This document shows, piece after piece, positions 1 through 64,000 of a DNA stretch of 64,000 bases. Every line of letters starts with the position of its first letter. Position 1 is the stretch's first letter. The stretch is taken from assembly GCF_002077945.1 (NCBI RefSeq), contig NZ_LVYD01000001.1, positions 434,001-498,000 of the forward strand, in the 5' to 3' direction. A program made the translations under genes and the position numbers. The notes below the pieces were generated by a model that ran no database searches, was not told the origin of the DNA, and worked only from the letters and a program-made list of their open reading frames with translations. This DNA is from Niastella vici. Lineage in GTDB: Bacteria > Bacteroidota > Bacteroidia > Chitinophagales > Chitinophagaceae.

Positions 1-144
1 ACCCATGGCCTGGTCTAAGCCGTGAATGGGGAAAGGGGTATACACATCGTGCAGCTTGTAACCTGATTTGCGTACTTTTTTAACGGCATCAAATAACGGC
101 CCCTCTTCATCAAAACAACCGACAACAAATTTTTTAACAGCCAT
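1..144 (-). CDS. actD: ACIII subunit ActD, 5' part only (DUF3341)
   Basis: The first 48 codons of a gene that runs off the left window edge. The start MAVKKFVVGCFDEE and the later HDVYTPFPIHG segment are typical of DUF3341, the ActD membrane subunit of alternative complex III. It follows actC on the same strand after a 60-nt gap, the usual gene order. The role of ActD in the complex is structural as far as the family is known; the transmembrane helices would lie outside the window. Confidence 0.85.
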   Translation of the reverse strand, partial: MAVKKFVVGCFDEEGPLFDAVKKVRKSGYKLHDVYTPFPIHGLDQAMG

Positions 145-204
145 ATAAAGATTTTGATATTTCTTATTTCGTGTTTTCTGTTTCTATTATGCCTCTCCTA
201 CCTA

Positions 205-1656
205 TTAATGATGATCGCTGTGGATCTCATGATACAAATGATCGGCGCTTTCCTTTTCAACATTGGCATGGCCTTTCTTGTAGTTCTCACCTGAACGCTT
301 CAGAATGTGCTTGATTTCAGCCACCGCAATTACGGGGAAGAATTTCGAGAACAGGAAGTAGCAGGTAAAGAACAAACCGAACGTACCCATATAGAACCCG
401 ATCTCCCAAATAGATGGTGCATAATAAGTACTCCAGCTACTGGGCAGGTAATCGCGGTAGATAGAGGTAACAATGATCACAAAGCGCTCGAACCACATAC
501 CGATGTTTACGATCACCGACATAAAGAATGTCACCACCAGGTTACGGCGCAATTTGCGGAACCAGAAGATCTGCGGAGAGATCACATTACAACCCATCAT
601 CAGCCAGTAGGCCCAGCCATAGGGGCTGAAAATGTTCAACCGGTTCTGAGCGAATGCCCAACCTTCGTTGGGGTTTTGGCCATACCATGATATGAACAAC
701 TCGGTTAAGTAGGCAACACCTACGATTGAACCGGTCAATACAATTACTTTGTTCATCACCTCAATGTGCTCGATGGTGATATATTCTTCCAGGCTCAGCA
801 CTTTACGGCTTACCAACAGCAGGGTTTGCACCATCGCAAAACCTGAGAAGATGGCACCCGCAACGAAGTAAGGCGGGAAGATGGTAGTGTGCCAACCAGG
901 AACAACTGAAGTGGCGAAGTCGAACGATACCACCGTGTGCACTGATAATACCAGCGGGGTACTCATACCGGCCAGTACCAGCGATAAGCTTTCGTGGCGT
1001 TGCCAGTGTTTGGTAGAACCGGTCCAGCCGAAGGACAGCAGACCGTACATATATTTACGCCATTTCAATTTGGCGCGGTCACGTACGGTAGCGAGGTCAG
1101 GAATAAGACCAGAGTACCAGAACAACAATGATACAGTGAAGTATGTAGAGATCGCGAATACGTCCCACAACAGCGGCGAGTTAAAATTCACCCATAACGG
1201 ACCGCGGGTATTTGCATAAGGCAGTACGAAGAAGGCCATCCACACACGACCCATGTGCCAGATCGGGAACTGACCGGCGCACATTACCGCGAAGATGGTC
1301 ATCGCTTCCGCAGCGCGGTTCACACCCGTTCTCCATCCCTGGCGGAACAGCAACAGGATCGCAGAGATCAAAGTACCGGCGTGACCGATACCCACCCACC
1401 ACACGAAGTTGGTGATGTCCCAGCCCCAACCGATGGTTTTGTTCAGGTTCCACTGACCTACACCATAGGTCACCTCGCGATAGATTGAAAATACACCAAA
1501 GCCTAACAATCCAAGGGAGATTAAGAAACCGACCCACCAGAGGCGACTAGGGTTTGCTTCAATAGGACGCACAATATCTTCCGTAACCTGGTGATAATTC
1601 TTGTCGTTGTCTACCAGCGGAGGTCTTACTTGCGATTCGTATCTTAATAATGCCAT
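205..1656 (-). CDS. actC: ACIII quinol-oxidising membrane subunit ActC (NrfD/PsrC family)
   Basis: A 483-residue polytopic membrane protein of the NrfD/PsrC (polysulfide reductase membrane subunit) family, with about ten hydrophobic helices spread from residue 40 to 450. In alternative complex III this subunit forms the menaquinol site and may take part in proton translocation. The family assignment rests on overall hydrophobic pattern, length and the position between actB and actD. The soluble C-terminal tail is rich in His, Glu and Lys (ends EIHSDHH). It is 77 nt downstream of actB and surely cotranscribed. Confidence 0.9.
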   Translation of the reverse strand: MALLRYESQVRPPLVDNDKNYHQVTEDIVRPIEANPSRLWWVGFLISLGLLGFGVFSIYREVTYGVGQWNLNKTIGWGWDITNFVWWVGIGHAGTLISAILLLFRQGWRTGVNRAAEAMTIFAVMCAGQFPIWHMGRVWMAFFVLPYANTRGPLWVNFNSPLLWDVFAISTYFTVSLLFWYSGLIPDLATVRDRAKLKWRKYMYGLLSFGWTGSTKHWQRHESLSLVLAGMSTPLVLSVHTVVSFDFATSVVPGWHTTIFPPYFVAGAIFSGFAMVQTLLLVSRKVLSLEEYITIEHIEVMNKVIVLTGSIVGVAYLTELFISWYGQNPNEGWAFAQNRLNIFSPYGWAYWLMMGCNVISPQIFWFRKLRRNLVVTFFMSVIVNIGMWFERFVIIVTSIYRDYLPSSWSTYYAPSIWEIGFYMGTFGLFFTCYFLFSKFFPVIAVAEIKHILKRSGENYKKGHANVEKESADHLYHEIHSDHH

Positions 1657-1733
1657 GTTATATGCTTTTAGCTATTTCTTCCCGATCTACCGGGAAAATG
1701 TTAGCCGAAAAATGTTTATATCAACCTAATTAC

Positions 1734-4700
1734 TTATCCTTTATGCTCAGCAGCAGGTTCGGCAGCAGCTGCAATGTGTTCTCCACCACCCAGCACGCCT
1801 TCATTGCTGATCTCGTGCGTGTTTCTCACTTTGGCGAGGTAGTTCACATTTGGCATGGTGTGAATTTCTTCCAGCGCATAGTAAAGGCGGTTATCGTTCT
1901 CTTCCCGCGTTTTTGCAATGGCGCTTTCTGTATTGTTCACGTTACCAAATACAATGGCGTCGGCTGAACAGGCCTGTTGACAGGCAGTTTGGAAGTCTCT
2001 GTCCTCGAGCGGACGGTTTTGCTTTTTGGCTTCCAGTTTACCAGCCTGTGCTCTTTGTACGCAGAATGAACATTTTTCCATTACACCACGGCTACGTACT
2101 GTAACATCGGGGTTCAGCACCATACGGGTAAGGTCATCGTTCATCATCAGTACAACATCGTCGAGTGCACCTTCATCAACCAGCGGTTGCTGGTTGTTGG
2201 GGAAGCTGTCGGCGCCGGTGTAATCGGCCCAGTTGAAACGACGTACTTTATAAGGACAGTTGTTAGCGCAATAACGGGTTCCAATACAACGGTTATAAGC
2301 CATCATGTTAATGCCTTCGCTGCTGTGGTGCGTGGCGGCCACCGGACAAACGTTTTCGCAAGGCGCGTTGTCGCAATGCTGGCACAGCATGGGCTGGAAC
2401 ACAGTTTGAATGCTTTCCGCATCATCGGGGTTACCGCTGAAGTAACGGTCGATACGCAACCAGTGCATATCATGGTAACGCATTACTTCGTGTTTACCTA
2501 CGATTGGAACGTTGTTCTCAATATGACAGGCTACCACACAGGCACCACAACCAAAACAGCTGTTGAGGTCGATGCTCATGCCCCATTTAATACCCGGACG
2601 CTCGTACACAGGGTAATGGGTGCCGTCTTTTTCGAATTTCTCAATGCCACCGAAGTTCTTCAGTTCTGCAGCTCTTTCGTTGCGAATGATCTCCGGCTCT
2701 TTTTTATATTCGTCGAGCGTGATTTCACGAACCACACCTTCACGGCCTTCGTAGCTGTTGTGTGTTTGGCCCTGGGCGATCTTGTAAACCTTATCGGTTG
2801 CCGCCATTTCAGCAGGGGCGCTCCACTCAATGGTAGAACCATTGAAGCTCAGCAAAGGATAGGCGTTCTTACCTAAGCTTCCGCCTTCAGCAGCCTGTAC
2901 AGCGCGGCCAACCTTTAAGTCGCGGCCATAACCTACTGCGATAGCGATGGTGTTGTCCTGTGTACCAGGAATAACTATAATAGGCAGTTCAAGTTCTTTA
3001 CCATGAACTTTTACTATAACAACAGGCTTTGCGGTAGTAACCTCGTATTTGTCGGCAGATCTTCTGTCGCCGAGGTCAATGCCGAATTTCTTGGCCTGTA
3101 CGGGTGAAATAACAGCGTAGTTATCCCAGCTTACGCGGGTGATAGGATCGGGCAATTCGAGCAACCAGGGGTTGTTTGCCTGTTTACCATTACCAACACC
3201 CACTTTCTGATAAACCACTACTTCAAACTCACCGCCTTTCTTCATGGCATTGGCGGCAGCAACTGCCTGTGAAACAGCGCCTGCGTTGAACGTAGCGCCG
3301 GTTTCAGCAGCAGGTGTTTCAATTACACCATCCTGTAATGCTTTATCGAAATTTGCCTGGCTGCCTAATTTGGTGATCCAGTAATTTTTGAGGTATACAT
3401 CCCACGCAGTGGTGTTACCAGCCCAGCTCAATAATGTTTGTTCGAAAGGTCTTGTATTGAACAGCGGGTTAATAGTGGGCTGAATTAAGCTCACATAACC
3501 GGCTTTGGGTTCTGCATCGCCCCAGCTTTCGAGGAAGTGGGGAGCTGGTAAAATATATTTACACAATTGGGTTGTTTCGTCATTTCTGTCGTTGAAAGAA
3601 ACAGAAACCTTAACGGCTTTCAACCCTTTTTTGAAACGTTCTGCATCGAAAAATTCATAAGCAGGATTGGCGCCATAGATCAGCAATGCACCAACGCGGC
3701 CGGCTTCCATATCCTGTACCAGGGCAACCATTTCGCTGTCAATACCCTGGTGCATCAGGATGGGGGCACCCCAGCTGATGGTAGAACCGTAAGCACCGAT
3801 GGCATCGTTGATAGCATTTACCAGGATCTGAACCTGTACATTGTTGCTACCGCTTACTACCAGGGCTTTGCCTTTGTTGGCAATCAGGTCCTTCGCGGCT
3901 GCTTCAATACCTGTTTTTAATTTACCCGATACGCCCGCAGCACCCTGGCCATTCACAGCGCTTAATAAAGCAGCTGCTACGATCCCGGCTTCTGAAGGAC
4001 GGTGGGTGAAACGTTCGTCGGCAGAAGCACCGGTAGTGCTCATCATGCTTTCGAACTGATAGTGCTTGCTCATATCGAGCTTCTTCTTATTCACCTTACG
4101 GGTTTTGCTGTAACCATGTTGAAATTCAACAGGGCTCAACCAGGTACATAAGAAGTCGGCACCAAGGCTCACTATTGTTTGAGCGTTCTCGAAATTATAT
4201 GAAGGAATAGCGCGTTTTCCGAAGGTAGCTTCATTGGCCAGCAGCATACCGCTGTACGATATGGCATCGAACTGAACGTGTTTGCTGTTGGGGTTTTTCG
4301 CTAAAAATTCTGCGATAACCTGTTTGGTAGAAGGCGAAGTGATGGTTGAGGTCAATATTACTAACTGACCGCCGCCGATACCGGCCAATGCACCTTTAAT
4401 TTCGCGGTCAATTGCCTCGTAGCTGGCTGCTGAGTTATTAAGATAGGGGGTCTTTAAACGGGCCGTATCATATAAATCGAGCACCGACGCCTGCATACGG
4501 GCAGAAGAACCGCCCTTGCTGAAAGTAGACAGGGTATTACCCTCTAACTTAATTGGACGTCCATCGCGCACTTTGGCTACAACTGGTATTGCCTCACCGC
4601 CACTAACATAAGTAGTAGCATAGTAATCCGCAATACCCGGCACCATATCCTGAGGCTTGTTCACATAAGGGATCGCCTTTCTGACTTTGGTTTCGCAACT

Positions 4701-4898
4701 GGCCGCGGCTATTGCAGCCGCTGTACTAAAACCGAGATATTTCAAAAAGTCTCTACGGGAGGCAGGACTGGTATCCAATCCTTTTTTAGCTACACTTTCA
4801 AACGGTAATTCTTCCTTGAATTCGTTTGAAATCGACTTTTCATAGGCCTCACTGTTATTGAGCTCTCCGAAACTCTGCCAGTACTTTTTTTTAGCCAT
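1734..4898 (-). CDS. actB: ACIII iron-sulfur subunit ActB (molybdopterin-like domain fused to ferredoxin domain)
   Basis: A 1054-residue subunit that carries electrons in alternative complex III. A Tat-type motif SRRDFLK lies at residues 47-53, ahead of a hydrophobic stretch ending in Cys, so export by the Tat route is likely. Residues from about 90 to 750 resemble a molybdopterin oxidoreductase that in ACIII binds no molybdenum (known for the family). From about residue 770 to 990 there are four cysteine groups: CFGCGAC..C near 780, CQHC..C..C and C...C..C between 836 and 890, CSFC near 941 and ACQQAC near 975, matching three 4Fe-4S and one 3Fe-4S clusters. It lies 118 nt downstream of actA. 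Confidence 0.93.
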   Translation of the reverse strand: MAKKKYWQSFGELNNSEAYEKSISNEFKEELPFESVAKKGLDTSPASRRDFLKYLGFSTAAAIAAASCETKVRKAIPYVNKPQDMVPGIADYYATTYVSGGEAIPVVAKVRDGRPIKLEGNTLSTFSKGGSSARMQASVLDLYDTARLKTPYLNNSAASYEAIDREIKGALAGIGGGQLVILTSTITSPSTKQVIAEFLAKNPNSKHVQFDAISYSGMLLANEATFGKRAIPSYNFENAQTIVSLGADFLCTWLSPVEFQHGYSKTRKVNKKKLDMSKHYQFESMMSTTGASADERFTHRPSEAGIVAAALLSAVNGQGAAGVSGKLKTGIEAAAKDLIANKGKALVVSGSNNVQVQILVNAINDAIGAYGSTISWGAPILMHQGIDSEMVALVQDMEAGRVGALLIYGANPAYEFFDAERFKKGLKAVKVSVSFNDRNDETTQLCKYILPAPHFLESWGDAEPKAGYVSLIQPTINPLFNTRPFEQTLLSWAGNTTAWDVYLKNYWITKLGSQANFDKALQDGVIETPAAETGATFNAGAVSQAVAAANAMKKGGEFEVVVYQKVGVGNGKQANNPWLLELPDPITRVSWDNYAVISPVQAKKFGIDLGDRRSADKYEVTTAKPVVIVKVHGKELELPIIVIPGTQDNTIAIAVGYGRDLKVGRAVQAAEGGSLGKNAYPLLSFNGSTIEWSAPAEMAATDKVYKIAQGQTHNSYEGREGVVREITLDEYKKEPEIIRNERAAELKNFGGIEKFEKDGTHYPVYERPGIKWGMSIDLNSCFGCGACVVACHIENNVPIVGKHEVMRYHDMHWLRIDRYFSGNPDDAESIQTVFQPMLCQHCDNAPCENVCPVAATHHSSEGINMMAYNRCIGTRYCANNCPYKVRRFNWADYTGADSFPNNQQPLVDEGALDDVVLMMNDDLTRMVLNPDVTVRSRGVMEKCSFCVQRAQAGKLEAKKQNRPLEDRDFQTACQQACSADAIVFGNVNNTESAIAKTREENDNRLYYALEEIHTMPNVNYLAKVRNTHEISNEGVLGGGEHIAAAAEPAAEHKG

Positions 4899-5016
4899 TT
4901 ATCTTATAGTTTGAGAATTTGTGAATTTGGAATTTGAAATTGACCTTATTTTATTTTTGACCGGCCGCTTTCAAATCTTGGGTTTTAAAGGTTTAATGGT
5001 CATTACCACATCAGTA

Positions 5017-6294
5017 CTAGTAGTGACATTTCTGACACTCCAGGCCGCCGATATCATTAACAGTTACACTGTCTCTTTTACCTTCTTTGATCTCGTCGTG
5101 GTATTTCTTATATATGCTATAGAATTTGTTGCCTTCTTCACCTTTACCACCGAAGTTCACTTTAGTAGTACGGTGACAGTTGATACACCAGCCCATGCTC
5201 AGGTCAGCAAATTGTTTTACCTCATCCATTTTGGTGATCTCACCATGGCAGGTTTGACATTGTACTTTACCGGCATTTACGTGCTGGGCATGGCTGAAGA
5301 ATACGTGGTCGGGCAGGTTGTGAATTTTGGTCCACTGAATTTCCTTGCCTTCGCCACTATAAGCTCTCTTAGCGGGATCCCAACCGGCAGCTGCATATAT
5401 CTTTTGAATTTCATTGGTACCGTTCACTTCTGTTCCGTCTTCGCGGTACAATTTACCGGCAGAACCTGAGTACTCACTGATGGTCATGTGGCAGTTCATA
5501 CAAACATTCACTGAAGGAATGTTGGCATGTTTACCTTCCATTGCACCACCATGGCAGTACAAACAGTTGATCTGGTTTACACCGGCGTGTACTTTGTGGG
5601 AGTAGAAAATAGGTTGTTCGGGTTGGTAGTTCTGGCTACGGCCCAAACCAATGGCGCCTTTCACTATATAATAACCGCCAACTACAAAGAGGATCAGCAC
5701 TATTAAAGTGATGTAAGATTTGTTGCGGTAGAAAGGGATCGGCTCGTAAGTAGGTACGCCTTCTTTATCGTCAGACAGCTTTTTAAGATTGCTGTTAACG
5801 TTCAGCATGATCAATGCTACTACTGCAAGAATCAGGGTTAACACACCATACAGGATGGCGTTGTCTGATTCTTCACCTGGAGTGGTTGGAGTACCTGGAG
5901 TTTGTGGGGTAGGGCCAGAAGGACCTTTTTTAAAGGTGGCCTCTACGTAACCAATTACGGCATCAATTTCTTTTTCTGACAGGGATGCAAAGGGAGTCAT
6001 CACGACACCATTAAACTCCTGTTTCAGCTTCTGGGTATACGGATCAGAAGCCATGAACTTGGTCGGATTATGAACCCACTCATAAATCTTTTTATGGTCA
6101 GTCCAGGGGCCACGTGTTGTAACTCCTCCTAATGCCGGTCCGGTCATTGGTTTGAAAACAGAGTGACAGGAAGCGCAATTATCTTTGAATATTGCTTGCC
6201 CATCCTGAGCTGTTAACTTATTTCCGAACGACAATAGTAAAAAGAACAATGCACTGAAGAGGGTTCGCTTAACATTTGCTCGATGATCAATCAT
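5017..6294 (-). CDS. actA: ACIII multiheme cytochrome ActA with an extra N-terminal cytochrome c domain
   Basis: A 425-residue c-type cytochrome that passes electrons out of alternative complex III. From the start at 6294: signal peptide (residues 1-30), a class I cytochrome c domain with CASCH and a distal Met region, a Pro/Thr/Gly linker, two transmembrane helices, then five more CxxCH motifs (CLYCH, CMNCH, CQTCH, CINCH, CQKCH). Classical ActA has five hemes and ActE one, so this chain looks like ActE fused to ActA. An in-frame ATG at 6345 falls inside the promoter -7 box and would add 17 residues ahead of the signal peptide, so I chose 6294. First gene of the operon. Confidence 0.88.
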   Translation of the reverse strand: MIDHRANVKRTLFSALFFLLLSFGNKLTAQDGQAIFKDNCASCHSVFKPMTGPALGGVTTRGPWTDHKKIYEWVHNPTKFMASDPYTQKLKQEFNGVVMTPFASLSEKEIDAVIGYVEATFKKGPSGPTPQTPGTPTTPGEESDNAILYGVLTLILAVVALIMLNVNSNLKKLSDDKEGVPTYEPIPFYRNKSYITLIVLILFVVGGYYIVKGAIGLGRSQNYQPEQPIFYSHKVHAGVNQINCLYCHGGAMEGKHANIPSVNVCMNCHMTISEYSGSAGKLYREDGTEVNGTNEIQKIYAAAGWDPAKRAYSGEGKEIQWTKIHNLPDHVFFSHAQHVNAGKVQCQTCHGEITKMDEVKQFADLSMGWCINCHRTTKVNFGGKGEEGNKFYSIYKKYHDEIKEGKRDSVTVNDIGGLECQKCHY

Positions 6295-6342
6295 ATTGCT
6301 GGATATGATGAAATTATGTGGAAAAATTTCCCGAATTGGGTG

Positions 6343-6375
6343 CAAAAATAAGTCAGGAATTTAACAAAATCACAA
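6343..6375 (-). promoter_or_regulatory. Promoter of the ACIII operon
   Basis: Reading the minus strand, TTG (6375-6373), 22 nt, then TATTTTTG (6350-6343) fits the Bacteroidota sigma consensus TTG / TAnnTTTG. The expected start of transcription is about 45 nt before the ATG at 6294. The match also argues against translation starting at 6345. Confidence 0.65.
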
Positions 6376-6548
6376 CCTGTTCAAAATTTTTTTAATGTAG
6401 GCTGGGCGCGGGTTTCAGCCGATTTTACCCCGTTTGTTAATACGGTTCAGCAAGAAATGTCATGATTTTGTCAAGTTGACAACTATTGATTTCTGCTGTA
6501 TAAAAACGACTTTTCTGATCCCCGAAATTTTCCTGCACTTTTGCGTTC

Positions 6549-7499
6549 ATGTTTCAAAAACTGAAACGCAAATGGAACGTAAATGGCACTCAGTTATTTT
6601 TGATACTGTGTGTTTTTGCTATTACCGGCACTACCACCGCCTGGGTAACCAGACAGGCAACCTTCTGGCTGCAACTGGATGCTTCATCGTTTTGGTTCTG
6701 GGCCATTAAGATAGCAATACTGATCTTCGGTTACCAGATACTTATCCTTCTTTTCGCATTTCCTTTCGGACAATTCAATTTTTTCTGGAAATATGAAAAG
6801 AAGATCCTTAAACGAATGGGCATCCTCAACAGGCAACTGCCAATTGGCAACAGGCAACCCATAAACGACCTAAACGTAGTTAATTATAATAATATGCAGA
6901 GCACTTGGAAAGAACAAACCGTCAACATCGCCATTTTTGCATCGGGTGCCGGATCAAACGCGCAAAAGCTGATCGACCATTTCAGGCAACAGGCCGGAAT
7001 TAAAATAGCATTAATTGTTTGTAACAAACCAGGCGCTGGCGTATTAACCATTGCACAAAAAGAAAATATTCCTGCCTTATTAATAGAGAAGGAACAGTTC
7101 TTCAGAGGCAATGCCTACGTCGACGAATTAAAACAACATAATGTTGATTTTATTGTACTTGCCGGGTTTTTATGGAAAGTTCCTGTTGCATTGATCCAGG
7201 CATTTCAGCAACGTATTATTAATATACATCCCGCCCTGTTGCCAAATTATGGGGGCAAAGGCATGTATGGCACATTTGTTCATGAAGCCGTAATTGCCGC
7301 CAAAGAAAAAGAAAGCGGTATCAGCATTCATTATGTTGATGAATTATATGACCATGGCAAATTGATCTTTCAGGCCCGTTGTACCATCGATGAAAATGAT
7401 ACGGCGGCCAGCCTGGCACAAAAAATTCACGCATTGGAACACGAACATTACCCGTTGGTTGTAGAAAAACTGGCACACGAACTGCAAAATCGCCGTTAA
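6549..7499 (+). CDS. purN: Fusion of a DUF6787-like membrane domain to phosphoribosylglycinamide formyltransferase (PurN)
   Basis: One 316-codon frame with two unrelated parts. Residues 1-90 form a two-helix membrane domain resembling the small Bacteroidota DUF6787 proteins (KWNVNG near the start, FPFGQFNFFWKYEKKILKRMG at 71-91). Residues 116-316 are a PurN enzyme, which transfers a formyl group from 10-formyl-THF to GAR in purine synthesis; visible are FASGAGSNAQKL, NIHPALLPNYGGKGMYG and HYVDELYDHG. The linker (92-115) is encoded by DNA with the look of intergenic repeat (palindrome TGCCAATTGGCA). PurN could also start alone at the ATG at 6894. A CACTTTTG box ends 5 nt before the first ATG. 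Confidence 0.8.
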   Translation: MFQKLKRKWNVNGTQLFLILCVFAITGTTTAWVTRQATFWLQLDASSFWFWAIKIAILIFGYQILILLFAFPFGQFNFFWKYEKKILKRMGILNRQLPIGNRQPINDLNVVNYNNMQSTWKEQTVNIAIFASGAGSNAQKLIDHFRQQAGIKIALIVCNKPGAGVLTIAQKENIPALLIEKEQFFRGNAYVDELKQHNVDFIVLAGFLWKVPVALIQAFQQRIINIHPALLPNYGGKGMYGTFVHEAVIAAKEKESGISIHYVDELYDHGKLIFQARCTIDENDTAASLAQKIHALEHEHYPLVVEKLAHELQNRR

Positions 7500-7565
7500 A
7501 TCCATCCAACGATTTATGTATATTTCAAATTCTTGCAGTAATATCACAAATTCAATTACACCAGC

Positions 7566-8324
7566 TTGATTTTACAACGGTACATAATTTTAATTTTACT
7601 GGTTTGCGGTTCGCTTGCAGGTTTTAGCCAGATACAGATCCAGGTGAAAGGAAAAGTGTTTGACATGACCCAATCAATACCGTTGGTATCAGTGAGTGTA
7701 ATGAGCACCGGTGGAACCGGCACTGTAACCGATTCACTGGGCCGCTATGAAATATATGTAAAGGAAACCGACTCCATCTGGTTTTCCTATTTAGGCCGGG
7801 GTACGCCCAAATACCCGGTAAGTTCTATCCCCAATCAGCAGAATTTTGAAATTTCCCTGCACGTAAATGTTACGGAACTAAAGCCCGTTATGGTAAAGCA
7901 ACGCAATTACCATCTTGACTCCATTGAAAACCGGCGGGAATATGCCAAGGCGTTCAACTACAAAAAACCCGGACTGGGCATAGTTAAGCCAACAACGCAA
8001 AATGCGGCAGTGGGCGTTGACCTCGACCAGCTTATTGACGTTTTCAACTTCCGCAAAAACCGCCGTATGGCGGCATTCAGGGATCGCCTGATGGAGGAAG
8101 AAAAAGAGAAATATATTGAACACCGCTTTAACCGCGCCCTGGTTATCAGGCTCACCCAGTTACGTGGCGCCGAGCTCGATACTTTTATGGTGCGCTACAA
8201 ACCCGATCTCATTTTTATAGAAACGGCCACCGACTACGAGCTGCAGTCGCACATTAAGAAGAGTTTTGAAAAGTACATGAAGCTGAAGCAGATCATGGGC
8301 GAGTTGAAGAAAGAGGGAGAGTAA
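7566..8324 (+). CDS. Secreted protein with carboxypeptidase-regulatory-like domain
   Basis: A 252-residue exported protein of unknown role. Residues 1-22 are a signal peptide ending in FSQ; residues 28-105 look like a carboxypeptidase D regulatory-like beta-sandwich (VKGKVFDMTQSIPLVSVSV..GTVTDSLGRYEI). The rest is charged and mostly helical, with an RMAAFRDRLMEEEKEKYIEHRFN segment common in Bacteroidota relatives. The start is TTG: a stop at 7539 lies upstream in frame, no ATG or GTG intervenes, and the signal peptide begins here. The domain occurs in many envelope proteins, so it does not fix the function. Confidence 0.75.
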   Translation: MILQRYIILILLVCGSLAGFSQIQIQVKGKVFDMTQSIPLVSVSVMSTGGTGTVTDSLGRYEIYVKETDSIWFSYLGRGTPKYPVSSIPNQQNFEISLHVNVTELKPVMVKQRNYHLDSIENRREYAKAFNYKKPGLGIVKPTTQNAAVGVDLDQLIDVFNFRKNRRMAAFRDRLMEEEKEKYIEHRFNRALVIRLTQLRGAELDTFMVRYKPDLIFIETATDYELQSHIKKSFEKYMKLKQIMGELKKEGE

Positions 8325-8367
8325 ATTAATTAGCTAATATAATAATGAGATCTTGGGTAAAAGCCCG

Positions 8368-8401
8368 GCAATTGCCAGTCGGTTAATCAACTGGCAATTG
8401 C
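8368..8401. repeat. Perfect 12-bp inverted repeat in the 8.3-8.65 kb gap
   Basis: GCAATTGCCAGT and its exact complement flank a 10-nt loop. Neither side has a T-run, so a classic terminator is unlikely. The stem shares the CCAATTG-type core with the PurN linker DNA at 6830-6860. I see no gene in the rest of the 329-bp space between 8324 and 8654. Confidence 0.6.
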
Positions 8402-8653
8402 AATCCACTGCATAAACCCGAATACCCAACTCCAAATTACGTATACCTGTTTCTTACTTCTTACCACCCACTTCGGCCTTCTATTATCACAACCTGCCCC
8501 AACTTTAATCTGGATGGCCCCTTCTTCTGCCCCGTCGTCCCCTTCCTTTCTTAATGTATTTCTAATTCTTCCGACTACGCCGCAACTTTTCCCAACACTG
8601 AATTTTGTTTCAATTATAATACTAACTTCCTGCACTAAACACTTCCTGCTATC

Positions 8654-9949
8654 ATGAAAAAGGTCATAAGCACAATTTCATTTGTCCTTCTATGCTTTGC
8701 GGTTTCCTTTTCCCAAACTGCCCATCCCGCGCTCAGCATGGCAACAACGCCCGAGGCCGGCGGGTTTTCAACAAAGCGCTTAGCCCGCATTGATACGGTA
8801 TTAAAAGAATATGTTGACCAGGGGCGAATGAACGGGGCCGTAGCCATGATCGTTCATGATGGCAAAATCGTATATTATAAAAACTTTGGCTATAACGACC
8901 TGGATACCAAAACACCATTGCAAAAAGACGCCATCTTTCGCATTGCCTCCCAAACAAAGGCCATTACCAGCGTTGCGATAATGATGTTGTATGAAGAAGG
9001 AAAATTTATGTTGGATGATCCCATCTCCAACTTCATTCCCGAATTCAAAAAGCCCAAAGTGCTTGATAAATACAATAAAGAAGATACTACCTATACTACG
9101 GTTCCGGCCAAAAGAGAGATCACTATCCGCGATCTGCTCACGCATACCAGCGGTCTTGGTTATGCACAGATCGGTTCAACCGAAGCCAAAAACATCTACT
9201 ATAAAGCCGGCATTGTTGGCGGAATTGGCATCCCTGAATTTGTACTGGCCGATAAAATGAAGATCCTCGGCAAATTGCCCTTGTTTCACCAGCCCGGCGA
9301 AAAATTCACCTATGGTTTGAATACCGATGTACTCGGTTACCTGGTTGAAGTGGTATCGGGCATGAGCCTGAAAGATTTCCTGCACAAACGCATCTTTGAG
9401 CCCCTGGGCATGAAAGACACCTACTTTTATTTGCCTGCAGCTAAACAAAAACGGCTCGCTATATTGTATACAGAAGACAGCAGCACCAAAAAGGCGGTTA
9501 AAATGGCGGAGAAATTAAGTTTGTACGGTAATATGTATCGCGATTATCCCAACATGAATGGCACTTACTTTTCGGGCGGCGCCGGTTTATCCTCTACTAT
9601 ATATGATTACGCCATATTCCTGCAAATGTTGCTGAATGGCGGCGAATACAAAGGCAAACGGCTGCTTAGCCATAACAGTGTTCGCATGATGACGATGAAC
9701 CAGATCGGGGACATCAACCGCGGCCCCAACAAATTCGGACTGGGTTTTGGCCTTACTACTGAAAAGGGAAGCGCCGAGTTACCCACACAGGTAGGCACCT
9801 TTGAATGGGGCGGCATGTTCGCTACCACCTATTGGGTTGACCCCAAAGAAAAACTCATCGGTTTGGTGTACCGCAACATATGGCCTACCAGCTGGGGAAA
9901 TCTCGGTAATCAGTATAAAGTACTGGTATACCAAGCTATGAATTATTAA
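8654..9949 (+). CDS. Exported serine hydrolase, beta-lactamase/esterase VIII fold
   Basis: A 431-residue enzyme of the class C beta-lactamase-like serine hydrolases. Signal peptide residues 1-20 (ends FSQ). Active-site motifs: S99-Q-T-K102 (SxxK nucleophile), YGLN in place of YxN, and a W-G-G segment (FEWGGMFATTYW) where beta-lactamases have KTG, which is the pattern of family VIII esterases. The substrate may be an ester or D-amino peptide; resistance to beta-lactams cannot be inferred. It lies 18 nt before another serine hydrolase of the same fold. Confidence 0.88.
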   Translation: MKKVISTISFVLLCFAVSFSQTAHPALSMATTPEAGGFSTKRLARIDTVLKEYVDQGRMNGAVAMIVHDGKIVYYKNFGYNDLDTKTPLQKDAIFRIASQTKAITSVAIMMLYEEGKFMLDDPISNFIPEFKKPKVLDKYNKEDTTYTTVPAKREITIRDLLTHTSGLGYAQIGSTEAKNIYYKAGIVGGIGIPEFVLADKMKILGKLPLFHQPGEKFTYGLNTDVLGYLVEVVSGMSLKDFLHKRIFEPLGMKDTYFYLPAAKQKRLAILYTEDSSTKKAVKMAEKLSLYGNMYRDYPNMNGTYFSGGAGLSSTIYDYAIFLQMLLNGGEYKGKRLLSHNSVRMMTMNQIGDINRGPNKFGLGFGLTTEKGSAELPTQVGTFEWGGMFATTYWVDPKEKLIGLVYRNIWPTSWGNLGNQYKVLVYQAMNY

Positions 9950-9967
9950 ACCTTAATCTTTCGTAAC

Positions 9968-11485
9968 ATGAAAAAATACCTCATCCTCTTTTCCTGCTGC
10001 TTACTTTTTGCCAACCTGTTGGCACAGGAAACGCCTTCGTTTGTAAAAGACAGTCTGGACGCGTATGTTGAAAAAGCGCTGACCGACTGGCAAATACCCG
10101 GTGTGGCTGTATGCGTGGTGAAAGATGGAAAAGTGGTTGTTATGAAAGGGTATGGCGTTAGAGAATTGGGCACTACTGATAAGGTGGATGAAAACACCTT
10201 ATTCATGATCGGTTCCAATTCAAAAGCATTTACGGCCACTGCGCTCGCCATGCTGCATGTTGATAAGAAATTATCACTCGATAGCCCCGTAATAAAATAT
10301 TTACCCGATTTCAAACTCTTTGATCCCTGGGTTACCAAAGAAGCCAACATCCGCGACCTGCTTTGTCACCGGTTGGGGTTCGAAACCTTTCAGGGCGATT
10401 TCATGTATTTTGATAGCGACCTCACCACGGCAGAAGTACGGGAAAAATTCGGGCGCGTAAAACCGTTGTACAGTTTTCGCAGCCGCTGGGGTTATACCAA
10501 TGCCGCTTTTATGACGGCGGGTGAAATTATTCCTAAAGTAAGCGGACAATCCTGGGCTGAATTTTTAAAAGAAAGAATATTCACGCCGCTCGAAATGAAC
10601 AATACGCTGGCTTTATCGAAAGATATAAGCATGGCCGCCAATAAGGCTTCTGCACATACTGTTGCGCAGGGGGTGTTGAAAAAGATCCCTTATGGAAATA
10701 TTGACAACCTGGCGCCAGCCGGCAGTATATCGTCGAGTGTAAGCGATATGAGCCACTGGGTACTGGCGCATTTGAATTTTGGAAGGTATAATGATAAACA
10801 AGTCATTCCCCAGGGCGCCATCATGCAAACCTGGACGCCCAATTCAATACTCGGCAATGGAGGTCACCGGTTTAACAGGGCCCATTTTTCATTATATGGA
10901 CTGGGTTGGTTTATGGAAGAATATAGTGGAAGAAAAATTGTATCGCATACAGGTGGCGTTAATGGTTTTGTAACCAGCGTAACCCTGGTGCCCGAAGAAA
11001 AGCTGGGCATTCTTGTATTTACCAATACCGATGCCAACCGGTTTTATGAATCGTTGAAGAACGAAATACTCGATGCATATCTGGGTTTGCCTTATAGGAA
11101 TTATAGCCAGTTACATTTCAACAATTACAAACAGGGAGTGCAAAAAACTGCGCAGTGGTTAAAAAATATGCGCGATACTATTGCCATGAACCGGCCTGCT
11201 ACCCTGCCCCTTGCCTCGTACGCCGGTAATTATGAACATGAAGTGTATGGTAAAATGACGATCGCAAATGAGAACGGAAAATTGATCGCCCGTTTTGAAC
11301 ACCATCATGGCCGTTTTGCCACGCTGGAACCATTGGGTGGCAACCGTTTTCTGGCCACCTTTAATGATCCGCTGTATGGAATAAGAGAATGGCCGTTTAC
11401 AACTGATAAAGGGAAAGTAAGATCTGTTACTGTAACAGTCGATGACTTTGTTGAGTTTACACCGTATGAGTTTTACCGGAAATAA
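9968..11485 (+). CDS. Exported serine hydrolase of beta-lactamase fold with C-terminal DUF3471-like domain
   Basis: A 505-residue enzyme with a signal peptide (1-19). Catalytic motifs are S83-N-S-K86, YTN (RWGYTNAAF) and HTGG (SHTGGVNG). Residues after about 390 fit the beta-rich DUF3471 tail seen in D-aminopeptidase/DppA-like and Pab87-like hydrolases (ASYAGNYEHEVYGKMTI). A peptidase or esterase acting on D-amino-acid or peptidoglycan-derived substrates in the periplasm is a reasonable guess. Only 18 nt separate it from the preceding paralog-like gene, so the two are likely cotranscribed. Confidence 0.88.
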   Translation: MKKYLILFSCCLLFANLLAQETPSFVKDSLDAYVEKALTDWQIPGVAVCVVKDGKVVVMKGYGVRELGTTDKVDENTLFMIGSNSKAFTATALAMLHVDKKLSLDSPVIKYLPDFKLFDPWVTKEANIRDLLCHRLGFETFQGDFMYFDSDLTTAEVREKFGRVKPLYSFRSRWGYTNAAFMTAGEIIPKVSGQSWAEFLKERIFTPLEMNNTLALSKDISMAANKASAHTVAQGVLKKIPYGNIDNLAPAGSISSSVSDMSHWVLAHLNFGRYNDKQVIPQGAIMQTWTPNSILGNGGHRFNRAHFSLYGLGWFMEEYSGRKIVSHTGGVNGFVTSVTLVPEEKLGILVFTNTDANRFYESLKNEILDAYLGLPYRNYSQLHFNNYKQGVQKTAQWLKNMRDTIAMNRPATLPLASYAGNYEHEVYGKMTIANENGKLIARFEHHHGRFATLEPLGGNRFLATFNDPLYGIREWPFTTDKGKVRSVTVTVDDFVEFTPYEFYRK

Positions 11486-11561
11486 GTGACATTCTTTTCA
11501 ATACATGATAAATACATTAATGAGATCTTCATTGTATATTTCAGGTTGAAAACCTCAGTAT

Positions 11562-12107
11562 ATGGATCAACTTAACCTCGGTATAGGAACCCGTTTACAG
11601 CACCGGCACCACGGCCCCGGTGTAATTGTAGGTATCAGGTACGCAACCTACCTCATCTCTTTTATTAATCATGGAATAAAGGAGATCGACAAAAACGACA
11701 GCCACCTCGAAGAGATCATTCCGGAAAATGTTTCCGAAGAAATAGAAACACACAGCGATGTTGAAAAGTCGTTGTTGAAGATAATGCGCCTGTGGGGCGG
11801 CTTTTCAGAAGTTGTTCCGCTGGGCGATCGCTGGCAGGGCGGCATAATGATATTGCAACCGGCCGATAAATCACAGAAAGGAAAAGAAGTGCCTATTGAT
11901 GTGTTCTTTCACAAGATCGTGATGCTGCGCGACCGGCTGCGGGTGCTTGAACAACAGATCAATGCGCACAAGCAATTGAGCGATGAAGAAAAAGTGAACC
12001 TGCAGCAATACATTACCCGCATTTATGGATCGCTGACCACTTTCAATGTATTATTCAGGAATAAAGAACACTGGTTTGTGGGAGAAAAAGGCGCCACGGC
12101 CGATTAA
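11562..12107 (+). CDS. Conserved Bacteroidota protein of unknown function
   Basis: A 181-residue soluble protein with no signal peptide. The N-terminal 50 residues (IGTRLQHRHHGPGVIVGI) resemble the small beta-barrel with H-x-x-GxG-V found in some helicase tails and transcription-associated proteins. The middle has LGDRWQGGIMILQPADKSQKGKEVPID, and the C-terminal third (RDRLRVLEQQINAHK) is helical. I cannot assign a function. It ends in a bidirectional terminator shared with the HAD phosphatase gene. Confidence 0.7.
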   Translation: MDQLNLGIGTRLQHRHHGPGVIVGIRYATYLISFINHGIKEIDKNDSHLEEIIPENVSEEIETHSDVEKSLLKIMRLWGGFSEVVPLGDRWQGGIMILQPADKSQKGKEVPIDVFFHKIVMLRDRLRVLEQQINAHKQLSDEEKVNLQQYITRIYGSLTTFNVLFRNKEHWFVGEKGATAD

Positions 12108-12125
12108 TGTGTTGTCAATAAAGCT

Positions 12126-12162
12126 ATAGCACTTACTATTATACACAAGTAGTAAGTGCTAT
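12126..12162. terminator. Bidirectional hairpin between convergent genes
   Basis: A perfect 13-bp inverted repeat (ATAGCACTTACTA with its complement, 11-nt loop) sits between the stop at 12107 and the minus-strand stop at 12159, which it overlaps. Its position suits both genes. Confidence 0.75.
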
Positions 12163-12962
12163 GGAAAATATTTTTTCAATGCGTTGGCCACTCCATCTTC
12201 ATCATTGGAACTGGTAACATCAAAAGCGATCTTTTTTATAGAGTCATCAGCATTGCCCATGGCGATGCCATACCCAACCGTCTGGATCATTTCTTTATCA
12301 CCCTCGCTGTCGCCAATAGCCATCATGCTTTCCAATGGAATGTTTAGCTGGTTCGACATATATTTCACAGACACCGCTTTTGAACAGGAGTTATCAAATA
12401 TTTCCAAAGCATTAGCCTGGGTTTTGAAAACATTAACCTCAGGATGTGACCTTAACTTATCAACAATAGCGCTGATCTTTTCAGGAGCATCCCGCAGCAT
12501 TATCTTTTGAACATTCTCAACTGTAACATTTTCTATTGCTACATATTCTGGTAAAACCTTTGTTGCATTGATCTCCCTTTGTGTAAAGTAATTATCACTA
12601 TTGACATACCAGTTATCAAAAGAATATACACCTATGTATTCAATGTTGGCATTGATTGCTTCCTGTACAATTTTTGAACTTATAGCTTCCGCAATGAAAG
12701 ACTTCCTGATTATCGTATTATTATTTAAAATAAGCGCCCCAGTGTAAGCTATTATAGTTTCGTTCAAATTCAGATTGAGAGCTACTGTATTAATTGCCTT
12801 TGGCATTCGTGCTGAAATATAGAACATTGGGATATTGTAAGCATCACGAACTCGATGTATTTCTGAAATTACATTTTTGGAGATTACCTTTTGATTTGTT
12901 ATCAGCGTTCCGTCAATATCAAAAAAAATAGCCCTAATTGCGTGTTTCAAACCTGTTCTCAT
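12159..12962 (-). CDS. Cof-type HAD-family phosphatase
   Basis: A 267-residue HAD hydrolase of the Cof/YidA type, which dephosphorylates small metabolites in the cytoplasm. Motif I is FFDIDGTLI near the N-terminus, motif III is a Lys before YMSNQLNIP, and motif IV is GDSEGDKEMIQTVGYGIAMGNAD; the insert between them is a type IIB cap. A TTG at 12989 would extend it but lies inside the promoter, so the ATG at 12962 is preferred. It is visibly more AT-rich than its neighbours and uses more A/T-ending codons, possibly from gene transfer. Confidence 0.88.
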   Translation of the reverse strand: MRTGLKHAIRAIFFDIDGTLITNQKVISKNVISEIHRVRDAYNIPMFYISARMPKAINTVALNLNLNETIIAYTGALILNNNTIIRKSFIAEAISSKIVQEAINANIEYIGVYSFDNWYVNSDNYFTQREINATKVLPEYVAIENVTVENVQKIMLRDAPEKISAIVDKLRSHPEVNVFKTQANALEIFDNSCSKAVSVKYMSNQLNIPLESMMAIGDSEGDKEMIQTVGYGIAMGNADDSIKKIAFDVTSSNDEDGVANALKKYFP

Positions 12963-12967
12963 TTTGG

Positions 12968-12997
12968 CAAAAATAAGCACTACAGCCAATAGATCAA
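12968..12997 (-). promoter_or_regulatory. Promoter of the HAD phosphatase gene
   Basis: On the minus strand TTG (12997-12995), 19 nt, TATTTTTG (12975-12968). The box ends only 5 nt before the ATG at 12962, so the message would be leaderless or nearly so. Confidence 0.55.
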
Positions 12998-13037
12998 AGC
13001 TGGCATAGGTTTTTTACCATTATTGCTAAAACAATTT

Positions 13038-13226
13038 ATGGATAAATTGGAAATTAAAGGCAACTGGAATAAGTGGAAAGGGAAGATCAAGCAGGCCTAT
13101 GGAAGCCTTACCGATGATGATATTAAATACGAAGAAGGGAAAGATGAAGAATGGCTGGGCCGTATGCAGAAAAAAACAGGTAAAACCAGGGATGACCTGG
13201 TTAAATGGCTGAAATCGCTTGGTTAA
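13038..13226 (+). CDS. CsbD-family stress protein
   Basis: A 62-residue hydrophilic helical protein. [28 protein letters not shown] is close to the CsbD family signature (xxGxWNxxKGKxKExWGxLTDDD). CsbD proteins are induced by general stress; their molecular role is not known. An upstream in-frame codon at 13023 would add MLKQF, but family members begin at the second Met. Followed by a strong terminator. Confidence 0.9.
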
Positions 13227-13240
13227 TACTTATTCCAGAT

Positions 13241-13273
13241 AAAAAAGAAGGGGCTATACGCTCCTTCTTTTTT
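13241..13273 (+). terminator. Rho-independent terminator after the CsbD gene
   Basis: AAAAAAGAAGG and CCTTCTTTTTT form an 11-bp stem around a GGCTATACGCT loop, with the run of T on the plus strand. It starts 15 nt after the stop codon. Confidence 0.9.
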
Positions 13274-13345
13274 GTGCGAAACTAAAACCAACCTGAAGCA
13301 AAAATCAATTCATTATATCTTATCCCCTCCTGATTGGAATTATGT

Positions 13346-13588
13346 TTAGTATCCAGGTCTGTTTGCAGTATCCTTCACGTGGCTACTATCCTGGTTAGAA
13401 CCAGTTACGGGAGGCTGTGGATATGCGTTAGACGGATCAACATGCTGCGCTGCATTTGTTGAATCTGTTGTGGTAGAATCATACCCCTGCCCGCCGGAAT
13501 TATTTTTATCGCCTCCATTTCCACAATAAATTAATCCGCATAAACCCAGCACGATCAACAGGTGATAAAAAAAAATAGTCTTTTTCAT
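13346..13588 (-). CDS. Small lipoprotein
   Basis: An 80-residue protein starting at MKKTIFFYHLL with a lipobox GLIYC (Cys22), then a mature part of low complexity rich in Ser, Thr, Asp, Gly and Pro (GGQGYDSTTTDSTN..PQPPVTG). Likely a surface or periplasmic lipoprotein of unknown role. A start at 13660 would put 24 charged residues ahead of the signal peptide, so I chose 13588. Confidence 0.6.
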   Translation of the reverse strand: MKKTIFFYHLLIVLGLCGLIYCGNGGDKNNSGGQGYDSTTTDSTNAAQHVDPSNAYPQPPVTGSNQDSSHVKDTANRPGY

Positions 13589-13868
13589 CTGATATTTTTT
13601 AATTTTTATTTTGGTCAGATGGATCTTACCATCCCGATAAAATCGGTATGGACGATTCATAAAATACTTTCTTTCCCATACTTATAAAATAATCATTCCA
13701 GCCCCGCCCATCGCGGCTGCGGTGTTGTGGAATTTCGTCAACAGAGTGGGTTTCCTTTAAGAGGGGGTTCACCCTGTCAGGCATCAAAGGTGAGCTCTCC
13801 GCCACCTTGCACCGGCAAAAAAACGCAGCCGGAAATTCAAAAATGGTTCAGTATTTTTAAGATCAGCT

Positions 13869-15446
13869 ATGAGAAAATTATTTACTGTATTTATCCTTTT
13901 TGCCTGCCTAACGGGCAATGCGCAAACAGCCTGCGATATACTTATAAAAAACGGCCGAATCATAGATGGTACCGGCAATTCCTGGTTTTATGGCGATGTA
14001 GCCGTAACAGCCGGTAAAATAACCGCTGTTGGAAAGCTTACCGATTATACCGCTCCAAAGATCATTGATGCCAATAAGATGATTGTTGCGCCTGGTTTTA
14101 TTGATGTGCACGGGCACGTAGAAAGAGACATCTTCGAATGGCCAACAGCCGATAATTATATTTACGATGGCGTCACAACCGTCATAACCGGCAATTGCGG
14201 CGGGTCAGCGTTAAATCTGAAAAACTTTTTCAGGCGCATAGACAGTCTGCATCCTTCTATCAATATTGCCTCGCTGGTAGGGCATAATACGGTGCGCGAG
14301 AAGGTCATGCACCGCGATAACCGCCTGGCAACAACAACCGAACAACAGCAAATGGAATCACTGGTTGAAGAAGCTATGAAAGATGGCGCGGTTGGCCTTA
14401 GCACCGGGCTTATTTATATTCCCGGCACCTTTGCCAATACGGAAGAAGTGGTTGGCCTGGCAAAGGCAGCAGCGCGGTATAACGGCGTGTATGCTTCGCA
14501 CATCCGCAATGAAGAGAGCAAAGCTGTAGATGCCATCAATGAAGCCATCAATATTGGAAAAGCCGCCAATATTCCCGTTGAGATCTCGCATTTTAAAATA
14601 GGCGGTAAAGCCAACTGGGGTACCAGCAATATTACTTTAGGACTGGTACAACAAGCCCGCCTCGAAGGTTGGGATGTTACCATTGATCAGTATCCTTATA
14701 CTGCCAGCAGCACCAACCTCGGCGTTCGCCTGCCCGACTGGGCATTTGCCGGCGGTAACGATTCCCTTAAAATGCGTTTGCACGATGCCGCGCTAAGGGC
14801 GAAGATCAAACAACAAATGCTTGCGCAATTACGCAAATACAAATTTAAAAATTATAGTTATTGCGTAGTGGCCAGTTACGGGGCCGACAGCAGCTACAAC
14901 GGCAAAAGTATTACCGAGATCAATAAGCTAATGGGCCGAAAGTCAAAAGCTCCTTTTGAAGCAGAAACCATTATGGATATGGTAGAAAAAGGCGGCGCGC
15001 AAATGGTTTACCACAGCATGAATGAAGACGATGTGAAATACATTATGCGCTATCCTTTTTGTATGACCGGCGCCGATGCCGGCGTTCCGGTTCCGGGTAA
15101 AGGCATGCCGCATCCGCGTGGTTATGGAACCAATGCACGCGTGCTTGGCAAGTATGTACGGGAAGAAAAGGTGATCACCCTCGAAGAAGTCATCCGGCGC
15201 ATGACCTCGCTGGCCGCGCAAAAATTCCAGTTAAAAGACCGCGGACTGTTGAAAGAAGGTATGGCTGCAGATATTGTAGTATTTGATGATAAAACCGTGA
15301 GCGATCATGCCACTTTTGAACAACCGCACCAGTATTCAACCGGGTTTTATTATGTGCTGGTGAACGGTCAGGTAGTGGTGGATAAAGAGAAGCATACGGG
15401 AGTGAGAAGTGGTGTGGCATTATTTGGACCCGCCTATAGAAAATAA
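13869..15446 (+). CDS. Exported N-acyl-D-amino-acid deacylase (D-aminoacylase) family amidohydrolase
   Basis: A 525-residue zinc amidohydrolase with a signal peptide (1-18, ends GNAQ). Metal-site and family motifs are GFIDVHGHVERD, TVITGNCGGSAL, SHIRNEES, VEISHFKIGGKANWG and DQYPYTASSTNLG; the C-terminal LKEGMAADIVVFD closes the amidohydrolase beta-sandwich. Relatives cleave the acyl group from N-acyl-D-amino acids or the terminal D-residue from peptides. Its position beside serine and Ntn hydrolases suggests shared use of amide-linked substrates in the periplasm. The 208 bp upstream contain no other gene. Confidence 0.9.
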   Translation: MRKLFTVFILFACLTGNAQTACDILIKNGRIIDGTGNSWFYGDVAVTAGKITAVGKLTDYTAPKIIDANKMIVAPGFIDVHGHVERDIFEWPTADNYIYDGVTTVITGNCGGSALNLKNFFRRIDSLHPSINIASLVGHNTVREKVMHRDNRLATTTEQQQMESLVEEAMKDGAVGLSTGLIYIPGTFANTEEVVGLAKAAARYNGVYASHIRNEESKAVDAINEAINIGKAANIPVEISHFKIGGKANWGTSNITLGLVQQARLEGWDVTIDQYPYTASSTNLGVRLPDWAFAGGNDSLKMRLHDAALRAKIKQQMLAQLRKYKFKNYSYCVVASYGADSSYNGKSITEINKLMGRKSKAPFEAETIMDMVEKGGAQMVYHSMNEDDVKYIMRYPFCMTGADAGVPVPGKGMPHPRGYGTNARVLGKYVREEKVITLEEVIRRMTSLAAQKFQLKDRGLLKEGMAADIVVFDDKTVSDHATFEQPHQYSTGFYYVLVNGQVVVDKEKHTGVRSGVALFGPAYRK

Positions 15447-15537
15447 GTTAGTGCGTTTTTCAGTTATTGAGTAGTTAAGGTGAGTTGCCTTTTAAACTTA
15501 ATAACTTACGAAATTAATAACTGACTAACTTTAGGCC

Positions 15538-17745
15538 ATGAAGCTGATCATACTCTTGTTATTTCCGGTATCCTTGCTGGCCCAGACCTTTACCCAGGAA
15601 GAAATTTCCCGCTGGCAGCAACAGGCAAAACAGGTTACTATCATCCGCGACAAATGGGGCATTCCGCATATATATGGCAAAACCGACGCCGATTGCGTAT
15701 TCGGGTTACTGTATGCCCAATGTGAAGACGATTTTAAACGAGTAGAAAATAACTACATTGATATTTTAGGCAGAAGCGCCGAAATACAGGGCGAAAAGAA
15801 CCTGTACACCGATCTGTACACACGATTACTCATCGATTCCGCCGCTGCTATCAGGGATTATAATCGCAGTCCAGACTGGTTAAAAAAATTGCTGCAGTCC
15901 TTTGCAGATGGCGTCAATTATTACCTGTATAAAAACCCAACGGTAAAGCCCGCATTGCTCACCCGTTTTGAGCCCTGGTTCCAATTGATGTGGACCGATG
16001 GTAGTATTTCGGCCATTCAATCGGGCGGGTTAACCATCGATGAAGTAAAGAAATTCTATACCGGCGATACTGCATCTGCGCCTACGGTTCTAACCAAAAA
16101 ACCGGAAGACGAAGAAGCGACCGGCTCAAATGGATTTGCACTGGCGCCTTCACGTACGGCCTCGGGCAAGGCCATGTTGTATATCAATCCACATGTGACA
16201 TTCTATTTCAGGCCCGAAGTACATGTTATCAGTGAAGAAGGACTGAATGCATACGGGGCAGTTACCTGGGGGCAGTTATTCGTTTACCAGGGATTTAATG
16301 CGCATTGCGGCTGGATGCATACATCGAGCTATACAGATGTTGCCGATCTGTATGCAGAAAAGATCGTCAAAAAAGGGCGTTCCTTCATTTATATGTACAA
16401 AGGGAAAACAATACCGGTAAAGCAACGCCCGGTAACATTGAGCTATAAAGAAGGCGACAGCATAAAATCAATTACCATCAACACCTGGCTTACGCACCAT
16501 GGGCCCATCATGGGCATCCGCAATGGACAATGGATCAGTGTAAAAGCCAATAACCGGTCGTTGAGTGCCCTTATACAATCGTGGGAGCGCACCAGGGCCA
16601 ATGGATTTGCTGCGTTCAAAAAGACGATGAATTTGATGTCAAACGCATCGAACAACACGGTGTTTGCCGACGACAGCGGGCATATCGCCTACTGGCATGG
16701 CAATTTCATTCCCAGGCGCGATACGGCATATGATTGGACGAAACCGGTTGATGGCAGCATAGAAGCCACTGAATGGAAGGGGCTGCATCCCGTTGATCAA
16801 ACCATTCACCTGTATGACCCGGCCAGCGGATTTATACAAAACTGCAACAGCACGCCCTTCACCGCATCGGGTAGTAGCAGTCCGAAAAAGGAGATGTATC
16901 CGGCGTATATGTCTACCGAGCCGGAGAACTTCCGCGGCATAACCGCAGCCCGATTGCTTGAGAAAGCAAAAAAATTCACGATCGACTCTCTGATAGCCGC
17001 GGGATACAACACTTACTTATCAGCCTTTGAAGAATTAATACCTGCATTAATAAATCACTATAAAACCGATCTCACAAAGACGGATTCCATTTATATAAAA
17101 TTGGCAGAACCGGTTGCCGTATTAAAGAACTGGGACCTGAAGTCGGGCGCCAACTCCATTGCCACTACGCTGGCCATTGAGTGGATACAAAAATTACAAT
17201 CATTGATAAACCTGGTACGGTTAAACGGAAAAGAAGTTGATCTGGTAACGCGCATACATGAGTATGCAGCCAGCGCCACTGCCTCAGAATTAGCGGGCAC
17301 TTTGTTGTCGGTAGTGAATGAATTGAATAGCAAATACGGCACCTGGAAAACCAGTTGGGGAACCATCAACCGTTATCAACGGCTCACCGGCAAACTGCAG
17401 GAAACCTATGACGACAGCAAGCCCAGTTTGCCCGTAGGTATGGCCGCCAGTACCTGGGGATGTTTACCATCGTATGTAAGCCGGTACAACAACGGCGGAT
17501 TAAAAAGGTATGGTTACAATGGCAACAGCTTTGTGTGCGCGGTTGAATTTGGGAAGAAGGTAAAGGCCAAATCATTGCTGGCCGGCGGCGAAAGCGGTAA
17601 TCCCGCATCGAAGCATTTCGGTGATCAGGCGGAGATGTACACCAAAGGTGTTTTTAAGGATGTGTTGTTTTATAAAGAAGATGTAATGAAGGGCATGGAG
17701 AAGCAGTATCATCCGGGGGAGGTCAATGAAGAGCCCAAAAAATAA
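15538..17745 (+). CDS. Penicillin-acylase-family Ntn hydrolase
   Basis: A 735-residue exported enzyme of the penicillin acylase/acyl-homoserine-lactone acylase family. The signal peptide is 1-16 (ends LLAQ). The precursor should self-cleave before Ser197 (EEATG|SNGFALAPS), giving an alpha chain of about 180 residues and a beta chain with Ser as N-terminal nucleophile. Other family features are the alpha-chain IIRDKWGIPHIYG and beta-chain LTHHGPIM and NASNNTVFADDSGHIAYWHG. Substrate could be an acyl-HSL, a beta-lactam side chain or another N-acyl amide. The 91-bp gap upstream holds an imperfect inverted repeat. Confidence 0.9.
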   Translation: MKLIILLLFPVSLLAQTFTQEEISRWQQQAKQVTIIRDKWGIPHIYGKTDADCVFGLLYAQCEDDFKRVENNYIDILGRSAEIQGEKNLYTDLYTRLLIDSAAAIRDYNRSPDWLKKLLQSFADGVNYYLYKNPTVKPALLTRFEPWFQLMWTDGSISAIQSGGLTIDEVKKFYTGDTASAPTVLTKKPEDEEATGSNGFALAPSRTASGKAMLYINPHVTFYFRPEVHVISEEGLNAYGAVTWGQLFVYQGFNAHCGWMHTSSYTDVADLYAEKIVKKGRSFIYMYKGKTIPVKQRPVTLSYKEGDSIKSITINTWLTHHGPIMGIRNGQWISVKANNRSLSALIQSWERTRANGFAAFKKTMNLMSNASNNTVFADDSGHIAYWHGNFIPRRDTAYDWTKPVDGSIEATEWKGLHPVDQTIHLYDPASGFIQNCNSTPFTASGSSSPKKEMYPAYMSTEPENFRGITAARLLEKAKKFTIDSLIAAGYNTYLSAFEELIPALINHYKTDLTKTDSIYIKLAEPVAVLKNWDLKSGANSIATTLAIEWIQKLQSLINLVRLNGKEVDLVTRIHEYAASATASELAGTLLSVVNELNSKYGTWKTSWGTINRYQRLTGKLQETYDDSKPSLPVGMAASTWGCLPSYVSRYNNGGLKRYGYNGNSFVCAVEFGKKVKAKSLLAGGESGNPASKHFGDQAEMYTKGVFKDVLFYKEDVMKGMEKQYHPGEVNEEPKK

Positions 17746-17748
17746 TTT

Positions 17749-18210
17749 ATGTCGCCAACTATTACAGATGTAATTGAGAGAATTCAGAACCAAAGAGTTC
17801 AACTTGGAATTACTCTTTATCCCAAAGCGTCACCCGAAGATATAGTTGCTTTTGAAGTGATCAGGCAAATAAAACTTCCTGATGATTTTAAGACTTTCTA
17901 CAGTTTCTGTAATGGGTTTGAATCGGAGGAAGACTTATTCAGAATTATTCCTCTACATGAAATAATAGAAAAAGGATCCTGTGGCTATTTGGAAAGAGAA
18001 AAGGATTTTCATTTTGCAGAATACATGATCTACTGTGATATGTGGTCAATTTCTATCAATGATAAGAACAAGAGCTATTCTATATATAACAATAATGGTA
18101 AAGTTGCCGTATTGACAAATTCTTTGGCTGAGTTTTTAAACATATTCCTGGATGGAGGTGTATTTGACGGATTGTATAAATGGCAGGAAGAAATCAAACA
18201 GAGCCACTAA
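17749..18210 (+). CDS. SMI1/KNR4-family protein
   Basis: A 153-residue cytoplasmic protein. The segment LPDDFKTFYSFCNGFESEEDLFRIIPLHEI is the SMI1/KNR4 core, followed by DMWSISINDKNKSYSIY. Many bacterial members are immunity proteins against polymorphic toxins, but no toxin gene adjoins here, so it is an orphan immunity gene or has another role. It begins 3 nt after the acylase stop and is more AT-rich, marking the start of the accessory stretch. Confidence 0.8.
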   Translation: MSPTITDVIERIQNQRVQLGITLYPKASPEDIVAFEVIRQIKLPDDFKTFYSFCNGFESEEDLFRIIPLHEIIEKGSCGYLEREKDFHFAEYMIYCDMWSISINDKNKSYSIYNNNGKVAVLTNSLAEFLNIFLDGGVFDGLYKWQEEIKQSH

Positions 18211-18336
18211 ATAATGAGTTACCCAATAATAGAAATTTCAGGTCCTGATCTGATCAACAAGCTTTGTGTATAAACATGCATAAGTGGGCGCTATATATAA
18301 CTCCCCGCTTTTTTGACCGCCTTTCCCAATCCGGGA

Positions 18337-18380
18337 TAACCGAAGCTTGACCGAAGCTTAACCGAAGCTAGACCGTAGCT
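18337..18380. repeat. Four tandem 11-bp repeats
   Basis: Four head-to-tail copies of the unit wrACCGAAGCT (last one ACCGTAGCT) at a strict 11-bp period, about one helical turn. It lies in the 534-bp gap between the SMI1 gene and the DUF6266-like gene. The phasing suits protein binding on one DNA face; no binding protein is known to me. Confidence 0.7.
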
Positions 18381-18439
18381 TTTCTGAAAGTATTCCCTAA
18401 ATGGGAACAATAAATGCAGTAGGGTGGCAAAAATATTCC

Positions 18440-18590
18440 TTTACCAACTTGGTAAATATATTCGGAAAAAAATCGTATAAGACGGTGGATACTCGAAAAT
18501 TCTGTTGAACATTACTATCGTTTTCAACTACACTTGCTTCAACAAATGTGAATAACTAAATCTTTACCAAGTTGGTATCAAATTGGTAAA
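18440..18590. promoter_or_regulatory. Candidate operator cluster with TTTACCAAnTTGGTAAA palindromes
   Basis: A perfect 17-bp palindrome TTTACCAACTTGGTAAA lies at 18440-18456. A second, TTTACCAAGTTGGTAtc, is at 18563-18579, and a half site TTGGTAAA at 18583-18590. Such sites usually bind dimeric helix-turn-helix regulators. The likely target is the gene at 18745; the XRE gene at 22025 is one possible regulator in the area. The rest of 18211-18744 holds only a 19-codon frame at 18215 and the 11-bp repeats. Confidence 0.45.
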
Positions 18591-18744
18591 TCGATCGGCT
18601 TTTCTGCCTCAATTTTGATCTACGCTTATGCAGTGAGTGCGGCAAGCGAAACCGGAAGCTAGCGCCGGAATGCTGCCGTACATCCTGCCTCCCGGCCGGA
18701 AAGCGTGGTAACAATTTTATTCCAACATTTTAAAAATTGATTTT

Positions 18745-19314
18745 ATGGCAGAATCTAAAAATAACTACGTCATGCATGGCATGTCGGGGAAATTGGGCAA
18801 GCTGCTCGTTTTCCGCCAGCGCGGGGGTAAAACTATTGCGACGGCCATCCCCATCCGCTCCAACGTGTTTACCGAAGGACAATTGGAGATACAAAGTAAA
18901 TTCAAAGAAGCGGCTTCCTGGGCACGCGGCATCCTGAAGAATACGGAGAACCGCAAGTTCTACAGTTCCCAGGCAACGGGCGGTCAATCGGCCTTCAACA
19001 TGGCTATAGCCGACTGGTTTACCGATCCCGAGATAAACGAGATCGACACCACAGATTATACCGGTGTGGTTGACAGTGTTATCAAAATAGGAGTGATAGA
19101 TATCATCAAGGTGCAATCCGTGAAAGTGTCCATCACCACCGCAAGTGGTACGCTGGTGGAAGAAGGCAGCGCTGTTTTTGATGCCAATAGCCAGCAATGG
19201 TTGTATACGGCCGTTCAAAACAATGCAACGCCTGTAGGTTCGCACATTAAAGCAACGGCTACCGACAAACCGGGCAACAGCCATTCGCTCGAAAAGGTGA
19301 TAGAACCTTCTTAA
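18745..19314 (+). CDS. DUF6266-like protein with C-terminal Ig-like domain
   Basis: A 189-residue protein without signal peptide or membrane segment. Residues 10-75 (GMSGKLGKLLVFRQRGGKTIATAIP..FTEGQLEIQSKFKEAASWAR) follow the layout of DUF6266, a Bacteroidota family of unknown function that resembles phage structural proteins. Residues 100-189 are beta-rich (VSITTASGTLVEEGSAVFD..HIKATATDKPGN), like a bacterial Ig-like domain. It has a long upstream region with repeats and its own terminator, so it is a single-gene unit with its own control. Confidence 0.6.
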   Translation: MAESKNNYVMHGMSGKLGKLLVFRQRGGKTIATAIPIRSNVFTEGQLEIQSKFKEAASWARGILKNTENRKFYSSQATGGQSAFNMAIADWFTDPEINEIDTTDYTGVVDSVIKIGVIDIIKVQSVKVSITTASGTLVEEGSAVFDANSQQWLYTAVQNNATPVGSHIKATATDKPGNSHSLEKVIEPS

Positions 19315-19344
19315 ACTGATGTTTCGTTTTTGTCATTGAAAGGA

Positions 19345-19376
19345 CTGCCCCTGGTAAAACGGGGGCGGTTTTTTAT
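19345..19376 (+). terminator. Rho-independent terminator after the DUF6266-like gene
   Basis: CTGCCCC and GGGGCGG (one G-U pair) enclose a 10-nt loop and are followed by TTTTTTAT, 30 nt after the stop codon. Confidence 0.85.
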
Positions 19377-19488
19377 TTGTAATGTTTTATAAAAAGATAC
19401 TATCCGTCGATGGGCGCTGAATTAGTGAGTAAGTCCTATTATAAAAGGGCGCTTCAGGAGTGTGCAGTCGATTTGCTATGCAAAATAT

Positions 19489-19926
19489 TCATCCAACAAC
19501 TTCAGCATCATTGATACCGTTATTTGCTTTATCATTCCTAATGCTTTTATTCTTACTTCCAAGCCAATAACCCAAAGCGGTAGTAATAATATATCCTGAG
19601 CCTTGTAAAAATTTATATGCAAACTGTTCTTTTCCTAAACAAATCCATGTGGTTAAAAAGCCCATTACAACAACTAATAATAATCCTACGATCCAACCAA
19701 TTTTAGCTAAAGTTTTTCTATTCTCTGCAGGCTGATGCGATAAATAGAATACCTGGTGATCCAATGTTCTTTCAGCATACTTGGCATTTAACTCCAATTG
19801 CTTTTCCTTTAATTGGAGTTCTTTCGCATCATTTACCGTTTTTTGCTTCTGAACTTCAATAAAGTCTCGTAGAAGTTCTGGAGTAAGATCAAAATCAGGT
19901 GTTTGGGCGGAAGTATTTGGATGCAT
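19489..19926 (-). CDS. Small membrane protein with coiled-coil N-terminus
   Basis: A 145-residue protein of unknown function. Residues 15-62 form a charged helix with coiled-coil character (VQKQKTVNDAKELQLKEKQLEL). Two transmembrane helices follow at about 76-97 (IGWIVGLLLVVVMGFLTTWI) and 107-122 (GYIITTALGYWLGSK). The C-terminus is polar. Its start overlaps the end of the upstream 64-codon gene by 32 nt, so the two are probably translated as a pair. Base composition is AT-rich. Confidence 0.6.
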   Translation of the reverse strand: MHPNTSAQTPDFDLTPELLRDFIEVQKQKTVNDAKELQLKEKQLELNAKYAERTLDHQVFYLSHQPAENRKTLAKIGWIVGLLLVVVMGFLTTWICLGKEQFAYKFLQGSGYIITTALGYWLGSKNKSIRNDKANNGINDAEVVG

Positions 19927-20089
19927 ATTTTAATTCGACATAAATTTTTCCAAAACCCGATGAGCCGAGTTTTGGGGGAATAATTTTTACTTTTTCGATT
20001 GAATCCCTGTTTGCTTGTTCTTTAATAAACTTCAAATAACCCGCTGGGCTGAAGATGTGAGTTAGTTTATTTTCGTAAGTTATATGCAT
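19895..20089 (-). CDS. Small protein overlapping the membrane-protein gene
   Basis: A 64-residue basic protein of unknown function (MHITYENKLTHIFSPAGYLKFI..LKYASKYFRPNT) with no signal peptide or membrane segment. Support is limited to a clean start, plausible composition and the 32-nt overlap with the next gene, an arrangement seen in small accessory operons. It may be a false frame. Confidence 0.4.
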   Translation of the reverse strand: MHITYENKLTHIFSPAGYLKFIKEQANRDSIEKVKIIPPKLGSSGFGKIYVELKYASKYFRPNT

Positions 20090-20248
20090 AATGCCTGTTT
20101 GGAAAGGATTATGTAATAAAGAATATTACTAAGTTAGGCAATTACGTGAGAGTATTAGCAATTACGCAAAGAAATTGACGAAAGTTAATTATGATAGAGG
20201 TTAGAAACCGATTTGCAGCCTATAGATGAAATACATTACTACTAACCA

Positions 20249-21544
20249 TTACCTTATGACTTCAATTACATGAGCAGTCTGACTTATCTTTTTACATGTA
20301 TCAATACATAAATCTCTTTCATATGCTGTTGACAATATTATACTTCGTGCAATTACATCGCCATTGGGTGTAACAAATCTAAAAAAATAATCTCCCTTAG
20401 CACGTGCTATTTCCTCATAAAATTCATTGTATTTTCCATACTTTCTTATGATTTCTATAGTATCCAAACATAAGCCTTCTGTAAGATATGGATTTGAATA
20501 GAGAATGGGGAGTCCATTTGCCATATACAATGAAAAATTATAAAATCCGTTTTCATCTTTCCAATATTTAAAAGCTTCTTTACTAGCTAATTCGTCGTCT
20601 ACAATATCAGTAATCTCAGAACTGATTTTCTCTATTTCTTCTAAGGTTTTATTAGCAATATCAAGTTTTAATATTTCCTTAGCTTTATACAAAAAATCGC
20701 TAAAAGTATATGCCCAAAACTGTTTTCCAGTTTTCAATTTAAATTCTAAGATCAAATCATCCTTGGGGATTTCCTTTTTATTCCACCAGTCTTCTTTAAT
20801 ATCATTAGTCACAAAAATTATTGGAATATTTAATTTTTGAGCTAATTCAATTACTTGATTCCATATTATTAAATCTCCAAATTTTTGAATTCCATCCTTT
20901 TTATCCTTCCCAATAGCATCTTGATAACCAGGGGGGAATTTTGTTTTCGAACCTACTCCTAGAATCGCTAATTATATTATTGATTCTTGCAAAATCATAC
21001 TCTTCAGTAATCTTAAAGCATTTTGAGACTGATGGTATACATCATCATCTTCTTCCAGTCGTTTTAATTCAACACCTCTTTTCTTAATTTCCTTGTCAAA
21101 TTCTTTTTGAAAATTTTCGAATTCAGTTTTAAGAGAGTCAATTGTTTTATATACTGGATCAAATAAATTTTGATCTATAAATGGATGTATATGTTCGTTT
21201 CCTGTTTTCTGTTTTATCTCCTGGATTCTAGTTTTTAAAACATTAATACACTCATCTATAGGATTTATTTGTTCCTTTTTTAAACCAGAATACTTTTCAG
21301 AATAAACCTTTCGAATTACGGATTCTCTATTTTTTAAGTATTCGTAGCAAGTATGATTTGCTAACCATAAACGATCCTTTAAATTAGAAAATAATTTTGT
21401 ACAGATTTGTTGACGAGTTTGTTCTGAATAATAATAAATCTCCAATATCGAAGATGTATCAAATACAAACGCAGCCTTTTTCCAAAGCTCCTTTTCAATT
21501 TCCCCAGAAATTCTGAAAAAGGAATTAAATTCATCCAATGTCAT
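20249..21544 (-). pseudogene. PIN-like domain (DUF4935-type) nuclease gene broken by two frameshifts
   Basis: The 5' part (21544-20972, 190 codons) carries a PIN-like N-terminus: FVFDTSSILEIYYYSEQTRQQI, then LKDRLWLANHTCYEYLKNR. The 3' part, open from 20971 to 20249, carries FPPGYQD, FGDLIIWNQVIELAQ, IPIIFVTNDIKEDWW, the C-terminal half of the same domain with its acidic residues. Between them a stop (TAA) interrupts the shared frame, but the -1 frame reads ITEEYDFARINNIISDSRSRF..NKIPP, which restores the family's spacing. One shift therefore lies near 21005-21040 and one at a run of six G (20931-20936 on the plus strand). Both halves could also be a decayed gene or assembly errors. A GTG at 20812 might start a truncated product. 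Confidence 0.7.
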
Positions 21545-21629
21545 AGAATACTTTTATTATTTCTTCGCCAACAAAACTCACCCCACACATTCTCGAGTAT
21601 GCCTAGGTTAACTACTAAGATTATAGATT

Positions 21630-22025
21630 CTATTTTTTCTCTAACATCTTTTCCAGTAGCGCTACCTTTTCCCGCTCACTTTTAAGTAAAGCTTCATACA
21701 ACTCAATTATCTTTTCTATTGGATTTATATTACACAGATAATTGTTATTGTTGGCTGAATTATCATGCCAGCTATTGTTCTGAATATTAAATATGACAGC
21801 ATCCTCGCTAAAGTTCCTTATAGCCTCAACAGGGACCTTCAATACTTTAGCTATTTCTTCCAGAACTGCGGGGTCAATATATTCTCTTTGTTCCAATAAA
21901 GATATTTTCTGCTGGTTAAAGCCTAATGCATCGGCCAATACTTCCTGTTTTATGCCGAGTATTTCCCGTAAGCGTTTAACATTATGACCTTCATGAATTT
22001 TACCTGGTAGTGGGTTTATTGACAT
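21630..22025 (-). CDS. XRE-family transcriptional regulator
   Basis: A 131-residue DNA-binding protein. Residues 14-68 form a lambda-repressor-like helix-turn-helix (VKRLREILGIKQEVLADALGFNQQKISLLEQ..LEEIAKVLKVPVEAI). The middle is Asn-rich and the end (IIELYEALLKSEREKVALLEKMLEKK) is a likely dimerising coiled coil. It is divergent from the 22224 gene across 198 bp, which contains AT-rich sequence with repeated GTAAA/TTTAC half sites, so autoregulation and control of that operon are plausible. Confidence 0.85.
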   Translation of the reverse strand: MSINPLPGKIHEGHNVKRLREILGIKQEVLADALGFNQQKISLLEQREYIDPAVLEEIAKVLKVPVEAIRNFSEDAVIFNIQNNSWHDNSANNNNYLCNINPIEKIIELYEALLKSEREKVALLEKMLEKK

Positions 22026-22223
22026 AACGGTAAAGTTATATATTAAAAGTACAATTTAATCCGGTAAAAAACATACAGAACCGTATACTTTACACGGGCA
22101 AAATGTAAAATACATAAGGGCTTTGTGGTTATTTCGTTTATCCAACCCCAATAGAAAGCTATCGGTTTTATAAACTCTGTTTAATAGCACATCATTTAAT
22201 AACCTTTTATTAAACGTTGTACT

Positions 22224-22742
22224 ATGACCAAAATTCTTGAACTAACCGTCGCAAAGCTGGTTCGAATGCCTATTCACGACGAGCAGCAGATTGCAACTGA
22301 TCCGCTCATTGGCTTTTACGACAAAACCTTCACCTTTTTTAACAATCATCAGCCCGGTAAACTGGCCAAAGACCTGTACAAGCTCATCTTTGCCCTCATG
22401 GAACACCAGGCGAATAATGAACAGGCGGTAAACTTTGCCAGTTCTCTATACGATATAAAACAGTTGCTTCAATTACTTGAAGTGGCCGACCCAATGCAAC
22501 AAACTGGCGAACTGTTCAATCAATCCATTTTAGATTCTGCAACTGAGTTCATGCACGAAAACAGTCCCACAAACCTCAGTTGTAACCTGTGCCGGATCCT
22601 CCTTGAGTTTATGCGGTATGAACTGCAAATTGGTTACCCCTCCTTTATTAATGAATTTCTACCCGCTGTAATGGCATTGCTTGAATGGTTGAATGCCGGC
22701 GCCTGCCTCATGAAGGCTAAGCCGGTAATTGAGGAAATATAA
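22224..22742 (+). CDS. Hypothetical helical protein preceding a SymE-like gene
   Basis: A 172-residue protein that I do not recognise. It is mostly helical, without signal peptide or membrane segment, and has a Cys pair in SCNLCRILLEFMRYEL (about residues 130-145). The next gene starts 24 nt downstream, so the two form an operon. Whether it modulates the SymE-like partner is unknown. Confidence 0.55.
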   Translation: MTKILELTVAKLVRMPIHDEQQIATDPLIGFYDKTFTFFNNHQPGKLAKDLYKLIFALMEHQANNEQAVNFASSLYDIKQLLQLLEVADPMQQTGELFNQSILDSATEFMHENSPTNLSCNLCRILLEFMRYELQIGYPSFINEFLPAVMALLEWLNAGACLMKAKPVIEEI

Positions 22743-22766
22743 TTACACAATTCTAAAAATTAAATC

Positions 22767-23081
22767 ATGTCAAAAGAGGAATTAGTATGTGCGCCCCAAG
22801 GAGCTACTGCAGTTGAAACATGGGAAGCCGTAGAATATATCATACGGTCACTGGCACAAGGCCCGTTTCTCAATTCGCTAAATATTATCCATTACAACGG
22901 ATTCCATATAAAAAGGAATTTAAGAAGTATTAAAATAAAAGAATATTGTCCGGAACAGGTTGAAATTATTCTGCGGGGTAAATGGTTGCAACGTGTAGGC
23001 TTTGAACCGGGAGGAAAGATATGGGTGCTTCCGTTTTCTGATGCGCTGATCATTATTCCGCAAGGGCCGAAGAAGAAGTAA
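22767..23081 (+). CDS. SymE-like toxin family protein
   Basis: A 104-residue protein whose C-terminal third (EIILRGKWLQRVGFEPGGKIWVLPFSDALIIIP) matches the SymE signature: a conserved Gly-x-Trp-Leu, a GF and Gly, then a beta-strand tail, an AbrB-like fold. E. coli SymE is an SOS-induced RNA-targeting toxin repressed by the antisense RNA SymR. Here the N-terminal 65 residues are longer than usual and unmatched. The promoter and any antisense RNA are not evident, and it follows a 172-residue gene. A toxin role is by family only. Confidence 0.65.
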   Translation: MSKEELVCAPQGATAVETWEAVEYIIRSLAQGPFLNSLNIIHYNGFHIKRNLRSIKIKEYCPEQVEIILRGKWLQRVGFEPGGKIWVLPFSDALIIIPQGPKKK

Positions 23082-23111
23082 GAAGCTCGCGAAATTCCTG
23101 CTTCTTACTTC
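23075..23111. terminator. Hairpin overlapping the SymE-like stop codon
   Basis: GAAGTAAGAAGC and its exact complement (12 bp) enclose a 13-nt loop. The stem begins inside the last codons. No strong T-run follows on the plus strand, so it may act as an mRNA-end or repeat structure rather than a classic terminator. Confidence 0.55.
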
Positions 23112-23181
23112 CTACTTCACATACCTATATTCAAATTAGTTTTACAAATCACATACGCTTATTGTGGATCACTGACCAACA

Positions 23182-24234
23182 CTACCTCCTATAATACGGC
23201 ATATTCGCATCCTGGAATTTCTTTTGCGCATCTTCCCAGGTATTCATAACCTGGTTGCGTTCCTTGTTTATCGCATTGTTGGTTTTATTGAAAGCATCTA
23301 TTGACTCGTTATAATCTTTAACGGCTTTGTTGTAGGCATCTATATCGGCCTGAGTGCGGCTGCTGGCCGGTTTTGTTTCAAAGTTCTTTTTTGCTTTATT
23401 GAAATTCTCTTCCTTCAAATAAAAATCAGTGAGCTTGGGCACATCGGTCTCGGCCATCTTTTTATAATACTTTAATACATCGCGGCAGGCATTGGCCAGT
23501 GAGGGATCATTGTTAAAGCTTTTCAGGGTATCTACTCCTTTTAATCCTTCGTTGGCATAGCGCAATAAAGCATTGCGTGCCTGCTCTACATCATTCACCT
23601 TTTTATTGTTCATGGCAGTTGTCATTTCTTTATCCTGCCAGTTGCATTTGAAGAAAATAAGGAATAACGCATTGGAATAATCATTCAGTTTACCTGCTAC
23701 GTCCAGCTTTGAGCCCAGGGCGCTTTGGGTATCATCGATCTTTACATTGTACTTCGCGGCAAATTCCTTCGATGTATTTTGCAGTTTTGTCGATGCTTCG
23801 GTTAGTTTTTCTGTTACTTTTTCCTGCAATAATAAATAGGCCGACATGCCATCAAATGATTGCTCGGCCAGTTCTTCCATGTCAACGATCTTTTTATAAT
23901 CTTCATTGAAAACGCGATAACAAAGCGTGATGTAATCTATGCTTCCCTGGCGCAGGGTATTATCACCTTTATATTTTGGCAGATCGGTCGTTTTGTATTT
24001 ACTCTGGTTAATGCTTTCCAATACTTCCTGACGCAGCTTTTCTACCTTACGCGCCCGGCGGCCATGCGCAGCAGCACTCAGGTATTGCATATACTTGGCA
24101 TCCATTTCGGTGCGGGCATTGTAAACGGCAGTCATATATTCACCGGGATTTTCAATGGCCTGTCCGTTCGTTGATAAGGCGAAACTTAAACATGAAAACA
24201 GCAGGATAACAAGGTTGCATTTCTTTAATTCCAT
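23182..24234 (-). CDS. Secreted alpha-helical protein of unknown function
   Basis: A 350-residue exported protein with a signal peptide (1-25, ends TNGQA). The mature part is almost wholly helical and Lys/Glu/Asn-rich, with long predicted coiled segments (AARKVEKLRQEVLESINQSK; DAYNKAVKDYNESIDAFNKT). It resembles helical surface or periplasmic proteins found in Leptospira and Bacteroidota (LIC11966-like), though I hold that loosely. It follows the prc gene by 35 nt on the same strand, so it may be cotranscribed with a tail-specific protease. Confidence 0.6.
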   Translation of the reverse strand: MELKKCNLVILLFSCLSFALSTNGQAIENPGEYMTAVYNARTEMDAKYMQYLSAAAHGRRARKVEKLRQEVLESINQSKYKTTDLPKYKGDNTLRQGSIDYITLCYRVFNEDYKKIVDMEELAEQSFDGMSAYLLLQEKVTEKLTEASTKLQNTSKEFAAKYNVKIDDTQSALGSKLDVAGKLNDYSNALFLIFFKCNWQDKEMTTAMNNKKVNDVEQARNALLRYANEGLKGVDTLKSFNNDPSLANACRDVLKYYKKMAETDVPKLTDFYLKEENFNKAKKNFETKPASSRTQADIDAYNKAVKDYNESIDAFNKTNNAINKERNQVMNTWEDAQKKFQDANMPYYRR

Positions 24235-24269
24235 AGCATAGTGTTTTGGCTGATATTAAGGGCTTTTGG

Positions 24270-26351
24270 TTATTGTTTCATAGCGGCCATCAATTGATAG
24301 GCGACTTTTACATACGCATCATTTAACAGGTCTGTTTTCCATTCCTCATTTAATTCGCCATCGTGTTCGCGTTGTTTTTGATTTGTTGCCGGTTTAATCA
24401 CTTTAAAAATGGCATTCTCCGTTTCCGGCTCTTTTAATGATGCTTCCACCTGATCTTTCCTCCTCTTTTCCAACCAGGCATCTTCTATATATAGGGAATA
24501 ATCTTTTTTTGCAACAGCAGCTTTTGCATGCTCAACGAATTGCTGCACATATTTGAAATAAGCCGATGACGCCATTTCTTTTTTCGCCACAGCATCAGCT
24601 GCAGCCACCGGCAACGGGGGTAATGGTTTGTAATACTTGTTGGCGTCAATAGTAGATGCCGGCAGCACATTTTTTTCATTTGCTTCCCTTTCGGGTGTTG
24701 CATCGGTAAGGTCGGGCAACAGCACATCGGGTTGCACGCCATGCGCCTGGGCCGTTGTTCCATTTATGCGGAACAGTTTTGAAGTAGTGAGTTTTATATA
24801 ACTGGAGGTAGCCGCCTTTCCATTATAGTTTTCCAGGTTAATAGTTGTATCAATGGGCAAAACTACCTGCGCCGTGGCTTTTCCATAAGTAGGCGAGCCC
24901 ACGATCAACGCGCGGTTATAATCCTGCATAACTCCTGCCACCATTTCCGAAGCAGATGCACTGAACCCGTTCACCAGTAACAGCAAGGGCCCATCGTAAA
25001 TAGTGCCGCGCACTACATCTTTCAGGGTAATAGCCTTGGGGTCGCGGGTCTTTACCTGCCCAACCGGACCGGCATCAATAAAAATCCCGGCCAGCTCAAT
25101 GGCTTCCTGCATGGAACCACCGCCATTATACCGCAGGTCGAGCATCAGCCCTTCAATATTTTCCTTCTTCAGTTTAATGATCTCTTTGGCTACATCATTG
25201 GCGCAACCATTTATACCCAGCGTGCCTTCCCAATCTGAATAGAATGCAGGCAGGGAAATATAACCCACCTTGCGGTCGCCCTGCAGAATAAAGCTTTTCA
25301 CTTTATCTTCTTCCTCTTCTTCCTGCTCTTTTTCCAACCGCTCTTTATGCAAAGCCACCTGGCGCAAAGTACCATCTGCTTTTTTCACGGTTATATTAAC
25401 AGTATTACCACCGTTTGCTGCCAGTGCCTGCTCAATTTCACTTACTTCGGCATCCGATACGTCAATCGGCTCTTTCTTCTCCCATTGTATGGATTGTATT
25501 TTATCGCCTTTATTCAGTCGTCCGCTTTGATAAGCCGAACTGCCGGGCTTCAGGTAATCGATCTGCGCATGGCCGTCTTCGTCTTTACTGAAAGTTACCC
25601 CGTACTCGAGTGGTTTTTTACCGAGATTGCTTTCGAAATCTTCTTTTGCATCGGCTGAAAAATAGGCAGTGTGCGGGTCATAGGTTGTGGCCAGCGCCTC
25701 ACAATACATATTGCCAATAATAAACTCAAGGCCTTGCGGACTTTGCAATATCCGCTTTACCGATCGCTTAATGGTTATATTGGCTTTTTTGCGTAACGAA
25801 GGTTCAATGCTGTCGACAAATTTTTTTACAGGCAGTTTGTTGGGGTTGATGGCATCAGCATATTGCATTACGCCGGCCAGCACATACAGTTTTAGCAACT
25901 TGTACATTTTAACATGCATAGCCGCTATATCCCTGGGATAAATAGTATCTTCTGCCACTGTATATCTTTCCTTCAGCGCGAAATTGAAGGGGGTTTTGCA
26001 GATGTTATCGAGCATGGTATCTGCCTGTTGCAACCGCTGTTTATAGGTTGTAACCAGTAACTGCAGGAAGTTTGATTTCCGTTGTTTTATTTCATCATCG
26101 AGCTGCAGGCGATAGGCGGTAAGTTTTTTCATATCGTCCTGCGTAAAGAAAATGCGCTGATCGTCGAGCGACGACATTAATTCGCGGAAGATGGCCTCTG
26201 ATCTTTCATCGTCTAAGGGCCGGGGTTGAATATGGAATTTCTCTACCATCCGGCTCACGAGGTAGGCATCGGTCACGGGCTTTTGTAGCGATTGTGCATC
26301 AAGGACATTACAGCCTACTACTACAAGGATCAGAAAAAGAAATATGCGCAT
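24270..26351 (-). CDS. prc: C-terminal processing (tail-specific) periplasmic protease, S41 family
   Basis: A 693-residue peptidase that degrades or trims envelope proteins from their C-termini. Signal peptide 1-19 with a Cys at 14. A helical N-terminal region precedes a PDZ domain (about 240-330), the S41 fold and the C-terminal DUF3340 extension typical of Prc rather than short CtpA forms. Catalytic groups are visible: SASASE at residues 464-469 and Lys491 (TYGKATAQ). A TATCTTTA box about 35-40 nt before the start may be its promoter. The helical secreted protein gene follows 35 nt later. Confidence 0.92.
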   Translation of the reverse strand: MRIFLFLILVVVGCNVLDAQSLQKPVTDAYLVSRMVEKFHIQPRPLDDERSEAIFRELMSSLDDQRIFFTQDDMKKLTAYRLQLDDEIKQRKSNFLQLLVTTYKQRLQQADTMLDNICKTPFNFALKERYTVAEDTIYPRDIAAMHVKMYKLLKLYVLAGVMQYADAINPNKLPVKKFVDSIEPSLRKKANITIKRSVKRILQSPQGLEFIIGNMYCEALATTYDPHTAYFSADAKEDFESNLGKKPLEYGVTFSKDEDGHAQIDYLKPGSSAYQSGRLNKGDKIQSIQWEKKEPIDVSDAEVSEIEQALAANGGNTVNITVKKADGTLRQVALHKERLEKEQEEEEEDKVKSFILQGDRKVGYISLPAFYSDWEGTLGINGCANDVAKEIIKLKKENIEGLMLDLRYNGGGSMQEAIELAGIFIDAGPVGQVKTRDPKAITLKDVVRGTIYDGPLLLLVNGFSASASEMVAGVMQDYNRALIVGSPTYGKATAQVVLPIDTTINLENYNGKAATSSYIKLTTSKLFRINGTTAQAHGVQPDVLLPDLTDATPEREANEKNVLPASTIDANKYYKPLPPLPVAAADAVAKKEMASSAYFKYVQQFVEHAKAAVAKKDYSLYIEDAWLEKRRKDQVEASLKEPETENAIFKVIKPATNQKQREHDGELNEEWKTDLLNDAYVKVAYQLMAAMKQ

Positions 26352-26470
26352 ATTACTTCCAAGGTTATTATTTTCAGCAGGGCCAATAAAGATACTAATT
26401 CACCCCGAAAACCGAAAGCCGCCCAATTCCTTAATATCTGATTGTTAATCCCCCACCAACACCCCTGAAA

Positions 26471-28507
26471 CTAATAATTTATCAACCTCTCCACCGTTTC
26501 CCCCAACCTCGCCTTCGCCAGGAAATTATTTTCCAGCTCCAGATTGAAGGGAACTGGCGTATCGAGCGAGGCACAGCGCAATACCGGCGCATCGAGCGAT
26601 TGAAAACAATGCTCGCCGATCCAGGCGGCAACCTCCCCGCCAATTCCACCGGTGAGCGTATCCTCGTGTAATACGAGTACCCGCCCGGTTCTGCCAACGG
26701 CTTCCCTGATGGCCTCGTAATCGAGCGGCAATAGGGTGCGCAGGTCAAGAATATCTATTGAGATCTCGGGATGTTCCGACGCATACTCTTCTGCCCAAAT
26801 TACCCCCAACCCATAGGTTATAATGGTCATGTCCTCACCCGAACGCACATGCCGTGCTTTGCCGATCTCGGTTTCATAATACGCATCGGGCACATCGCCG
26901 CTAACGCTTCGGTACAACATCTTGTGCTCGAAGAACAGGACCGGATTGGGATCATTGATGGCCGCTATCAACAGCCCCTTGGCATCGGCAGGCGTTGATG
27001 GATAAACGACTTTCAACCCCGGCACATGCACAAACCAGGCTTCATTGCTTTGCGAATGGAATGGCCCTGCCCCTACCCCCGCCCCACACGGCATGCGAAT
27101 GACCACATTGGCCGGTTGCCCCCAACGGTAATGCATCTTTGCCAGGTTGTTCACGATCTGGGTAAAACCCATGGTCACAAAATCGGCAAACTGCATTTCA
27201 ATCATGCTTCTGTACCCCTTGATGCTTAACCCCAGCGAGGCGCCAATAATAGCGCTTTCGCACAGCGGCGTGTTGCGCACCCGCTCTTTTCCAAACTCAT
27301 CTACAAAACCTTCGGTGATCTTAAATACGCCGCCATATTCTGCAATATCCTGTCCCATTAAAATGAGGTCGGCATGCCGGTGCATGCTTTGTTTCAACCC
27401 GTCTTTTATGGCATCAATAAAGCGATGGTGCGAAACAGTATCTGCCGGGTGCTGTATATAAATTGTATTTGGTGCGGGTTCTGCACCATACGCGTTTGAA
27501 CTTTGCACTCCGGCACCTTCATTCTTCTTCACCGCGTATACCTCCTGCAGCTCTTTATGACTATCCACCACCATTGGCTTTGCATTAAACCCAATGGAGC
27601 ACTCTACGTCAATGTATTCTTTCAGGTCCTGGTGAATGGCATCCATCACCTCCCTGGTAAGAACATGTTTCGATAGCAGGAACTCTTCAAATTTTTTGAT
27701 GGGGTCTTTCATTTCCCACACTTCAAACAAATAAGGCGGCACATACTTGGTACCGCTGGCCTCTTCATGGCCGCGCATGCGGAAAGTGGCGCATTCAATG
27801 AGGTAGGGCCGCTGGAATTCGGCACAATATTGCTTTACGCCCTTGATGGTATCATAAACACCGAGAATATTATTGCCATCTATTTTCACCCCGTCAATGC
27901 CGTAGCCGCGGGCCTTTTCAACCAGCGCTTCGCAACGGTACTGCTCATGCACAGGCGTGCTGAGCGCATAGCCATTGTTCTCAATTACAAATATCACCGG
28001 CAGGTCCCACACAGCAGCCACATTCACGGCTTCGTGAAAATCGCCTTCACTGGTGCCGCCCTCGCCGGTGAACACCACCACTACTTTATTTTCTTTTTTG
28101 AGTTTATGCGCCAGGGCTATACCATCTGCAATGCCTAGCTGCGGCCCCAGATGCGAGATCATGCCACAAATATGATGCTGCGCATGGCCAAAATGAAAGC
28201 TGCGCTCGCGCCCTTTGCTGTATCCGCTCTGGTTGCCCTGCCATTGCATCAGTAATTTGTGCAGCGGCATATGACGGGTGGTAAAAACGCCCAGATTGCG
28301 GTGCAGGGGTAAGATCCACTCATCTTCGTCCAGCGCCAGGGTAACACCCACTGAAATGGCTTCCTGGCCAATTCCGCTAAACCATTTTGATATCTTTCCC
28401 TGCCGTAACAACACCAGCATTTTTTCTTCGATCATCCGGGGCAATAACAGGCTCTTGTAAAAATGAACCAGTTGGTCGTGGGTCAAATCTTTACTGTCGA
28501 AGTGCAT
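26471..28507 (-). CDS. Fused alpha-beta E1 component of a 2-oxo acid dehydrogenase (branched-chain type)
   Basis: A 678-residue thiamine-diphosphate enzyme that decarboxylates a 2-oxo acid and reductively acylates the lipoyl group of an E2 partner. Residues 1 to about 330 are the E1 alpha part, with the ThDP motif GEGGTSEGDFHEAVNVAAV..IENN; residues about 350-678 are the E1 beta part (GGVFKITEGFVDEFG, PCGAGVGAGPFHSQSNEAWF, LRTLLPLD). Fusion of the two is common in Bacteroidota, where it is usually called 2-oxoisovalerate dehydrogenase. E2 and E3 genes are not in the window. An 8-bp inverted repeat lies just upstream of the start. Confidence 0.9.
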   Translation of the reverse strand: MHFDSKDLTHDQLVHFYKSLLLPRMIEEKMLVLLRQGKISKWFSGIGQEAISVGVTLALDEDEWILPLHRNLGVFTTRHMPLHKLLMQWQGNQSGYSKGRERSFHFGHAQHHICGMISHLGPQLGIADGIALAHKLKKENKVVVVFTGEGGTSEGDFHEAVNVAAVWDLPVIFVIENNGYALSTPVHEQYRCEALVEKARGYGIDGVKIDGNNILGVYDTIKGVKQYCAEFQRPYLIECATFRMRGHEEASGTKYVPPYLFEVWEMKDPIKKFEEFLLSKHVLTREVMDAIHQDLKEYIDVECSIGFNAKPMVVDSHKELQEVYAVKKNEGAGVQSSNAYGAEPAPNTIYIQHPADTVSHHRFIDAIKDGLKQSMHRHADLILMGQDIAEYGGVFKITEGFVDEFGKERVRNTPLCESAIIGASLGLSIKGYRSMIEMQFADFVTMGFTQIVNNLAKMHYRWGQPANVVIRMPCGAGVGAGPFHSQSNEAWFVHVPGLKVVYPSTPADAKGLLIAAINDPNPVLFFEHKMLYRSVSGDVPDAYYETEIGKARHVRSGEDMTIITYGLGVIWAEEYASEHPEISIDILDLRTLLPLDYEAIREAVGRTGRVLVLHEDTLTGGIGGEVAAWIGEHCFQSLDAPVLRCASLDTPVPFNLELENNFLAKARLGETVERLINY

Positions 28508-28512
28508 AAAAA

Positions 28513-28535
28513 ATGGTATAAAAAAAGTATACCAT
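28513..28535. promoter_or_regulatory. Inverted repeat directly upstream of the E1 gene
   Basis: ATGGTATA, 7 nt, TATACCAT, ending 6 bp before the start codon at 28507. On the minus strand its loop gives TATACTTTTTT, which is near the TAnnTTTG -7 box. It could be a repressor site over the promoter or a hairpin at the 5' end of the message. Confidence 0.4.
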
Positions 28536-28573
28536 GAAGTTAGGGTAAATAGAACTTCAACCGCGGCTGGCGG

Positions 28574-28921
28574 CTATTCTTTTTCCTCGGTTTTTTCTTT
28601 ATATAATATCGAAGTAACTACCGACAGCAGCAGGCTGAACAACAGCGCCCACCAGAAACCGTCGACCCAAAAATCCTTTATAAGACTATCGGCCAGCAAA
28701 ATGATCAGGGCATTGATCACAAATAAAAACAGCCCTAATGTAACCACGGTAATGGGGAGGGTGATAAAGATGAGAATGGGTTTTACAATGGCATTCAAAA
28801 TGGCCAGTACAATGGCTAAAACGATCGCCGAGGTGAACGTATTGAAATGTACCCCGCTTAAAATATACGATAACCCAAATGCAACAATGGAGGTGACAAT
28901 AATACGCATGATAAAATTCAT
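28574..28921 (-). CDS. Phage-holin-4 / YvlD-type small membrane protein
   Basis: A 115-residue protein with four transmembrane helices in the Phage_holin_4_2 (YvlD) pattern: LSGVHFNTFTSAIVLAIVLAILNAIVKPIL, LPITVVTLGLFLFVINAL, then FWVDGFWWALLFSLLLSVV. Despite the name, chromosomal members are not lytic holins; their role is unknown. No phage genes adjoin. The charged C-terminus is cytoplasmic (KEKTEEKE). Confidence 0.85.
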   Translation of the reverse strand: MNFIMRIIVTSIVAFGLSYILSGVHFNTFTSAIVLAIVLAILNAIVKPILIFITLPITVVTLGLFLFVINALIILLADSLIKDFWVDGFWWALLFSLLLSVVTSILYKEKTEEKE

Positions 28922-28960
28922 AACGATAGTGGTTTAGTTGTCAATGACGTTTAATTTAAC

Positions 28961-29017
28961 CGCGTTTCAACTTCGCTCAACACGTTGTGAACCCACCCTT
29001 CGACTTCGCTCAGGGTC
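28961..29017. repeat. Dispersed intergenic repeat, copy 1
   Basis: GCGTTTCAACTTCGCTCAAC followed by a second arm CCCTTCGACTTCGCTCAGGGT. A similar copy of nearly equal length lies at 39243-39299, and the second arm occurs inverted at 31748-31767. Function unknown. Confidence 0.65.
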
Positions 29018-29058
29018 CCATTGATTAATTAAATAAGTCGGTTGAAACCGGAAAAAGT

Positions 29059-29092
29059 AACAAGCCCGCCTCTGGGAACAGACGGGCTTGTT
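29059..29092 (-). terminator. Rho-independent terminator after the M16 peptidase pair
   Basis: AACAAGCCCG and CGGGCTTGTT form a perfect 10-bp stem with a 14-nt loop. On the minus strand it follows the stop at 29106 and is followed by a short T-rich run. Confidence 0.8.
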
Positions 29093-29105
29093 ATATATTC
29101 ATTTA

Positions 29106-30392
29106 CTAAATTACCACTAATTCATAAAACTCCTCTGGCGCCAGGTACTTGTTCGCCAGCTCATGCAGCTCTTTGGCGGTTATGGTTTTAATGATCTGCA
29201 CACCACGCTCAAAATAGTCATCATCCACATTGTTCAGGATCATATTTTTCCAGCGGCCGATCACCTGAAAGGGTCCATCCAGGTCGCCCAGAATGGTGCC
29301 GATCATCGAATTGCGTGTCATCATCAGTTCCTCGTCGTCAATCTCCTCATCGCGCAGCTGCTGCAATTCGATATATATTTCCTTCACCGTTTCAGCCGTT
29401 ACATCGCGGCCGGCTTCGGTGCTCACCATCCAGCCGCTTTCGCTTGTGAAATTCATCAGGTAACTATAAATACCGTACGTATAGCCTTTGTCTTCCCTGA
29501 TATTGCCCATAAGGCGCGAACCGAAAAAACCACCCAGCACATTGTTCAATACCAGCACTTTCTGAAAATCGGGGTGTTTGCGATTGGGGAAGGGCCGCGC
29601 AATACGAATGGCGCTTTGCACCCCGTCGGGATCATTCACTATATAATGCTTTTTCTCAGCCGCTGGCTGCAGAGGATGTTGAATGGTTTCTGCCACCAGC
29701 GAACGGGGCTTTAAGGGCAGTTTACCGAAATTCTTTTCAAGCGATTCAATAAGATCTTTCGGTAATTTGCCCGCCACAAAGATCACGCAACGGCCTTCTT
29801 TGTAATAATCGTTATAAAACGAAACCACATCTTCCCGCGTCACTGCCGCATAATCGCCCAGGTTCAGGTATTTTCCGTACGGGTGATTATCGCCAAACAG
29901 GTAGGCATCGATGAGCCGGCCGGCAACAAATTCGCTTTTCTGCAAATTCACCTTTAACCGCTGCTGTGCATTTTGTGCATAAATGTTCAGCTCTTCCTGC
30001 GGAAAAACAGAATCCTGCACCAGTTCTGCCACCACCGGCAACAACTCATTAATGTGTTTGCTTAAGGTGTGCAGCGTTATTTCAGACGTTTCGTTATAAC
30101 AGGCGCGGTTAAGGTAAGAGCCGTAAAACTCAAAATGCTCGTTTATGTCAAAAGCGCTGCGTTTGCTGGTGCCGTTCTTCAGCAGGAAATTGGTAGCGGC
30201 GGCAACGGCCTTTTTATTCTCGAACCAGTTACCGGCAGCAAATACCCAGTTTACCATTAAGGTATCTTCGGTGCCCATATCAACCGCAAACACTTCAATG
30301 CCGTTGGTGAGTATATATTTTTTATAAGCCGGCAGTTTTATATCAAATGCAACCGGGTCTATAATTGGAGGCGCAATAGTTCTGTTAAGCAT
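29106..30392 (-). CDS. M16-family peptidase-like subunit lacking the zinc motif
   Basis: A 428-residue M16 (pitrilysin/processing-peptidase) homolog. The segment where active members have HxxEH reads AATNFLLKNGT, so the catalytic zinc site is missing. C-terminal M16 features remain (GGFFGSRLMGNIREDKGYTYGIYSYL). In bacterial M16B pairs such a subunit forms the clamshell with an active partner; here the active gene lies 31 nt upstream. No signal peptide is visible, so the pair is probably cytoplasmic. Confidence 0.88.
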   Translation of the reverse strand: MLNRTIAPPIIDPVAFDIKLPAYKKYILTNGIEVFAVDMGTEDTLMVNWVFAAGNWFENKKAVAAATNFLLKNGTSKRSAFDINEHFEFYGSYLNRACYNETSEITLHTLSKHINELLPVVAELVQDSVFPQEELNIYAQNAQQRLKVNLQKSEFVAGRLIDAYLFGDNHPYGKYLNLGDYAAVTREDVVSFYNDYYKEGRCVIFVAGKLPKDLIESLEKNFGKLPLKPRSLVAETIQHPLQPAAEKKHYIVNDPDGVQSAIRIARPFPNRKHPDFQKVLVLNNVLGGFFGSRLMGNIREDKGYTYGIYSYLMNFTSESGWMVSTEAGRDVTAETVKEIYIELQQLRDEEIDDEELMMTRNSMIGTILGDLDGPFQVIGRWKNMILNNVDDDYFERGVQIIKTITAKELHELANKYLAPEEFYELVVI

Positions 30393-30423
30393 ATCTTCTT
30401 TTTAATCGTCTTTTTTTCTTCAA

Positions 30424-31662
30424 TTAATTCTCACTATAATATCTGAGTGTAGAGCAATTATTCGGGTTGAATATTTTCTGGCTGTACCTCAAAATATCGT
30501 CGCCGGTTACGGAGAAATACTTGTCGCGGTCAGCATTGAACAGCGCCGCATCGCCCAGCAGTTCATAAAATGCCAGGTTATTGGCGCGCGTAAGTACGCT
30601 CATATCTTCAAAAGCAAGCGTGGCTTCGGTCTTGTTCTTTATTTTGGTAAGCTCTTTTTCGCTGATGCCATCCTGTTTCAGCTTTTCAATTTCTTCATTG
30701 ATGGCTTTTTCGGCGTCTTCCATTTTTACACCTTTTACCAGCTTGCCTTCTACTGCCAGCAGGCCTTTTTCGACCGTTCCAAAATGATAGCATTCTATCT
30801 GGCTGAACAATTTCTTTTCTTTTACCAGTTTTTGATAAAGTCGGGAAGAACCGCCGCCGCCCAGCACTTCGGTAATGAGGTCGGCCACATAATATCCATG
30901 ATCGAGGCGGTTATCCATATGCCATACTTTGTAAATGGCATCGAGCGGCACGTTGGCCTTTACCTCCATTTCGCGGGCTTCTGCCTGTGCCGGCTCATCG
31001 GGGATCTGGCGTTCATATTTTGCACCTGCAGGTATATCGCCAAACCATTTTTCGGCCAACTGGCGAACCTGTTCTGTTTTTACTTTTCCGCCCACAACCA
31101 GAATGGCGTTCATGGGGCGGTAGTGTTTGGCAAAAAAGTTCTTTACATCCTGCAAACTGGCATTTTCAATATGCGATAGCTCTTTACCAATGGTCATCCA
31201 ACGGTAGGGATGCTGTTTATAGGCCATTTCGCGCAACTTAAACCATACATCACCGTAGGGTTTGTTGATGTAGTGCTCCTTAAATTCTTCAATTACCACC
31301 TTGCGCTGCACTTCCAGGCTTTTTTCGCTGAAGGCCAGCGACAGCATGCGGTCACTTTCGAGCCAGAAGGCCGTTTCCAGGTTTTCGGCTGGCAATGAAA
31401 TATAATAGTTTGTTACATCATTGCTGGTATAGGCATTGTTTTCGCCACCAGCCATCTGAAGCGGTGTTTCAAAATCTTCAATATTGCGCGAACCGCCAAA
31501 CATCAGGTGCTCGAAGAGGTGAGCAAACCCGGTTTTATTGGGATCTTCATCTTTGGCGCCCACATCGTACATCACATTTAATACTGCCATGGGCGTTGAA
31601 TGATCTTCATGTACTATAACCCGTAATCCATTCGATAGCGTGAATTTTTCAAATTGTATCAT
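30424..31662 (-). CDS. Zinc-dependent M16-family peptidase, active subunit
   Basis: A 412-residue M16 peptidase. The inverted zinc motif H48-L-F-E51-H52 is intact (GFAHLFEHLMFGGS), with the distal Glu likely in the ENLETAFWLESDRM region. It hydrolyses peptides within a closed chamber formed with a non-catalytic partner, encoded 31 nt downstream. No signal peptide is seen. Its own promoter is not evident in the 169 bp to the next gene. Confidence 0.92.
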   Translation of the reverse strand: MIQFEKFTLSNGLRVIVHEDHSTPMAVLNVMYDVGAKDEDPNKTGFAHLFEHLMFGGSRNIEDFETPLQMAGGENNAYTSNDVTNYYISLPAENLETAFWLESDRMLSLAFSEKSLEVQRKVVIEEFKEHYINKPYGDVWFKLREMAYKQHPYRWMTIGKELSHIENASLQDVKNFFAKHYRPMNAILVVGGKVKTEQVRQLAEKWFGDIPAGAKYERQIPDEPAQAEAREMEVKANVPLDAIYKVWHMDNRLDHGYYVADLITEVLGGGGSSRLYQKLVKEKKLFSQIECYHFGTVEKGLLAVEGKLVKGVKMEDAEKAINEEIEKLKQDGISEKELTKIKNKTEATLAFEDMSVLTRANNLAFYELLGDAALFNADRDKYFSVTGDDILRYSQKIFNPNNCSTLRYYSEN

Positions 31663-31747
31663 ATTGCCGTAATTACTTTTAAATGAGCCGCAATTTTTTG
31701 CTGCATGCGGCCAGTGACCTGTCAGGTTCCGATCCTGAGCGGGCTTG

Positions 31748-31767
31748 CCCTGAGCGAAGCCGAAGGA
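31748..31767. repeat. Dispersed intergenic repeat fragment, inverted
   Basis: CCCTGAGCGAAGCCGAAGGA is the complement of the CCTTCGrCTTCGCTCAGGG arm found at 28961-29017. It lies in the gap between the M16 gene and the aspartyl protease gene. Confidence 0.55.
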
Positions 31768-31831
31768 CCGAAGGACTACAAATTAACGACAAGTTGAGGT
31801 ATTTGGTTGAAAAGGGTTTATAAAAGACCCT

Positions 31832-33031
31832 TTAACGTCCGGTGAGAATGTTTTTTACTTTCATGGTAAGTACAATTGGACCTTCTTTACGCAATACCAG
31901 TATTTTCAGCCTTTCACCCGGGGTTTGCATCAGGTTTTTATAGGTTTGAATGTTATTACTGAAATTGTTCGCCACCGCCATGATCACATCGCCCGCCTTG
32001 AAACCGGCCTGTTCGGCAGGCGATTCGGGCATTATATCTACCACCTGTATTTCCCCATCTACCACATACATGCCCAGGCCGGTATACGAATAGTCAAATT
32101 GTTCTTTATAATGCGAATTGGGTATCATGTAAATGTCCCTTCGCTCGTAATTGATGATGAGGTTGAAGCGGCGAAACAGGTCGTTCCCGATCAGTCCGGC
32201 CAGGGCCGGGTATTGGGTAACATTATATTCATCGTCAAAAATATAGGTAGGCACGTTCCTGAACCGGAAAGGCCCCACCTGCAATTGCTTTACAACTCCC
32301 TGTTTCATAGGCGCTTTTCCGCCCAGCCCCTCCGCCTGGGTAGCATACCATTTGCGTTTGGGCTTTATGAAATTGCTATCGCTTACGAAATCGGCCGATA
32401 ACAGCAGGCACATGCCGGCGCCGGTATCGAAATAAAAGCGGGACGACAGGGGCCGGTTATCGCGGATGTTGGCCGTTAAAATGGGAATAGTTTGTATCTG
32501 GGGTTTCAACAGATAGCCGCCTCGGGGGTATTTTATAGTGCCTTTTGTATATACTGAGATCTTCAGGCTGTCGTAGTCGATCCCCACAATATAGCGCGAT
32601 AAAAAGCTTAACCCGATGATGCCATCGATCTTTTCGCCATAAGCGCTGGTCAAAACATCATAATCATTAATATGAAAATCCAGGTTCTCAACCGACAGAT
32701 CGGGCAGGTGCAGGGTTTGTTTGTAGGCAAAGTACACCCGCCGCACCCCGGCTATGCCCCTGATGGTGCGGTCGCTTAACTGAGGTTGCAGTTTTAAATA
32801 GTCGGCCGTACTGGAGTCGAGCGAAATACCGCCGCTGCCGGTATCGAGAACGAAATTGAGGGTGTCGGGAAAATTGCTGAGGCGTGCTTTTACGGTAATA
32901 ATGCCACCGGTAAGGAGTTTGAAGGGGAAACGGGCAATAAGCTTTGCCGGCGGAGGAATAAATTCTTCCTGCGCCTGTACAAAGGATACAGAAAACAACA
33001 ACAGCAGCATGGGTATGGTTAGCAATCGCAT
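31832..33031 (-). CDS. Exported double aspartyl protease with C-terminal PDZ domain
   Basis: A 399-residue protein with a signal peptide (MRLLTIPMLLLLFSVSFVQAQ). Two retropepsin-like lobes are visible: the first with VLDTGSGG and GIIGLSFL, the second with YFDTGAGM and GLIGNDLF. The two DTG triads in one chain would give an intramolecular dimer. A PDZ domain ends the protein (GLGMYVVDGEIQVVDIMPESPAEQAGFKAGD). A periplasmic protease or peptide-binding role is likely. An upstream ATG at 33274 is in frame but would place 81 unrelated residues before the signal peptide. Confidence 0.85.
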   Translation of the reverse strand: MRLLTIPMLLLLFSVSFVQAQEEFIPPPAKLIARFPFKLLTGGIITVKARLSNFPDTLNFVLDTGSGGISLDSSTADYLKLQPQLSDRTIRGIAGVRRVYFAYKQTLHLPDLSVENLDFHINDYDVLTSAYGEKIDGIIGLSFLSRYIVGIDYDSLKISVYTKGTIKYPRGGYLLKPQIQTIPILTANIRDNRPLSSRFYFDTGAGMCLLLSADFVSDSNFIKPKRKWYATQAEGLGGKAPMKQGVVKQLQVGPFRFRNVPTYIFDDEYNVTQYPALAGLIGNDLFRRFNLIINYERRDIYMIPNSHYKEQFDYSYTGLGMYVVDGEIQVVDIMPESPAEQAGFKAGDVIMAVANNFSNNIQTYKNLMQTPGERLKILVLRKEGPIVLTMKVKNILTGR

Positions 33032-33336
33032 GGGAGCAGGTTTAATAAAAATAGCTCTATCCCCGGTCCGGTTTGCCAGCTGGCCAAAAAATCGACTCCC
33101 GTAAAAGGCTGAATTTTTATATCCGGATCTTCGGGTTTCCTGGCTATACTGGTTTTCGGACTGCATTACGATCAATTTGAATGCAGTAAGTAAGATAAAA
33201 TTTTTATCTGAAATTGGTAAACCATTGGTATAAAAACACATAAACTGCCTGTAATACTTCCCCAACTGCAGCAATCTGATTACGAAATGCGCATACTAAA
33301 ACCATTTATACGGTATGTTCTGAACCGTTCGTTTAG

Positions 33337-33344
33337 TACTTTTG
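33337..33344 (+). promoter_or_regulatory. Probable -7 box of the mqnC promoter
   Basis: TACTTTTG fits TAnnTTTG and ends 18 nt before the ATG at 33363. No clear TTG -33 element is seen at the expected spacing. Confidence 0.45.
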
Positions 33345-33362
33345 TTGCTACAATAAATTTTT

Positions 33363-34487
33363 ATGCATCTGGACGAGCTCTACGCGAAAGCCCTGAATTT
33401 TGACATGCTGACCATTGAGGAAGGAATGCTCCTTTTTGAACAGGCCCCATTAACCGAACTGATGTTTGTAGCCAATGAGTTGCGTAAAAAGCAGGTTCCC
33501 CATGGAAAGGTCACCTGGCAAATTGACCGCAACGTTAATACTACCAACGTTTGCATCGCCAACTGTAAATTCTGCAATTTCTTTCGCATACCCGGCCATA
33601 AGGATGCCTATATTACAGATATCGCTACCTATAAAAAGAAAATTGATGAAACCATCCGCTGGGGTGGCGATCAGTTATTGTTGCAGGGTGGCCACCACCC
33701 CGAGCTGGGTTTACAGTTCTATGTCGACCTGTTTAAACAATTAAAACAACTGTTCCCCACCATTAAGCTGCATACCCTGGGGCCCCCGGAAGTGGCACAT
33801 ATCACAAAACTCGAAAAATCGACCCACCGCGAGGTGCTTACCGCGCTGAAAGAAGCCGGTATGGACAGCCTGCCCGGCGCCGGCGCAGAGATCCTGGTCG
33901 ACAGGGTGCGCCGCCTTATTTCCAAAGGAAAATGCGGTTCACAGGAGTGGCTCGATATCATGCACGAAGCGCATAAACTGAACATAACCACCTCGGGCAC
34001 CATGATGTTCGGGCATGTGGAAACGCTGCGCGAAAGGTTCGAGCACCTGGTGAAGATCAGGGAAGTACAGTCAAGAAAACCGGCCGAAGCCAAGGGTTTC
34101 CTCGCCTTCATTCCCTGGACGTTCCAGGATGTGGATACCTTGCTTACCAGGATCCGCGGCGTGCATAACCTCACCACGCCCGATGAATATATTCGCATGA
34201 TCGCCATCAGCCGCATCATGCTGCCCAATGTGAAGAACATACAGGCATCGTGGCTCACGGTGGGCAAACAAACCGCCCAGATTTGCCTGCATTCGGGCGC
34301 CAATGATTTTGGCAGCATCATGCTCGAGGAAAACGTGGTAAGCGCCGCCGGCGCCCCTCACCGGTTTACTTACAAAAGCATTCAACAGGCAATAAAAGAG
34401 GCTGGGTTTGAACCGCAATTACGCAACCAACAATACGAATGGCGTCAGATGCCGGCGGCAATTGAAGAACAAGTGATTGATTATTAG
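33363..34487 (+). CDS. mqnC: Cyclic dehypoxanthinyl futalosine synthase (radical SAM)
   Basis: A 374-residue radical SAM enzyme. The cluster motif CIANCKFC (CxxxCxxC) follows WQIDRNVNTTNV; other MqnC hallmarks are LLQGGHHPELGLQFY, SLPGAGAEILVDRVR and the C-terminal ENVVSAAGAPHR. It cyclises dehypoxanthine futalosine in the futalosine route to menaquinone. Other mqn genes are absent here. The product quinone is the substrate of the ACIII encoded at the left end. The 365 bp downstream (34488-34852) hold only imperfect inverted repeats. Confidence 0.94.
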   Translation: MHLDELYAKALNFDMLTIEEGMLLFEQAPLTELMFVANELRKKQVPHGKVTWQIDRNVNTTNVCIANCKFCNFFRIPGHKDAYITDIATYKKKIDETIRWGGDQLLLQGGHHPELGLQFYVDLFKQLKQLFPTIKLHTLGPPEVAHITKLEKSTHREVLTALKEAGMDSLPGAGAEILVDRVRRLISKGKCGSQEWLDIMHEAHKLNITTSGTMMFGHVETLRERFEHLVKIREVQSRKPAEAKGFLAFIPWTFQDVDTLLTRIRGVHNLTTPDEYIRMIAISRIMLPNVKNIQASWLTVGKQTAQICLHSGANDFGSIMLEENVVSAAGAPHRFTYKSIQQAIKEAGFEPQLRNQQYEWRQMPAAIEEQVIDY

Positions 34488-34817
34488 GCGAATGGTGAGT
34501 GGTCAATGGTGAATAGATCCCCCGAATTGGGCGTTCATTCACTATTGCCAGCTGCGCCAGGGTCATTATGCTTTAGCACGGCAGCAGGCCCAATGTATCA
34601 AAGCTCAACTGCCTTGCGCAAGTCAGCTATAGCAGGCAGTCTATTGACCATTCACCATTGACCGTTGCCCCCAATCCTGCACCCACCTTATTCCCTTACC
34701 GGTGCCCTGCCATTTCTGTTTAGCAATTGTATGACGATCGTCAATTAATTAATGATTACCCTTATTTATGGTAAAAAACAGGAGTTGATATTCAATACAA
34801 TCCTTATTTATCAGTTA

Positions 34818-34825
34818 TATATTTG
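34818..34825 (+). promoter_or_regulatory. Probable -7 box of the hybrid kinase promoter
   Basis: TATATTTG fits TAnnTTTG and ends 27 nt before the ATG at 34853. A TTG at 34785 is too far upstream (30 nt) to be a normal -33 partner. Confidence 0.4.
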
Positions 34826-34852
34826 GGTAGGTATAGTATCCTTTAAAAATCA

Positions 34853-37800
34853 ATGAAGAGTCCCTTTCGTAAACTGGTAAGAATTGCTGTAGTGCTGCTT
34901 GCTGCCGTGCTTTTACTCAATTTCTTCGGTTATTACATGATTCATCTGTCGAGCAAACAGAATGAAAAAATGGTAAAACTGGTGAGTATCAGCGGGCAAC
35001 AACAAACACTCGGCCAGCTTATTACGAAGGATGTTATGCTGCTAACCAAGGGCAGCCTGCCCGAGCCTGAGAAACTGTTGATCAGGGAACAATTGCACGG
35101 CGCCACCGACAGCTTCATTACCGGCAACCAGCTCCTGCGCGATAAAATAAAGATCGTAAAAGACGAACCGGTTACTACCGACCTGCTCGAAATTACCCGC
35201 GACCTCACCAATGCACAAACCCATTTTAAAGGAATTGTTGCCGTAGCACAGGAAGTATACCTGGCCGATAGCCAGTTACTGGCCATCAACGGCGCCCTGT
35301 ACAAACAACAGATCTTATACAGCGAAAGAAAGTTCTTTCCATTGATGAATGGGGTGGTACAACGCTACACCGAAGTGGTAACTGATAGAATTGAAGAATC
35401 TTCCACCATCAATACCAGTAAATTCATTTCACTGATCGTTGCCCTCATTTGTCTTATTTTCCTGGTAATTGATCCGTTGCTGCGCAGCAATAAAAAGAAT
35501 TATGAAGAACTGCAAACGGCCCGCAATGCCCTGCTGCGCGAAAAGCAATACCTGTCATCTATCCTCAATTCCCAAACAAACTATGTAATCCGTATAGACC
35601 GCAACGGCAATTACACCTACGCCAACCCGCAGTTTTTAAAAACTTTCGGGTACAACGAAAAAGATCTGTTTGGTATTCCCTTTTATACAACCATTCATCC
35701 CAAATACCTGCACCGCTGCGAGGAAGTGGCCAATCAATGCTGGTTAAACCCGGGCACTGTATATAAACTGCTGATCAGAAAAACGATCAAAAACACCGGC
35801 GATTTCCAGTGGACCGATTGGGAATTCATTGCCCTGCAAAATGAAGACGGCCTTTCTGAAATTCAGGGCATTGGCGTAAACGTAACAGAAAAAGTAATTG
35901 CCGAGCAGGCCCTGCAAAACAGCGAACAGAAATTCCGCCTGCTGGCCGAGCATGCCGAAGACATTATTTCGGTTAGCAGCCCCGATGGTATTTTTCAATA
36001 CGTATCGCCTTCCGTAGAAAAAGCGCTTGGTTATTTGCGCGAGGAAATGGAAGGCCGTTCCATCCTTGAATTTGTGCATCCCGAAGATGAGCAGGCGTTC
36101 AAACTGCATAAGAACCATACTGTCATCAGCCGCATCGATAATCTCACTCTTCGTTACCGCATCAGAACAAAACGAAATGAATACATCTGGCTCGAAAGCA
36201 TTCTGAAACCGGTGAAGGAAAACAACCAGGTGGTAAAGATCATTACCACCTCGCGTAATATTACCGAACAAAAGAAAGCCGAGGTAGAACGAGAACAGCT
36301 GCTCGCCGAAGTAAAACAATCGGAAGAACTGCTGCGCACCATCATTAACAGTACCCCCGACTGGATCTTTATAAAAGACCCCGGCCACCGGTTCCTGCTT
36401 ATAAACCAGGCCTGCGCCGATTCATTGCGCAGAACACCCAAGGAAATCATTGGTAAAGACGATCTGGAAGTTGGCTTCCCGGCCGAATACGTTACCGGCG
36501 ATCCTACACGCGGTATTCGCGGCTTTTGGGCCGATGACGATGAAGTAGTGAAAACGGGTAAGATCATGTACATACCCGAAGAACCGAATTATGCCAATGG
36601 CCAGCAGAATACCATGAGTACGGTAAAAGTACCGCTCAAGGATGCAGATGGCAGTGTATGGGGCGTATTGGGTTTTGTACATAACATTACACCGCTGAAA
36701 AAAGTAGAAGAAAACCTGCGGCGGAAAGACCAGTTACTGCAGGCAGTAGCCGAAGCAACCCATTTGCTTATCAGTAATAACAACCTCGACCAGGCCATTG
36801 GCGAAGCCATTCAGCTGCTGGGCATGAAAATGCAGGTCGACAACCTCAATGTGTACAAAAATGAATACGTGCTGGCCGAAGATAAATGGTATACCAGCAG
36901 GCTCTGGCAATGGGAAAGTGCAACCGATGAACTCACTTATCGCACCCCCGATTTTCAGAACCGGGTAGTGGATGTTAGGTCCCCGCTTTTTCAAACCCTT
37001 ATAAAAGAAGAGATCTTCTGCAGCCACGTAAGGAATATACACGACAAAGAACTACGGGCATATTATGATGAACGGGGCGTTAAAACCGCCGCGGTGCTGC
37101 CCGTGTTCACCATGCATTACTTCTGGGGTTTTGTTGCCTTCAGCGACAACACCCAGGAGCGCGACTGGACCATCACCGAGTTCAGCATTCTGCAATCATT
37201 TGCCGCCACCCTTGCCGCCGCCATTGAGCGTAAACAAATGGAGCAGGAACTGGTGCAGGCAAAAGATATGGCCGAATCGGCCAACCAGGCCAAAAGTGAG
37301 TTTATGGCCAACATGAGCCATGAATTGCGTACACCCATGAATGGTATCATCGGTTTTACCGACCTGGTGCTTACCACTTCATTGCAACATTCGCAGCGCG
37401 ATTACCTCGAAAATGTAAAGAAATCGGCCTACGGCCTGCTCGATATTATCAACGATATTCTCGACTTTTCAAAACTGGAAGCAGGCAAACTGCAGATCGA
37501 CAATACGGCTTTCAGAATTGATGAGCTGGTTGAAGAAACGATTGATATGTTAACAGTGAAGGCGTTTGAGAAAAAGCTTGAAATGGTTTGTCATATTGAC
37601 CCGCTGTTGCCTTCCCGCGTAAGCGGCGACCCCGTTCGCATACGCCAGATCTTTGTGAACCTGCTGGGCAACGCCATTAAATTCACCCAGAAGGGCGAGA
37701 TCTTTGTATCGCTGAAAAAGGCTGGTAACATGTACACGAAAGAAGGCAAAAAGTGTATTGATATCGACTTATCGGTGCGGGATACGGGTATTGGCATTCC

Positions 37801-38842
37801 CAAGGAAAAACTGTTGAAGATATTCGACAGTTTTACGCAGGCCGATTCCTCAACAACGCGTAAATATGGTGGAACCGGTTTAGGGCTCACCATTTCAAAA
37901 AGCCTCGCCGAGTTAATGGATGGCAACTTAAATGTGGAAAGTGAAGCCGGCCGCGGCAGTACGTTTACGCTGCGCATACCGCTCGAGATCGTGAATAGCG
38001 AACCGCAAATAACAGGCGCTTATCGCCCGCCATTAAAAAAAGTGCTGGTCATCGACGACAATGCCAGTAACCGCTGGCTGATGCAGGAAATTTTCCGCTA
38101 TTTCAGCATTCCCTGCGAAACGGCCAGTAGCGGACGCGAAGCATTAACAATATTACAACGCATTCAAAAGAAAGGCGAACCACTCGATCTTATACTCACC
38201 GATCACCATATGCCCGAAATGGATGGAATGAAACTGGTGCAGGAGATCAGGAAATCGGCAAAGGAATATACGCAACCGGTGATCATGATGCTTTCCTCGC
38301 TCGAGAAGAACATGTTCCAGCGGCAGGCAGAAAAACTGGGCATTCATAGTTTTCTGTCGAAGCCGGTAAAACTATATGAGCTGTATGCCATGCTTTCAGC
38401 GATGTTCACTACCGGGCAACAACAGCCGGAAAAGATCAGCCACATACCGGTCATTGAAAAAATTGCCGATGCGGCTACCATTATGGTAGTGGAAGATGAA
38501 CCCATTAACATGTTGTTGATCACCGAAGTATTGGGCAAAATGGGATTTGCTGTCATCAAAGCCACCAATGGTAAACAGGCGCTTGAATTACTGCAGCAAC
38601 AAGATCCCCAGCTGATATTTATGGATGTGAATATGCCCGAAATGGACGGCTTTACCACTACCCGCCTTATTCGCCAGTTGCCCGGGCCTTACAGCCTCAT
38701 CCCCGTAATTGCACTTACCGCCGACGCCATGCAGGGCGACAAGGAAAAATGTATTGAGGCCGGCATGAACGACTATATTTCAAAACCCTTCAAGCTCGAA
38801 GAAATTGAATCGGTGCTGAAAAAGAGGATGTTATTGGTGTAA
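34853..38842 (+). CDS. Hybrid sensor histidine kinase with PilJ-type sensor, three PAS, GAF and two receiver domains
   Basis: A 1329-residue membrane signalling protein. Order: TM1 (about 9-30), periplasmic type-IV-pili/PilJ-like helical sensor (VSISGQQQTLGQLITKD), TM2 (about 193-210), PAS at about 235-345, 355-470 and 490-620, GAF about 640-800, HisKA with His823 (NMSHELRTPMNGIIGF), HATPase (FVNLLGNAIKF, DTGIGIP, GGTGLGL), then two receivers with Asp1117 (LTDHHMPEMDG) and Asp1258 (FMDVNMPEMDG). No HPt domain is present, so a separate HPt or partner regulator is needed. No output gene adjoins. Signal sensed is unknown. Confidence 0.93.
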   Translation: MKSPFRKLVRIAVVLLAAVLLLNFFGYYMIHLSSKQNEKMVKLVSISGQQQTLGQLITKDVMLLTKGSLPEPEKLLIREQLHGATDSFITGNQLLRDKIKIVKDEPVTTDLLEITRDLTNAQTHFKGIVAVAQEVYLADSQLLAINGALYKQQILYSERKFFPLMNGVVQRYTEVVTDRIEESSTINTSKFISLIVALICLIFLVIDPLLRSNKKNYEELQTARNALLREKQYLSSILNSQTNYVIRIDRNGNYTYANPQFLKTFGYNEKDLFGIPFYTTIHPKYLHRCEEVANQCWLNPGTVYKLLIRKTIKNTGDFQWTDWEFIALQNEDGLSEIQGIGVNVTEKVIAEQALQNSEQKFRLLAEHAEDIISVSSPDGIFQYVSPSVEKALGYLREEMEGRSILEFVHPEDEQAFKLHKNHTVISRIDNLTLRYRIRTKRNEYIWLESILKPVKENNQVVKIITTSRNITEQKKAEVEREQLLAEVKQSEELLRTIINSTPDWIFIKDPGHRFLLINQACADSLRRTPKEIIGKDDLEVGFPAEYVTGDPTRGIRGFWADDDEVVKTGKIMYIPEEPNYANGQQNTMSTVKVPLKDADGSVWGVLGFVHNITPLKKVEENLRRKDQLLQAVAEATHLLISNNNLDQAIGEAIQLLGMKMQVDNLNVYKNEYVLAEDKWYTSRLWQWESATDELTYRTPDFQNRVVDVRSPLFQTLIKEEIFCSHVRNIHDKELRAYYDERGVKTAAVLPVFTMHYFWGFVAFSDNTQERDWTITEFSILQSFAATLAAAIERKQMEQELVQAKDMAESANQAKSEFMANMSHELRTPMNGIIGFTDLVLTTSLQHSQRDYLENVKKSAYGLLDIINDILDFSKLEAGKLQIDNTAFRIDELVEETIDMLTVKAFEKKLEMVCHIDPLLPSRVSGDPVRIRQIFVNLLGNAIKFTQKGEIFVSLKKAGNMYTKEGKKCIDIDLSVRDTGIGIPKEKLLKIFDSFTQADSSTTRKYGGTGLGLTISKSLAELMDGNLNVESEAGRGSTFTLRIPLEIVNSEPQITGAYRPPLKKVLVIDDNASNRWLMQEIFRYFSIPCETASSGREALTILQRIQKKGEPLDLILTDHHMPEMDGMKLVQEIRKSAKEYTQPVIMMLSSLEKNMFQRQAEKLGIHSFLSKPVKLYELYAMLSAMFTTGQQQPEKISHIPVIEKIADAATIMVVEDEPINMLLITEVLGKMGFAVIKATNGKQALELLQQQDPQLIFMDVNMPEMDGFTTTRLIRQLPGPYSLIPVIALTADAMQGDKEKCIEAGMNDYISKPFKLEEIESVLKKRMLLV

Positions 38843-38936
38843 CACGAATTTCCCTGCTAAATTTTAACATCTGCCCTGTAATTATCTTACAACTTCTGCG
38901 ACCCATTATTTGTCTTATTAGCATTAAACTCAGGAA

Positions 38937-39233
38937 ATGAACAAACAGCAAACTTCAACCTCTTTGGTATTTTGTGTACTGATGGACCTCATCGGTTATG
39001 CAACTTACGCCATTCCCGGTGTCGGTGAATTTGGCGATATCATTTGGGCGCCTGTTTCTGCGCTCATTTTCTATAAAACCTTCGGTGGCTGGAAAGGCGC
39101 TTTTGGCGGATTGTTCAACTTTATTGAAGAAATATTGCCGGGCACCGATTTCATTCCCAGCTTCACTATTATGTGGTTTATTCAAAGAATGAAAAAGCCA
39201 CAGCCACAAACCATTAAGATCACCGGCCGCTAA
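38937..39233 (+). CDS. Small conserved membrane protein
   Basis: A 98-residue protein with two or three hydrophobic segments (LVFCVLMDLIGYATYAIPGVGEFGDIIWAPVSALIFY, then FGGLFNFIEEILPGTDF). The pattern DxxGYxxYxxPxxGExxDxxWAP..FG is shared by unnamed Bacteroidota proteins. Function unknown. It stands alone 94 nt after the hybrid kinase. Confidence 0.75.
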   Translation: MNKQQTSTSLVFCVLMDLIGYATYAIPGVGEFGDIIWAPVSALIFYKTFGGWKGAFGGLFNFIEEILPGTDFIPSFTIMWFIQRMKKPQPQTIKITGR

Positions 39234-39242
39234 CCGGTCAAT

Positions 39243-39299
39243 AGCGTTTCAACTTCGTTCAACGCTTTACCACCGGCCCTGCGACTTCGTTCAGGGTCT
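39243..39299. repeat. Dispersed intergenic repeat, copy 2
   Basis: GCGTTTCAACTTCGTTCAAC and a second arm CCTGCGACTTCGTTCAGGGT. It pairs with copy 1 at 28961-29017 and sits in the gap between convergent genes. Confidence 0.65.
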
Positions 39300-39304
39300 T
39301 TTGG

Positions 39305-39997
39305 CTAACCCACAACAAACCGGTACCCTACCCCTTTGATGGTAATTATTTCCAGCAGATCATCTTCTTTAAGGTAGCTGCGCAATTTAGTGATGTAAAC
39401 ATCGAGGTTGCGGGAGTTAAAAAATGAATCATTGCCCCAAAGCAAATTCAAAATGTCTTTGCGGTCAATGATCTTATCGCGGTTCTCGTATAACAATTTC
39501 AGCAACTCACTTTCGCGGAACGATAATTTCCGTTCTTCATTACAAGCCGTCAGCATTTGGCGGGTTACATGAAAACTGTATTTTCCTATTTGTAATGTGT
39601 CTTTGCCATTCACCGCTTTGACTCCCTGTTCCCTGAACCGCAATGCATTTTCAATGCGCACGATCAATTCTTCCATGCTGAACGGTTTGCGGATATAATC
39701 ATTTCCACCAATCGAAAACCCTTTTACCAGATCATCGGTTTGGGTTTTGGCAGTAAGGAAGATAATGGGAACCGTGGCGTTTATTTCGCGTATTTCGCCG
39801 GCAATGGTAAAACCATCCTTATTGGGCAGCATTACATCGAGCACGCAAACATCGGGCGCCAGCTGCCTGAAAACGGCGAGCACATTGAGGCCGTCACTTT
39901 CCATTACCACCTCAAATTGCCGGCTCTCCAGGCTTTCCTTTACAATTTTGCCCAGAAACAGCTCGTCTTCAACGTACAGAATTTTGGTTTTGCTCAT
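39305..39997 (-). CDS. OmpR-family response regulator
   Basis: A 230-residue regulator with an N-terminal receiver (phospho-acceptor Asp54 in CVLDVMLPNKDGF; VEDE acidic pair; Lys in YIRKPFS) and a C-terminal winged helix (SFRESELLKLLYENRDKII..RNLDVYITKLRSYLK..IKGVGYRFVV). It overlaps the kinase gene by 4 nt (ATGA), so the two are translationally coupled. OmpR-type regulators bind head-to-tail repeats at 10-11 bp spacing; such repeats occur upstream of this operon, of the GLPGLI gene and of the barrel gene at 47428. Confidence 0.95.
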   Translation of the reverse strand: MSKTKILYVEDELFLGKIVKESLESRQFEVVMESDGLNVLAVFRQLAPDVCVLDVMLPNKDGFTIAGEIREINATVPIIFLTAKTQTDDLVKGFSIGGNDYIRKPFSMEELIVRIENALRFREQGVKAVNGKDTLQIGKYSFHVTRQMLTACNEERKLSFRESELLKLLYENRDKIIDRKDILNLLWGNDSFFNSRNLDVYITKLRSYLKEDDLLEIITIKGVGYRFVVG

Positions 39998-41436
39998 GGA
40001 GCTGCAGGAAGTTTAATAATGAATCGGCTACCAATGCCCGGCTGGCTTTCTACTTCAATAGAACCATAATGCCGCTGAATAACATACGATACATAGCTGA
40101 GTCCCAATCCATATCCTTTTACATTATGGGTATCGCCGGCCGGAACACGAAAAAATTTATCGAATATTTTTTTATGGTATTCAGGGGGGATGCCTATGCC
40201 ATTATCAGTTATACTCAACAGAATACGTTCTGTTTCATCTTTCAGCTCAAGGTGTATGGAAGGATTTTCCCTGCTATACTTCAGCGCATTATCTAGCAAA
40301 TTGAACAGCACACTGGTTATATGCAGCCTGTCGGCTTCTATTTCAAACCGATACCCATGCATTTGCACATTTACCTGGGCCCTGTATTTTTCAAATTGCA
40401 GTTTCATGGAGTTAACCACTTCTTTTACCAGCACCGCAAGGTCAATGGTTTCTTCTTTCAATTCAACCTGGTGCTTTTCGAACATCGACAATTTCAATAC
40501 TTTATCAACCAGGAACGATAACCGTTTTAATTCGTTTGATGAAATGGCCAGGTATTCTTTGGTTTTCTCCTCATCGTGCAGGGCACCAAAATTTCGTAAG
40601 GCTTCAATGGCTACGCTTACTGTCGCAATAGGCGTTTTTAGCTCATGGGTGATATTGCTGATGAAGTCGTTTTTGATTTGCGTTAATTTTCTTTGCTGCA
40701 CCAGGCTGCGTAATAAAAGGGCAAAAGAAAATACCGTAAGCCCAACCAGCACAACCGAAACCAATAGCTGGGACCACATTTTTTGCAATACAAAGGCGTT
40801 CATATTTCCCACTTCCAACCTGTATGTTACCGGGTGATTAAAGCCAATGGTAATTTCATTCTGCATTTCTTCAAATGGTGGGGGCGGAAACCCATCTTGC
40901 AAAACCGCTTTGCGGCTGGTTATATAAAAGGGCAGTGATATTCTTTCCTTTCTTAATACCTGCGCATATTTATCACTCAATTCCTTTACGCCAATACTGT
41001 CCTGCAGCGAATCTACCTTGCTCAATACCCGCACAATGCCCGGGCCGGGACCGTCCTTAAAAACATGAATTTCATTCATTGAATCTGCAGGCACGCCTTC
41101 TCGAATGAATGCTGTATTTTTCGAGGTAACAAATACCCGCACCTTTCTATCACGGGCCATCGTATCCAGTACTCTTGTTCGCATGGCATCCAGCATGCCA
41201 ACAGCGCTATAGCCGGCTACCCTGAACTTAACGTCGGTGCTAAAATTGGTATCCAGTTTTAGTTTTTCGGCGCGAATGCGTTGCAGTGCCTCGCCGAATA
41301 ATACGTTGGTGCGAAAACCGGTCTCCTGTTTTTCTTCCCTGAAATTTTTGATAAGCCAGAATACCTGGAAGGTTGCTACAGCCAAAATTGCCAGCAACAT
41401 TAAAACTACCGGTAAATATAGTCGGCGCCCATTCAT
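39994..41436 (-). CDS. Sensor histidine kinase of the two-component pair
   Basis: A 480-residue membrane kinase. TM1 lies at about residues 7-28, a periplasmic sensor of about 200 residues follows, TM2 is near 225-250 (LLVSVVLVGLTVFSFALLL), then HisKA (ISNITHELKTPIATVSVAIEAL) and HATPase (LFNLLDNALKYS, ITDNGIGIP, GYGLGLSYV). There is no HAMP domain. The layout matches Bacteroidota RprX-like kinases. The start at 41436 is chosen because a longer in-frame start at 41481 lies inside the promoter and operator. Confidence 0.93.
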   Translation of the reverse strand: MNGRRLYLPVVLMLLAILAVATFQVFWLIKNFREEKQETGFRTNVLFGEALQRIRAEKLKLDTNFSTDVKFRVAGYSAVGMLDAMRTRVLDTMARDRKVRVFVTSKNTAFIREGVPADSMNEIHVFKDGPGPGIVRVLSKVDSLQDSIGVKELSDKYAQVLRKERISLPFYITSRKAVLQDGFPPPPFEEMQNEITIGFNHPVTYRLEVGNMNAFVLQKMWSQLLVSVVLVGLTVFSFALLLRSLVQQRKLTQIKNDFISNITHELKTPIATVSVAIEALRNFGALHDEEKTKEYLAISSNELKRLSFLVDKVLKLSMFEKHQVELKEETIDLAVLVKEVVNSMKLQFEKYRAQVNVQMHGYRFEIEADRLHITSVLFNLLDNALKYSRENPSIHLELKDETERILLSITDNGIGIPPEYHKKIFDKFFRVPAGDTHNVKGYGLGLSYVSYVIQRHYGSIEVESQPGIGSRFIIKLPAAP

Positions 41437-41443
41437 AACATTA

Positions 41444-41475
41444 CAAAAGTAGCCGAATAATACCGGCCGGGCCAA
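41444..41475 (-). promoter_or_regulatory. Promoter of the two-component operon
   Basis: On the minus strand TTG (41475-41473), 21 nt, TACTTTTG (41451-41444). It ends 7 nt before the ATG at 41436. The three-repeat operator starts 6 bp beyond the -33 element. Confidence 0.65.
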
Positions 41476-41480
41476 TACCA

Positions 41481-41521
41481 TTAACCTTAATTAACATTAA
41501 ACCAAGGTGCATTAACCTGTT
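41481..41521. promoter_or_regulatory. Three-repeat operator between the kinase and GLPGLI genes
   Basis: Direct repeats TTAACCTTAA (41481-41490), TTAACATTAA (41491-41500) and TTAACCTGTT (41512-41521), spaced 10 and 21 bp, so all lie on one DNA face. The orientation points to the GLPGLI gene. The third repeat ends 17 nt before the TAGTTTTG -7 box and takes the place of -33. The same layout occurs at 47487-47527 (32 of 41 positions equal). Confidence 0.6.
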
Positions 41522-41538
41522 ACCGTTGTGAGCTGTAA

Positions 41539-41546
41539 TAGTTTTG
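41539..41546 (+). promoter_or_regulatory. Probable -7 box of the GLPGLI gene
   Basis: TAGTTTTG fits TAnnTTTG and ends 17 nt before the ATG at 41564. There is no normal -33 TTG; the third operator repeat lies at that position, which suggests an activator-dependent promoter. Confidence 0.5.
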
Positions 41547-41563
41547 AAACAAATAAAATACGT

Positions 41564-42355
41564 ATGAAAGCGATATATTTTTTGGCCGGTTTATTCATGG
41601 TAACGCCAATTCAGGCCCAGCAGCAAGCCGGACGCGCAGTATATGAATTTACCCCGCAAATGCAGATCAGGATGGCTGGTAATGGCGCCCCCGAAGGCAT
41701 GCCGCCACCGCCCCGGATCGTTATCAAAATGGAAGTACTGTTCGGAAATAACCAGATGTTGCGCCGGCAGGTAGTAGATAATACGGCCAATGATCTCCCT
41801 GGCAATGAGAACGGTATTCAGATACGCACTTTTGGCATGGGCGACGATGATATTACCTGGCTGAATTTTGCCGAAGGCCGTAAAGTTGAACAACGGGAAT
41901 TTGCCACCAAACAATACCTCATCACCGATAGTATTGGTAAAGGAAATTGGAAATTAACCGGCGAAACCAGGAATTTGCTGGGTTATACCTGCCAGCAAGC
42001 CACTACAACAAAGATTGGCAAACGCAGCATGATATCGATGGAGAATGGTAATATGAGCAGAAAAGAGATGCCCGATACAAGTAAGGTGATCGTTTGGTTT
42101 GCACCGGCTGTTCCGGTACCGGCGGGGCCAGACTATGCAGGCCAGTTACCCGGTTTGATCCTGGAGATTGATATTAACGGTAACACTACTTACAAAGCCA
42201 TAGAAGTTTCCACTAAAGGTGACATCGCCAGCATTAAAGAACCCAAAAAGGGGAAAAAAGTTACGGCAGAAGAATTTACAAAAGAACGTGAAAAAATGAT
42301 GGAAGAGATGCAGCGTAATGGAAGTGGCCGAAGAGTTATGCACATGAGCAATTAG
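41564..42355 (+). CDS. GLPGLI-family secreted protein
   Basis: A 263-residue exported protein with signal peptide MKAIYFLAGLFMVTPIQAQ. The family motif appears as GQLPGLILEIDI, preceded by TGETRNLLGYTCQQAT. GLPGLI (Porph_ging) proteins are Bacteroidota-specific, of unknown function, and often neighbour TonB-receptor-like barrels and two-component systems, as here. The mature N-terminus has a Pro-rich stretch (EGMPPPPR). It is divergent from the kinase operon and shares the operator with it. An upstream start at 41528 would add 12 residues and overlap the -7 box. Confidence 0.9.
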   Translation: MKAIYFLAGLFMVTPIQAQQQAGRAVYEFTPQMQIRMAGNGAPEGMPPPPRIVIKMEVLFGNNQMLRRQVVDNTANDLPGNENGIQIRTFGMGDDDITWLNFAEGRKVEQREFATKQYLITDSIGKGNWKLTGETRNLLGYTCQQATTTKIGKRSMISMENGNMSRKEMPDTSKVIVWFAPAVPVPAGPDYAGQLPGLILEIDINGNTTYKAIEVSTKGDIASIKEPKKGKKVTAEEFTKEREKMMEEMQRNGSGRRVMHMSN

Positions 42356-42414
42356 TTGTATGCATCGCATAATGGATAACCTTTAGAACCATTGTCAAAA
42401 TCATTAAACTTGAT

Positions 42415-42509
42415 GATGGCCGTCATAAAATATTTGAAAGATTCATTCTAATTTCAGAGTGGTTTTTCATAGGATATTGGATTAACACGGGCTGGATTTC
42501 TATCCGGCC
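42415..42509 (+). repeat. Duplicated ~95-bp element ending in a hairpin, copy 1
   Basis: The last 61 nt (from 42449) match copy 2 with four differences; the first 34-42 nt match at about 70 percent. It ends in GGCTGGAT/ATCCGGCC, a hairpin followed by TTTTTTATTTTT. The orientation suits termination of the GLPGLI message or a small RNA. Confidence 0.6.
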
Positions 42510-42520
42510 TTTTTTATTTT
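42490..42520 (+). terminator. Terminator downstream of the GLPGLI gene
   Basis: GGCTGGAT, TTCT, ATCCGGCC (one G-U pair) followed by a T-rich run. A second small hairpin (AACCCG/CGGGTT, 42524-42541) follows, with a further T-run. Confidence 0.75.
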
Positions 42521-42606
42521 TCTAACCCGGTAGTACGGGTTGTTTTTGTTGATCAACATGAAAAAAGTTAGCGCAAATCAAGAAATCGCTAAACAAGTGT
42601 TTGTGT

Positions 42607-42702
42607 GATGGTGGTCATAGATTTTATGAATTTTTGATGGTAATTTCAAAGTGGTTTTTCATAGGATATTGGATTAATACGGGGCTGGATGTCTATCCGG
42701 CC
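42607..42702 (+). repeat. Duplicated ~95-bp element ending in a hairpin, copy 2
   Basis: Second copy, same strand, 192 bp after the first. It ends in GGCTGGAT, GTCT, ATCCGGCC, then CTTCATTTTTT. The differences from copy 1 keep the hairpin intact. The 356-bp gap between 42355 and 42712 holds only these elements. Confidence 0.6.
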
Positions 42703-42711
42703 CTTCATTTT

Positions 42712-44559
42712 TTAATCACGTGAAAGTATCAAGGCGTTATATGGCCCCAGGTTAATGGCAGCGCTAAATTCCTGATCGTCTTTTTTGCTTTCAAATGTTT
42801 CGATTTCCAGAGCGGGTGAATCGGTGAAAGTTGGATCATATCCTTTCCAATCGCTGTTGAAACGAACTTTCCAAACTCCTTCCTCTGGCATTCCTATTAC
42901 ATAATTCTTATGTTCTTTATTGGCAAAATTCAATACCACAATGGTACTGTCTTTAGGTCCGCCTTCGTTCCAGCGATGATAGGCTATTATTTTTTCTTCA
43001 TTGTTTACATGAATGATGCGGGTATGTTGGCCCGAAAGCCCTTTGGTTAATCCATCGAGGTTACGGCGCAGGCCAATGCAATCGCGGTAAAGCCGGGCAA
43101 TACCTTTTAAGGAGGAGAACTTCGACCAGTCGAGCGGATTTTTTGCATCGAACCAGCCATCTTCAACAAATTCCTGCCCCTGAAATAACATGGGGATACC
43201 GGCACAGGTAAAAATCATTACGGCACCCAACACCGATCTTTTTTTGGCAAACCAGCCCTGCGCATCATCGGGTGCTATTTCTTCGGGCACACGAGTTTTA
43301 CCATTTGCCACATCGTCGTGCGATTCGGTATAGATCACCCGTTGAAAGGCATCGCCATTGAAACAATGGGTAATTGCGTTTTGAATTTTGCTCATATCGC
43401 GGTGGGCATCTTCAGTCACTTTCAATACATCCCGTACATTAAATGTAAATGAGGGATCCCATTGCGTGTTAAACCCTTCCCCATTATCCTGCGTTTTTTT
43501 GGTGATCCATTCATTGTTTTGCAGGTCTTCGGCTATCAGGATCTTCCAGGGATACCGCTTTTGCACTTCTTCATTTATCCACCTCATTAATGACCAGCCA
43601 TCGGGCAGGTCGGCTTCAGGTGTATTCTTGCCATGCACGTTCCGAACAAATAACAGGGCATCGGTACGCAGTCCGTCGATATGATAATCTTCCAGCCACA
43701 TCAGAGCGTTATCGCGCAAATACTGTCTTACTTCGGGCCGTCCATAATCGGGTCGCGTATGGCCCCAGGGCGTTTCGGCCCGCCAGTCCTGGTAGAAGTA
43801 AATACCGCCAAGGTCATTCTCACTCCAGCCGTCAAACTTCCACAGGTCAAGGTCTGCCGGGCCAAAATGATTATACACCACGTCGAGTATAACGGCAATG
43901 CCCAGTTCATGTGCAGCGTTTATCAGCTCTTTAAATCCGCGTATACCCCCATAATCAGTTTCAATGGCAAAAGGATGCGAGAGATCGTACCCCCACGAAA
44001 AGCCGCCGGGAAATTCGGAAGCGGGCATTATTTCAAGGGCATTCACTCCCAGCGCTTTTAAATAGCCCAACCGTTGCTTTGCACTTTCAAAAGTTCCGGG
44101 ACGCCCATCTTCCCTTACATTAAAAGTTCCTATATGCAATTCATAAATGACCAGCTCATTCCAGGATGGCATTTGAAAATCGTGATCGGTCCAGTCGAAA
44201 TGCGGATCGGCAATAATGGAGTTGCCTGCTGAATTGGTTACTCCCCGGGCGTAGGGATCGTTGCGGTAAAGCTCGCCCACATCGGTATGTAAAATATATT
44301 TATACTGGTTGCTGACAGCAGCTTCCGGAACATTCAACCCCCAATAACCATTGCCTTCATGGGTCATGGGGTGTTTTGTTTTTGCCCAATTATTGAATTC
44401 ACCGGTAACAAATATTTTTTTGGCATGGGGGGCCCAAACCCTGAAGAATACGCCATTTTCATGCGGAATGGAACCCATTCCTTCTACGTGGGTTGCAGGT
44501 GCCGCCAGGGCAGCGCTTTTTCTTGACATTGTAGTATTGTTTGTGGATTTCAATACCAC
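42712..44559 (-). CDS. GH13 alpha-glucan enzyme with N-terminal CBM48 (branching-enzyme-like)
   Basis: A 615-residue cytoplasmic glycoside hydrolase family 13 protein. Residues about 30-115 are a CBM48/E-set domain (VFFRVWAPHAKKIFVTGEFNNW). The barrel shows the conserved regions DVVYNHFG, DGLRTDAL (nucleophile Asp), IAED (acid/base Glu) and TESHDD, and ends with a beta-sandwich. Similar proteins are annotated as 1,4-alpha-glucan branching enzyme or malto-oligosyltrehalose trehalohydrolase; the sequence alone does not separate these. The ATG at 44529 (MSRKSAAL) is an equally good start. No other glycogen gene adjoins. Confidence 0.88.
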   Translation of the reverse strand: MVLKSTNNTTMSRKSAALAAPATHVEGMGSIPHENGVFFRVWAPHAKKIFVTGEFNNWAKTKHPMTHEGNGYWGLNVPEAAVSNQYKYILHTDVGELYRNDPYARGVTNSAGNSIIADPHFDWTDHDFQMPSWNELVIYELHIGTFNVREDGRPGTFESAKQRLGYLKALGVNALEIMPASEFPGGFSWGYDLSHPFAIETDYGGIRGFKELINAAHELGIAVILDVVYNHFGPADLDLWKFDGWSENDLGGIYFYQDWRAETPWGHTRPDYGRPEVRQYLRDNALMWLEDYHIDGLRTDALLFVRNVHGKNTPEADLPDGWSLMRWINEEVQKRYPWKILIAEDLQNNEWITKKTQDNGEGFNTQWDPSFTFNVRDVLKVTEDAHRDMSKIQNAITHCFNGDAFQRVIYTESHDDVANGKTRVPEEIAPDDAQGWFAKKRSVLGAVMIFTCAGIPMLFQGQEFVEDGWFDAKNPLDWSKFSSLKGIARLYRDCIGLRRNLDGLTKGLSGQHTRIIHVNNEEKIIAYHRWNEGGPKDSTIVVLNFANKEHKNYVIGMPEEGVWKVRFNSDWKGYDPTFTDSPALEIETFESKKDDQEFSAAINLGPYNALILSRD

Positions 44560-44620
44560 CTATGCAATTTTGCTACCATGTCCTGAATGGCCGCCTGGCA
44601 AGGATTATAGCTCCCGCATG

Positions 44621-47428
44621 CTATCTTTTAATGATTTGTATGCCGCCTTCCTGGCCAGGTGCGCTTAACGCGTTCTTTGTAAGGCTATAGGTAAAGCTCA
44701 ACAGAAAAAAGCGTTGCAGGTTCTTCACCCGTTTGTCTTCAATATAGTTTTGACTGGCATTACGGCTTATGCCCACATTCTGTTTCAACAGATCAAATGC
44801 TGACAGTTTTATTTCGCCGCGGTTAAACCGTAAGCATTGTTTGCTGATGAAAGCATTCCATAACGGCACCTTTGCATTATACCCGCTGGCACGCTGGCTG
44901 TTGATTGAATAGGTAAATTCTGTATTAAAGAAAAAACGCTTCGGTAACTGCCAGTTTAACTCAGTACTGTATTGCTGATTCAGGTATTCTGTATTTAATG
45001 ATTGCTGTAAACTGTATTGGGTTTTGTAATAATTAATGCCGGCTGTCAATGATACATCCAGCTTTTCTGTAGCATTTATTTCAAAACGTACGTCGGGGCC
45101 AATGTTCAATGTATTGATCATATTTTCAGCCCTGTTGATAAACGTTTTATTCTTTGTATAGCTTTCATTGATGCCGAAGTTCACCGTTCCTTTCAAAATT
45201 CGAAGGGGTAAACCCAGGTTGAAGGAACTGGTTATATCATAGGCGCCATCCACATTTACCGGCCGGGTGGTTTTTACGCCTACTGAATCAATGGTACCAT
45301 AATCAACGATCTTGTTATCGGTTCGTCGCAGATTAAGGAACGCAAACAGGTTCTTGTTCTTAAAAGGGTTCACTGAAAAAAAGTTCAGCTGCACGGTATG
45401 CGTTAGTTCCTGTTTAAGATCGGCATTCCCCGCTTTTATATTCAACGGATCGCTGTTATCGGGCACTGGTTGTAATTGAGAAACGGTTGGTTGGTTGGTG
45501 CTGGTGGTATAATTCAACCGAAGCGTACGGTATTTGGTAAAATTATATTGCAGCCGGGCGTTGGGTAACAGGTTATAAAATGTTTTACTAATGAGGGAAT
45601 CTTTTCCAGTCATCGCGATCCTGCCTTCCAGCTCTGCCTGTTGCCAGTTCACGCCGGCCGATGCATTGAATTTTCGTTGTTGCATGCGCCAGCGAATACC
45701 GGCTGAATTGTAACCATATGTGTTTTCATAATCGTTGGTGAGCCGGTCGTTCAGCTGATCGAATTGGCCGCTAATTTTATTATAGTCGTAGGTTGTTTTC
45801 GTTGCCGTGCTTTTACTGTTGCTTTTAGCCAGGCTAAACTCGAGCAACGATCTTTTGAAAATGGGTTCGGTATATACCAGCCGGCCCGTATAACTGTTCA
45901 GGTCGCTGCTGTTGCTATTTCGTTGATTGATGGAATCGGTCCTTATAACCGTACCCAGGGGATTGCGGTAGGTGTTTGTGGAGATCAAACTGCCATCGCC
46001 GTCACTGGCATTCCAGTTATTTTGCAGGCTTAAAGAAAGCGTTCTGCCGCCACGCCTGAATTTTTTGCGGAACAACAAATCGTTGCGAAAGTTATATCCA
46101 TGGCTATTTGTTTCATTGTTGCTGGTACCACTGGTACCAAGCTGTTGGGTCAGCGACTGCATATTATAATCGCTAAGGGTAGCATTGCCTGTTTGCTGAT
46201 AGCCTATGGAAGGCGATATTTTTATAGAATGAAAAGAATCGAGTTGTATATCGGCGCCCAGGTTGAGCTTATGGGTGTTGTTGAGATTTTTTGTAAAAGC
46301 ATTCTGGTTATAATAGTAAGATGAATCGGGTAAAAAATATTGCCGGTGAATGTGGCTCTCTGTGTTGGGGTTATACCGGTTGTAAAAATAGTTGCTGGTA
46401 AAATTGGTTTTGTTGCCAATGAGGTTGTTGTAATTAAACCCGCCGCCCCAAATGCTCCTTATGCCATTGCTGTTATCGTTCTGGCTATTGTTTCCATCGT
46501 TTTTGATATTTATTTCAAGACCACCGCCACTTTGTTGCATGCTGTTAAGGCCACCATTAAAATTCAACATGTCCATGAAAGAAAAACCTTCCGAATTGGT
46601 GTTGTTGCCCATACCGATCACCGAAAACTGGCGGGCGCCTTTAAACGAATTCACATTAAACCTGCCTTCATACCGGTCGTTGGTACCGCCACCCGCATTC
46701 ACTTTTCCAAACATTCCTTTCTTCTTGTCTTTCTTTAATTTCAGGTTGATGGTCTTTTCACTGTTGCCATCATCAAAACCGGTGAGCTGTGCCTGATCGC
46801 TCATTTTATCGTATACCTGCACTTTATCAACCGCATCGGCGGGCAGGTTGCGGGTTGCTATTTTGGGATCGTTGCCAAAGAACTCCTTTCCGTCAACCAG
46901 CACTTTCTTTACTTCCTGGCCCTGTGCTTTAACCGTGCCGTCTTTTTCTACTTTAATGCCCGGCATTTTCTTCAGCAATTGTTCTACGGTGGCATTGGGT
47001 ATGGTTTTAAAAGAACCGGCATTGTATTGTATGGTATCATCGAGTAAAGTCACCGGCGGTGCTTCGGCTGTTACCACCACTTCGCTCAACACGCGGGTAA
47101 CATCGTTCATGATTATATTGCCCAGGTTTACCTGTTTACGGGCATCGTCAATGGTAAAAAATTTACTGGAGTTATGATAGTTTACATGGGTTATCAACAG
47201 GCGGTACTCGCCGTTGGGCAAACCGGTTATTTCAAATTGCCCCTGGCTATTGGTCATGGTAAAAGCTACCAGCGAAGAATCTTTTTTTTGTAACAGGGTA
47301 ACCGTGGCCGATACAAGCGCCTGTTTTGAGAGGGTGTCAAACGCAATGCCCTTAACCTGGCCGTTCTTTTGGGCCATTGCCAGTGAATACAGGAAGCAGG
47401 TAACGATCAGCAGGCAGATCTTCTTCAT
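44621..47428 (-). CDS. TonB-receptor-like outer-membrane beta-barrel protein (GLPGLI-associated type)
   Basis: A 935-residue outer-membrane protein. Signal peptide 1-19; carboxypeptidase-regulatory beta-sandwich about 22-110; plug-like domain about 130-230 (VEQLLKKMPGIKVEKDGTVKAQGQEVKKVLVDGKEFFG); then a long barrel with many aromatic-ended strands to the C-terminus. No TonB box is clear. Relatives are often encoded with GLPGLI proteins; here the GLPGLI gene lies 5 kb away but has the same operator. It probably transports or binds peptides or metal complexes, which is inference. Confidence 0.88.
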   Translation of the reverse strand: MKKICLLIVTCFLYSLAMAQKNGQVKGIAFDTLSKQALVSATVTLLQKKDSSLVAFTMTNSQGQFEITGLPNGEYRLLITHVNYHNSSKFFTIDDARKQVNLGNIIMNDVTRVLSEVVVTAEAPPVTLLDDTIQYNAGSFKTIPNATVEQLLKKMPGIKVEKDGTVKAQGQEVKKVLVDGKEFFGNDPKIATRNLPADAVDKVQVYDKMSDQAQLTGFDDGNSEKTINLKLKKDKKKGMFGKVNAGGGTNDRYEGRFNVNSFKGARQFSVIGMGNNTNSEGFSFMDMLNFNGGLNSMQQSGGGLEINIKNDGNNSQNDNSNGIRSIWGGGFNYNNLIGNKTNFTSNYFYNRYNPNTESHIHRQYFLPDSSYYYNQNAFTKNLNNTHKLNLGADIQLDSFHSIKISPSIGYQQTGNATLSDYNMQSLTQQLGTSGTSNNETNSHGYNFRNDLLFRKKFRRGGRTLSLSLQNNWNASDGDGSLISTNTYRNPLGTVIRTDSINQRNSNSSDLNSYTGRLVYTEPIFKRSLLEFSLAKSNSKSTATKTTYDYNKISGQFDQLNDRLTNDYENTYGYNSAGIRWRMQQRKFNASAGVNWQQAELEGRIAMTGKDSLISKTFYNLLPNARLQYNFTKYRTLRLNYTTSTNQPTVSQLQPVPDNSDPLNIKAGNADLKQELTHTVQLNFFSVNPFKNKNLFAFLNLRRTDNKIVDYGTIDSVGVKTTRPVNVDGAYDITSSFNLGLPLRILKGTVNFGINESYTKNKTFINRAENMINTLNIGPDVRFEINATEKLDVSLTAGINYYKTQYSLQQSLNTEYLNQQYSTELNWQLPKRFFFNTEFTYSINSQRASGYNAKVPLWNAFISKQCLRFNRGEIKLSAFDLLKQNVGISRNASQNYIEDKRVKNLQRFFLLSFTYSLTKNALSAPGQEGGIQIIKR

Positions 47429-47486
47429 ACCAGTTATATTTTCGTGTTTGTAAAGTCACTACGAAAATATTCTTACATACTGGCAA

Positions 47487-47527
47487 TGAAGGTTAAGCGA
47501 GGTTGGTTTAATGTTAATGAAGGTTAA
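47487..47527 (-). promoter_or_regulatory. Three-repeat operator upstream of the 935-residue barrel gene
   Basis: On the minus strand TTAACCTTCA, TTAACATTAA, 11-nt spacer ACCAACCTCGC, TTAACCTTCA. Spacing and orientation equal the copy at 41481-41521. It is followed after 17 nt by TATTTTCG, a weak -7 box, and lies 59 bp before the start codon at 47428. Confidence 0.6.
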
Positions 47528-47539
47528 TGTTTATACTTT

Positions 47540-48103
47540 TTATACCATCGTCTGCATATTGAAAGTACCACCGGGCGTTTCCTCGTAAACCTGCAAAATG
47601 ATCTTGTAAACCCCCTCTTCCGATCTTAATTGCATTTCAACATGTAATTTTTGGATAATACCGGTGCCGGGCAAAAAGTGAAAGTATATAGTAGTTTGTT
47701 TTCTGTCCTTTTCGGGGGTTTCAAACTGGCCGTTCAAAATGACTGGCTTTTGCCCATCGAGCTTGATTATGGTATTGTGAATTTCGCTATACAGATCGCT
47801 GAACCGGGCCTTTGCTTTTTGAAAGTCGGCCGATGAAAACAACTCGCAGTCCCACTTAAAGGTTTCATATGTTTTGTACTCGGTAAGCATGCAGTTCACC
47901 GCTCCCGGAATGATCACCTTTGATTTATAATTTATGGCTGGTTCATAAGTTGAAATACGATCGCCTTTTATATTGCTGAAGTGGTTGGGATAGTCTTCTA
48001 TCACCATTTTCAGGGCGGCATTGGTACTATTGGTAAAAACGCTTTGTGCACCGGCGCCCAGGCTTATTAACAAAGCCAGTAAAAACGGGGTTACTTTGCA
48101 CAT
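47540..48103 (-). CDS. Secreted protein of unknown function
   Basis: A 187-residue exported protein with signal peptide MCKVTPFLLALLISLGAGAQ. The mature part looks like a small alpha/beta protein with AALKMVIEDYPNHFSNIKGD at its start and a C-terminal beta region (YFHFLPGTGIIQKLHVEMQLR). I do not recognise the family. It lies just upstream of the barrel gene but the operator separates them, so they are probably not one transcript. The frame extends to 48172 without a better start; 48103 fits the signal peptide. Confidence 0.65.
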   Translation of the reverse strand: MCKVTPFLLALLISLGAGAQSVFTNSTNAALKMVIEDYPNHFSNIKGDRISTYEPAINYKSKVIIPGAVNCMLTEYKTYETFKWDCELFSSADFQKAKARFSDLYSEIHNTIIKLDGQKPVILNGQFETPEKDRKQTTIYFHFLPGTGIIQKLHVEMQLRSEEGVYKIILQVYEETPGGTFNMQTMV

Positions 48104-48249
48104 ATTACAGGGTTTGGAATGGAAAAATAACAAAATCCGGATTGCTTTAATACCGGGAAATATTAAATTCACCTCAACACAATAAAAAAATGCCTTTCAC
48201 CGTTACAAAGGGAGGCCTATTCATTTCATTCACTAATTAATTCAATACC

Positions 48250-48417
48250 ATGGAAAAGAATCCAATGTACTATGATGTGCACCGTGCGAAGATCCACAAG
48301 ACCATCTACCGCCCATCATCCAACATCATCCGATTTGTTAAAAGTTTGTTAGCAGTAATAATGCTCGGAAATTCTCCTATCAGTACACCTGCTCCGGTGA
48401 GAAGAAAATTCCATTAA
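48250..48417 (+). CDS. Small 55-residue protein gene with its own terminator
   Basis: A short frame, MEKNPMYYDVHRAKIHKTIYRPSSNIIR followed by FVKSLLAVIMLGNSPISTPAPVRRKFH. The N-terminal half is basic; residues 30-42 are hydrophobic, possibly a peripheral or single membrane helix. Coding support is a clean ATG after an AT-rich leader and a strong terminator 65 nt downstream, in a 412-bp gap between minus-strand genes that would otherwise be empty. No family is recognised. Confidence 0.5.
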   Translation: MEKNPMYYDVHRAKIHKTIYRPSSNIIRFVKSLLAVIMLGNSPISTPAPVRRKFH

Positions 48418-48481
48418 TAATTAGTATTTATACTTATATCGATTAGCACTTACCTCTGAAACCACATTAGTATGTGCTGAG

Positions 48482-48514
48482 CCCTTCCCGCTTACCCGGG
48501 AGGGGATTTTTTTT
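48482..48514 (+). terminator. Rho-independent terminator after the 55-residue gene
   Basis: CCCTTCCCG and CGGGAGGGG (one wobble pair) close a short loop, followed by ATTTTTTTT on the plus strand. Confidence 0.85.
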
Positions 48515-48533
48515 GTTCATTAGCCAATAAAAA

Positions 48534-48554
48534 GCCCCCGACTGAACCGGGGGC
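48534..48554 (-). terminator. Rho-independent terminator after the 996-residue barrel gene
   Basis: GCCCCCG, ACTGAAC, CGGGGGC; on the minus strand it follows the stop at 48586 and is followed by TTTTTATTGG. Confidence 0.85.
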
Positions 48555-48585
48555 CTCCATTTATAAATACTGATTGATTGTTTCA

Positions 48586-51576
48586 TTAACTACCACCCGG
48601 CGGCGGCATATTGCCCATAGGCCCGCCATTATTCATCTGGCGGTCCATTTGCCGTTCAATGTTACGCGGTAGCCTGGGTCCCTGGCGTTTTTGATTGCCG
48701 GCGCGGTTCAGGTTGTAGGTAAAGGTGAGCATAAAATAACGCTTCAATACCGTAGACCGGGTATCTACAATAGAGGTGCTGCTCACCGTACGGGCAATAC
48801 TCTGGTTCTGGTTCAACAGGTCGTTCACCGAGAACTTCAACTCGCCGTTCTTCTTCTTGAATATTTCGTAGGCAAGGCTTGTATTCCATAATGGAATACT
48901 TTGGTTATATCCATTTGCCCGGCCTGTATTTATATAGTAATCAAAGTCGGTTGAAAAAACCAGGCTTTTCAAAAAAGTATAGCTTATATCAGCCGAGTAG
49001 GTTTGCGTGTAGTAATCATCGTTGAGCGACGGCTGCAGTGTATACCTTACATTATTATATGCAACGCTGGCATTAAGTCCCACGATCAATGCCTCTTTGA
49101 TATCCAGATTAATGCCGGCAGTTTGAGTAACCACAAATGTGTTGGTTATATTTTGCTTTTGATAAAGGAGGCTGATATCACGGTTATAAGTGATATTGTT
49201 ATTAAAGTTCAGGCTGCTTCCTTTCATTCTTCCCTTCAACGGAAAACCCAGCGTTACAAACGACGAGGTACTGAACGAACCGTTCAGGTTCACAGGAACG
49301 GTGTATTGCGCGCCCCGCACTGAAGTATCAATACCCAGCTTTTTTTGTAAAGCAGGGCGAAGGCTATCTACACTATTCACGATCTGGTTCTGCGTTTTAT
49401 TCAGGTTAATATTAACCGATAAAAACCGAAAGCTCACCGCATCGAATGTATTGTAATTGATGTTCACATTATGGGCGAATTCCTGCTTCAATGATGGATT
49501 ACCATTAGTAACGTTTAAGATATTCGTTGGGTCAGGCGCGTCTTGCAATTGTGATATGGAGGGCTGATTGGTTCTTCCCCGGTAAAACACCCGTAAATTC
49601 TTTGAACGGCTGAAAGCATAATTGAAATTGGCTGTTGGAAAAAAGTTAACGAAATCCTGTTTCACGGTGCTATCCTTTCCGGTCAATGCCCGTATACTAT
49701 GGTTGTTCAATTCAGAATACTCAACAGCAGCGCCTAACTGCCAGCCATACAATTTATTTTGAACACGAAAATTGGCTCCTGCCCTATGGGCGATGAAATC
49801 ATTTTCAAAATAATTGGTCTGGGCCTTGTTAATTGAATCATACTTCAACGAAACTGCACTATAATTAAAGGCATTTCGATCGCTGGTAGTGTGCTTGTTG
49901 GTATAAGCATAATTCAGTTCAATGATCTTATTATTACCAATGGGTTCAGTATAAGAAGTACTTACAATGTTGCTACTCGATCTTGTTTTTTGAGATGACT
50001 TATAGTCCTGGTTTATTGTACTTAATAACCTGCCTGTAGAATCATAAAACTTCAACGGCGATTGCGTAGTGCCGTTGCCAGTACTATTATTTATGCTGTT
50101 ATTAAAACCAATGGTCAATGTGCGACCCGTTTTATGAAACCTGCGGCGGTACAATAAATTATTGTTCAACGTTATGCCATCGCGTACATTGCTGTTAATG
50201 CTTTTTCCCTCATTGGCTAAATAATCTATTGTTTTAATGGAGTGGGTAAATAAGGTATCGTAAGTATAAGAATCAGAATGTTGTATAACCAGGTTGGGGG
50301 TATACAACAGGGAGTTCATGGAATCGATATAATATTCAAACCGCAAATTGAACCGGTGATTCTGGTTTTGAGTAGTGGAATGCATGTCTTCACTCTTCAA
50401 CGTCGATGAATCATTTAATAACAGCTGCTGGGTAAGGCTTTGCTGATCTTTACGATTCTCGCTGTTTGAAAAGAAATAGCTGCCGGTAACATCAACTTTA
50501 CTGCCCCATTTATCGGTATAGTTTATGCCAACATTGGTTGCTTTCGTTATGCCGGTATTGCTGCTGCCGAAACTGCTGAAGCCGGAACTTCCGCCGCCAC
50601 CGACGCGATTACCGCCGCCACCACGGTTACCACCACCACCGCCGCCGCTAAAACCGCCGCCACCACCACTACCGCCCTGGCCGCGTGAACCAAAACCACC
50701 CATGTTGGATACAATATCATTAAATGAAAAGCTTGATTTATTCAAATTGTTTGAACCGGCGAGAATGGATATGCGGCGATCGTTATCGAACTTGTTAAAC
50801 ATGGCGCTGGCCTGGTAGCGGTCATTGTCGCCATAACCGGCGATAAAACGGCCGAAATAACCTTTACGCTTATCCTTCTTTAATTTAATATTCAGCGTTT
50901 TTGAACGGCTGCCATCATCAATACGGGTGAATTTGGCCTGGTCACTCATATCATCAAATACCTGCACCGATTCAATCATGTCGGCGGTAATATTTCTGGT
51001 GGCCAGTTTGGGATCGGTTCCAAAAAACTCTTTTCCGTCAACATATACTTTTTGTATATCCTCGCCCTGTGCCTTTACATTCCCATCTTTATCAACCTGC
51101 ACGCCCGGCAATTTTTTTAACAGGTCTTCTGCCGTGGAATTTGGTTTTGTTTTAAAGGCATCGGCCCGGTATTCAACTGTATCTTTTTTTACCTGTATAG
51201 GCGGCGCTTCCACAATCACTTCCTGCAACATACTGTTTTTCTTATCCATTAATATGGTGCCAAAATGAATAGCCGGGGAATCAGCCGAAATAGTAAACCG
51301 CCTGTATTTGGGAACGTAACCCTGGTAGGTGATCATGAGGCGGTAGGTACCGGCATCGAGGTTGTTGATCTGAAATTCACCCTTAGAATTAACCAGGGTA
51401 TAAGTTATTACGGTTGAATCGGTTGCATGCAAAACCGTAACAGTGGCATCAACGAGGGTCTCTTTATAAAGCGTATCATATAATTTACCCTGAATGCTGC
51501 CCGAAACCCTTTTTTGGGCAAAACCAGCAGTGGCAAATGCAAAGATGATAATGAACAGGGTAAAAATCTTTTTCAT
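48586..51576 (-). CDS. TonB-receptor-like outer-membrane beta-barrel protein with glycine-rich insert
   Basis: A 996-residue paralog of the barrel at 44621. Signal peptide 1-20, carboxypeptidase-regulatory domain about 24-112, plug-like domain about 130-245 (LLKKLPGVQVDKDGNVKAQGEDIQ..VDGKEFFGTDP), barrel to the end. Residues 293-338 are an almost pure Gly/Ser insert right after the plug, absent from the paralog. The C-terminal tail is Arg/Met/Pro/Gly-rich and ends MPPPGGS, so the barrel end is not the usual aromatic residue. One weak TAACGTTCATTAACC motif lies directly before its start (51581-51595). Confidence 0.87.
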   Translation of the reverse strand: MKKIFTLFIIIFAFATAGFAQKRVSGSIQGKLYDTLYKETLVDATVTVLHATDSTVITYTLVNSKGEFQINNLDAGTYRLMITYQGYVPKYRRFTISADSPAIHFGTILMDKKNSMLQEVIVEAPPIQVKKDTVEYRADAFKTKPNSTAEDLLKKLPGVQVDKDGNVKAQGEDIQKVYVDGKEFFGTDPKLATRNITADMIESVQVFDDMSDQAKFTRIDDGSRSKTLNIKLKKDKRKGYFGRFIAGYGDNDRYQASAMFNKFDNDRRISILAGSNNLNKSSFSFNDIVSNMGGFGSRGQGGSGGGGGFSGGGGGGNRGGGGNRVGGGGSSGFSSFGSSNTGITKATNVGINYTDKWGSKVDVTGSYFFSNSENRKDQQSLTQQLLLNDSSTLKSEDMHSTTQNQNHRFNLRFEYYIDSMNSLLYTPNLVIQHSDSYTYDTLFTHSIKTIDYLANEGKSINSNVRDGITLNNNLLYRRRFHKTGRTLTIGFNNSINNSTGNGTTQSPLKFYDSTGRLLSTINQDYKSSQKTRSSSNIVSTSYTEPIGNNKIIELNYAYTNKHTTSDRNAFNYSAVSLKYDSINKAQTNYFENDFIAHRAGANFRVQNKLYGWQLGAAVEYSELNNHSIRALTGKDSTVKQDFVNFFPTANFNYAFSRSKNLRVFYRGRTNQPSISQLQDAPDPTNILNVTNGNPSLKQEFAHNVNINYNTFDAVSFRFLSVNINLNKTQNQIVNSVDSLRPALQKKLGIDTSVRGAQYTVPVNLNGSFSTSSFVTLGFPLKGRMKGSSLNFNNNITYNRDISLLYQKQNITNTFVVTQTAGINLDIKEALIVGLNASVAYNNVRYTLQPSLNDDYYTQTYSADISYTFLKSLVFSTDFDYYINTGRANGYNQSIPLWNTSLAYEIFKKKNGELKFSVNDLLNQNQSIARTVSSTSIVDTRSTVLKRYFMLTFTYNLNRAGNQKRQGPRLPRNIERQMDRQMNNGGPMGNMPPPGGS

Positions 51577-51704
51577 GTATGGTTAATGAACGTTAGAGAT
51601 ATAAACTTTTAGACGCCACCCCGCCGCTAAACTTGTGTGAACAAATTATGACCTTAAAAGTTTTATCGTCAGGATAAGTTTTACCTGTACTGCCCAAAAA
51701 AATA

Positions 51705-51741
51705 TGCCACGATACGGCGCTTTTGAAGGCGTATCGTGGCA
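51705..51741 (-). terminator. Rho-independent terminator after the SNF2 helicase gene
   Basis: TGCCACGATACG and its exact complement (12 bp) around a 13-nt loop. On the minus strand it is followed by TTTTTTT. Confidence 0.88.
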
Positions 51742-51796
51742 CACTTTCTATATATAAATTTTCGACAACTGTCGATGTAAACCAGGTTATTAACGA

Positions 51797-54700
51797 TTAA
51801 CTGAAGAGGTATTCCACATCTTCTCTTGTCAGCGACTTAACAAATCCTTCATCGTCGGTGATCAGGTCCTTGGCCAACAAACGTTTTTTATCCTGTAACT
51901 GCAGGATCTTGTCTTCAATGGTGTCTTTACAGATCATGCGATAAGCAAAGATGTTCTTCGTTTGCCCAATACGATGCGTACGGTCAATGGCCTGCTGCTC
52001 AACCGCGGGGTTCCACCAGGGATCAACAATATACACATAGTCGGCAGCAGTGAGGTTCAAACCCACGCCCCCGGCCTTAAGGGAGATCAGGAACACGCGG
52101 CAGTTTTCATCGTTCTGAAAACGTTGAATGGCGCGTTCGCGGTCAATCGCTGATGTGCTTCCGTCGAAATATTCAAAATCAACTTCCAGCTCTCTCAGTT
52201 TTTCCTTGATGAGGGCCAGCATTCCGAGAAATTGGGAGAACACCAGCGCTTTATGGTTACTGATATTTTCCGTGATCTCACGGGCCAGCTCTTCGAGTTT
52301 AATTGAATGATTGGGGAATTTTTCCGCTTCATTCAGGATGGCCGGCGAATCGCATATCTGACGCAGTTTCATCAACCCCTGCAAAATGGTCAATTGCGAA
52401 CGTTGTATACCCTGCTGCTCAATGGTGCCCATGATCTTATCGCGGAAATCGTTGCGATAGGCATCATAAATGGCCATTTGTTCCGATTCCATTTCGCAGA
52501 ACAGAATAGTTTCTATTTTATCGGGCAGGTCTTTTGCTACCTGTTCCTTTGTTCTGCGCAGAATGAACGGATATAATAATTTACGTAAATGGTCTTTGCG
52601 GTCGGCCTCGCCGAATTTATCGATAGGAATAGCAAATTCCTGTCTGAAAAACTCCACGCTGCCCAACATACCCGGATTCAAAAAGTTCATCTGGGCAAAA
52701 ATGTCGAAGGTATTGTTCTGCAGTGGCGTACCACTCAGGCATATCCTGTTCTTCGATTGTAACAAACAGGCAGCCTTGGTAACCTTGCTGGTGGGGTTTT
52801 TAATAGCCTGCGATTCATCGAGCACCACATAATCGAACGGAACTTCAACCAGCAGTTTTATATCGCTGCGTAATGTTCCATAGGTGGTGATAATGATCTC
52901 GGCACTCATGAACTGCTCCTTGCCCCTTGTACGTTCACCGCCATGGTGAATATAATAGGTAAGCGAAGGCGTAAATTTCTTGATCTCATTCTCCCAGTTG
53001 AACATCAGCGTGGTTGGACAAACCACCAATGCGCGCAATTTGCCCCGGCTGGTGCGATAATAGTTCAGGTACGATAATGCCTGTACGGTTTTACCCAAAC
53101 CCATATCATCGGCCAAAATGCCACCCCAGCCTATTTCACTGAGATAATGCAACCAGTGATACCCGTGTTCCTGATAAGGCCTAAGCACACTCTTCAGGTG
53201 TTCAGGAAGCGGGATCTCCTGTATTTTATTAAAGCTTTTTAATTGTTCGTATTTCTCTTCGAGCTTCAGCACCAGCTCTTCTTCGCTGCGGTTATCATAC
53301 AACTCATCAATTACGCTCATGTGGTATTTCGACAGGCGCAACTGGTTTTGCTTACCCTCGCCAACACGAAACAGCAGTGAGTATTTTTTGATCCACTCTT
53401 CGGGTAAAATACCCAGGGTGCCGTCGTTCAGTTGTACAAACTGTTGCCGGTTGGCCAGCGCTTTCTTTACATCGGCAATGGTTACCTTTTGATCGCCAAA
53501 CACAATATCAACCCGCGCATCGAACCAATCGGTATTGCTGCTGATATGGATCTTTGTTTGCGGCCGTGCCGTATTGAAACGGAAATTCTTCAATGCATCG
53601 AACCCGAATACCGGGATCTTCAGTTCCTTCATGGCGTCTACAAACAAAAAGAACCAGTTGTTCTTCAGCACATCACTGCCTTTCAACGCCAGTTGCTGAC
53701 CGCCTTCGGGCCTAATGAACCCTGAATGCAGCGCTTCAAGCTTTTTGATGAACTGAAGTTCCTTTTCCTTATTGCGGTGAACGATCACTACTCTTTCGGT
53801 ATCGGGTATTACCAGCTCATCTTTTCCACCCGGTTTTGTTTCAAACCCTTTATACGAGAACAATGGTTGAAATACGAGATAATCGCCTTTTTCCTGCAGC
53901 ACCACTCTTTTTTCGGGGTCGCCATCTTTTACTTCACTTACCAGGCTGCCATCAAATTCAACATGATATTCCTTGGTGAGTGGTAATACCATCTTACGCA
54001 ATTGCTCGGGCCAGTCGGCTTTTGAATAAACCAGTTTTCCTTTTCCGTGGAACTGGGTAACCAGGCTTACGTCTTCGGGTTTATCCCACAGGAATAAATT
54101 ATCGTTGTAAAAGAAAAGTAAACTGCTGTTGATAGCATTCTCACTGATATTCACCTGCTGGCCATTCAGCTTTACCCAGCATTCCATTTCATAATTGCTT
54201 TTACCGGCAATTACTTTAAAGTAGGGCGTAATATAGTCTGTTACTATACCGGCGGTATGCAGGTTATCGGTTTTGAAAGGCTTTTTACCATTGAGATAGA
54301 ACACGAATGGATTGGCTGCAATTTCCGCAAACATTTTCTTCAGTTTGGGATGCAGGTATTCTACCATCAGGGCCTTTGTTTCTTCGGGCAGGTCATCTTC
54401 TTCATGATGAATGATGTTTTCCCAGATGCCGCTGAAAGGCGAGTTGCGGTTAAGGTATTTGGTTACCTCAACGTCCTGCATTTTACGCAGCTGAGGAATC
54501 ATTTGTTTGTCGTTCTCACTGTATATATCAATATTCACAAACTTGCTGAGGTCAAGCTTTTCAACCTTACCAGTGAAATGCGTGGCTTCTTCATTTATTT
54601 CGCCGCTAATGGCATCAACGGAGAAACCCGGATAATTTTCGTGGTTGAAATTAAACACCACGCCTATACGATGTGAAACACCGGGTGTTTTTTCCGCTTC

Positions 54701-55573
54701 GGAAACCGTTGCTTCCTCTTCTGTGGCCACCGGGGCTTCAGCCACTACAGGCCTGGGTTTTGAACGCGAAGCATCCTGTGGTGAAATGCGTTTGATCGAT
54801 GCATCGAGCACGCGCAGGAACGGCTTGCCATCTTTATAGGTAAATTCAAACTTGCCTTCGAGGTTATCGCTCAGCGTATAACCATAGGCTTCCAGTAATT
54901 TATTTTTTTCTTTATCCCAGTTACGAATGGTATCGAAATAGTAGGGGCCATATCCATTCAGCAATTGCAGAAAAACGATGACCTTGGGCAGGCAAAGCGG
55001 ATGCTGGCGGTCTTCATAATTGCAACTGGTATCAAAATTCCTTTCTTCGTTTTTGCGGATAACCACTTTCCAGGGAGTGCCATCAATGGTCACCGTAGCT
55101 TTTACCACTTCATCCTGCGCAAATTCTATATCTGCGCGTTGAGTGCGCAGGTATTTTTCGGCTTCGGTATAGGTTTCGGGCGAGCACAGCAACCGTAATG
55201 TTTTCAGATCAATGAATTTCATCTTCAGCACGGTATGCTTCTGATCGTAATCAACCTTTTCGGTCTTCAGCATATTTTTATCCAGCATTTCTTGCAGCTG
55301 AATAAGGGCGGCCGCTTCATGGCGGCAGATATCGCCCAGGTTATATGGACAGGCGCAGCGTACCGAAAGGGTGCGCGAATCCTTAAACTTCTGAATGTTT
55401 ACTTTGTAGTAAGTGGAATAGCTGTCATCTTTCACCCTGAAGGTAACAGAATCAAGGAGTTCATCATAATCCACCAGTTCAACATATCCGATGGCGTGTA
55501 TCTTCTTTCCCCTACGGATCACTTCGTCAGTTCCATTGGTATACACATACTTAATAAGATGAGGTAGTGCCAT
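51797..55573 (-). CDS. SWI2/SNF2-family helicase with SWIM zinc finger
   Basis: A 1258-residue DNA translocase. The N-terminus has a SWIM zinc-binding motif C73-A-C75..C83-R-H85. A bacterial SNF2-associated region fills the middle, and from about residue 800 the two helicase lobes follow: DDMGLGKT (Walker A), VVCPTTLMFNW, DESQ (motif II), SGTPLQN (motif III), then KALVFSQFLGML, LKAGGVGLNLTAADYVYIVDPWWNP and HRIGQ. Bacterial Snf2 proteins act on protein-DNA or RNA polymerase complexes (as RapA does) or in defence islands; no defence gene adjoins. It stands alone with its own terminator. Confidence 0.93.
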   Translation of the reverse strand: MALPHLIKYVYTNGTDEVIRRGKKIHAIGYVELVDYDELLDSVTFRVKDDSYSTYYKVNIQKFKDSRTLSVRCACPYNLGDICRHEAAALIQLQEMLDKNMLKTEKVDYDQKHTVLKMKFIDLKTLRLLCSPETYTEAEKYLRTQRADIEFAQDEVVKATVTIDGTPWKVVIRKNEERNFDTSCNYEDRQHPLCLPKVIVFLQLLNGYGPYYFDTIRNWDKEKNKLLEAYGYTLSDNLEGKFEFTYKDGKPFLRVLDASIKRISPQDASRSKPRPVVAEAPVATEEEATVSEAEKTPGVSHRIGVVFNFNHENYPGFSVDAISGEINEEATHFTGKVEKLDLSKFVNIDIYSENDKQMIPQLRKMQDVEVTKYLNRNSPFSGIWENIIHHEEDDLPEETKALMVEYLHPKLKKMFAEIAANPFVFYLNGKKPFKTDNLHTAGIVTDYITPYFKVIAGKSNYEMECWVKLNGQQVNISENAINSSLLFFYNDNLFLWDKPEDVSLVTQFHGKGKLVYSKADWPEQLRKMVLPLTKEYHVEFDGSLVSEVKDGDPEKRVVLQEKGDYLVFQPLFSYKGFETKPGGKDELVIPDTERVVIVHRNKEKELQFIKKLEALHSGFIRPEGGQQLALKGSDVLKNNWFFLFVDAMKELKIPVFGFDALKNFRFNTARPQTKIHISSNTDWFDARVDIVFGDQKVTIADVKKALANRQQFVQLNDGTLGILPEEWIKKYSLLFRVGEGKQNQLRLSKYHMSVIDELYDNRSEEELVLKLEEKYEQLKSFNKIQEIPLPEHLKSVLRPYQEHGYHWLHYLSEIGWGGILADDMGLGKTVQALSYLNYYRTSRGKLRALVVCPTTLMFNWENEIKKFTPSLTYYIHHGGERTRGKEQFMSAEIIITTYGTLRSDIKLLVEVPFDYVVLDESQAIKNPTSKVTKAACLLQSKNRICLSGTPLQNNTFDIFAQMNFLNPGMLGSVEFFRQEFAIPIDKFGEADRKDHLRKLLYPFILRRTKEQVAKDLPDKIETILFCEMESEQMAIYDAYRNDFRDKIMGTIEQQGIQRSQLTILQGLMKLRQICDSPAILNEAEKFPNHSIKLEELAREITENISNHKALVFSQFLGMLALIKEKLRELEVDFEYFDGSTSAIDRERAIQRFQNDENCRVFLISLKAGGVGLNLTAADYVYIVDPWWNPAVEQQAIDRTHRIGQTKNIFAYRMICKDTIEDKILQLQDKKRLLAKDLITDDEGFVKSLTREDVEYLFS

Positions 55574-55618
55574 GCTTAAATTTAAATTTCCTCTTGCCGA
55601 TCAAAAAAGGGCAATCTG

Positions 55619-55626
55619 CAAAAGTA
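55619..55626 (-). promoter_or_regulatory. Probable -7 box of the SNF2 helicase gene
   Basis: TACTTTTG on the minus strand, 45 nt before the start codon at 55573. A -33 TTG is not visible at the expected distance. Confidence 0.4.
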
Positions 55627-55969
55627 AAGGAAAAAAGGCGAGCTTATAAAGAAAAAAGCGATCCGAAACAAAATTATAATAGAGGGTCGATGCACAACAA
55701 TATCGGAAATATCCGGTTAGCAGGCAATTATAAACAGATAATAAAATAATTTGTTCATTTACCCGGTTTGTATTTGTTGGAAAAGGTTAAAAAATGTGTT
55801 TTAATTAGGTGGTTCTACTTAATTACTTTCCCACGGATGCCGGCCACCTGAAATCTGTTAAAATAGTATTATTTCTTTCTTCTCTCAAACCTGAACGGCC
55901 GGCTAATTAGTACTTTTCGTACCCATTGCCCCGCGGGCTCAAATTGCAGGAATTTATGATAAACAATTA

Positions 55970-56000
55970 TTGGTATAGGCTTTGTCTAATTATAACTTTG
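55970..56000 (+). promoter_or_regulatory. Promoter of the M28 peptidase gene
   Basis: TTG (55970-55972), 20 nt, TAACTTTG (55993-56000), then the ATG at 56029. The rest of the 455-bp gap to the helicase gene contains no gene that I can support. Confidence 0.65.
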
Positions 56001-56028
56001 TTTGCACCTAAGCCTGAAAAATAATACA

Positions 56029-57690
56029 ATGAACCTGTACATGCGTTTATTGATCGTTCTGTTATTCGCCTCCCTTTCTTCGGTTGGACAGAAATTGAAA
56101 AAAGCTGATAAAGTTATGATTACCAACCTGCAGGCGCACATTGCGTACCTGGCAGATGATAAGCTGGAAGGCCGCAGGGCCGGTTCTAACGGAGAAAAAC
56201 TGGCGCGCGAATACATCAGCACCCAATTTCAGCAGGCTGGCCTGGAACCGAAAGGTGATCAGGGCTGGCTACAGCCATTTGAGATCTACGATGGCAAGCA
56301 GGTCAATGCTTCCACGTTGTTGTTCATAAATGATCGGGAACTGAAATTAAATGAGGAGTATTTTCCGTTTGTGTTTTGCCCCACTGCAAGCCTTGAAGCC
56401 GCCGTATCGCCCGCACTGAAAGAAAAAGGCGTTCCCTGGTTTAACGATCTGAAAGAAGTGATTGAGGATAACAGGGAGAACCCGCATTTTGATTTAACCA
56501 ATGCCATAAAATCAATTGCCTCCAAAGCTGCTGAAAAAGGCGCCACCGCTTTATTTGTATATAACAGCTCGGGCATAGCCGATAATTTACAATTTGATGG
56601 AAAGGACAATAGCCGCCCGCTGGCCATACCGGTTGTGTATTTAACAGCCAAAGCCTGCAAGCAATTCCTTGCCGATGAGGCGGCCACCCTCGACCTGCGT
56701 TTAAAAACAGTGATCAGCGATAAAAAAAGGACTGGCAACAACGTCATTGGCATCATAAATAACGGCGCCTCCAATACGATCGTGTTTGGAGCGCATTACG
56801 ATCACCTGGGCTATGGTGAAGATGGCAATAGCCTGCTACCGCGCGAGCGCGGTAGCGGCGAAAAACAGATCCATAATGGCGCCGACGATAACGCCAGCGG
56901 AACAGCCGCCCTTATTGAACTGGCAAAACTGCTGAAGCTGTCGAAAGACAAAAACAACAATTACGTGTTCATCGCTTTTTCGGGCGAAGAGCTGGGTTTG
57001 TTCGGTTCCAAATACTTTACCGAACACCCTACCATCAGCCTGCAAAGCGTGAACTACATGGTGAATATGGATATGGTTGGCCGGTTAAACGATTCCAGCA
57101 AAGTGGTTACCATTGGCGGTTATGGCACCTCGCCTGCCTGGGGCAGCGTATTCTCTGCGTTGAGCAAACAAAAATATTTTACCGCTAAGTACGACTCAAG
57201 TGGCATTGGCCCCAGCGATCACACTTCCTTCTACTTAAAAGATATTCCGGTGTTATTCTTCTTTACCGGTATACACAGCGATTATCATAAACCTACTGAT
57301 GATGCTAACAAGATCAATTATACCGGTGAGGCTTTCATCATCAAATACATTGAGGCCCTTGTAGACATTACCAATACCAAAGGAAAGCTGGCTTTTCAAA
57401 AAACGCGCGAACCGGCCATGTCGACCACAGCACGCTTCAATGTTACCCTGGGTATTATGCCCGATTATACTTTTTCGGGCAGCGGGGTACGGGTTGACGG
57501 GGTAAGCGATGGACGGCCCGCACAAAAAGCAGGCATTCAAACCGGGGATATTATTATACAATTAGGAACGTTCAATACCAGCTCGCTCGAGACTTATATG
57601 CAGGCCCTGGGAAAGTTCAATAAGGGCGATAAAACCACGGTAAAGTATAAAAGAGGCGAAGAAATGAAAGAAGGCAATGTTGAATTTTAA
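56029..57690 (+). CDS. Exported M28-family zinc aminopeptidase with PDZ domain
   Basis: A 553-residue peptidase. Signal peptide 1-20 (MNLYMRLLIVLLFASLSSVG). A PA-like insert lies between about 100 and 230. The M28 metal ligands are visible in order: GAHYDHLG, NGADDNASG, SGEELGLFGS, NMDMVGR and HSDYHKPTDD. A C-terminal PDZ domain (GIMPDYTFSGSGVRVDGVSDGRPAQKAGIQTGD) follows. It likely cleaves N-terminal residues from peptides in the periplasm. A TTG at 56002 is in frame, but the ATG fits the signal peptide. Confidence 0.92.
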   Translation: MNLYMRLLIVLLFASLSSVGQKLKKADKVMITNLQAHIAYLADDKLEGRRAGSNGEKLAREYISTQFQQAGLEPKGDQGWLQPFEIYDGKQVNASTLLFINDRELKLNEEYFPFVFCPTASLEAAVSPALKEKGVPWFNDLKEVIEDNRENPHFDLTNAIKSIASKAAEKGATALFVYNSSGIADNLQFDGKDNSRPLAIPVVYLTAKACKQFLADEAATLDLRLKTVISDKKRTGNNVIGIINNGASNTIVFGAHYDHLGYGEDGNSLLPRERGSGEKQIHNGADDNASGTAALIELAKLLKLSKDKNNNYVFIAFSGEELGLFGSKYFTEHPTISLQSVNYMVNMDMVGRLNDSSKVVTIGGYGTSPAWGSVFSALSKQKYFTAKYDSSGIGPSDHTSFYLKDIPVLFFFTGIHSDYHKPTDDANKINYTGEAFIIKYIEALVDITNTKGKLAFQKTREPAMSTTARFNVTLGIMPDYTFSGSGVRVDGVSDGRPAQKAGIQTGDIIIQLGTFNTSSLETYMQALGKFNKGDKTTVKYKRGEEMKEGNVEF

Positions 57691-57719
57691 GTTTTATACC
57701 TTTATGGCAATATAATGGC

Positions 57720-58154
57720 ATGAAACTTAAGCTCGACTTTGATGATCTGGCCAATGATTTTTTCGACAATACCCGTTTAGCCGGTATTGTGGCGCCCCTT
57801 AAAAGTTACCAGTTTTGCTGGCACCTGAACCATTTACTGCATTATGACTTTCGCATAAACAATGATATAGAGATACAGCTGCAAAAAAAAAAGCGGAACT
57901 ATTATTTTTCGGTCTTTGAGTACCGCGAACCGGTAAGCAGCCTGGTACATTATTTATATAATAACCAGTACGACGGCGAATACCTGTTGCCCGAATTCAG
58001 GCATCTTGATTTTTTATGGCTGATGAAAGGCGATACCGTACCCGATGCGTTCTTTCAGCAAATTCTGACTTCGGTGAAAAGCATCGGTGGCGTACAGCTG
58101 GTGATGGAACTCACGAATGAGAAGATCAAGAATAAAGGACACCTGATATTCTAA
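57720..58154 (+). CDS. IPExxxVDY-family protein
   Basis: A 144-residue Bacteroidota protein of unknown function. The family signature appears as LLPEFRHLDFLWLMKG, slightly altered from IPExxxVDY, after YREPVSSLVHYLYNNQ. The protein is cytoplasmic. Family members often precede pyruvate kinase genes; here the neighbour is a peptidase 29 nt upstream. The 195 bp downstream hold imperfect inverted repeats only. Confidence 0.85.
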   Translation: MKLKLDFDDLANDFFDNTRLAGIVAPLKSYQFCWHLNHLLHYDFRINNDIEIQLQKKKRNYYFSVFEYREPVSSLVHYLYNNQYDGEYLLPEFRHLDFLWLMKGDTVPDAFFQQILTSVKSIGGVQLVMELTNEKIKNKGHLIF

Positions 58155-58349
58155 AAAAGATTATGATAACTGTTGCCGGTTACCAGGTACCGGTTACCGG
58201 GCAGTTGCAAGTTTCAGGGTACAAGGCTCAATTTTCGAGAGCCTCACAATAATTTCAGCGTCCTGAAATCACGACCCTGTAACTTGCACCTTGTAACAGG
58301 CTCACCAAAAGCCGGAAACATTTACCATTCACCCAAATAACTTACTCAT

Positions 58350-58586
58350 ATGTGGCAGGAACAGGATAATAAACTATACCGGAAATTTGAGTTCAAAAAC
58401 TTTTCCGAAGCATTTGCCTTTATGACCCGCGTGGCGCTGGAGGCAGAAAAGATGGACCATCATCCCTTATGGACCAACGTATGGAATCAGGTGGAGGTAT
58501 GGTTAAGCACCCACAGCGCCGGAAATGTAGTTACTGATAAGGACCGGCAGCTGGCGAAAAAAATTGATGCCCTGGTAAAGGCATGA
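58350..58586 (+). CDS. phhB: Pterin-4a-carbinolamine dehydratase
   Basis: A 78-residue enzyme, shorter at the N-terminus than most. The active-site motif is [23 protein letters not shown], with the catalytic His pair. It dehydrates 4a-hydroxytetrahydrobiopterin, recycling the cofactor of aromatic amino acid hydroxylases, and can act as a transcription coactivator in some bacteria. No hydroxylase gene is in the window. Confidence 0.92.
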
Positions 58587-58635
58587 ACCGGCGCCTTCAA
58601 CTTTGCGACGGTGAGCGAACACGCGCTCCCGGCGT

Positions 58636-58887
58636 TCAGACCCAACGGGCCCTGAAGTATCTTATGAGGGCAACCAGCGATACCAGCGTCCAGGTGCCTT
58701 CCAACACTACAAAAGGCAGGTAATTGATAAGCCAGGAAGCCATACAGGACAATCCGCCTCCAAACATATTTAGCAATATATAGATCAAACTGTCTTTCGA
58801 GATCTTGCCAAACAGGTTCATTAAATAGGCTAACAGCATCCCAAAAACGCCAATAAAACCGATCCAATCGTTAATAGTCAGGTGCAT
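58636..58887 (-). CDS. CBU_0592-type small membrane protein
   Basis: An 83-residue protein with three hydrophobic helices (WIGFIGVFGMLLAYLMNLFG, SLIYILLNMFGGGLSCMASWLI, FVVLEGTWTLVSLVALI), matching the CBU_0592 membrane family. Function unknown. It lies after the rho terminator and converges on the phhB gene. Confidence 0.8.
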   Translation of the reverse strand: MHLTINDWIGFIGVFGMLLAYLMNLFGKISKDSLIYILLNMFGGGLSCMASWLINYLPFVVLEGTWTLVSLVALIRYFRARWV

Positions 58888-58905
58888 CCATAAAGGTAAG
58901 TAATT

Positions 58906-58940
58906 AAAAAAGCCATCTCGTTTTAGCGAGATGGCTTTTT
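58906..58940. terminator. Terminator downstream of rho
   Basis: AAAAAAGCCATCTCG and CGAGATGGCTTTTT form a long A/T-flanked stem (13 or more pairs) with a 6-nt loop, T-runs on both strands. It ends rho transcription on the minus strand. Confidence 0.88.
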
Positions 58941-58964
58941 AGTATGATTAGAGGCATGTGGCCT

Positions 58965-60653
58965 TCAGCCGTTCATGCTTGCTAAAAATTCATAGTTGTC
59001 TTTAGTACCGCGCATCCGCTTCAGCAATTCGTTCATTGCTTCTTCGGTATTCATATCTGTGAGATATACGCGCAACAGGTTCATCCGTTGCAATACATCG
59101 CGCTCGAGCAACAGGTCATCACGGCGGGTAGAAGAAGCTACCAGGTCAATGGCCGGGAATACGCGGCGGTTGGCCAGGCGGCGATCGAGCTGTAATTCCA
59201 TGTTACCGGTACCTTTGAACTCTTCAAAGATAACTTCATCCATTTTGGAACCAGTATCGATCAATGCGGTAGCCAGTATGGTTAAGGAACCGCCGTTCTC
59301 AATTTTACGGGCGGCACCAAAGAATTGTTTGGGTTTTTGCATGGCATTCGCTTCCACACCACCCGATAATACTTTACCTGAAGCAGGTGCTACGGTGTTG
59401 TGCGCACGGGCCAAACGGGTAATTGAGTCTAACAGGATCACCACATCATGACCGCACTCTACCAGGCGTTTTGCTTTTTGCAAAGCAATGGTAGAAACCT
59501 TTACGTGTTTTTCGGCCGGTTCATCGAAGGTGGAGGCGATCACCTCAGCGCGTACGCTGCGTTCCATATCGGTAACCTCCTCAGGACGCTCATCAACCAG
59601 CACCACCATTAAATAACATTCGGGGTGATTGGCTGCAATGGCGTTGGCCACCTCTTTCAGCAACACGGTTTTACCTGTTTTTGGTTGCGCCACGATCAAT
59701 CCACGTTGTCCCTTACCAATGGGTGTAAACAGGTCCATGATACGGGTACTGTATTGATTGGGAACAGTGAACAGGTTCAACTTTTCGTATGGGAACAGTG
59801 GTGTAAGGTAATCGAATGGTACCCGGTCGCGTACATCTTCAGGTTGTTTACCGTTGATGGTCTCTACTTTCAACAGGGCAAAATATTTTTCCCCTTCTTT
59901 GGGCGGACGAACAGCACCAAAGATGGTGTCGCCGGTTTTTAAGCCAAATAATTTTATTTGTGAAGGGGAAACATAAATATCATCGGGAGAAGAGAGGTAG
60001 TTATAATCTGAAGAGCGGAGAAAGCCATATCCATCGGGCATCATTTCCAAAACACCTTCTGCCATAATAACGCCATCAAACTCAATATTAAAGGCAGATT
60101 CGCGGCGATGGGGATATGATTTATGTTGTTGCTCTGCGGATGGTTGTGGCTCTATGATTCGCTCATTTTCCTGGGCTATCATTGTGCCGGTTTCTTCTTC
60201 GTCTTCTTCATCCTGATCGGCCATTTCGGGGATCTCATCGTCATCACCTTCATCATTCATCAGCACTGGTAATATGGGGGTTTGTTCTTCCTCTTCTTCT
60301 TCTTCAGGCTCAGGTTTTTTACGGCCCTTCTTAACAGGCGGCGCCGGTTTCTCAATTACCTTCTTTTTAGGGGCTTCTTTTTTCATTTCTTTACGCACTG
60401 GTTTATCGTCACCACTTACTACATCGGCTTCTTCTGTTGCGTTTGCAGTAGTAGTTTTTACTACTCTTTTACGTTTACCTTTATCATCAGCTGCACCATT
60501 CTTTACTGCACTTGCCATTACAGCCTGCTTATCGAGAATTTTATATACTAGTTCCTGTTTATCTAACTTTTTTGCGTTGGGTATTTTTAACTGTTCAGCA
60601 ATATCTAACAGTTCTGGAACGAGCATGTCGTTCAATTGCAAAATGTCATACAT
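58965..60653 (-). CDS. rho: Transcription termination factor Rho with acidic N-terminal insert
   Basis: A 562-residue RNA-dependent ATPase helicase. The first 50 residues are a Rho N-terminal SAP-like domain ([30 protein letters not shown]). Residues about 60-190 are a low-complexity Lys/Glu/Pro insert ([20 protein letters not shown]). Then comes the RNA-binding cold-shock fold ([25 protein letters not shown]) and the ATPase core: [17 protein letters not shown] (Walker A), [13 protein letters not shown] (Walker B) and the Q/R loops. Long N-terminal inserts are usual in Bacteroidota. The 878-bp upstream region may be a regulated leader. Confidence 0.95.
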
Positions 60654-61450
60654 AAAATAACTTGTGAGTTAACACCTTAATCAGACGAGCAAACTTTGTT
60701 CGTTGAAAATTCGTGAAAAAATTGAAATGAGTTTATATGCGTGGAAAAGAATAACTGATGAGCTTTGTGAGTATCGGGTATGACTTATCAGCCCTATTCC
60801 AAACACAATAATACGCCAAATTTACAAAAAGCAAAAATTTTTGGGTTCGATCCCGCTTTTCTGTCACATTTTTGACCCTGAGAGCGTATAAACAGGGTTA
60901 TGGGTTCCTTTTACGACCGGTTCGGGTTCTTCCATTTTTCTTTTCTCTCTCGCTGCGGCACCTTATAATGAAATGATCTACTATCAGGCTTAATGAAGAT
61001 TATGCAAATTCAATTCCACCCTCGTCGAATTGCAGCACAAATATTATAAAAAATTATTTACATAATGCCTGATTGTCTGTTTTTACCTTCATTTTTTTAA
61101 TAAAAACCGCTACCAGACTACGTAAACAGTATTAAAACCAGCCGAATACTCCTTCAACCTGCTTAGGGAATGTGTATAATTTATTATCAAAGATCAATAA
61201 AACTGAACAAGTGAGGTAAGGTATTACCCTTATTTACACAATTGACCTAGAACAATATCATACCCTGGTTACAACAGGAATGCATTATGCCCATATAATT
61301 TGCTGCACGGTTTTACAAGTTATCTATATAAAACCGGCTGCCACTGGCGGTTAACACACGAATAGCCATCAGGGTTACTTACCCATTCATTAACAGCCAT
61401 ATTATATTTTATCAGGATAGAACAGATCAACTAAGGAGTGCCGCAAAAAG
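60654..61450. other. Gene-free stretch upstream of rho
   Basis: I see no gene of credible length on either strand. The stretch is AT-rich with one small hairpin (ACCCTG..CAGGGT, about 60879-60898) and a TAAATTTG box on the minus strand at 60824-60817 that could belong to a rho promoter; if so, rho has a leader of about 160 nt. Confidence 0.4.
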
Positions 61451-61481
61451 AAATCCCTGTGCAAATAACGCACAGGGATTT
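61451..61481 (-). terminator. Rho-independent terminator after comB
   Basis: AAATCCCTGTGC and its exact complement (12 bp) with a 7-nt loop, followed on the minus strand by CTTTTTGCGG. It begins 50 nt after the comB stop codon. Confidence 0.88.
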
Positions 61482-61531
61482 GAATTAGTTTATTAAAGGA
61501 AAGCTAAAATAGTGGCCACTGGCCGGTTCAG

Positions 61532-62275
61532 CTATCGCTTGCCATTATGTATCACCAGTTTTCCATCTTCATAAAATGGCAGTACATTGGCAATATCGGG
61601 CGTAAGGCAATAACGGATATCTTTTTCCAACCCAAAATTGGTAAGGCGTTGATAATGGGTCGCATTCTTTTCTTTTAAAAAACCGTACATATCGCTCTTG
61701 GCATTACGGTACAGGGTCTCAGCAATTCCCGAGCTGTCGCAATTAATGTCGAAATGTTCTTTTACCTGGCTTATAACAGCGCCGGCAAACAACATATCTT
61801 CCATATTCACGCGGTCTTTCCAGGCGGCACAACCCAGCAATACGGGTTGTTGCTGCTGTATAAGATAATCGCACACAGCCGTGAGGTTGGGGAATGAACC
61901 GGTAATGATATGCTGTGACCCACGTTCCAATGCCATATGCAATAATTTGGTACCATTGGTAGTGGTGAGCACCAGTGTTTTGCCGTTGATGAACTCTTTT
62001 GAATATTCAAAGGGTGAATTGCCGTATTCGAGTCCTTCGGCCACTTTGCCGTCGCGTTCACCGGCAGTGATCGCGTCAATGTTCTTTCCCAGTTCAATGC
62101 ATTTGGCTACACTGTCAACCGGGATAATGCATTTGGCCCCGTTGTATAACGCAGTAGCAATGGTTGAAGTGGCGCGGAAAACATCAATGATGACTACAAT
62201 GGTATTGTTAATATCGTAAAGATCAAGTAACGCAGGAGACGGAGATGTGTACAGAGTCGGTTTATTATTTGACAT
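61532..62275 (-). CDS. comB: 2-phosphosulfolactate phosphatase (ComB)
   Basis: A 247-residue cytoplasmic enzyme that releases phosphate from 2-phosphosulfolactate. Family blocks are VVIIDVFRATSTIATALYNGA, LVLTTTNGTKLLHMA and LLGCAAWKDRVNMEDMLFAGAV. ComB is known from coenzyme M synthesis in archaea; in Bacteroidota its product sulfolactate might feed sulfonate or sulfonolipid metabolism, which is inference. The start at 62275 (MSNNKPTLY) fits, because the longer frame start at 62293 lies inside the promoter. Confidence 0.93.
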   Translation of the reverse strand: MSNNKPTLYTSPSPALLDLYDINNTIVVIIDVFRATSTIATALYNGAKCIIPVDSVAKCIELGKNIDAITAGERDGKVAEGLEYGNSPFEYSKEFINGKTLVLTTTNGTKLLHMALERGSQHIITGSFPNLTAVCDYLIQQQQPVLLGCAAWKDRVNMEDMLFAGAVISQVKEHFDINCDSSGIAETLYRNAKSDMYGFLKEKNATHYQRLTNFGLEKDIRYCLTPDIANVLPFYEDGKLVIHNGKR

Positions 62276-62290
62276 ATTTCTAATAAACCG

Positions 62291-62322
62291 CAAAAGTAAT
62301 TAAATCAGTCGGCAATGGCCAA
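62291..62322 (-). promoter_or_regulatory. Promoter of comB
   Basis: TTG (62322-62320), 21 nt, TACTTTTG (62298-62291) on the minus strand, 15 nt before the ATG at 62275. This is a good match to the Bacteroidota consensus. Confidence 0.65.
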
Positions 62323-62366
62323 TAGACAATTGATAATTCCTTCCTATTTTTTGCCTTGAATTTTAC

Positions 62367-62849
62367 CTATTGTTTATTGTCCAGAACATGCTTCCACTTA
62401 CTGCTTTCTGCGTATTCTTTGATCACTGTATTTCGTTGTTCTAACAGTTTTTCGAGGTAGGCCGATAAATAAAGTCCGCTGAAAAATTTTCCCAAACCGC
62501 CATAAGGAGCTTCATAATAGAAAACGTCTATCATCAGTGTGCCATTCTCTATTGCCTTGAAATGATGTTCATGTTTCATTTTTTTGAAATCACCTTTTTT
62601 CATTTCATCTGTAAAGGAAAAAGGTTTTTCCATGGCAGTTATCTGTACTTGCAGAACGCGGGTGCGCATCAGGTGTTTGGCTTTCCAGGTCACCGTTTCA
62701 TTCAGGTTTATTAAACCCATGGTGGTGCCGGCAACTGCCTGTTCGTTATGATGGGCCATTGACTTCTTATGCAATTCGATGCTACGGCTCAGATCAAAAA
62801 CCCTTTCTATGGGTGCGGCAATAAAGGTGGTCAGGTGGATAATAGGCAT
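62367..62849 (-). CDS. SRPBCC-family (ligand-binding START-like) protein
   Basis: A 160-residue cytoplasmic protein with the SRPBCC helix-grip fold: HLTTFIAAPIERVFDLSRSIELHKKSM at the start, NLNETVTWKAKHLM and a C-terminal helix LEKLLEQRNTVIKEYAE. Relatives bind hydrophobic ligands or act as cell-division inhibitor-like (SulA-type) proteins of uncertain role. The chosen start MPIIHLTTF follows the family; 62897 would add 16 residues. The next gene on the strand is comB, 91 nt on. Confidence 0.82.
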   Translation of the reverse strand: MPIIHLTTFIAAPIERVFDLSRSIELHKKSMAHHNEQAVAGTTMGLINLNETVTWKAKHLMRTRVLQVQITAMEKPFSFTDEMKKGDFKKMKHEHHFKAIENGTLMIDVFYYEAPYGGLGKFFSGLYLSAYLEKLLEQRNTVIKEYAESSKWKHVLDNKQ

Positions 62850-63148
62850 ACACGGATGATCATTTAGGAATCGTTCTCCCCAAGCAGCAATAAACACGCC
62901 AAGTGTACAAAAGTCTGGGGGGAAAAGGATCGGGCCGCAAAGTACAGGCGTCAGGGTTTATCACCCAACGGCACAAGGCTAAAATCCGGTCTTCGTCCCC
63001 TTATTGTACACTTTGGTTTGCCGGGGGAGCGAAGGTAAAAAAGCAAAAGGTAGAAGACCGTACAACTTCTTGGATTCCTGTTTTTTTCCATACATCCAAT
63101 TGCTGCAACAACCTTCTACCCTTCACTTTACAATTTATACCTGTATCG

Positions 63149-64000
63149 TTATACAAACGGGAACTTCACCACTTTCGCTTTCAACAGCTTGTCGCGCACC
63201 CCGATATATATTTCTGCATCCAGCGATGCATGACTAAGATCCACGTAGCCCATACCAATGGCTTTTTGCAAACTGGGCGCCTGGGTGCCCGAGGTTACAA
63301 ACCCTATTTTATTACCGGCTGCATCTTTTATATCGTAATGGTGACGGGGAATTCCTTTGTCAACCATTTCAAACCCAACCAGTTTACGGGTTACGCCAGC
63401 TGTTTTCTGGTTTTCCAGTATGGGGCGGGCGGTAAAGTCTTTGGTGAATTTGGTGATCCAGCCCAGCCCGGCTTCCAGGGGTGAAGTAGTATCGTCTATA
63501 TCGTTTCCATACAGGCAAAAACCCATTTCCAACCGCAGGGTATCTCTTGCACCGAGGCCAATCGGCTTCAGGCCCTGTGTACCGCCCTGGCTAAAAATAG
63601 CATCCCAAATTTTGTCGGCATCGCCATTCTTATCTTCAAAATAGATCTCTACACCGCCTGCGCCGGTATAACCTGTGGCGCTGATGAGCACATTGTCAAC
63701 GCCGGCAAACCTGCCTTTTGCAAACGTGTAATATTTTAAATTAAGAATATCAATATCAGTGAGAGGCTGCAGCATTTTGGTGGCATTGGGACCCTGTATG
63801 GCCAGCAAACAGGTTTTATCGGAGATGTTGTGCATCTCAACATTGCTGGTATTGTGCTTCGAGATCCAGTTCCAGTCTTTTTCAATGTTGGAAGCATTTA
63901 CCACCAGCATATACACTTTGTTCTCTTCAATACAATACACCAGCAGGTCGTCAACAATACCACCCTGGTCGTTGGGCAAACAGCTGTACTGGGCTTTGCC
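63149..64000 (-). CDS. gcvT: Glycine cleavage system T protein (aminomethyltransferase), 3' part
   Basis: The C-terminal 283 residues of GcvT; the gene runs off the right edge. In frame at the edge are [22 protein letters not shown], then [52 protein letters not shown] and [13 protein letters not shown], all family landmarks including the folate-binding Asp region. It moves the aminomethyl group from lipoyl-GcvH to tetrahydrofolate. Downstream (62850-63148) an imperfect hairpin (AAGGTAGAAG at 63047 with CTTCTACCCTT at 63113) is the only structure seen. Confidence 0.95.

Follow-up and report, generated by a model that had tools for sequence, protein, structure and literature searches.

A 36-bp element, two copies of which lie in the window (the whole 64,000-nucleotide stretch of Niastella vici DNA that was analysed), is most probably bound by the response regulator whose operon lies beside one of the copies (Table 1). 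On sequence comparison it is predicted to serve as a bidirectional switch, through which the regulator would control its own operon and activate the genes of a GLPGLI family protein and of an outer-membrane beta-barrel protein, OMP1. Since many related bacteria keep the element in front of the same genes, it is very likely that the sensor system, the GLPGLI protein and OMP1 make up a single small signalling circuit of their own. The compared sequences display conservation and gene specificity of the element, a fixed geometry, its co-occurrence with the kinase and modular loss; from these we infer physical binding, dependence on phosphorylation, activation over repression and an envelope signal.

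Table 1. Positions of the genes, operators and promoter elements of the proposed circuit in the window.
Feature	Position	Strand	Remarks
Response regulator, OmpR/PhoB type	39305..39997	-	Pfam PF00072 (REC) and PF00486 (winged helix); proposed binder
Histidine kinase	39994..41436	-	HisKA, HATPase_c; N-terminal helices, sensor region without Pfam match
-7-like box TACTTTTG, kinase-regulator operon	41444..41451	-	29 nt from first half-site
Operator 1	41481..41516	+	Intergenic, kinase operon / GLPGLI gene; from sequence; with operator 2 unique in genome, conserved
Operator 1 TTAAC half-sites	41481-41485, 41491-41495, 41512-41516	+	
-7-like box TAGTTTTG, GLPGLI promoter	41539..41546	+	22 nt past last TTAAC
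GLPGLI family protein	41564..42355	+	TIGR01200, PF09697; signal-peptide-like start
OMP1, outer-membrane beta-barrel family	44621..47428	-	PF14905; N-terminal CarboxypepD_reg-like domain
-7-like box TATTTTCG, OMP1 promoter	47462..47469	-	22 nt past last TTAAC
Operator 2	47492..47527	-	5' of OMP1; from sequence; conserved before OMP1 relatives
Operator 2 TTAAC half-sites	47527-47523, 47517-47513, 47496-47492	-	

The stretch of operator 1, read on the plus strand from 41481, is TTAACCTTAA TTAACATTAA ACCAAGGTGCA TTAACCT and that of operator 2, read on the minus strand from 47527, is TTAACCTTCA TTAACATTAA ACCAACCTCGC TTAACCT. The preliminary description of this region had reported three tandem repeats facing the target genes and 32 identical positions of 41 between the copies; both statements hold, since the half-sites start at 0, 10 and 31 in each operator and the recount again gave 32/41. 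OmpR/PhoB-type regulators bind head-to-tail repeats spaced by about 10-11 bp, and the operators have conserved repeats of this kind at 0 and 10. Within the family the +20/+21 position in most cases matches TTAAC poorly. As TTAAC at +20 is also seen in some distant genomes (L140/L230, L232), the three repeats may be a decayed array of four.

The two-component system belongs to the OmpR/PhoB family, with PF00072, PF00486, PF00512 and PF02518 all scoring above the Pfam gathering scores, and the recognition-helix region of the regulator is strongly conserved among 51 regulators. The regulator could be assigned neither to RprY (233.9 bits on NF051850, curated cut-off 370) nor to the Bacteroidota PhoB (157.3 bits on NF053854, curated cut-off 270). 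A search of the text of RprY papers for motif words found none. No recurring Pfam sensor domain was found in the sensor region of the kinase, and in the kinase model residues 62-136 have a pLDDT below 50.

Conservation of the operator was examined by a blind scan of 84,980 named genomes for the operator pattern, which gave at least 118 sites in at least 106 assemblies, all listed ones being titled Bacteroidota. Among the 118 sites listed, 111 lie directly 5' of a target gene, which is GLPGLI in 72 cases and an OMP1 relative in 39, and in 5 more the kinase is the sole recognised neighbour, so that 116 of the 118 are found at genes of the circuit. In two genomes (G011, G047) the GLPGLI and OMP1 loci are on separate contigs and the operators are kept at both; the comparison of the same loci in relatives, which had been proposed earlier, thus came out in favour of conservation, unlinked loci included. 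When 395 genomes sampled across the phylum were searched with one mismatch, just 10 matched, against 2 in the control, therefore the operator in its present form is not phylum-wide.

In 294 genomes of the family, with 5 kinase candidates scored per genome, the kinase was found in 97/107 genomes with the operator versus 23/187 without it (both, 97; operator only, 10; kinase only, 23; neither, 164). The corresponding odds ratio of 69 counts genomes as independent though the species are related, and since the control of the two-mismatch pattern also matches in 22/294 genomes, some of the 107 operator genomes owe their match to chance. The operator adjoins the kinase in 115 of 118 kinase loci. In 91 loci chosen by the kinase, independently of the motif (L276-L366), TTAAC-N5-TTAAC is present 5' of the kinase in 90, and in 80 of these loci TTAAC pairs are spaced by 10 (80 times), 21 (70) and 31 (78), any other spacing up to 45 occurring at most 7 times. 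The third half-site, at +31, accompanies the GLPGLI gene: it was found in 86/94 loci with that gene versus 10/21 without, so where the GLPGLI gene is absent the third repeat is often gone and the first two are retained. In these counts one locus (L041) was scored without operator and GLPGLI gene and another (L088) without the GLPGLI gene, though both features and the gene, respectively, are present; two (L102, L313) are truncated by short contigs, and where a locus offered several candidate pairs the script preferred the pair with the better third half-site. Exceptions occur in both directions: the GLPGLI gene is kept with only the first two repeats, at these spacings, in L281, L098 and L351, and the third repeat is kept with no divergent gene found in L095, L299 and L341. 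In two genomes (G009, G598) the kinase is lost and much of OMP1 is lost with it. OMP1 is also split over two frames in G040, where the kinase is kept, and in L170.

Another OmpR-type regulator could bind the operator, the adjacent two-component system being merely one of its targets. The RprY-like paralogue L238, which with 307 bits on NF051850 likewise stays below the cut-off of 370, has a similar recognition helix (FNGRSMDVYIAKLRKYL versus FNSRNLDVYITKLRSYL), and cross-talk is known among OmpR-type regulators. Yet a widespread paralogue would not predict a site that tracks the neighbouring kinase over the 294 genomes and adjoins it at nearly every kinase locus, which makes this explanation unlikely. 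We favour the neighbouring regulator as the binder because of the co-occurrence with the kinase, the fixed promoter geometry, the loss of the third repeat where the divergent target is missing and the two joint decays.

The promoter geometry is strictly kept. The distance of 17 nt to the -7-like box given in the preliminary description corresponds to 22 nt counted from the last TTAAC in both copies. Among the sites listed, this distance is 22 nt in 64/72 GLPGLI sites, the remaining 8 being shorter by about one helical turn, and in 38/39 OMP1 sites; on the kinase side a perfect -7-like box lies 27-30 nt away in 93/115 loci. In the box searches ties were resolved towards 22 and 28 nt, and shuffles were handled identically. 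Between operator 1 and the box of the kinase operon there is a TTG at 41475-41473, 5 nt off the operator. Neither the GLPGLI nor the OMP1 promoter retains a good -33 element, as judged against the usual consensus. In the proposed mechanism, the neighbouring OmpR-type regulator would bind the 36-bp element, the half-sites at 0 and 10, lying 5' of the kinase-regulator promoter, would provide autoregulation, and the half-site at 31 would occupy the place of the -33 element, in the divergent GLPGLI promoter for operator 1 and in the OMP1 promoter for operator 2, so that a regulator bound there could recruit RNA polymerase. Activation is preferred to repression because the third repeat sits at the -33 position expected from that consensus.

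A repressor covering the -33 position of the GLPGLI and OMP1 promoters could use the same overlap, and PhoP of Riemerella anatipestifer raises some GLPGLI genes and lowers others (PMC9603813). Nevertheless, the lack of a good -33 element in both target promoters would suit an activator replacing it, and the exact 22-nt spacing with its shift by one turn is activator-like. Exact spacing, or shifts by whole helical turns, is typical of activators which contact the polymerase. Repression is thus very unlikely, and activation by the neighbouring regulator remains the preferred reading.

Occurrence of the pattern at random positions throughout the genome, which would have spoken against the proposal, was not observed. 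In the 10.06-Mb genome of the strain the strict pattern has 2 exact matches (0 for the reversed-pattern control), its mean count in 100 shuffles of the window is 0.00 with up to 3 mismatches allowed, and a search with just the first two repeats, one mismatch being allowed, finds operators 1 and 2 only; no other site matches closely. A looser pattern that tolerates up to 3 mismatches finds the same two and two 3-mismatch sites (L034, L035), against 3 in the control, and a wider regulon in this genome was rejected on that count. That the two copies, the only ones in the genome and alike at 32/41 positions, reflect chance likeness or a recent promoter duplication devoid of regulatory meaning is vanishingly improbable, chance being ruled out by the genome, shuffle and first-two-repeat searches and by conservation, and the whole reading being contradicted by the many genera in which, at both genes, half-sites and box distance are fixed but spacers vary.

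The GLPGLI protein matches TIGR01200 with 123.4 bits over 229/229 positions (curated cut-off 50), and its predicted structure bears some likeness to the LolA/RseB half-barrels. To our knowledge no function of GLPGLI proteins is known; a literature search under GLPGLI accession names found no paper. Four further GLPGLI matches are present in the genome, and tandem TTAAC was not found in the stretches fetched for these genes (L268-L271). The regulon proposed for the GLPGLI family holds for the gene in the window, and operators at the other four were rejected on that search. A sequence search of the PDB with OMP1 found no hit at E 0.01. Tentatively, the putative GLPGLI half-barrel might be a periplasmic sensing or feedback part, in the manner of RseB or CpxP, which would inform the kinase of the condition of the outer membrane or of OMP1 and close an envelope circuit with both.

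If true, such a closed circuit would assign GLPGLI proteins their first role, as part of an envelope response of Bacteroidota, with a half-barrel protein as a candidate for the periplasmic partner that works with an envelope sensor. There are few Bacteroidota response regulators whose DNA site, promoter geometry and targets have been described together; in the present case all three can be derived by comparison, one 36-bp pattern singling out the circuit in a very large genome collection. One regulator, two operators and three promoters make a testable set.

In the Cpx system the regulator site lies between the two-component operon and the divergent gene of an exported protein, CpxP. By analogy the window has an operator between the two-component operon and the divergent gene of a putatively exported GLPGLI protein; what sets it apart from Cpx is its second target, a large barrel. 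On its model the GLPGLI protein might be likened to the N-terminal bowl-like domain of PNGase F-II, besides the LolA/RseB/MucB half-barrels, but it has one domain only and lacks the catalytic part of PNGase; as for the bowl-like domain, its function is stated to be unknown (PMC9522356).

A link between a Bacteroidota response regulator and GLPGLI genes is already published (PMC9603813, PMC8757827). According to the first, PhoPR of R. anatipestifer has a regulator motif with TTTAACA as its most conserved letters, binds 5' of its own operon, and counts five GLPGLI genes and an outer-membrane beta-barrel gene among its listed direct targets (PMC9603813). Compared from this description, the TTAAC-type motif, the own-operon site and the GLPGLI and barrel targets are alike; PhoPR differs in its 583 binding peaks against two sites here, in GLPGLI genes that shift both ways, and in motif letters which, in the form seen, contain no 0/10/31 array (PMC9603813). 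In Porphyromonas gingivalis PG0719/PG0720 (HaeSR) mutation of PG0720 goes along with lower levels of two GLPGLI genes (PMC8757827), and the regulon reported in the accessible text comprises hemin acquisition and surface glycans (PMC8757827, PMC3764172). Unlike here, the text examined contains no operator of the 0/10/31 type; what HaeSR and the present system have in common, going by that description, is a two-component system linked with GLPGLI genes.

The operator, built of TTAAC half-sites at positions 0, 10 and 31, occurs twice in the locus, which lies on contig 1 of a genome of 10,058,349 bp in 134 contigs. The preliminary description had regarded the two copies as alike, and both match what it described, 32/41 positions being equal. 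The pattern is not scattered over the genome either: the strict form with up to 3 mismatches retrieved these two sites only, the reversed-pattern control gave 0, and repeats 1 and 2 alone, with 1 mismatch, again gave only the same two sites in this genome. Since tandem TTAAC was not found near the four further GLPGLI matches of the genome (L268-L271), most of its GLPGLI genes are under other control. Two tandem copies of a roughly 60-bp stretch, which contains the core TTTTTCATAGGATATTGGATTAA, are present downstream of GLPGLI, and T-rich sequence comes after each; the core was also found downstream of GLPGLI in the relative G009.

Features of the locus
Feature	Position	Strand	Remark
Response regulator	39305-39997	-	frame shares 4 nt with kinase
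Histidine kinase	39994-41436	-	operon with regulator
-7-like box, kinase operon	41444-41451	-
Operator 1	41481-41516	+	between kinase operon and GLPGLI
-7-like box, GLPGLI	41539-41546
GLPGLI gene	41564-42355	+	divergent from kinase-regulator operon
~60-bp copies	about 42440-42710		two, tandem
Branching-enzyme-like gene			after GLPGLI
OMP1, barrel	44621-47428	-	next after branching-enzyme-like gene
-7-like box, OMP1	47462-47469
Operator 2	47492-47527	-	before OMP1
Open frame	47540-48172	-	without family match
OMP2, barrel	48586-51576	-	paralogous to OMP1

With up to 3 mismatches the operator pattern was matched in 27/99 genomes (this one included) and the control in 0/99; the surroundings of the matching sites were fetched and their genes read with HMMER. 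The claim of a shared operator is borne out there, as seven other genomes of the genus carry two matches in the same layout: the kinase-GLPGLI gap contains one site, and the second stands roughly 6 kb away, ahead of OMP1. G011 and G047 have these loci on separate contigs, with a site at each (the kinase-side site of G047 has 4 mismatches), and in G061, G040 and G035:C30 GLPGLI and OMP1 stand in tandem behind a single site. The 3-mismatch sites of G022 and G051:C26 adjoin none of the target genes and look like chance matches. In the phylum sample, 10/395 genomes matched at 1 mismatch, with 2 control matches.

A blind scan of the named genome collection with TTAACNTTNWTTAACMTTAWN11TTAAC (at least 115 stretches) gave at least 118 sites in at least 106 assemblies. 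The matches listed are all Bacteroidota by title: Chitinophagaceae, other Chitinophagales, Saprospiraceae, Cytophagales (Lacihabitans, Emticicia, Jiulongibacter and Runella among them) and some Bacteroidales MAGs. According to HMMs built from the orthologues in the relatives, the next gene downstream of the 118 listed sites was GLPGLI in 72 (kinase divergent in 69) and OMP1 in 39. The other 7 comprise 5 with a divergent kinase and no recognised downstream gene and 2 with neither; in three of the seven (L136, L150, L200) the sequence slice ends within 111 nt. The L126 site precedes a DoxX-like gene, the L140 site a 205-aa protein with a sub-threshold match only, and no open frame was found near the L188 site. 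In Taibaiella lutea an exact operator (L194:364-399) lies ahead of a gene for a Por_Secre_tail-domain protein of 605 aa, which may be an additional target. OMP2 was the best downstream match in 0/118 listed sites and an operator before it was not found; together with the open frame without family match, it accompanies OMP1 in many relatives. At L140 and L230-L233, all from distant genomes, a similar site adjoins a related kinase and precedes a different small protein, whose start is signal-like and which lacks a convincing family match. TTAAC stands at 0, 10, 20 and 31 in L140/L230 (one site) and L232, and the operator may derive from four tandem half-sites.

Among 294 genomes of the family (own included), 107 matched the operator (pattern with 2 mismatches) and 120 contained the kinase (best E <=1.3e-107); 97 had both, 10 the operator only, 23 the kinase only and 164 neither (odds ratio 69, p 6e-43, ancestry uncorrected). 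The reversed pattern matched in 22/294 genomes, of which 3 have the kinase. Five of the 10 operator-only genomes were examined (all except G540, G568, G577, G700 and G701): a contig end cuts the kinase in G503, the kinase is lost in G598, and in G686, G616 and G057, assemblies 79-85% complete, the site stands before OMP1. In the 22 of 23 kinase-only genomes examined (all except G622), 5 loci have TTAAC at 0, 10 and 31 between weaker flanks (L276, L278, L279, L283, L285), 5 have the third TTAAC at +30, as read directly off the sequences (L105, L361, L363, L364, L366), 11 have repeats 1 and 2 with the third absent (L100, L277, L280, L281, L282, L284, L354, L356, L357, L359, L360), and L102 ends at a contig edge.

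TTAAC-N5-TTAAC was present upstream of the kinase in 115/118 loci, of which 27 came from the window and loci gathered beforehand and were partly motif-chosen, and in 90/91 of those chosen by kinase match (80 plus 11, the 11 mostly from genomes that the pattern did not match). A third TTAAC, at +31, was seen in 86/94 loci with GLPGLI versus 10/21 without it (Fisher p 1.8e-5, uncorrected). Five of the 8 GLPGLI loci lacking it are those with a repeat at +30, the rest being L098, L281 and L351. Among the 10 third-repeat loci scored without GLPGLI, 6 face a TMEM260-like gene, called by Pfam (PF11028) in L083 and L089 and from a similar start in L093, L355, L358 and L362; here the gene opposite a related, operator-bearing kinase-regulator pair encodes a membrane protein in place of GLPGLI. 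L088 was mis-scored, GLPGLI being present, and L095, L299 and L341 keep the third repeat with no recognised target. In the 80 loci L287-L366, TTAAC pairs were spaced by 10 bp 80 times, by 21 bp 70 times and by 31 bp 78 times, any other spacing up to 45 bp occurring at most 7 times.

Bacteroidota promoters have a -33/-7 consensus. The distance from the last TTAAC to the -7-like box (at least 5/6 box letters toward GLPGLI or OMP1) was 22 nt in 64/72 GLPGLI and 38/39 OMP1 sites among those listed in the scan; the exceptions were 8 GLPGLI sites at 11-12 nt and one OMP1 site at 21 nt. In shuffled sequence a box fell at 20-24 nt in 138/2,360 trials. On the kinase side, 93/115 loci have a perfect box at a distance of 27-30 nt from the first half-site, 0.8 being expected from shuffles. 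Within 41434-41451 (minus) the kinase start codon (41436) is 7 nt past the -7-like box, so that the kinase mRNA would have next to no leader. The kinase start is similarly close to the box in several same-genus sequences.

The kinase is gone in G009 and in G598, which belongs to another genus. The regulator match starts at residue 23 and 79, respectively, the GLPGLI match at residue 53 and 87, and OMP1 is matched only at 1-36 and 596-933 in G009 and at 1-412 and 848-924 in G598, the exact site still standing ahead of OMP1 in both. The joint decay in these two cases fits one pathway. OMP1 is, however, also split into two frames in G040, where the kinase is present, and in L170.

In 51 regulators, conservation reaches at least 90% at 10/16 residues of the segment 193-208, in the area of the recognition helix. 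Assignment of the regulator as RprY, the best NCBIfam model, was rejected, its score being below the cut-off; L238, a paralogue in the same genome, fits RprY better. The predicted GLPGLI model (pLDDT 85.5, 64 sequences) best matched the bowl-like domains of PNGase F-II and 7zgn, and next the half-barrels ependymin-related, VioE, RseB, MucB and LolA. Long helices mark the N-terminus of the kinase model, whose sensor region is predicted at low confidence.

The simplest reading is that the operator would be a bidirectional site of the neighbouring regulator. Putative binding of the regulator to repeats 1 and 2 would autoregulate the kinase-regulator operon, and the third half-site may recruit the polymerase at the GLPGLI and OMP1 promoters. 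No earlier description of the operator or of the three-unit circuit was found in the portions of the literature searched, a scope outside which most subscription papers lie. Other Bacteroidota regulators have been tied earlier to GLPGLI genes, namely PhoPR of Riemerella anatipestifer (PMC9603813) and PG0719/PG0720 of Porphyromonas gingivalis (PMC8757827).
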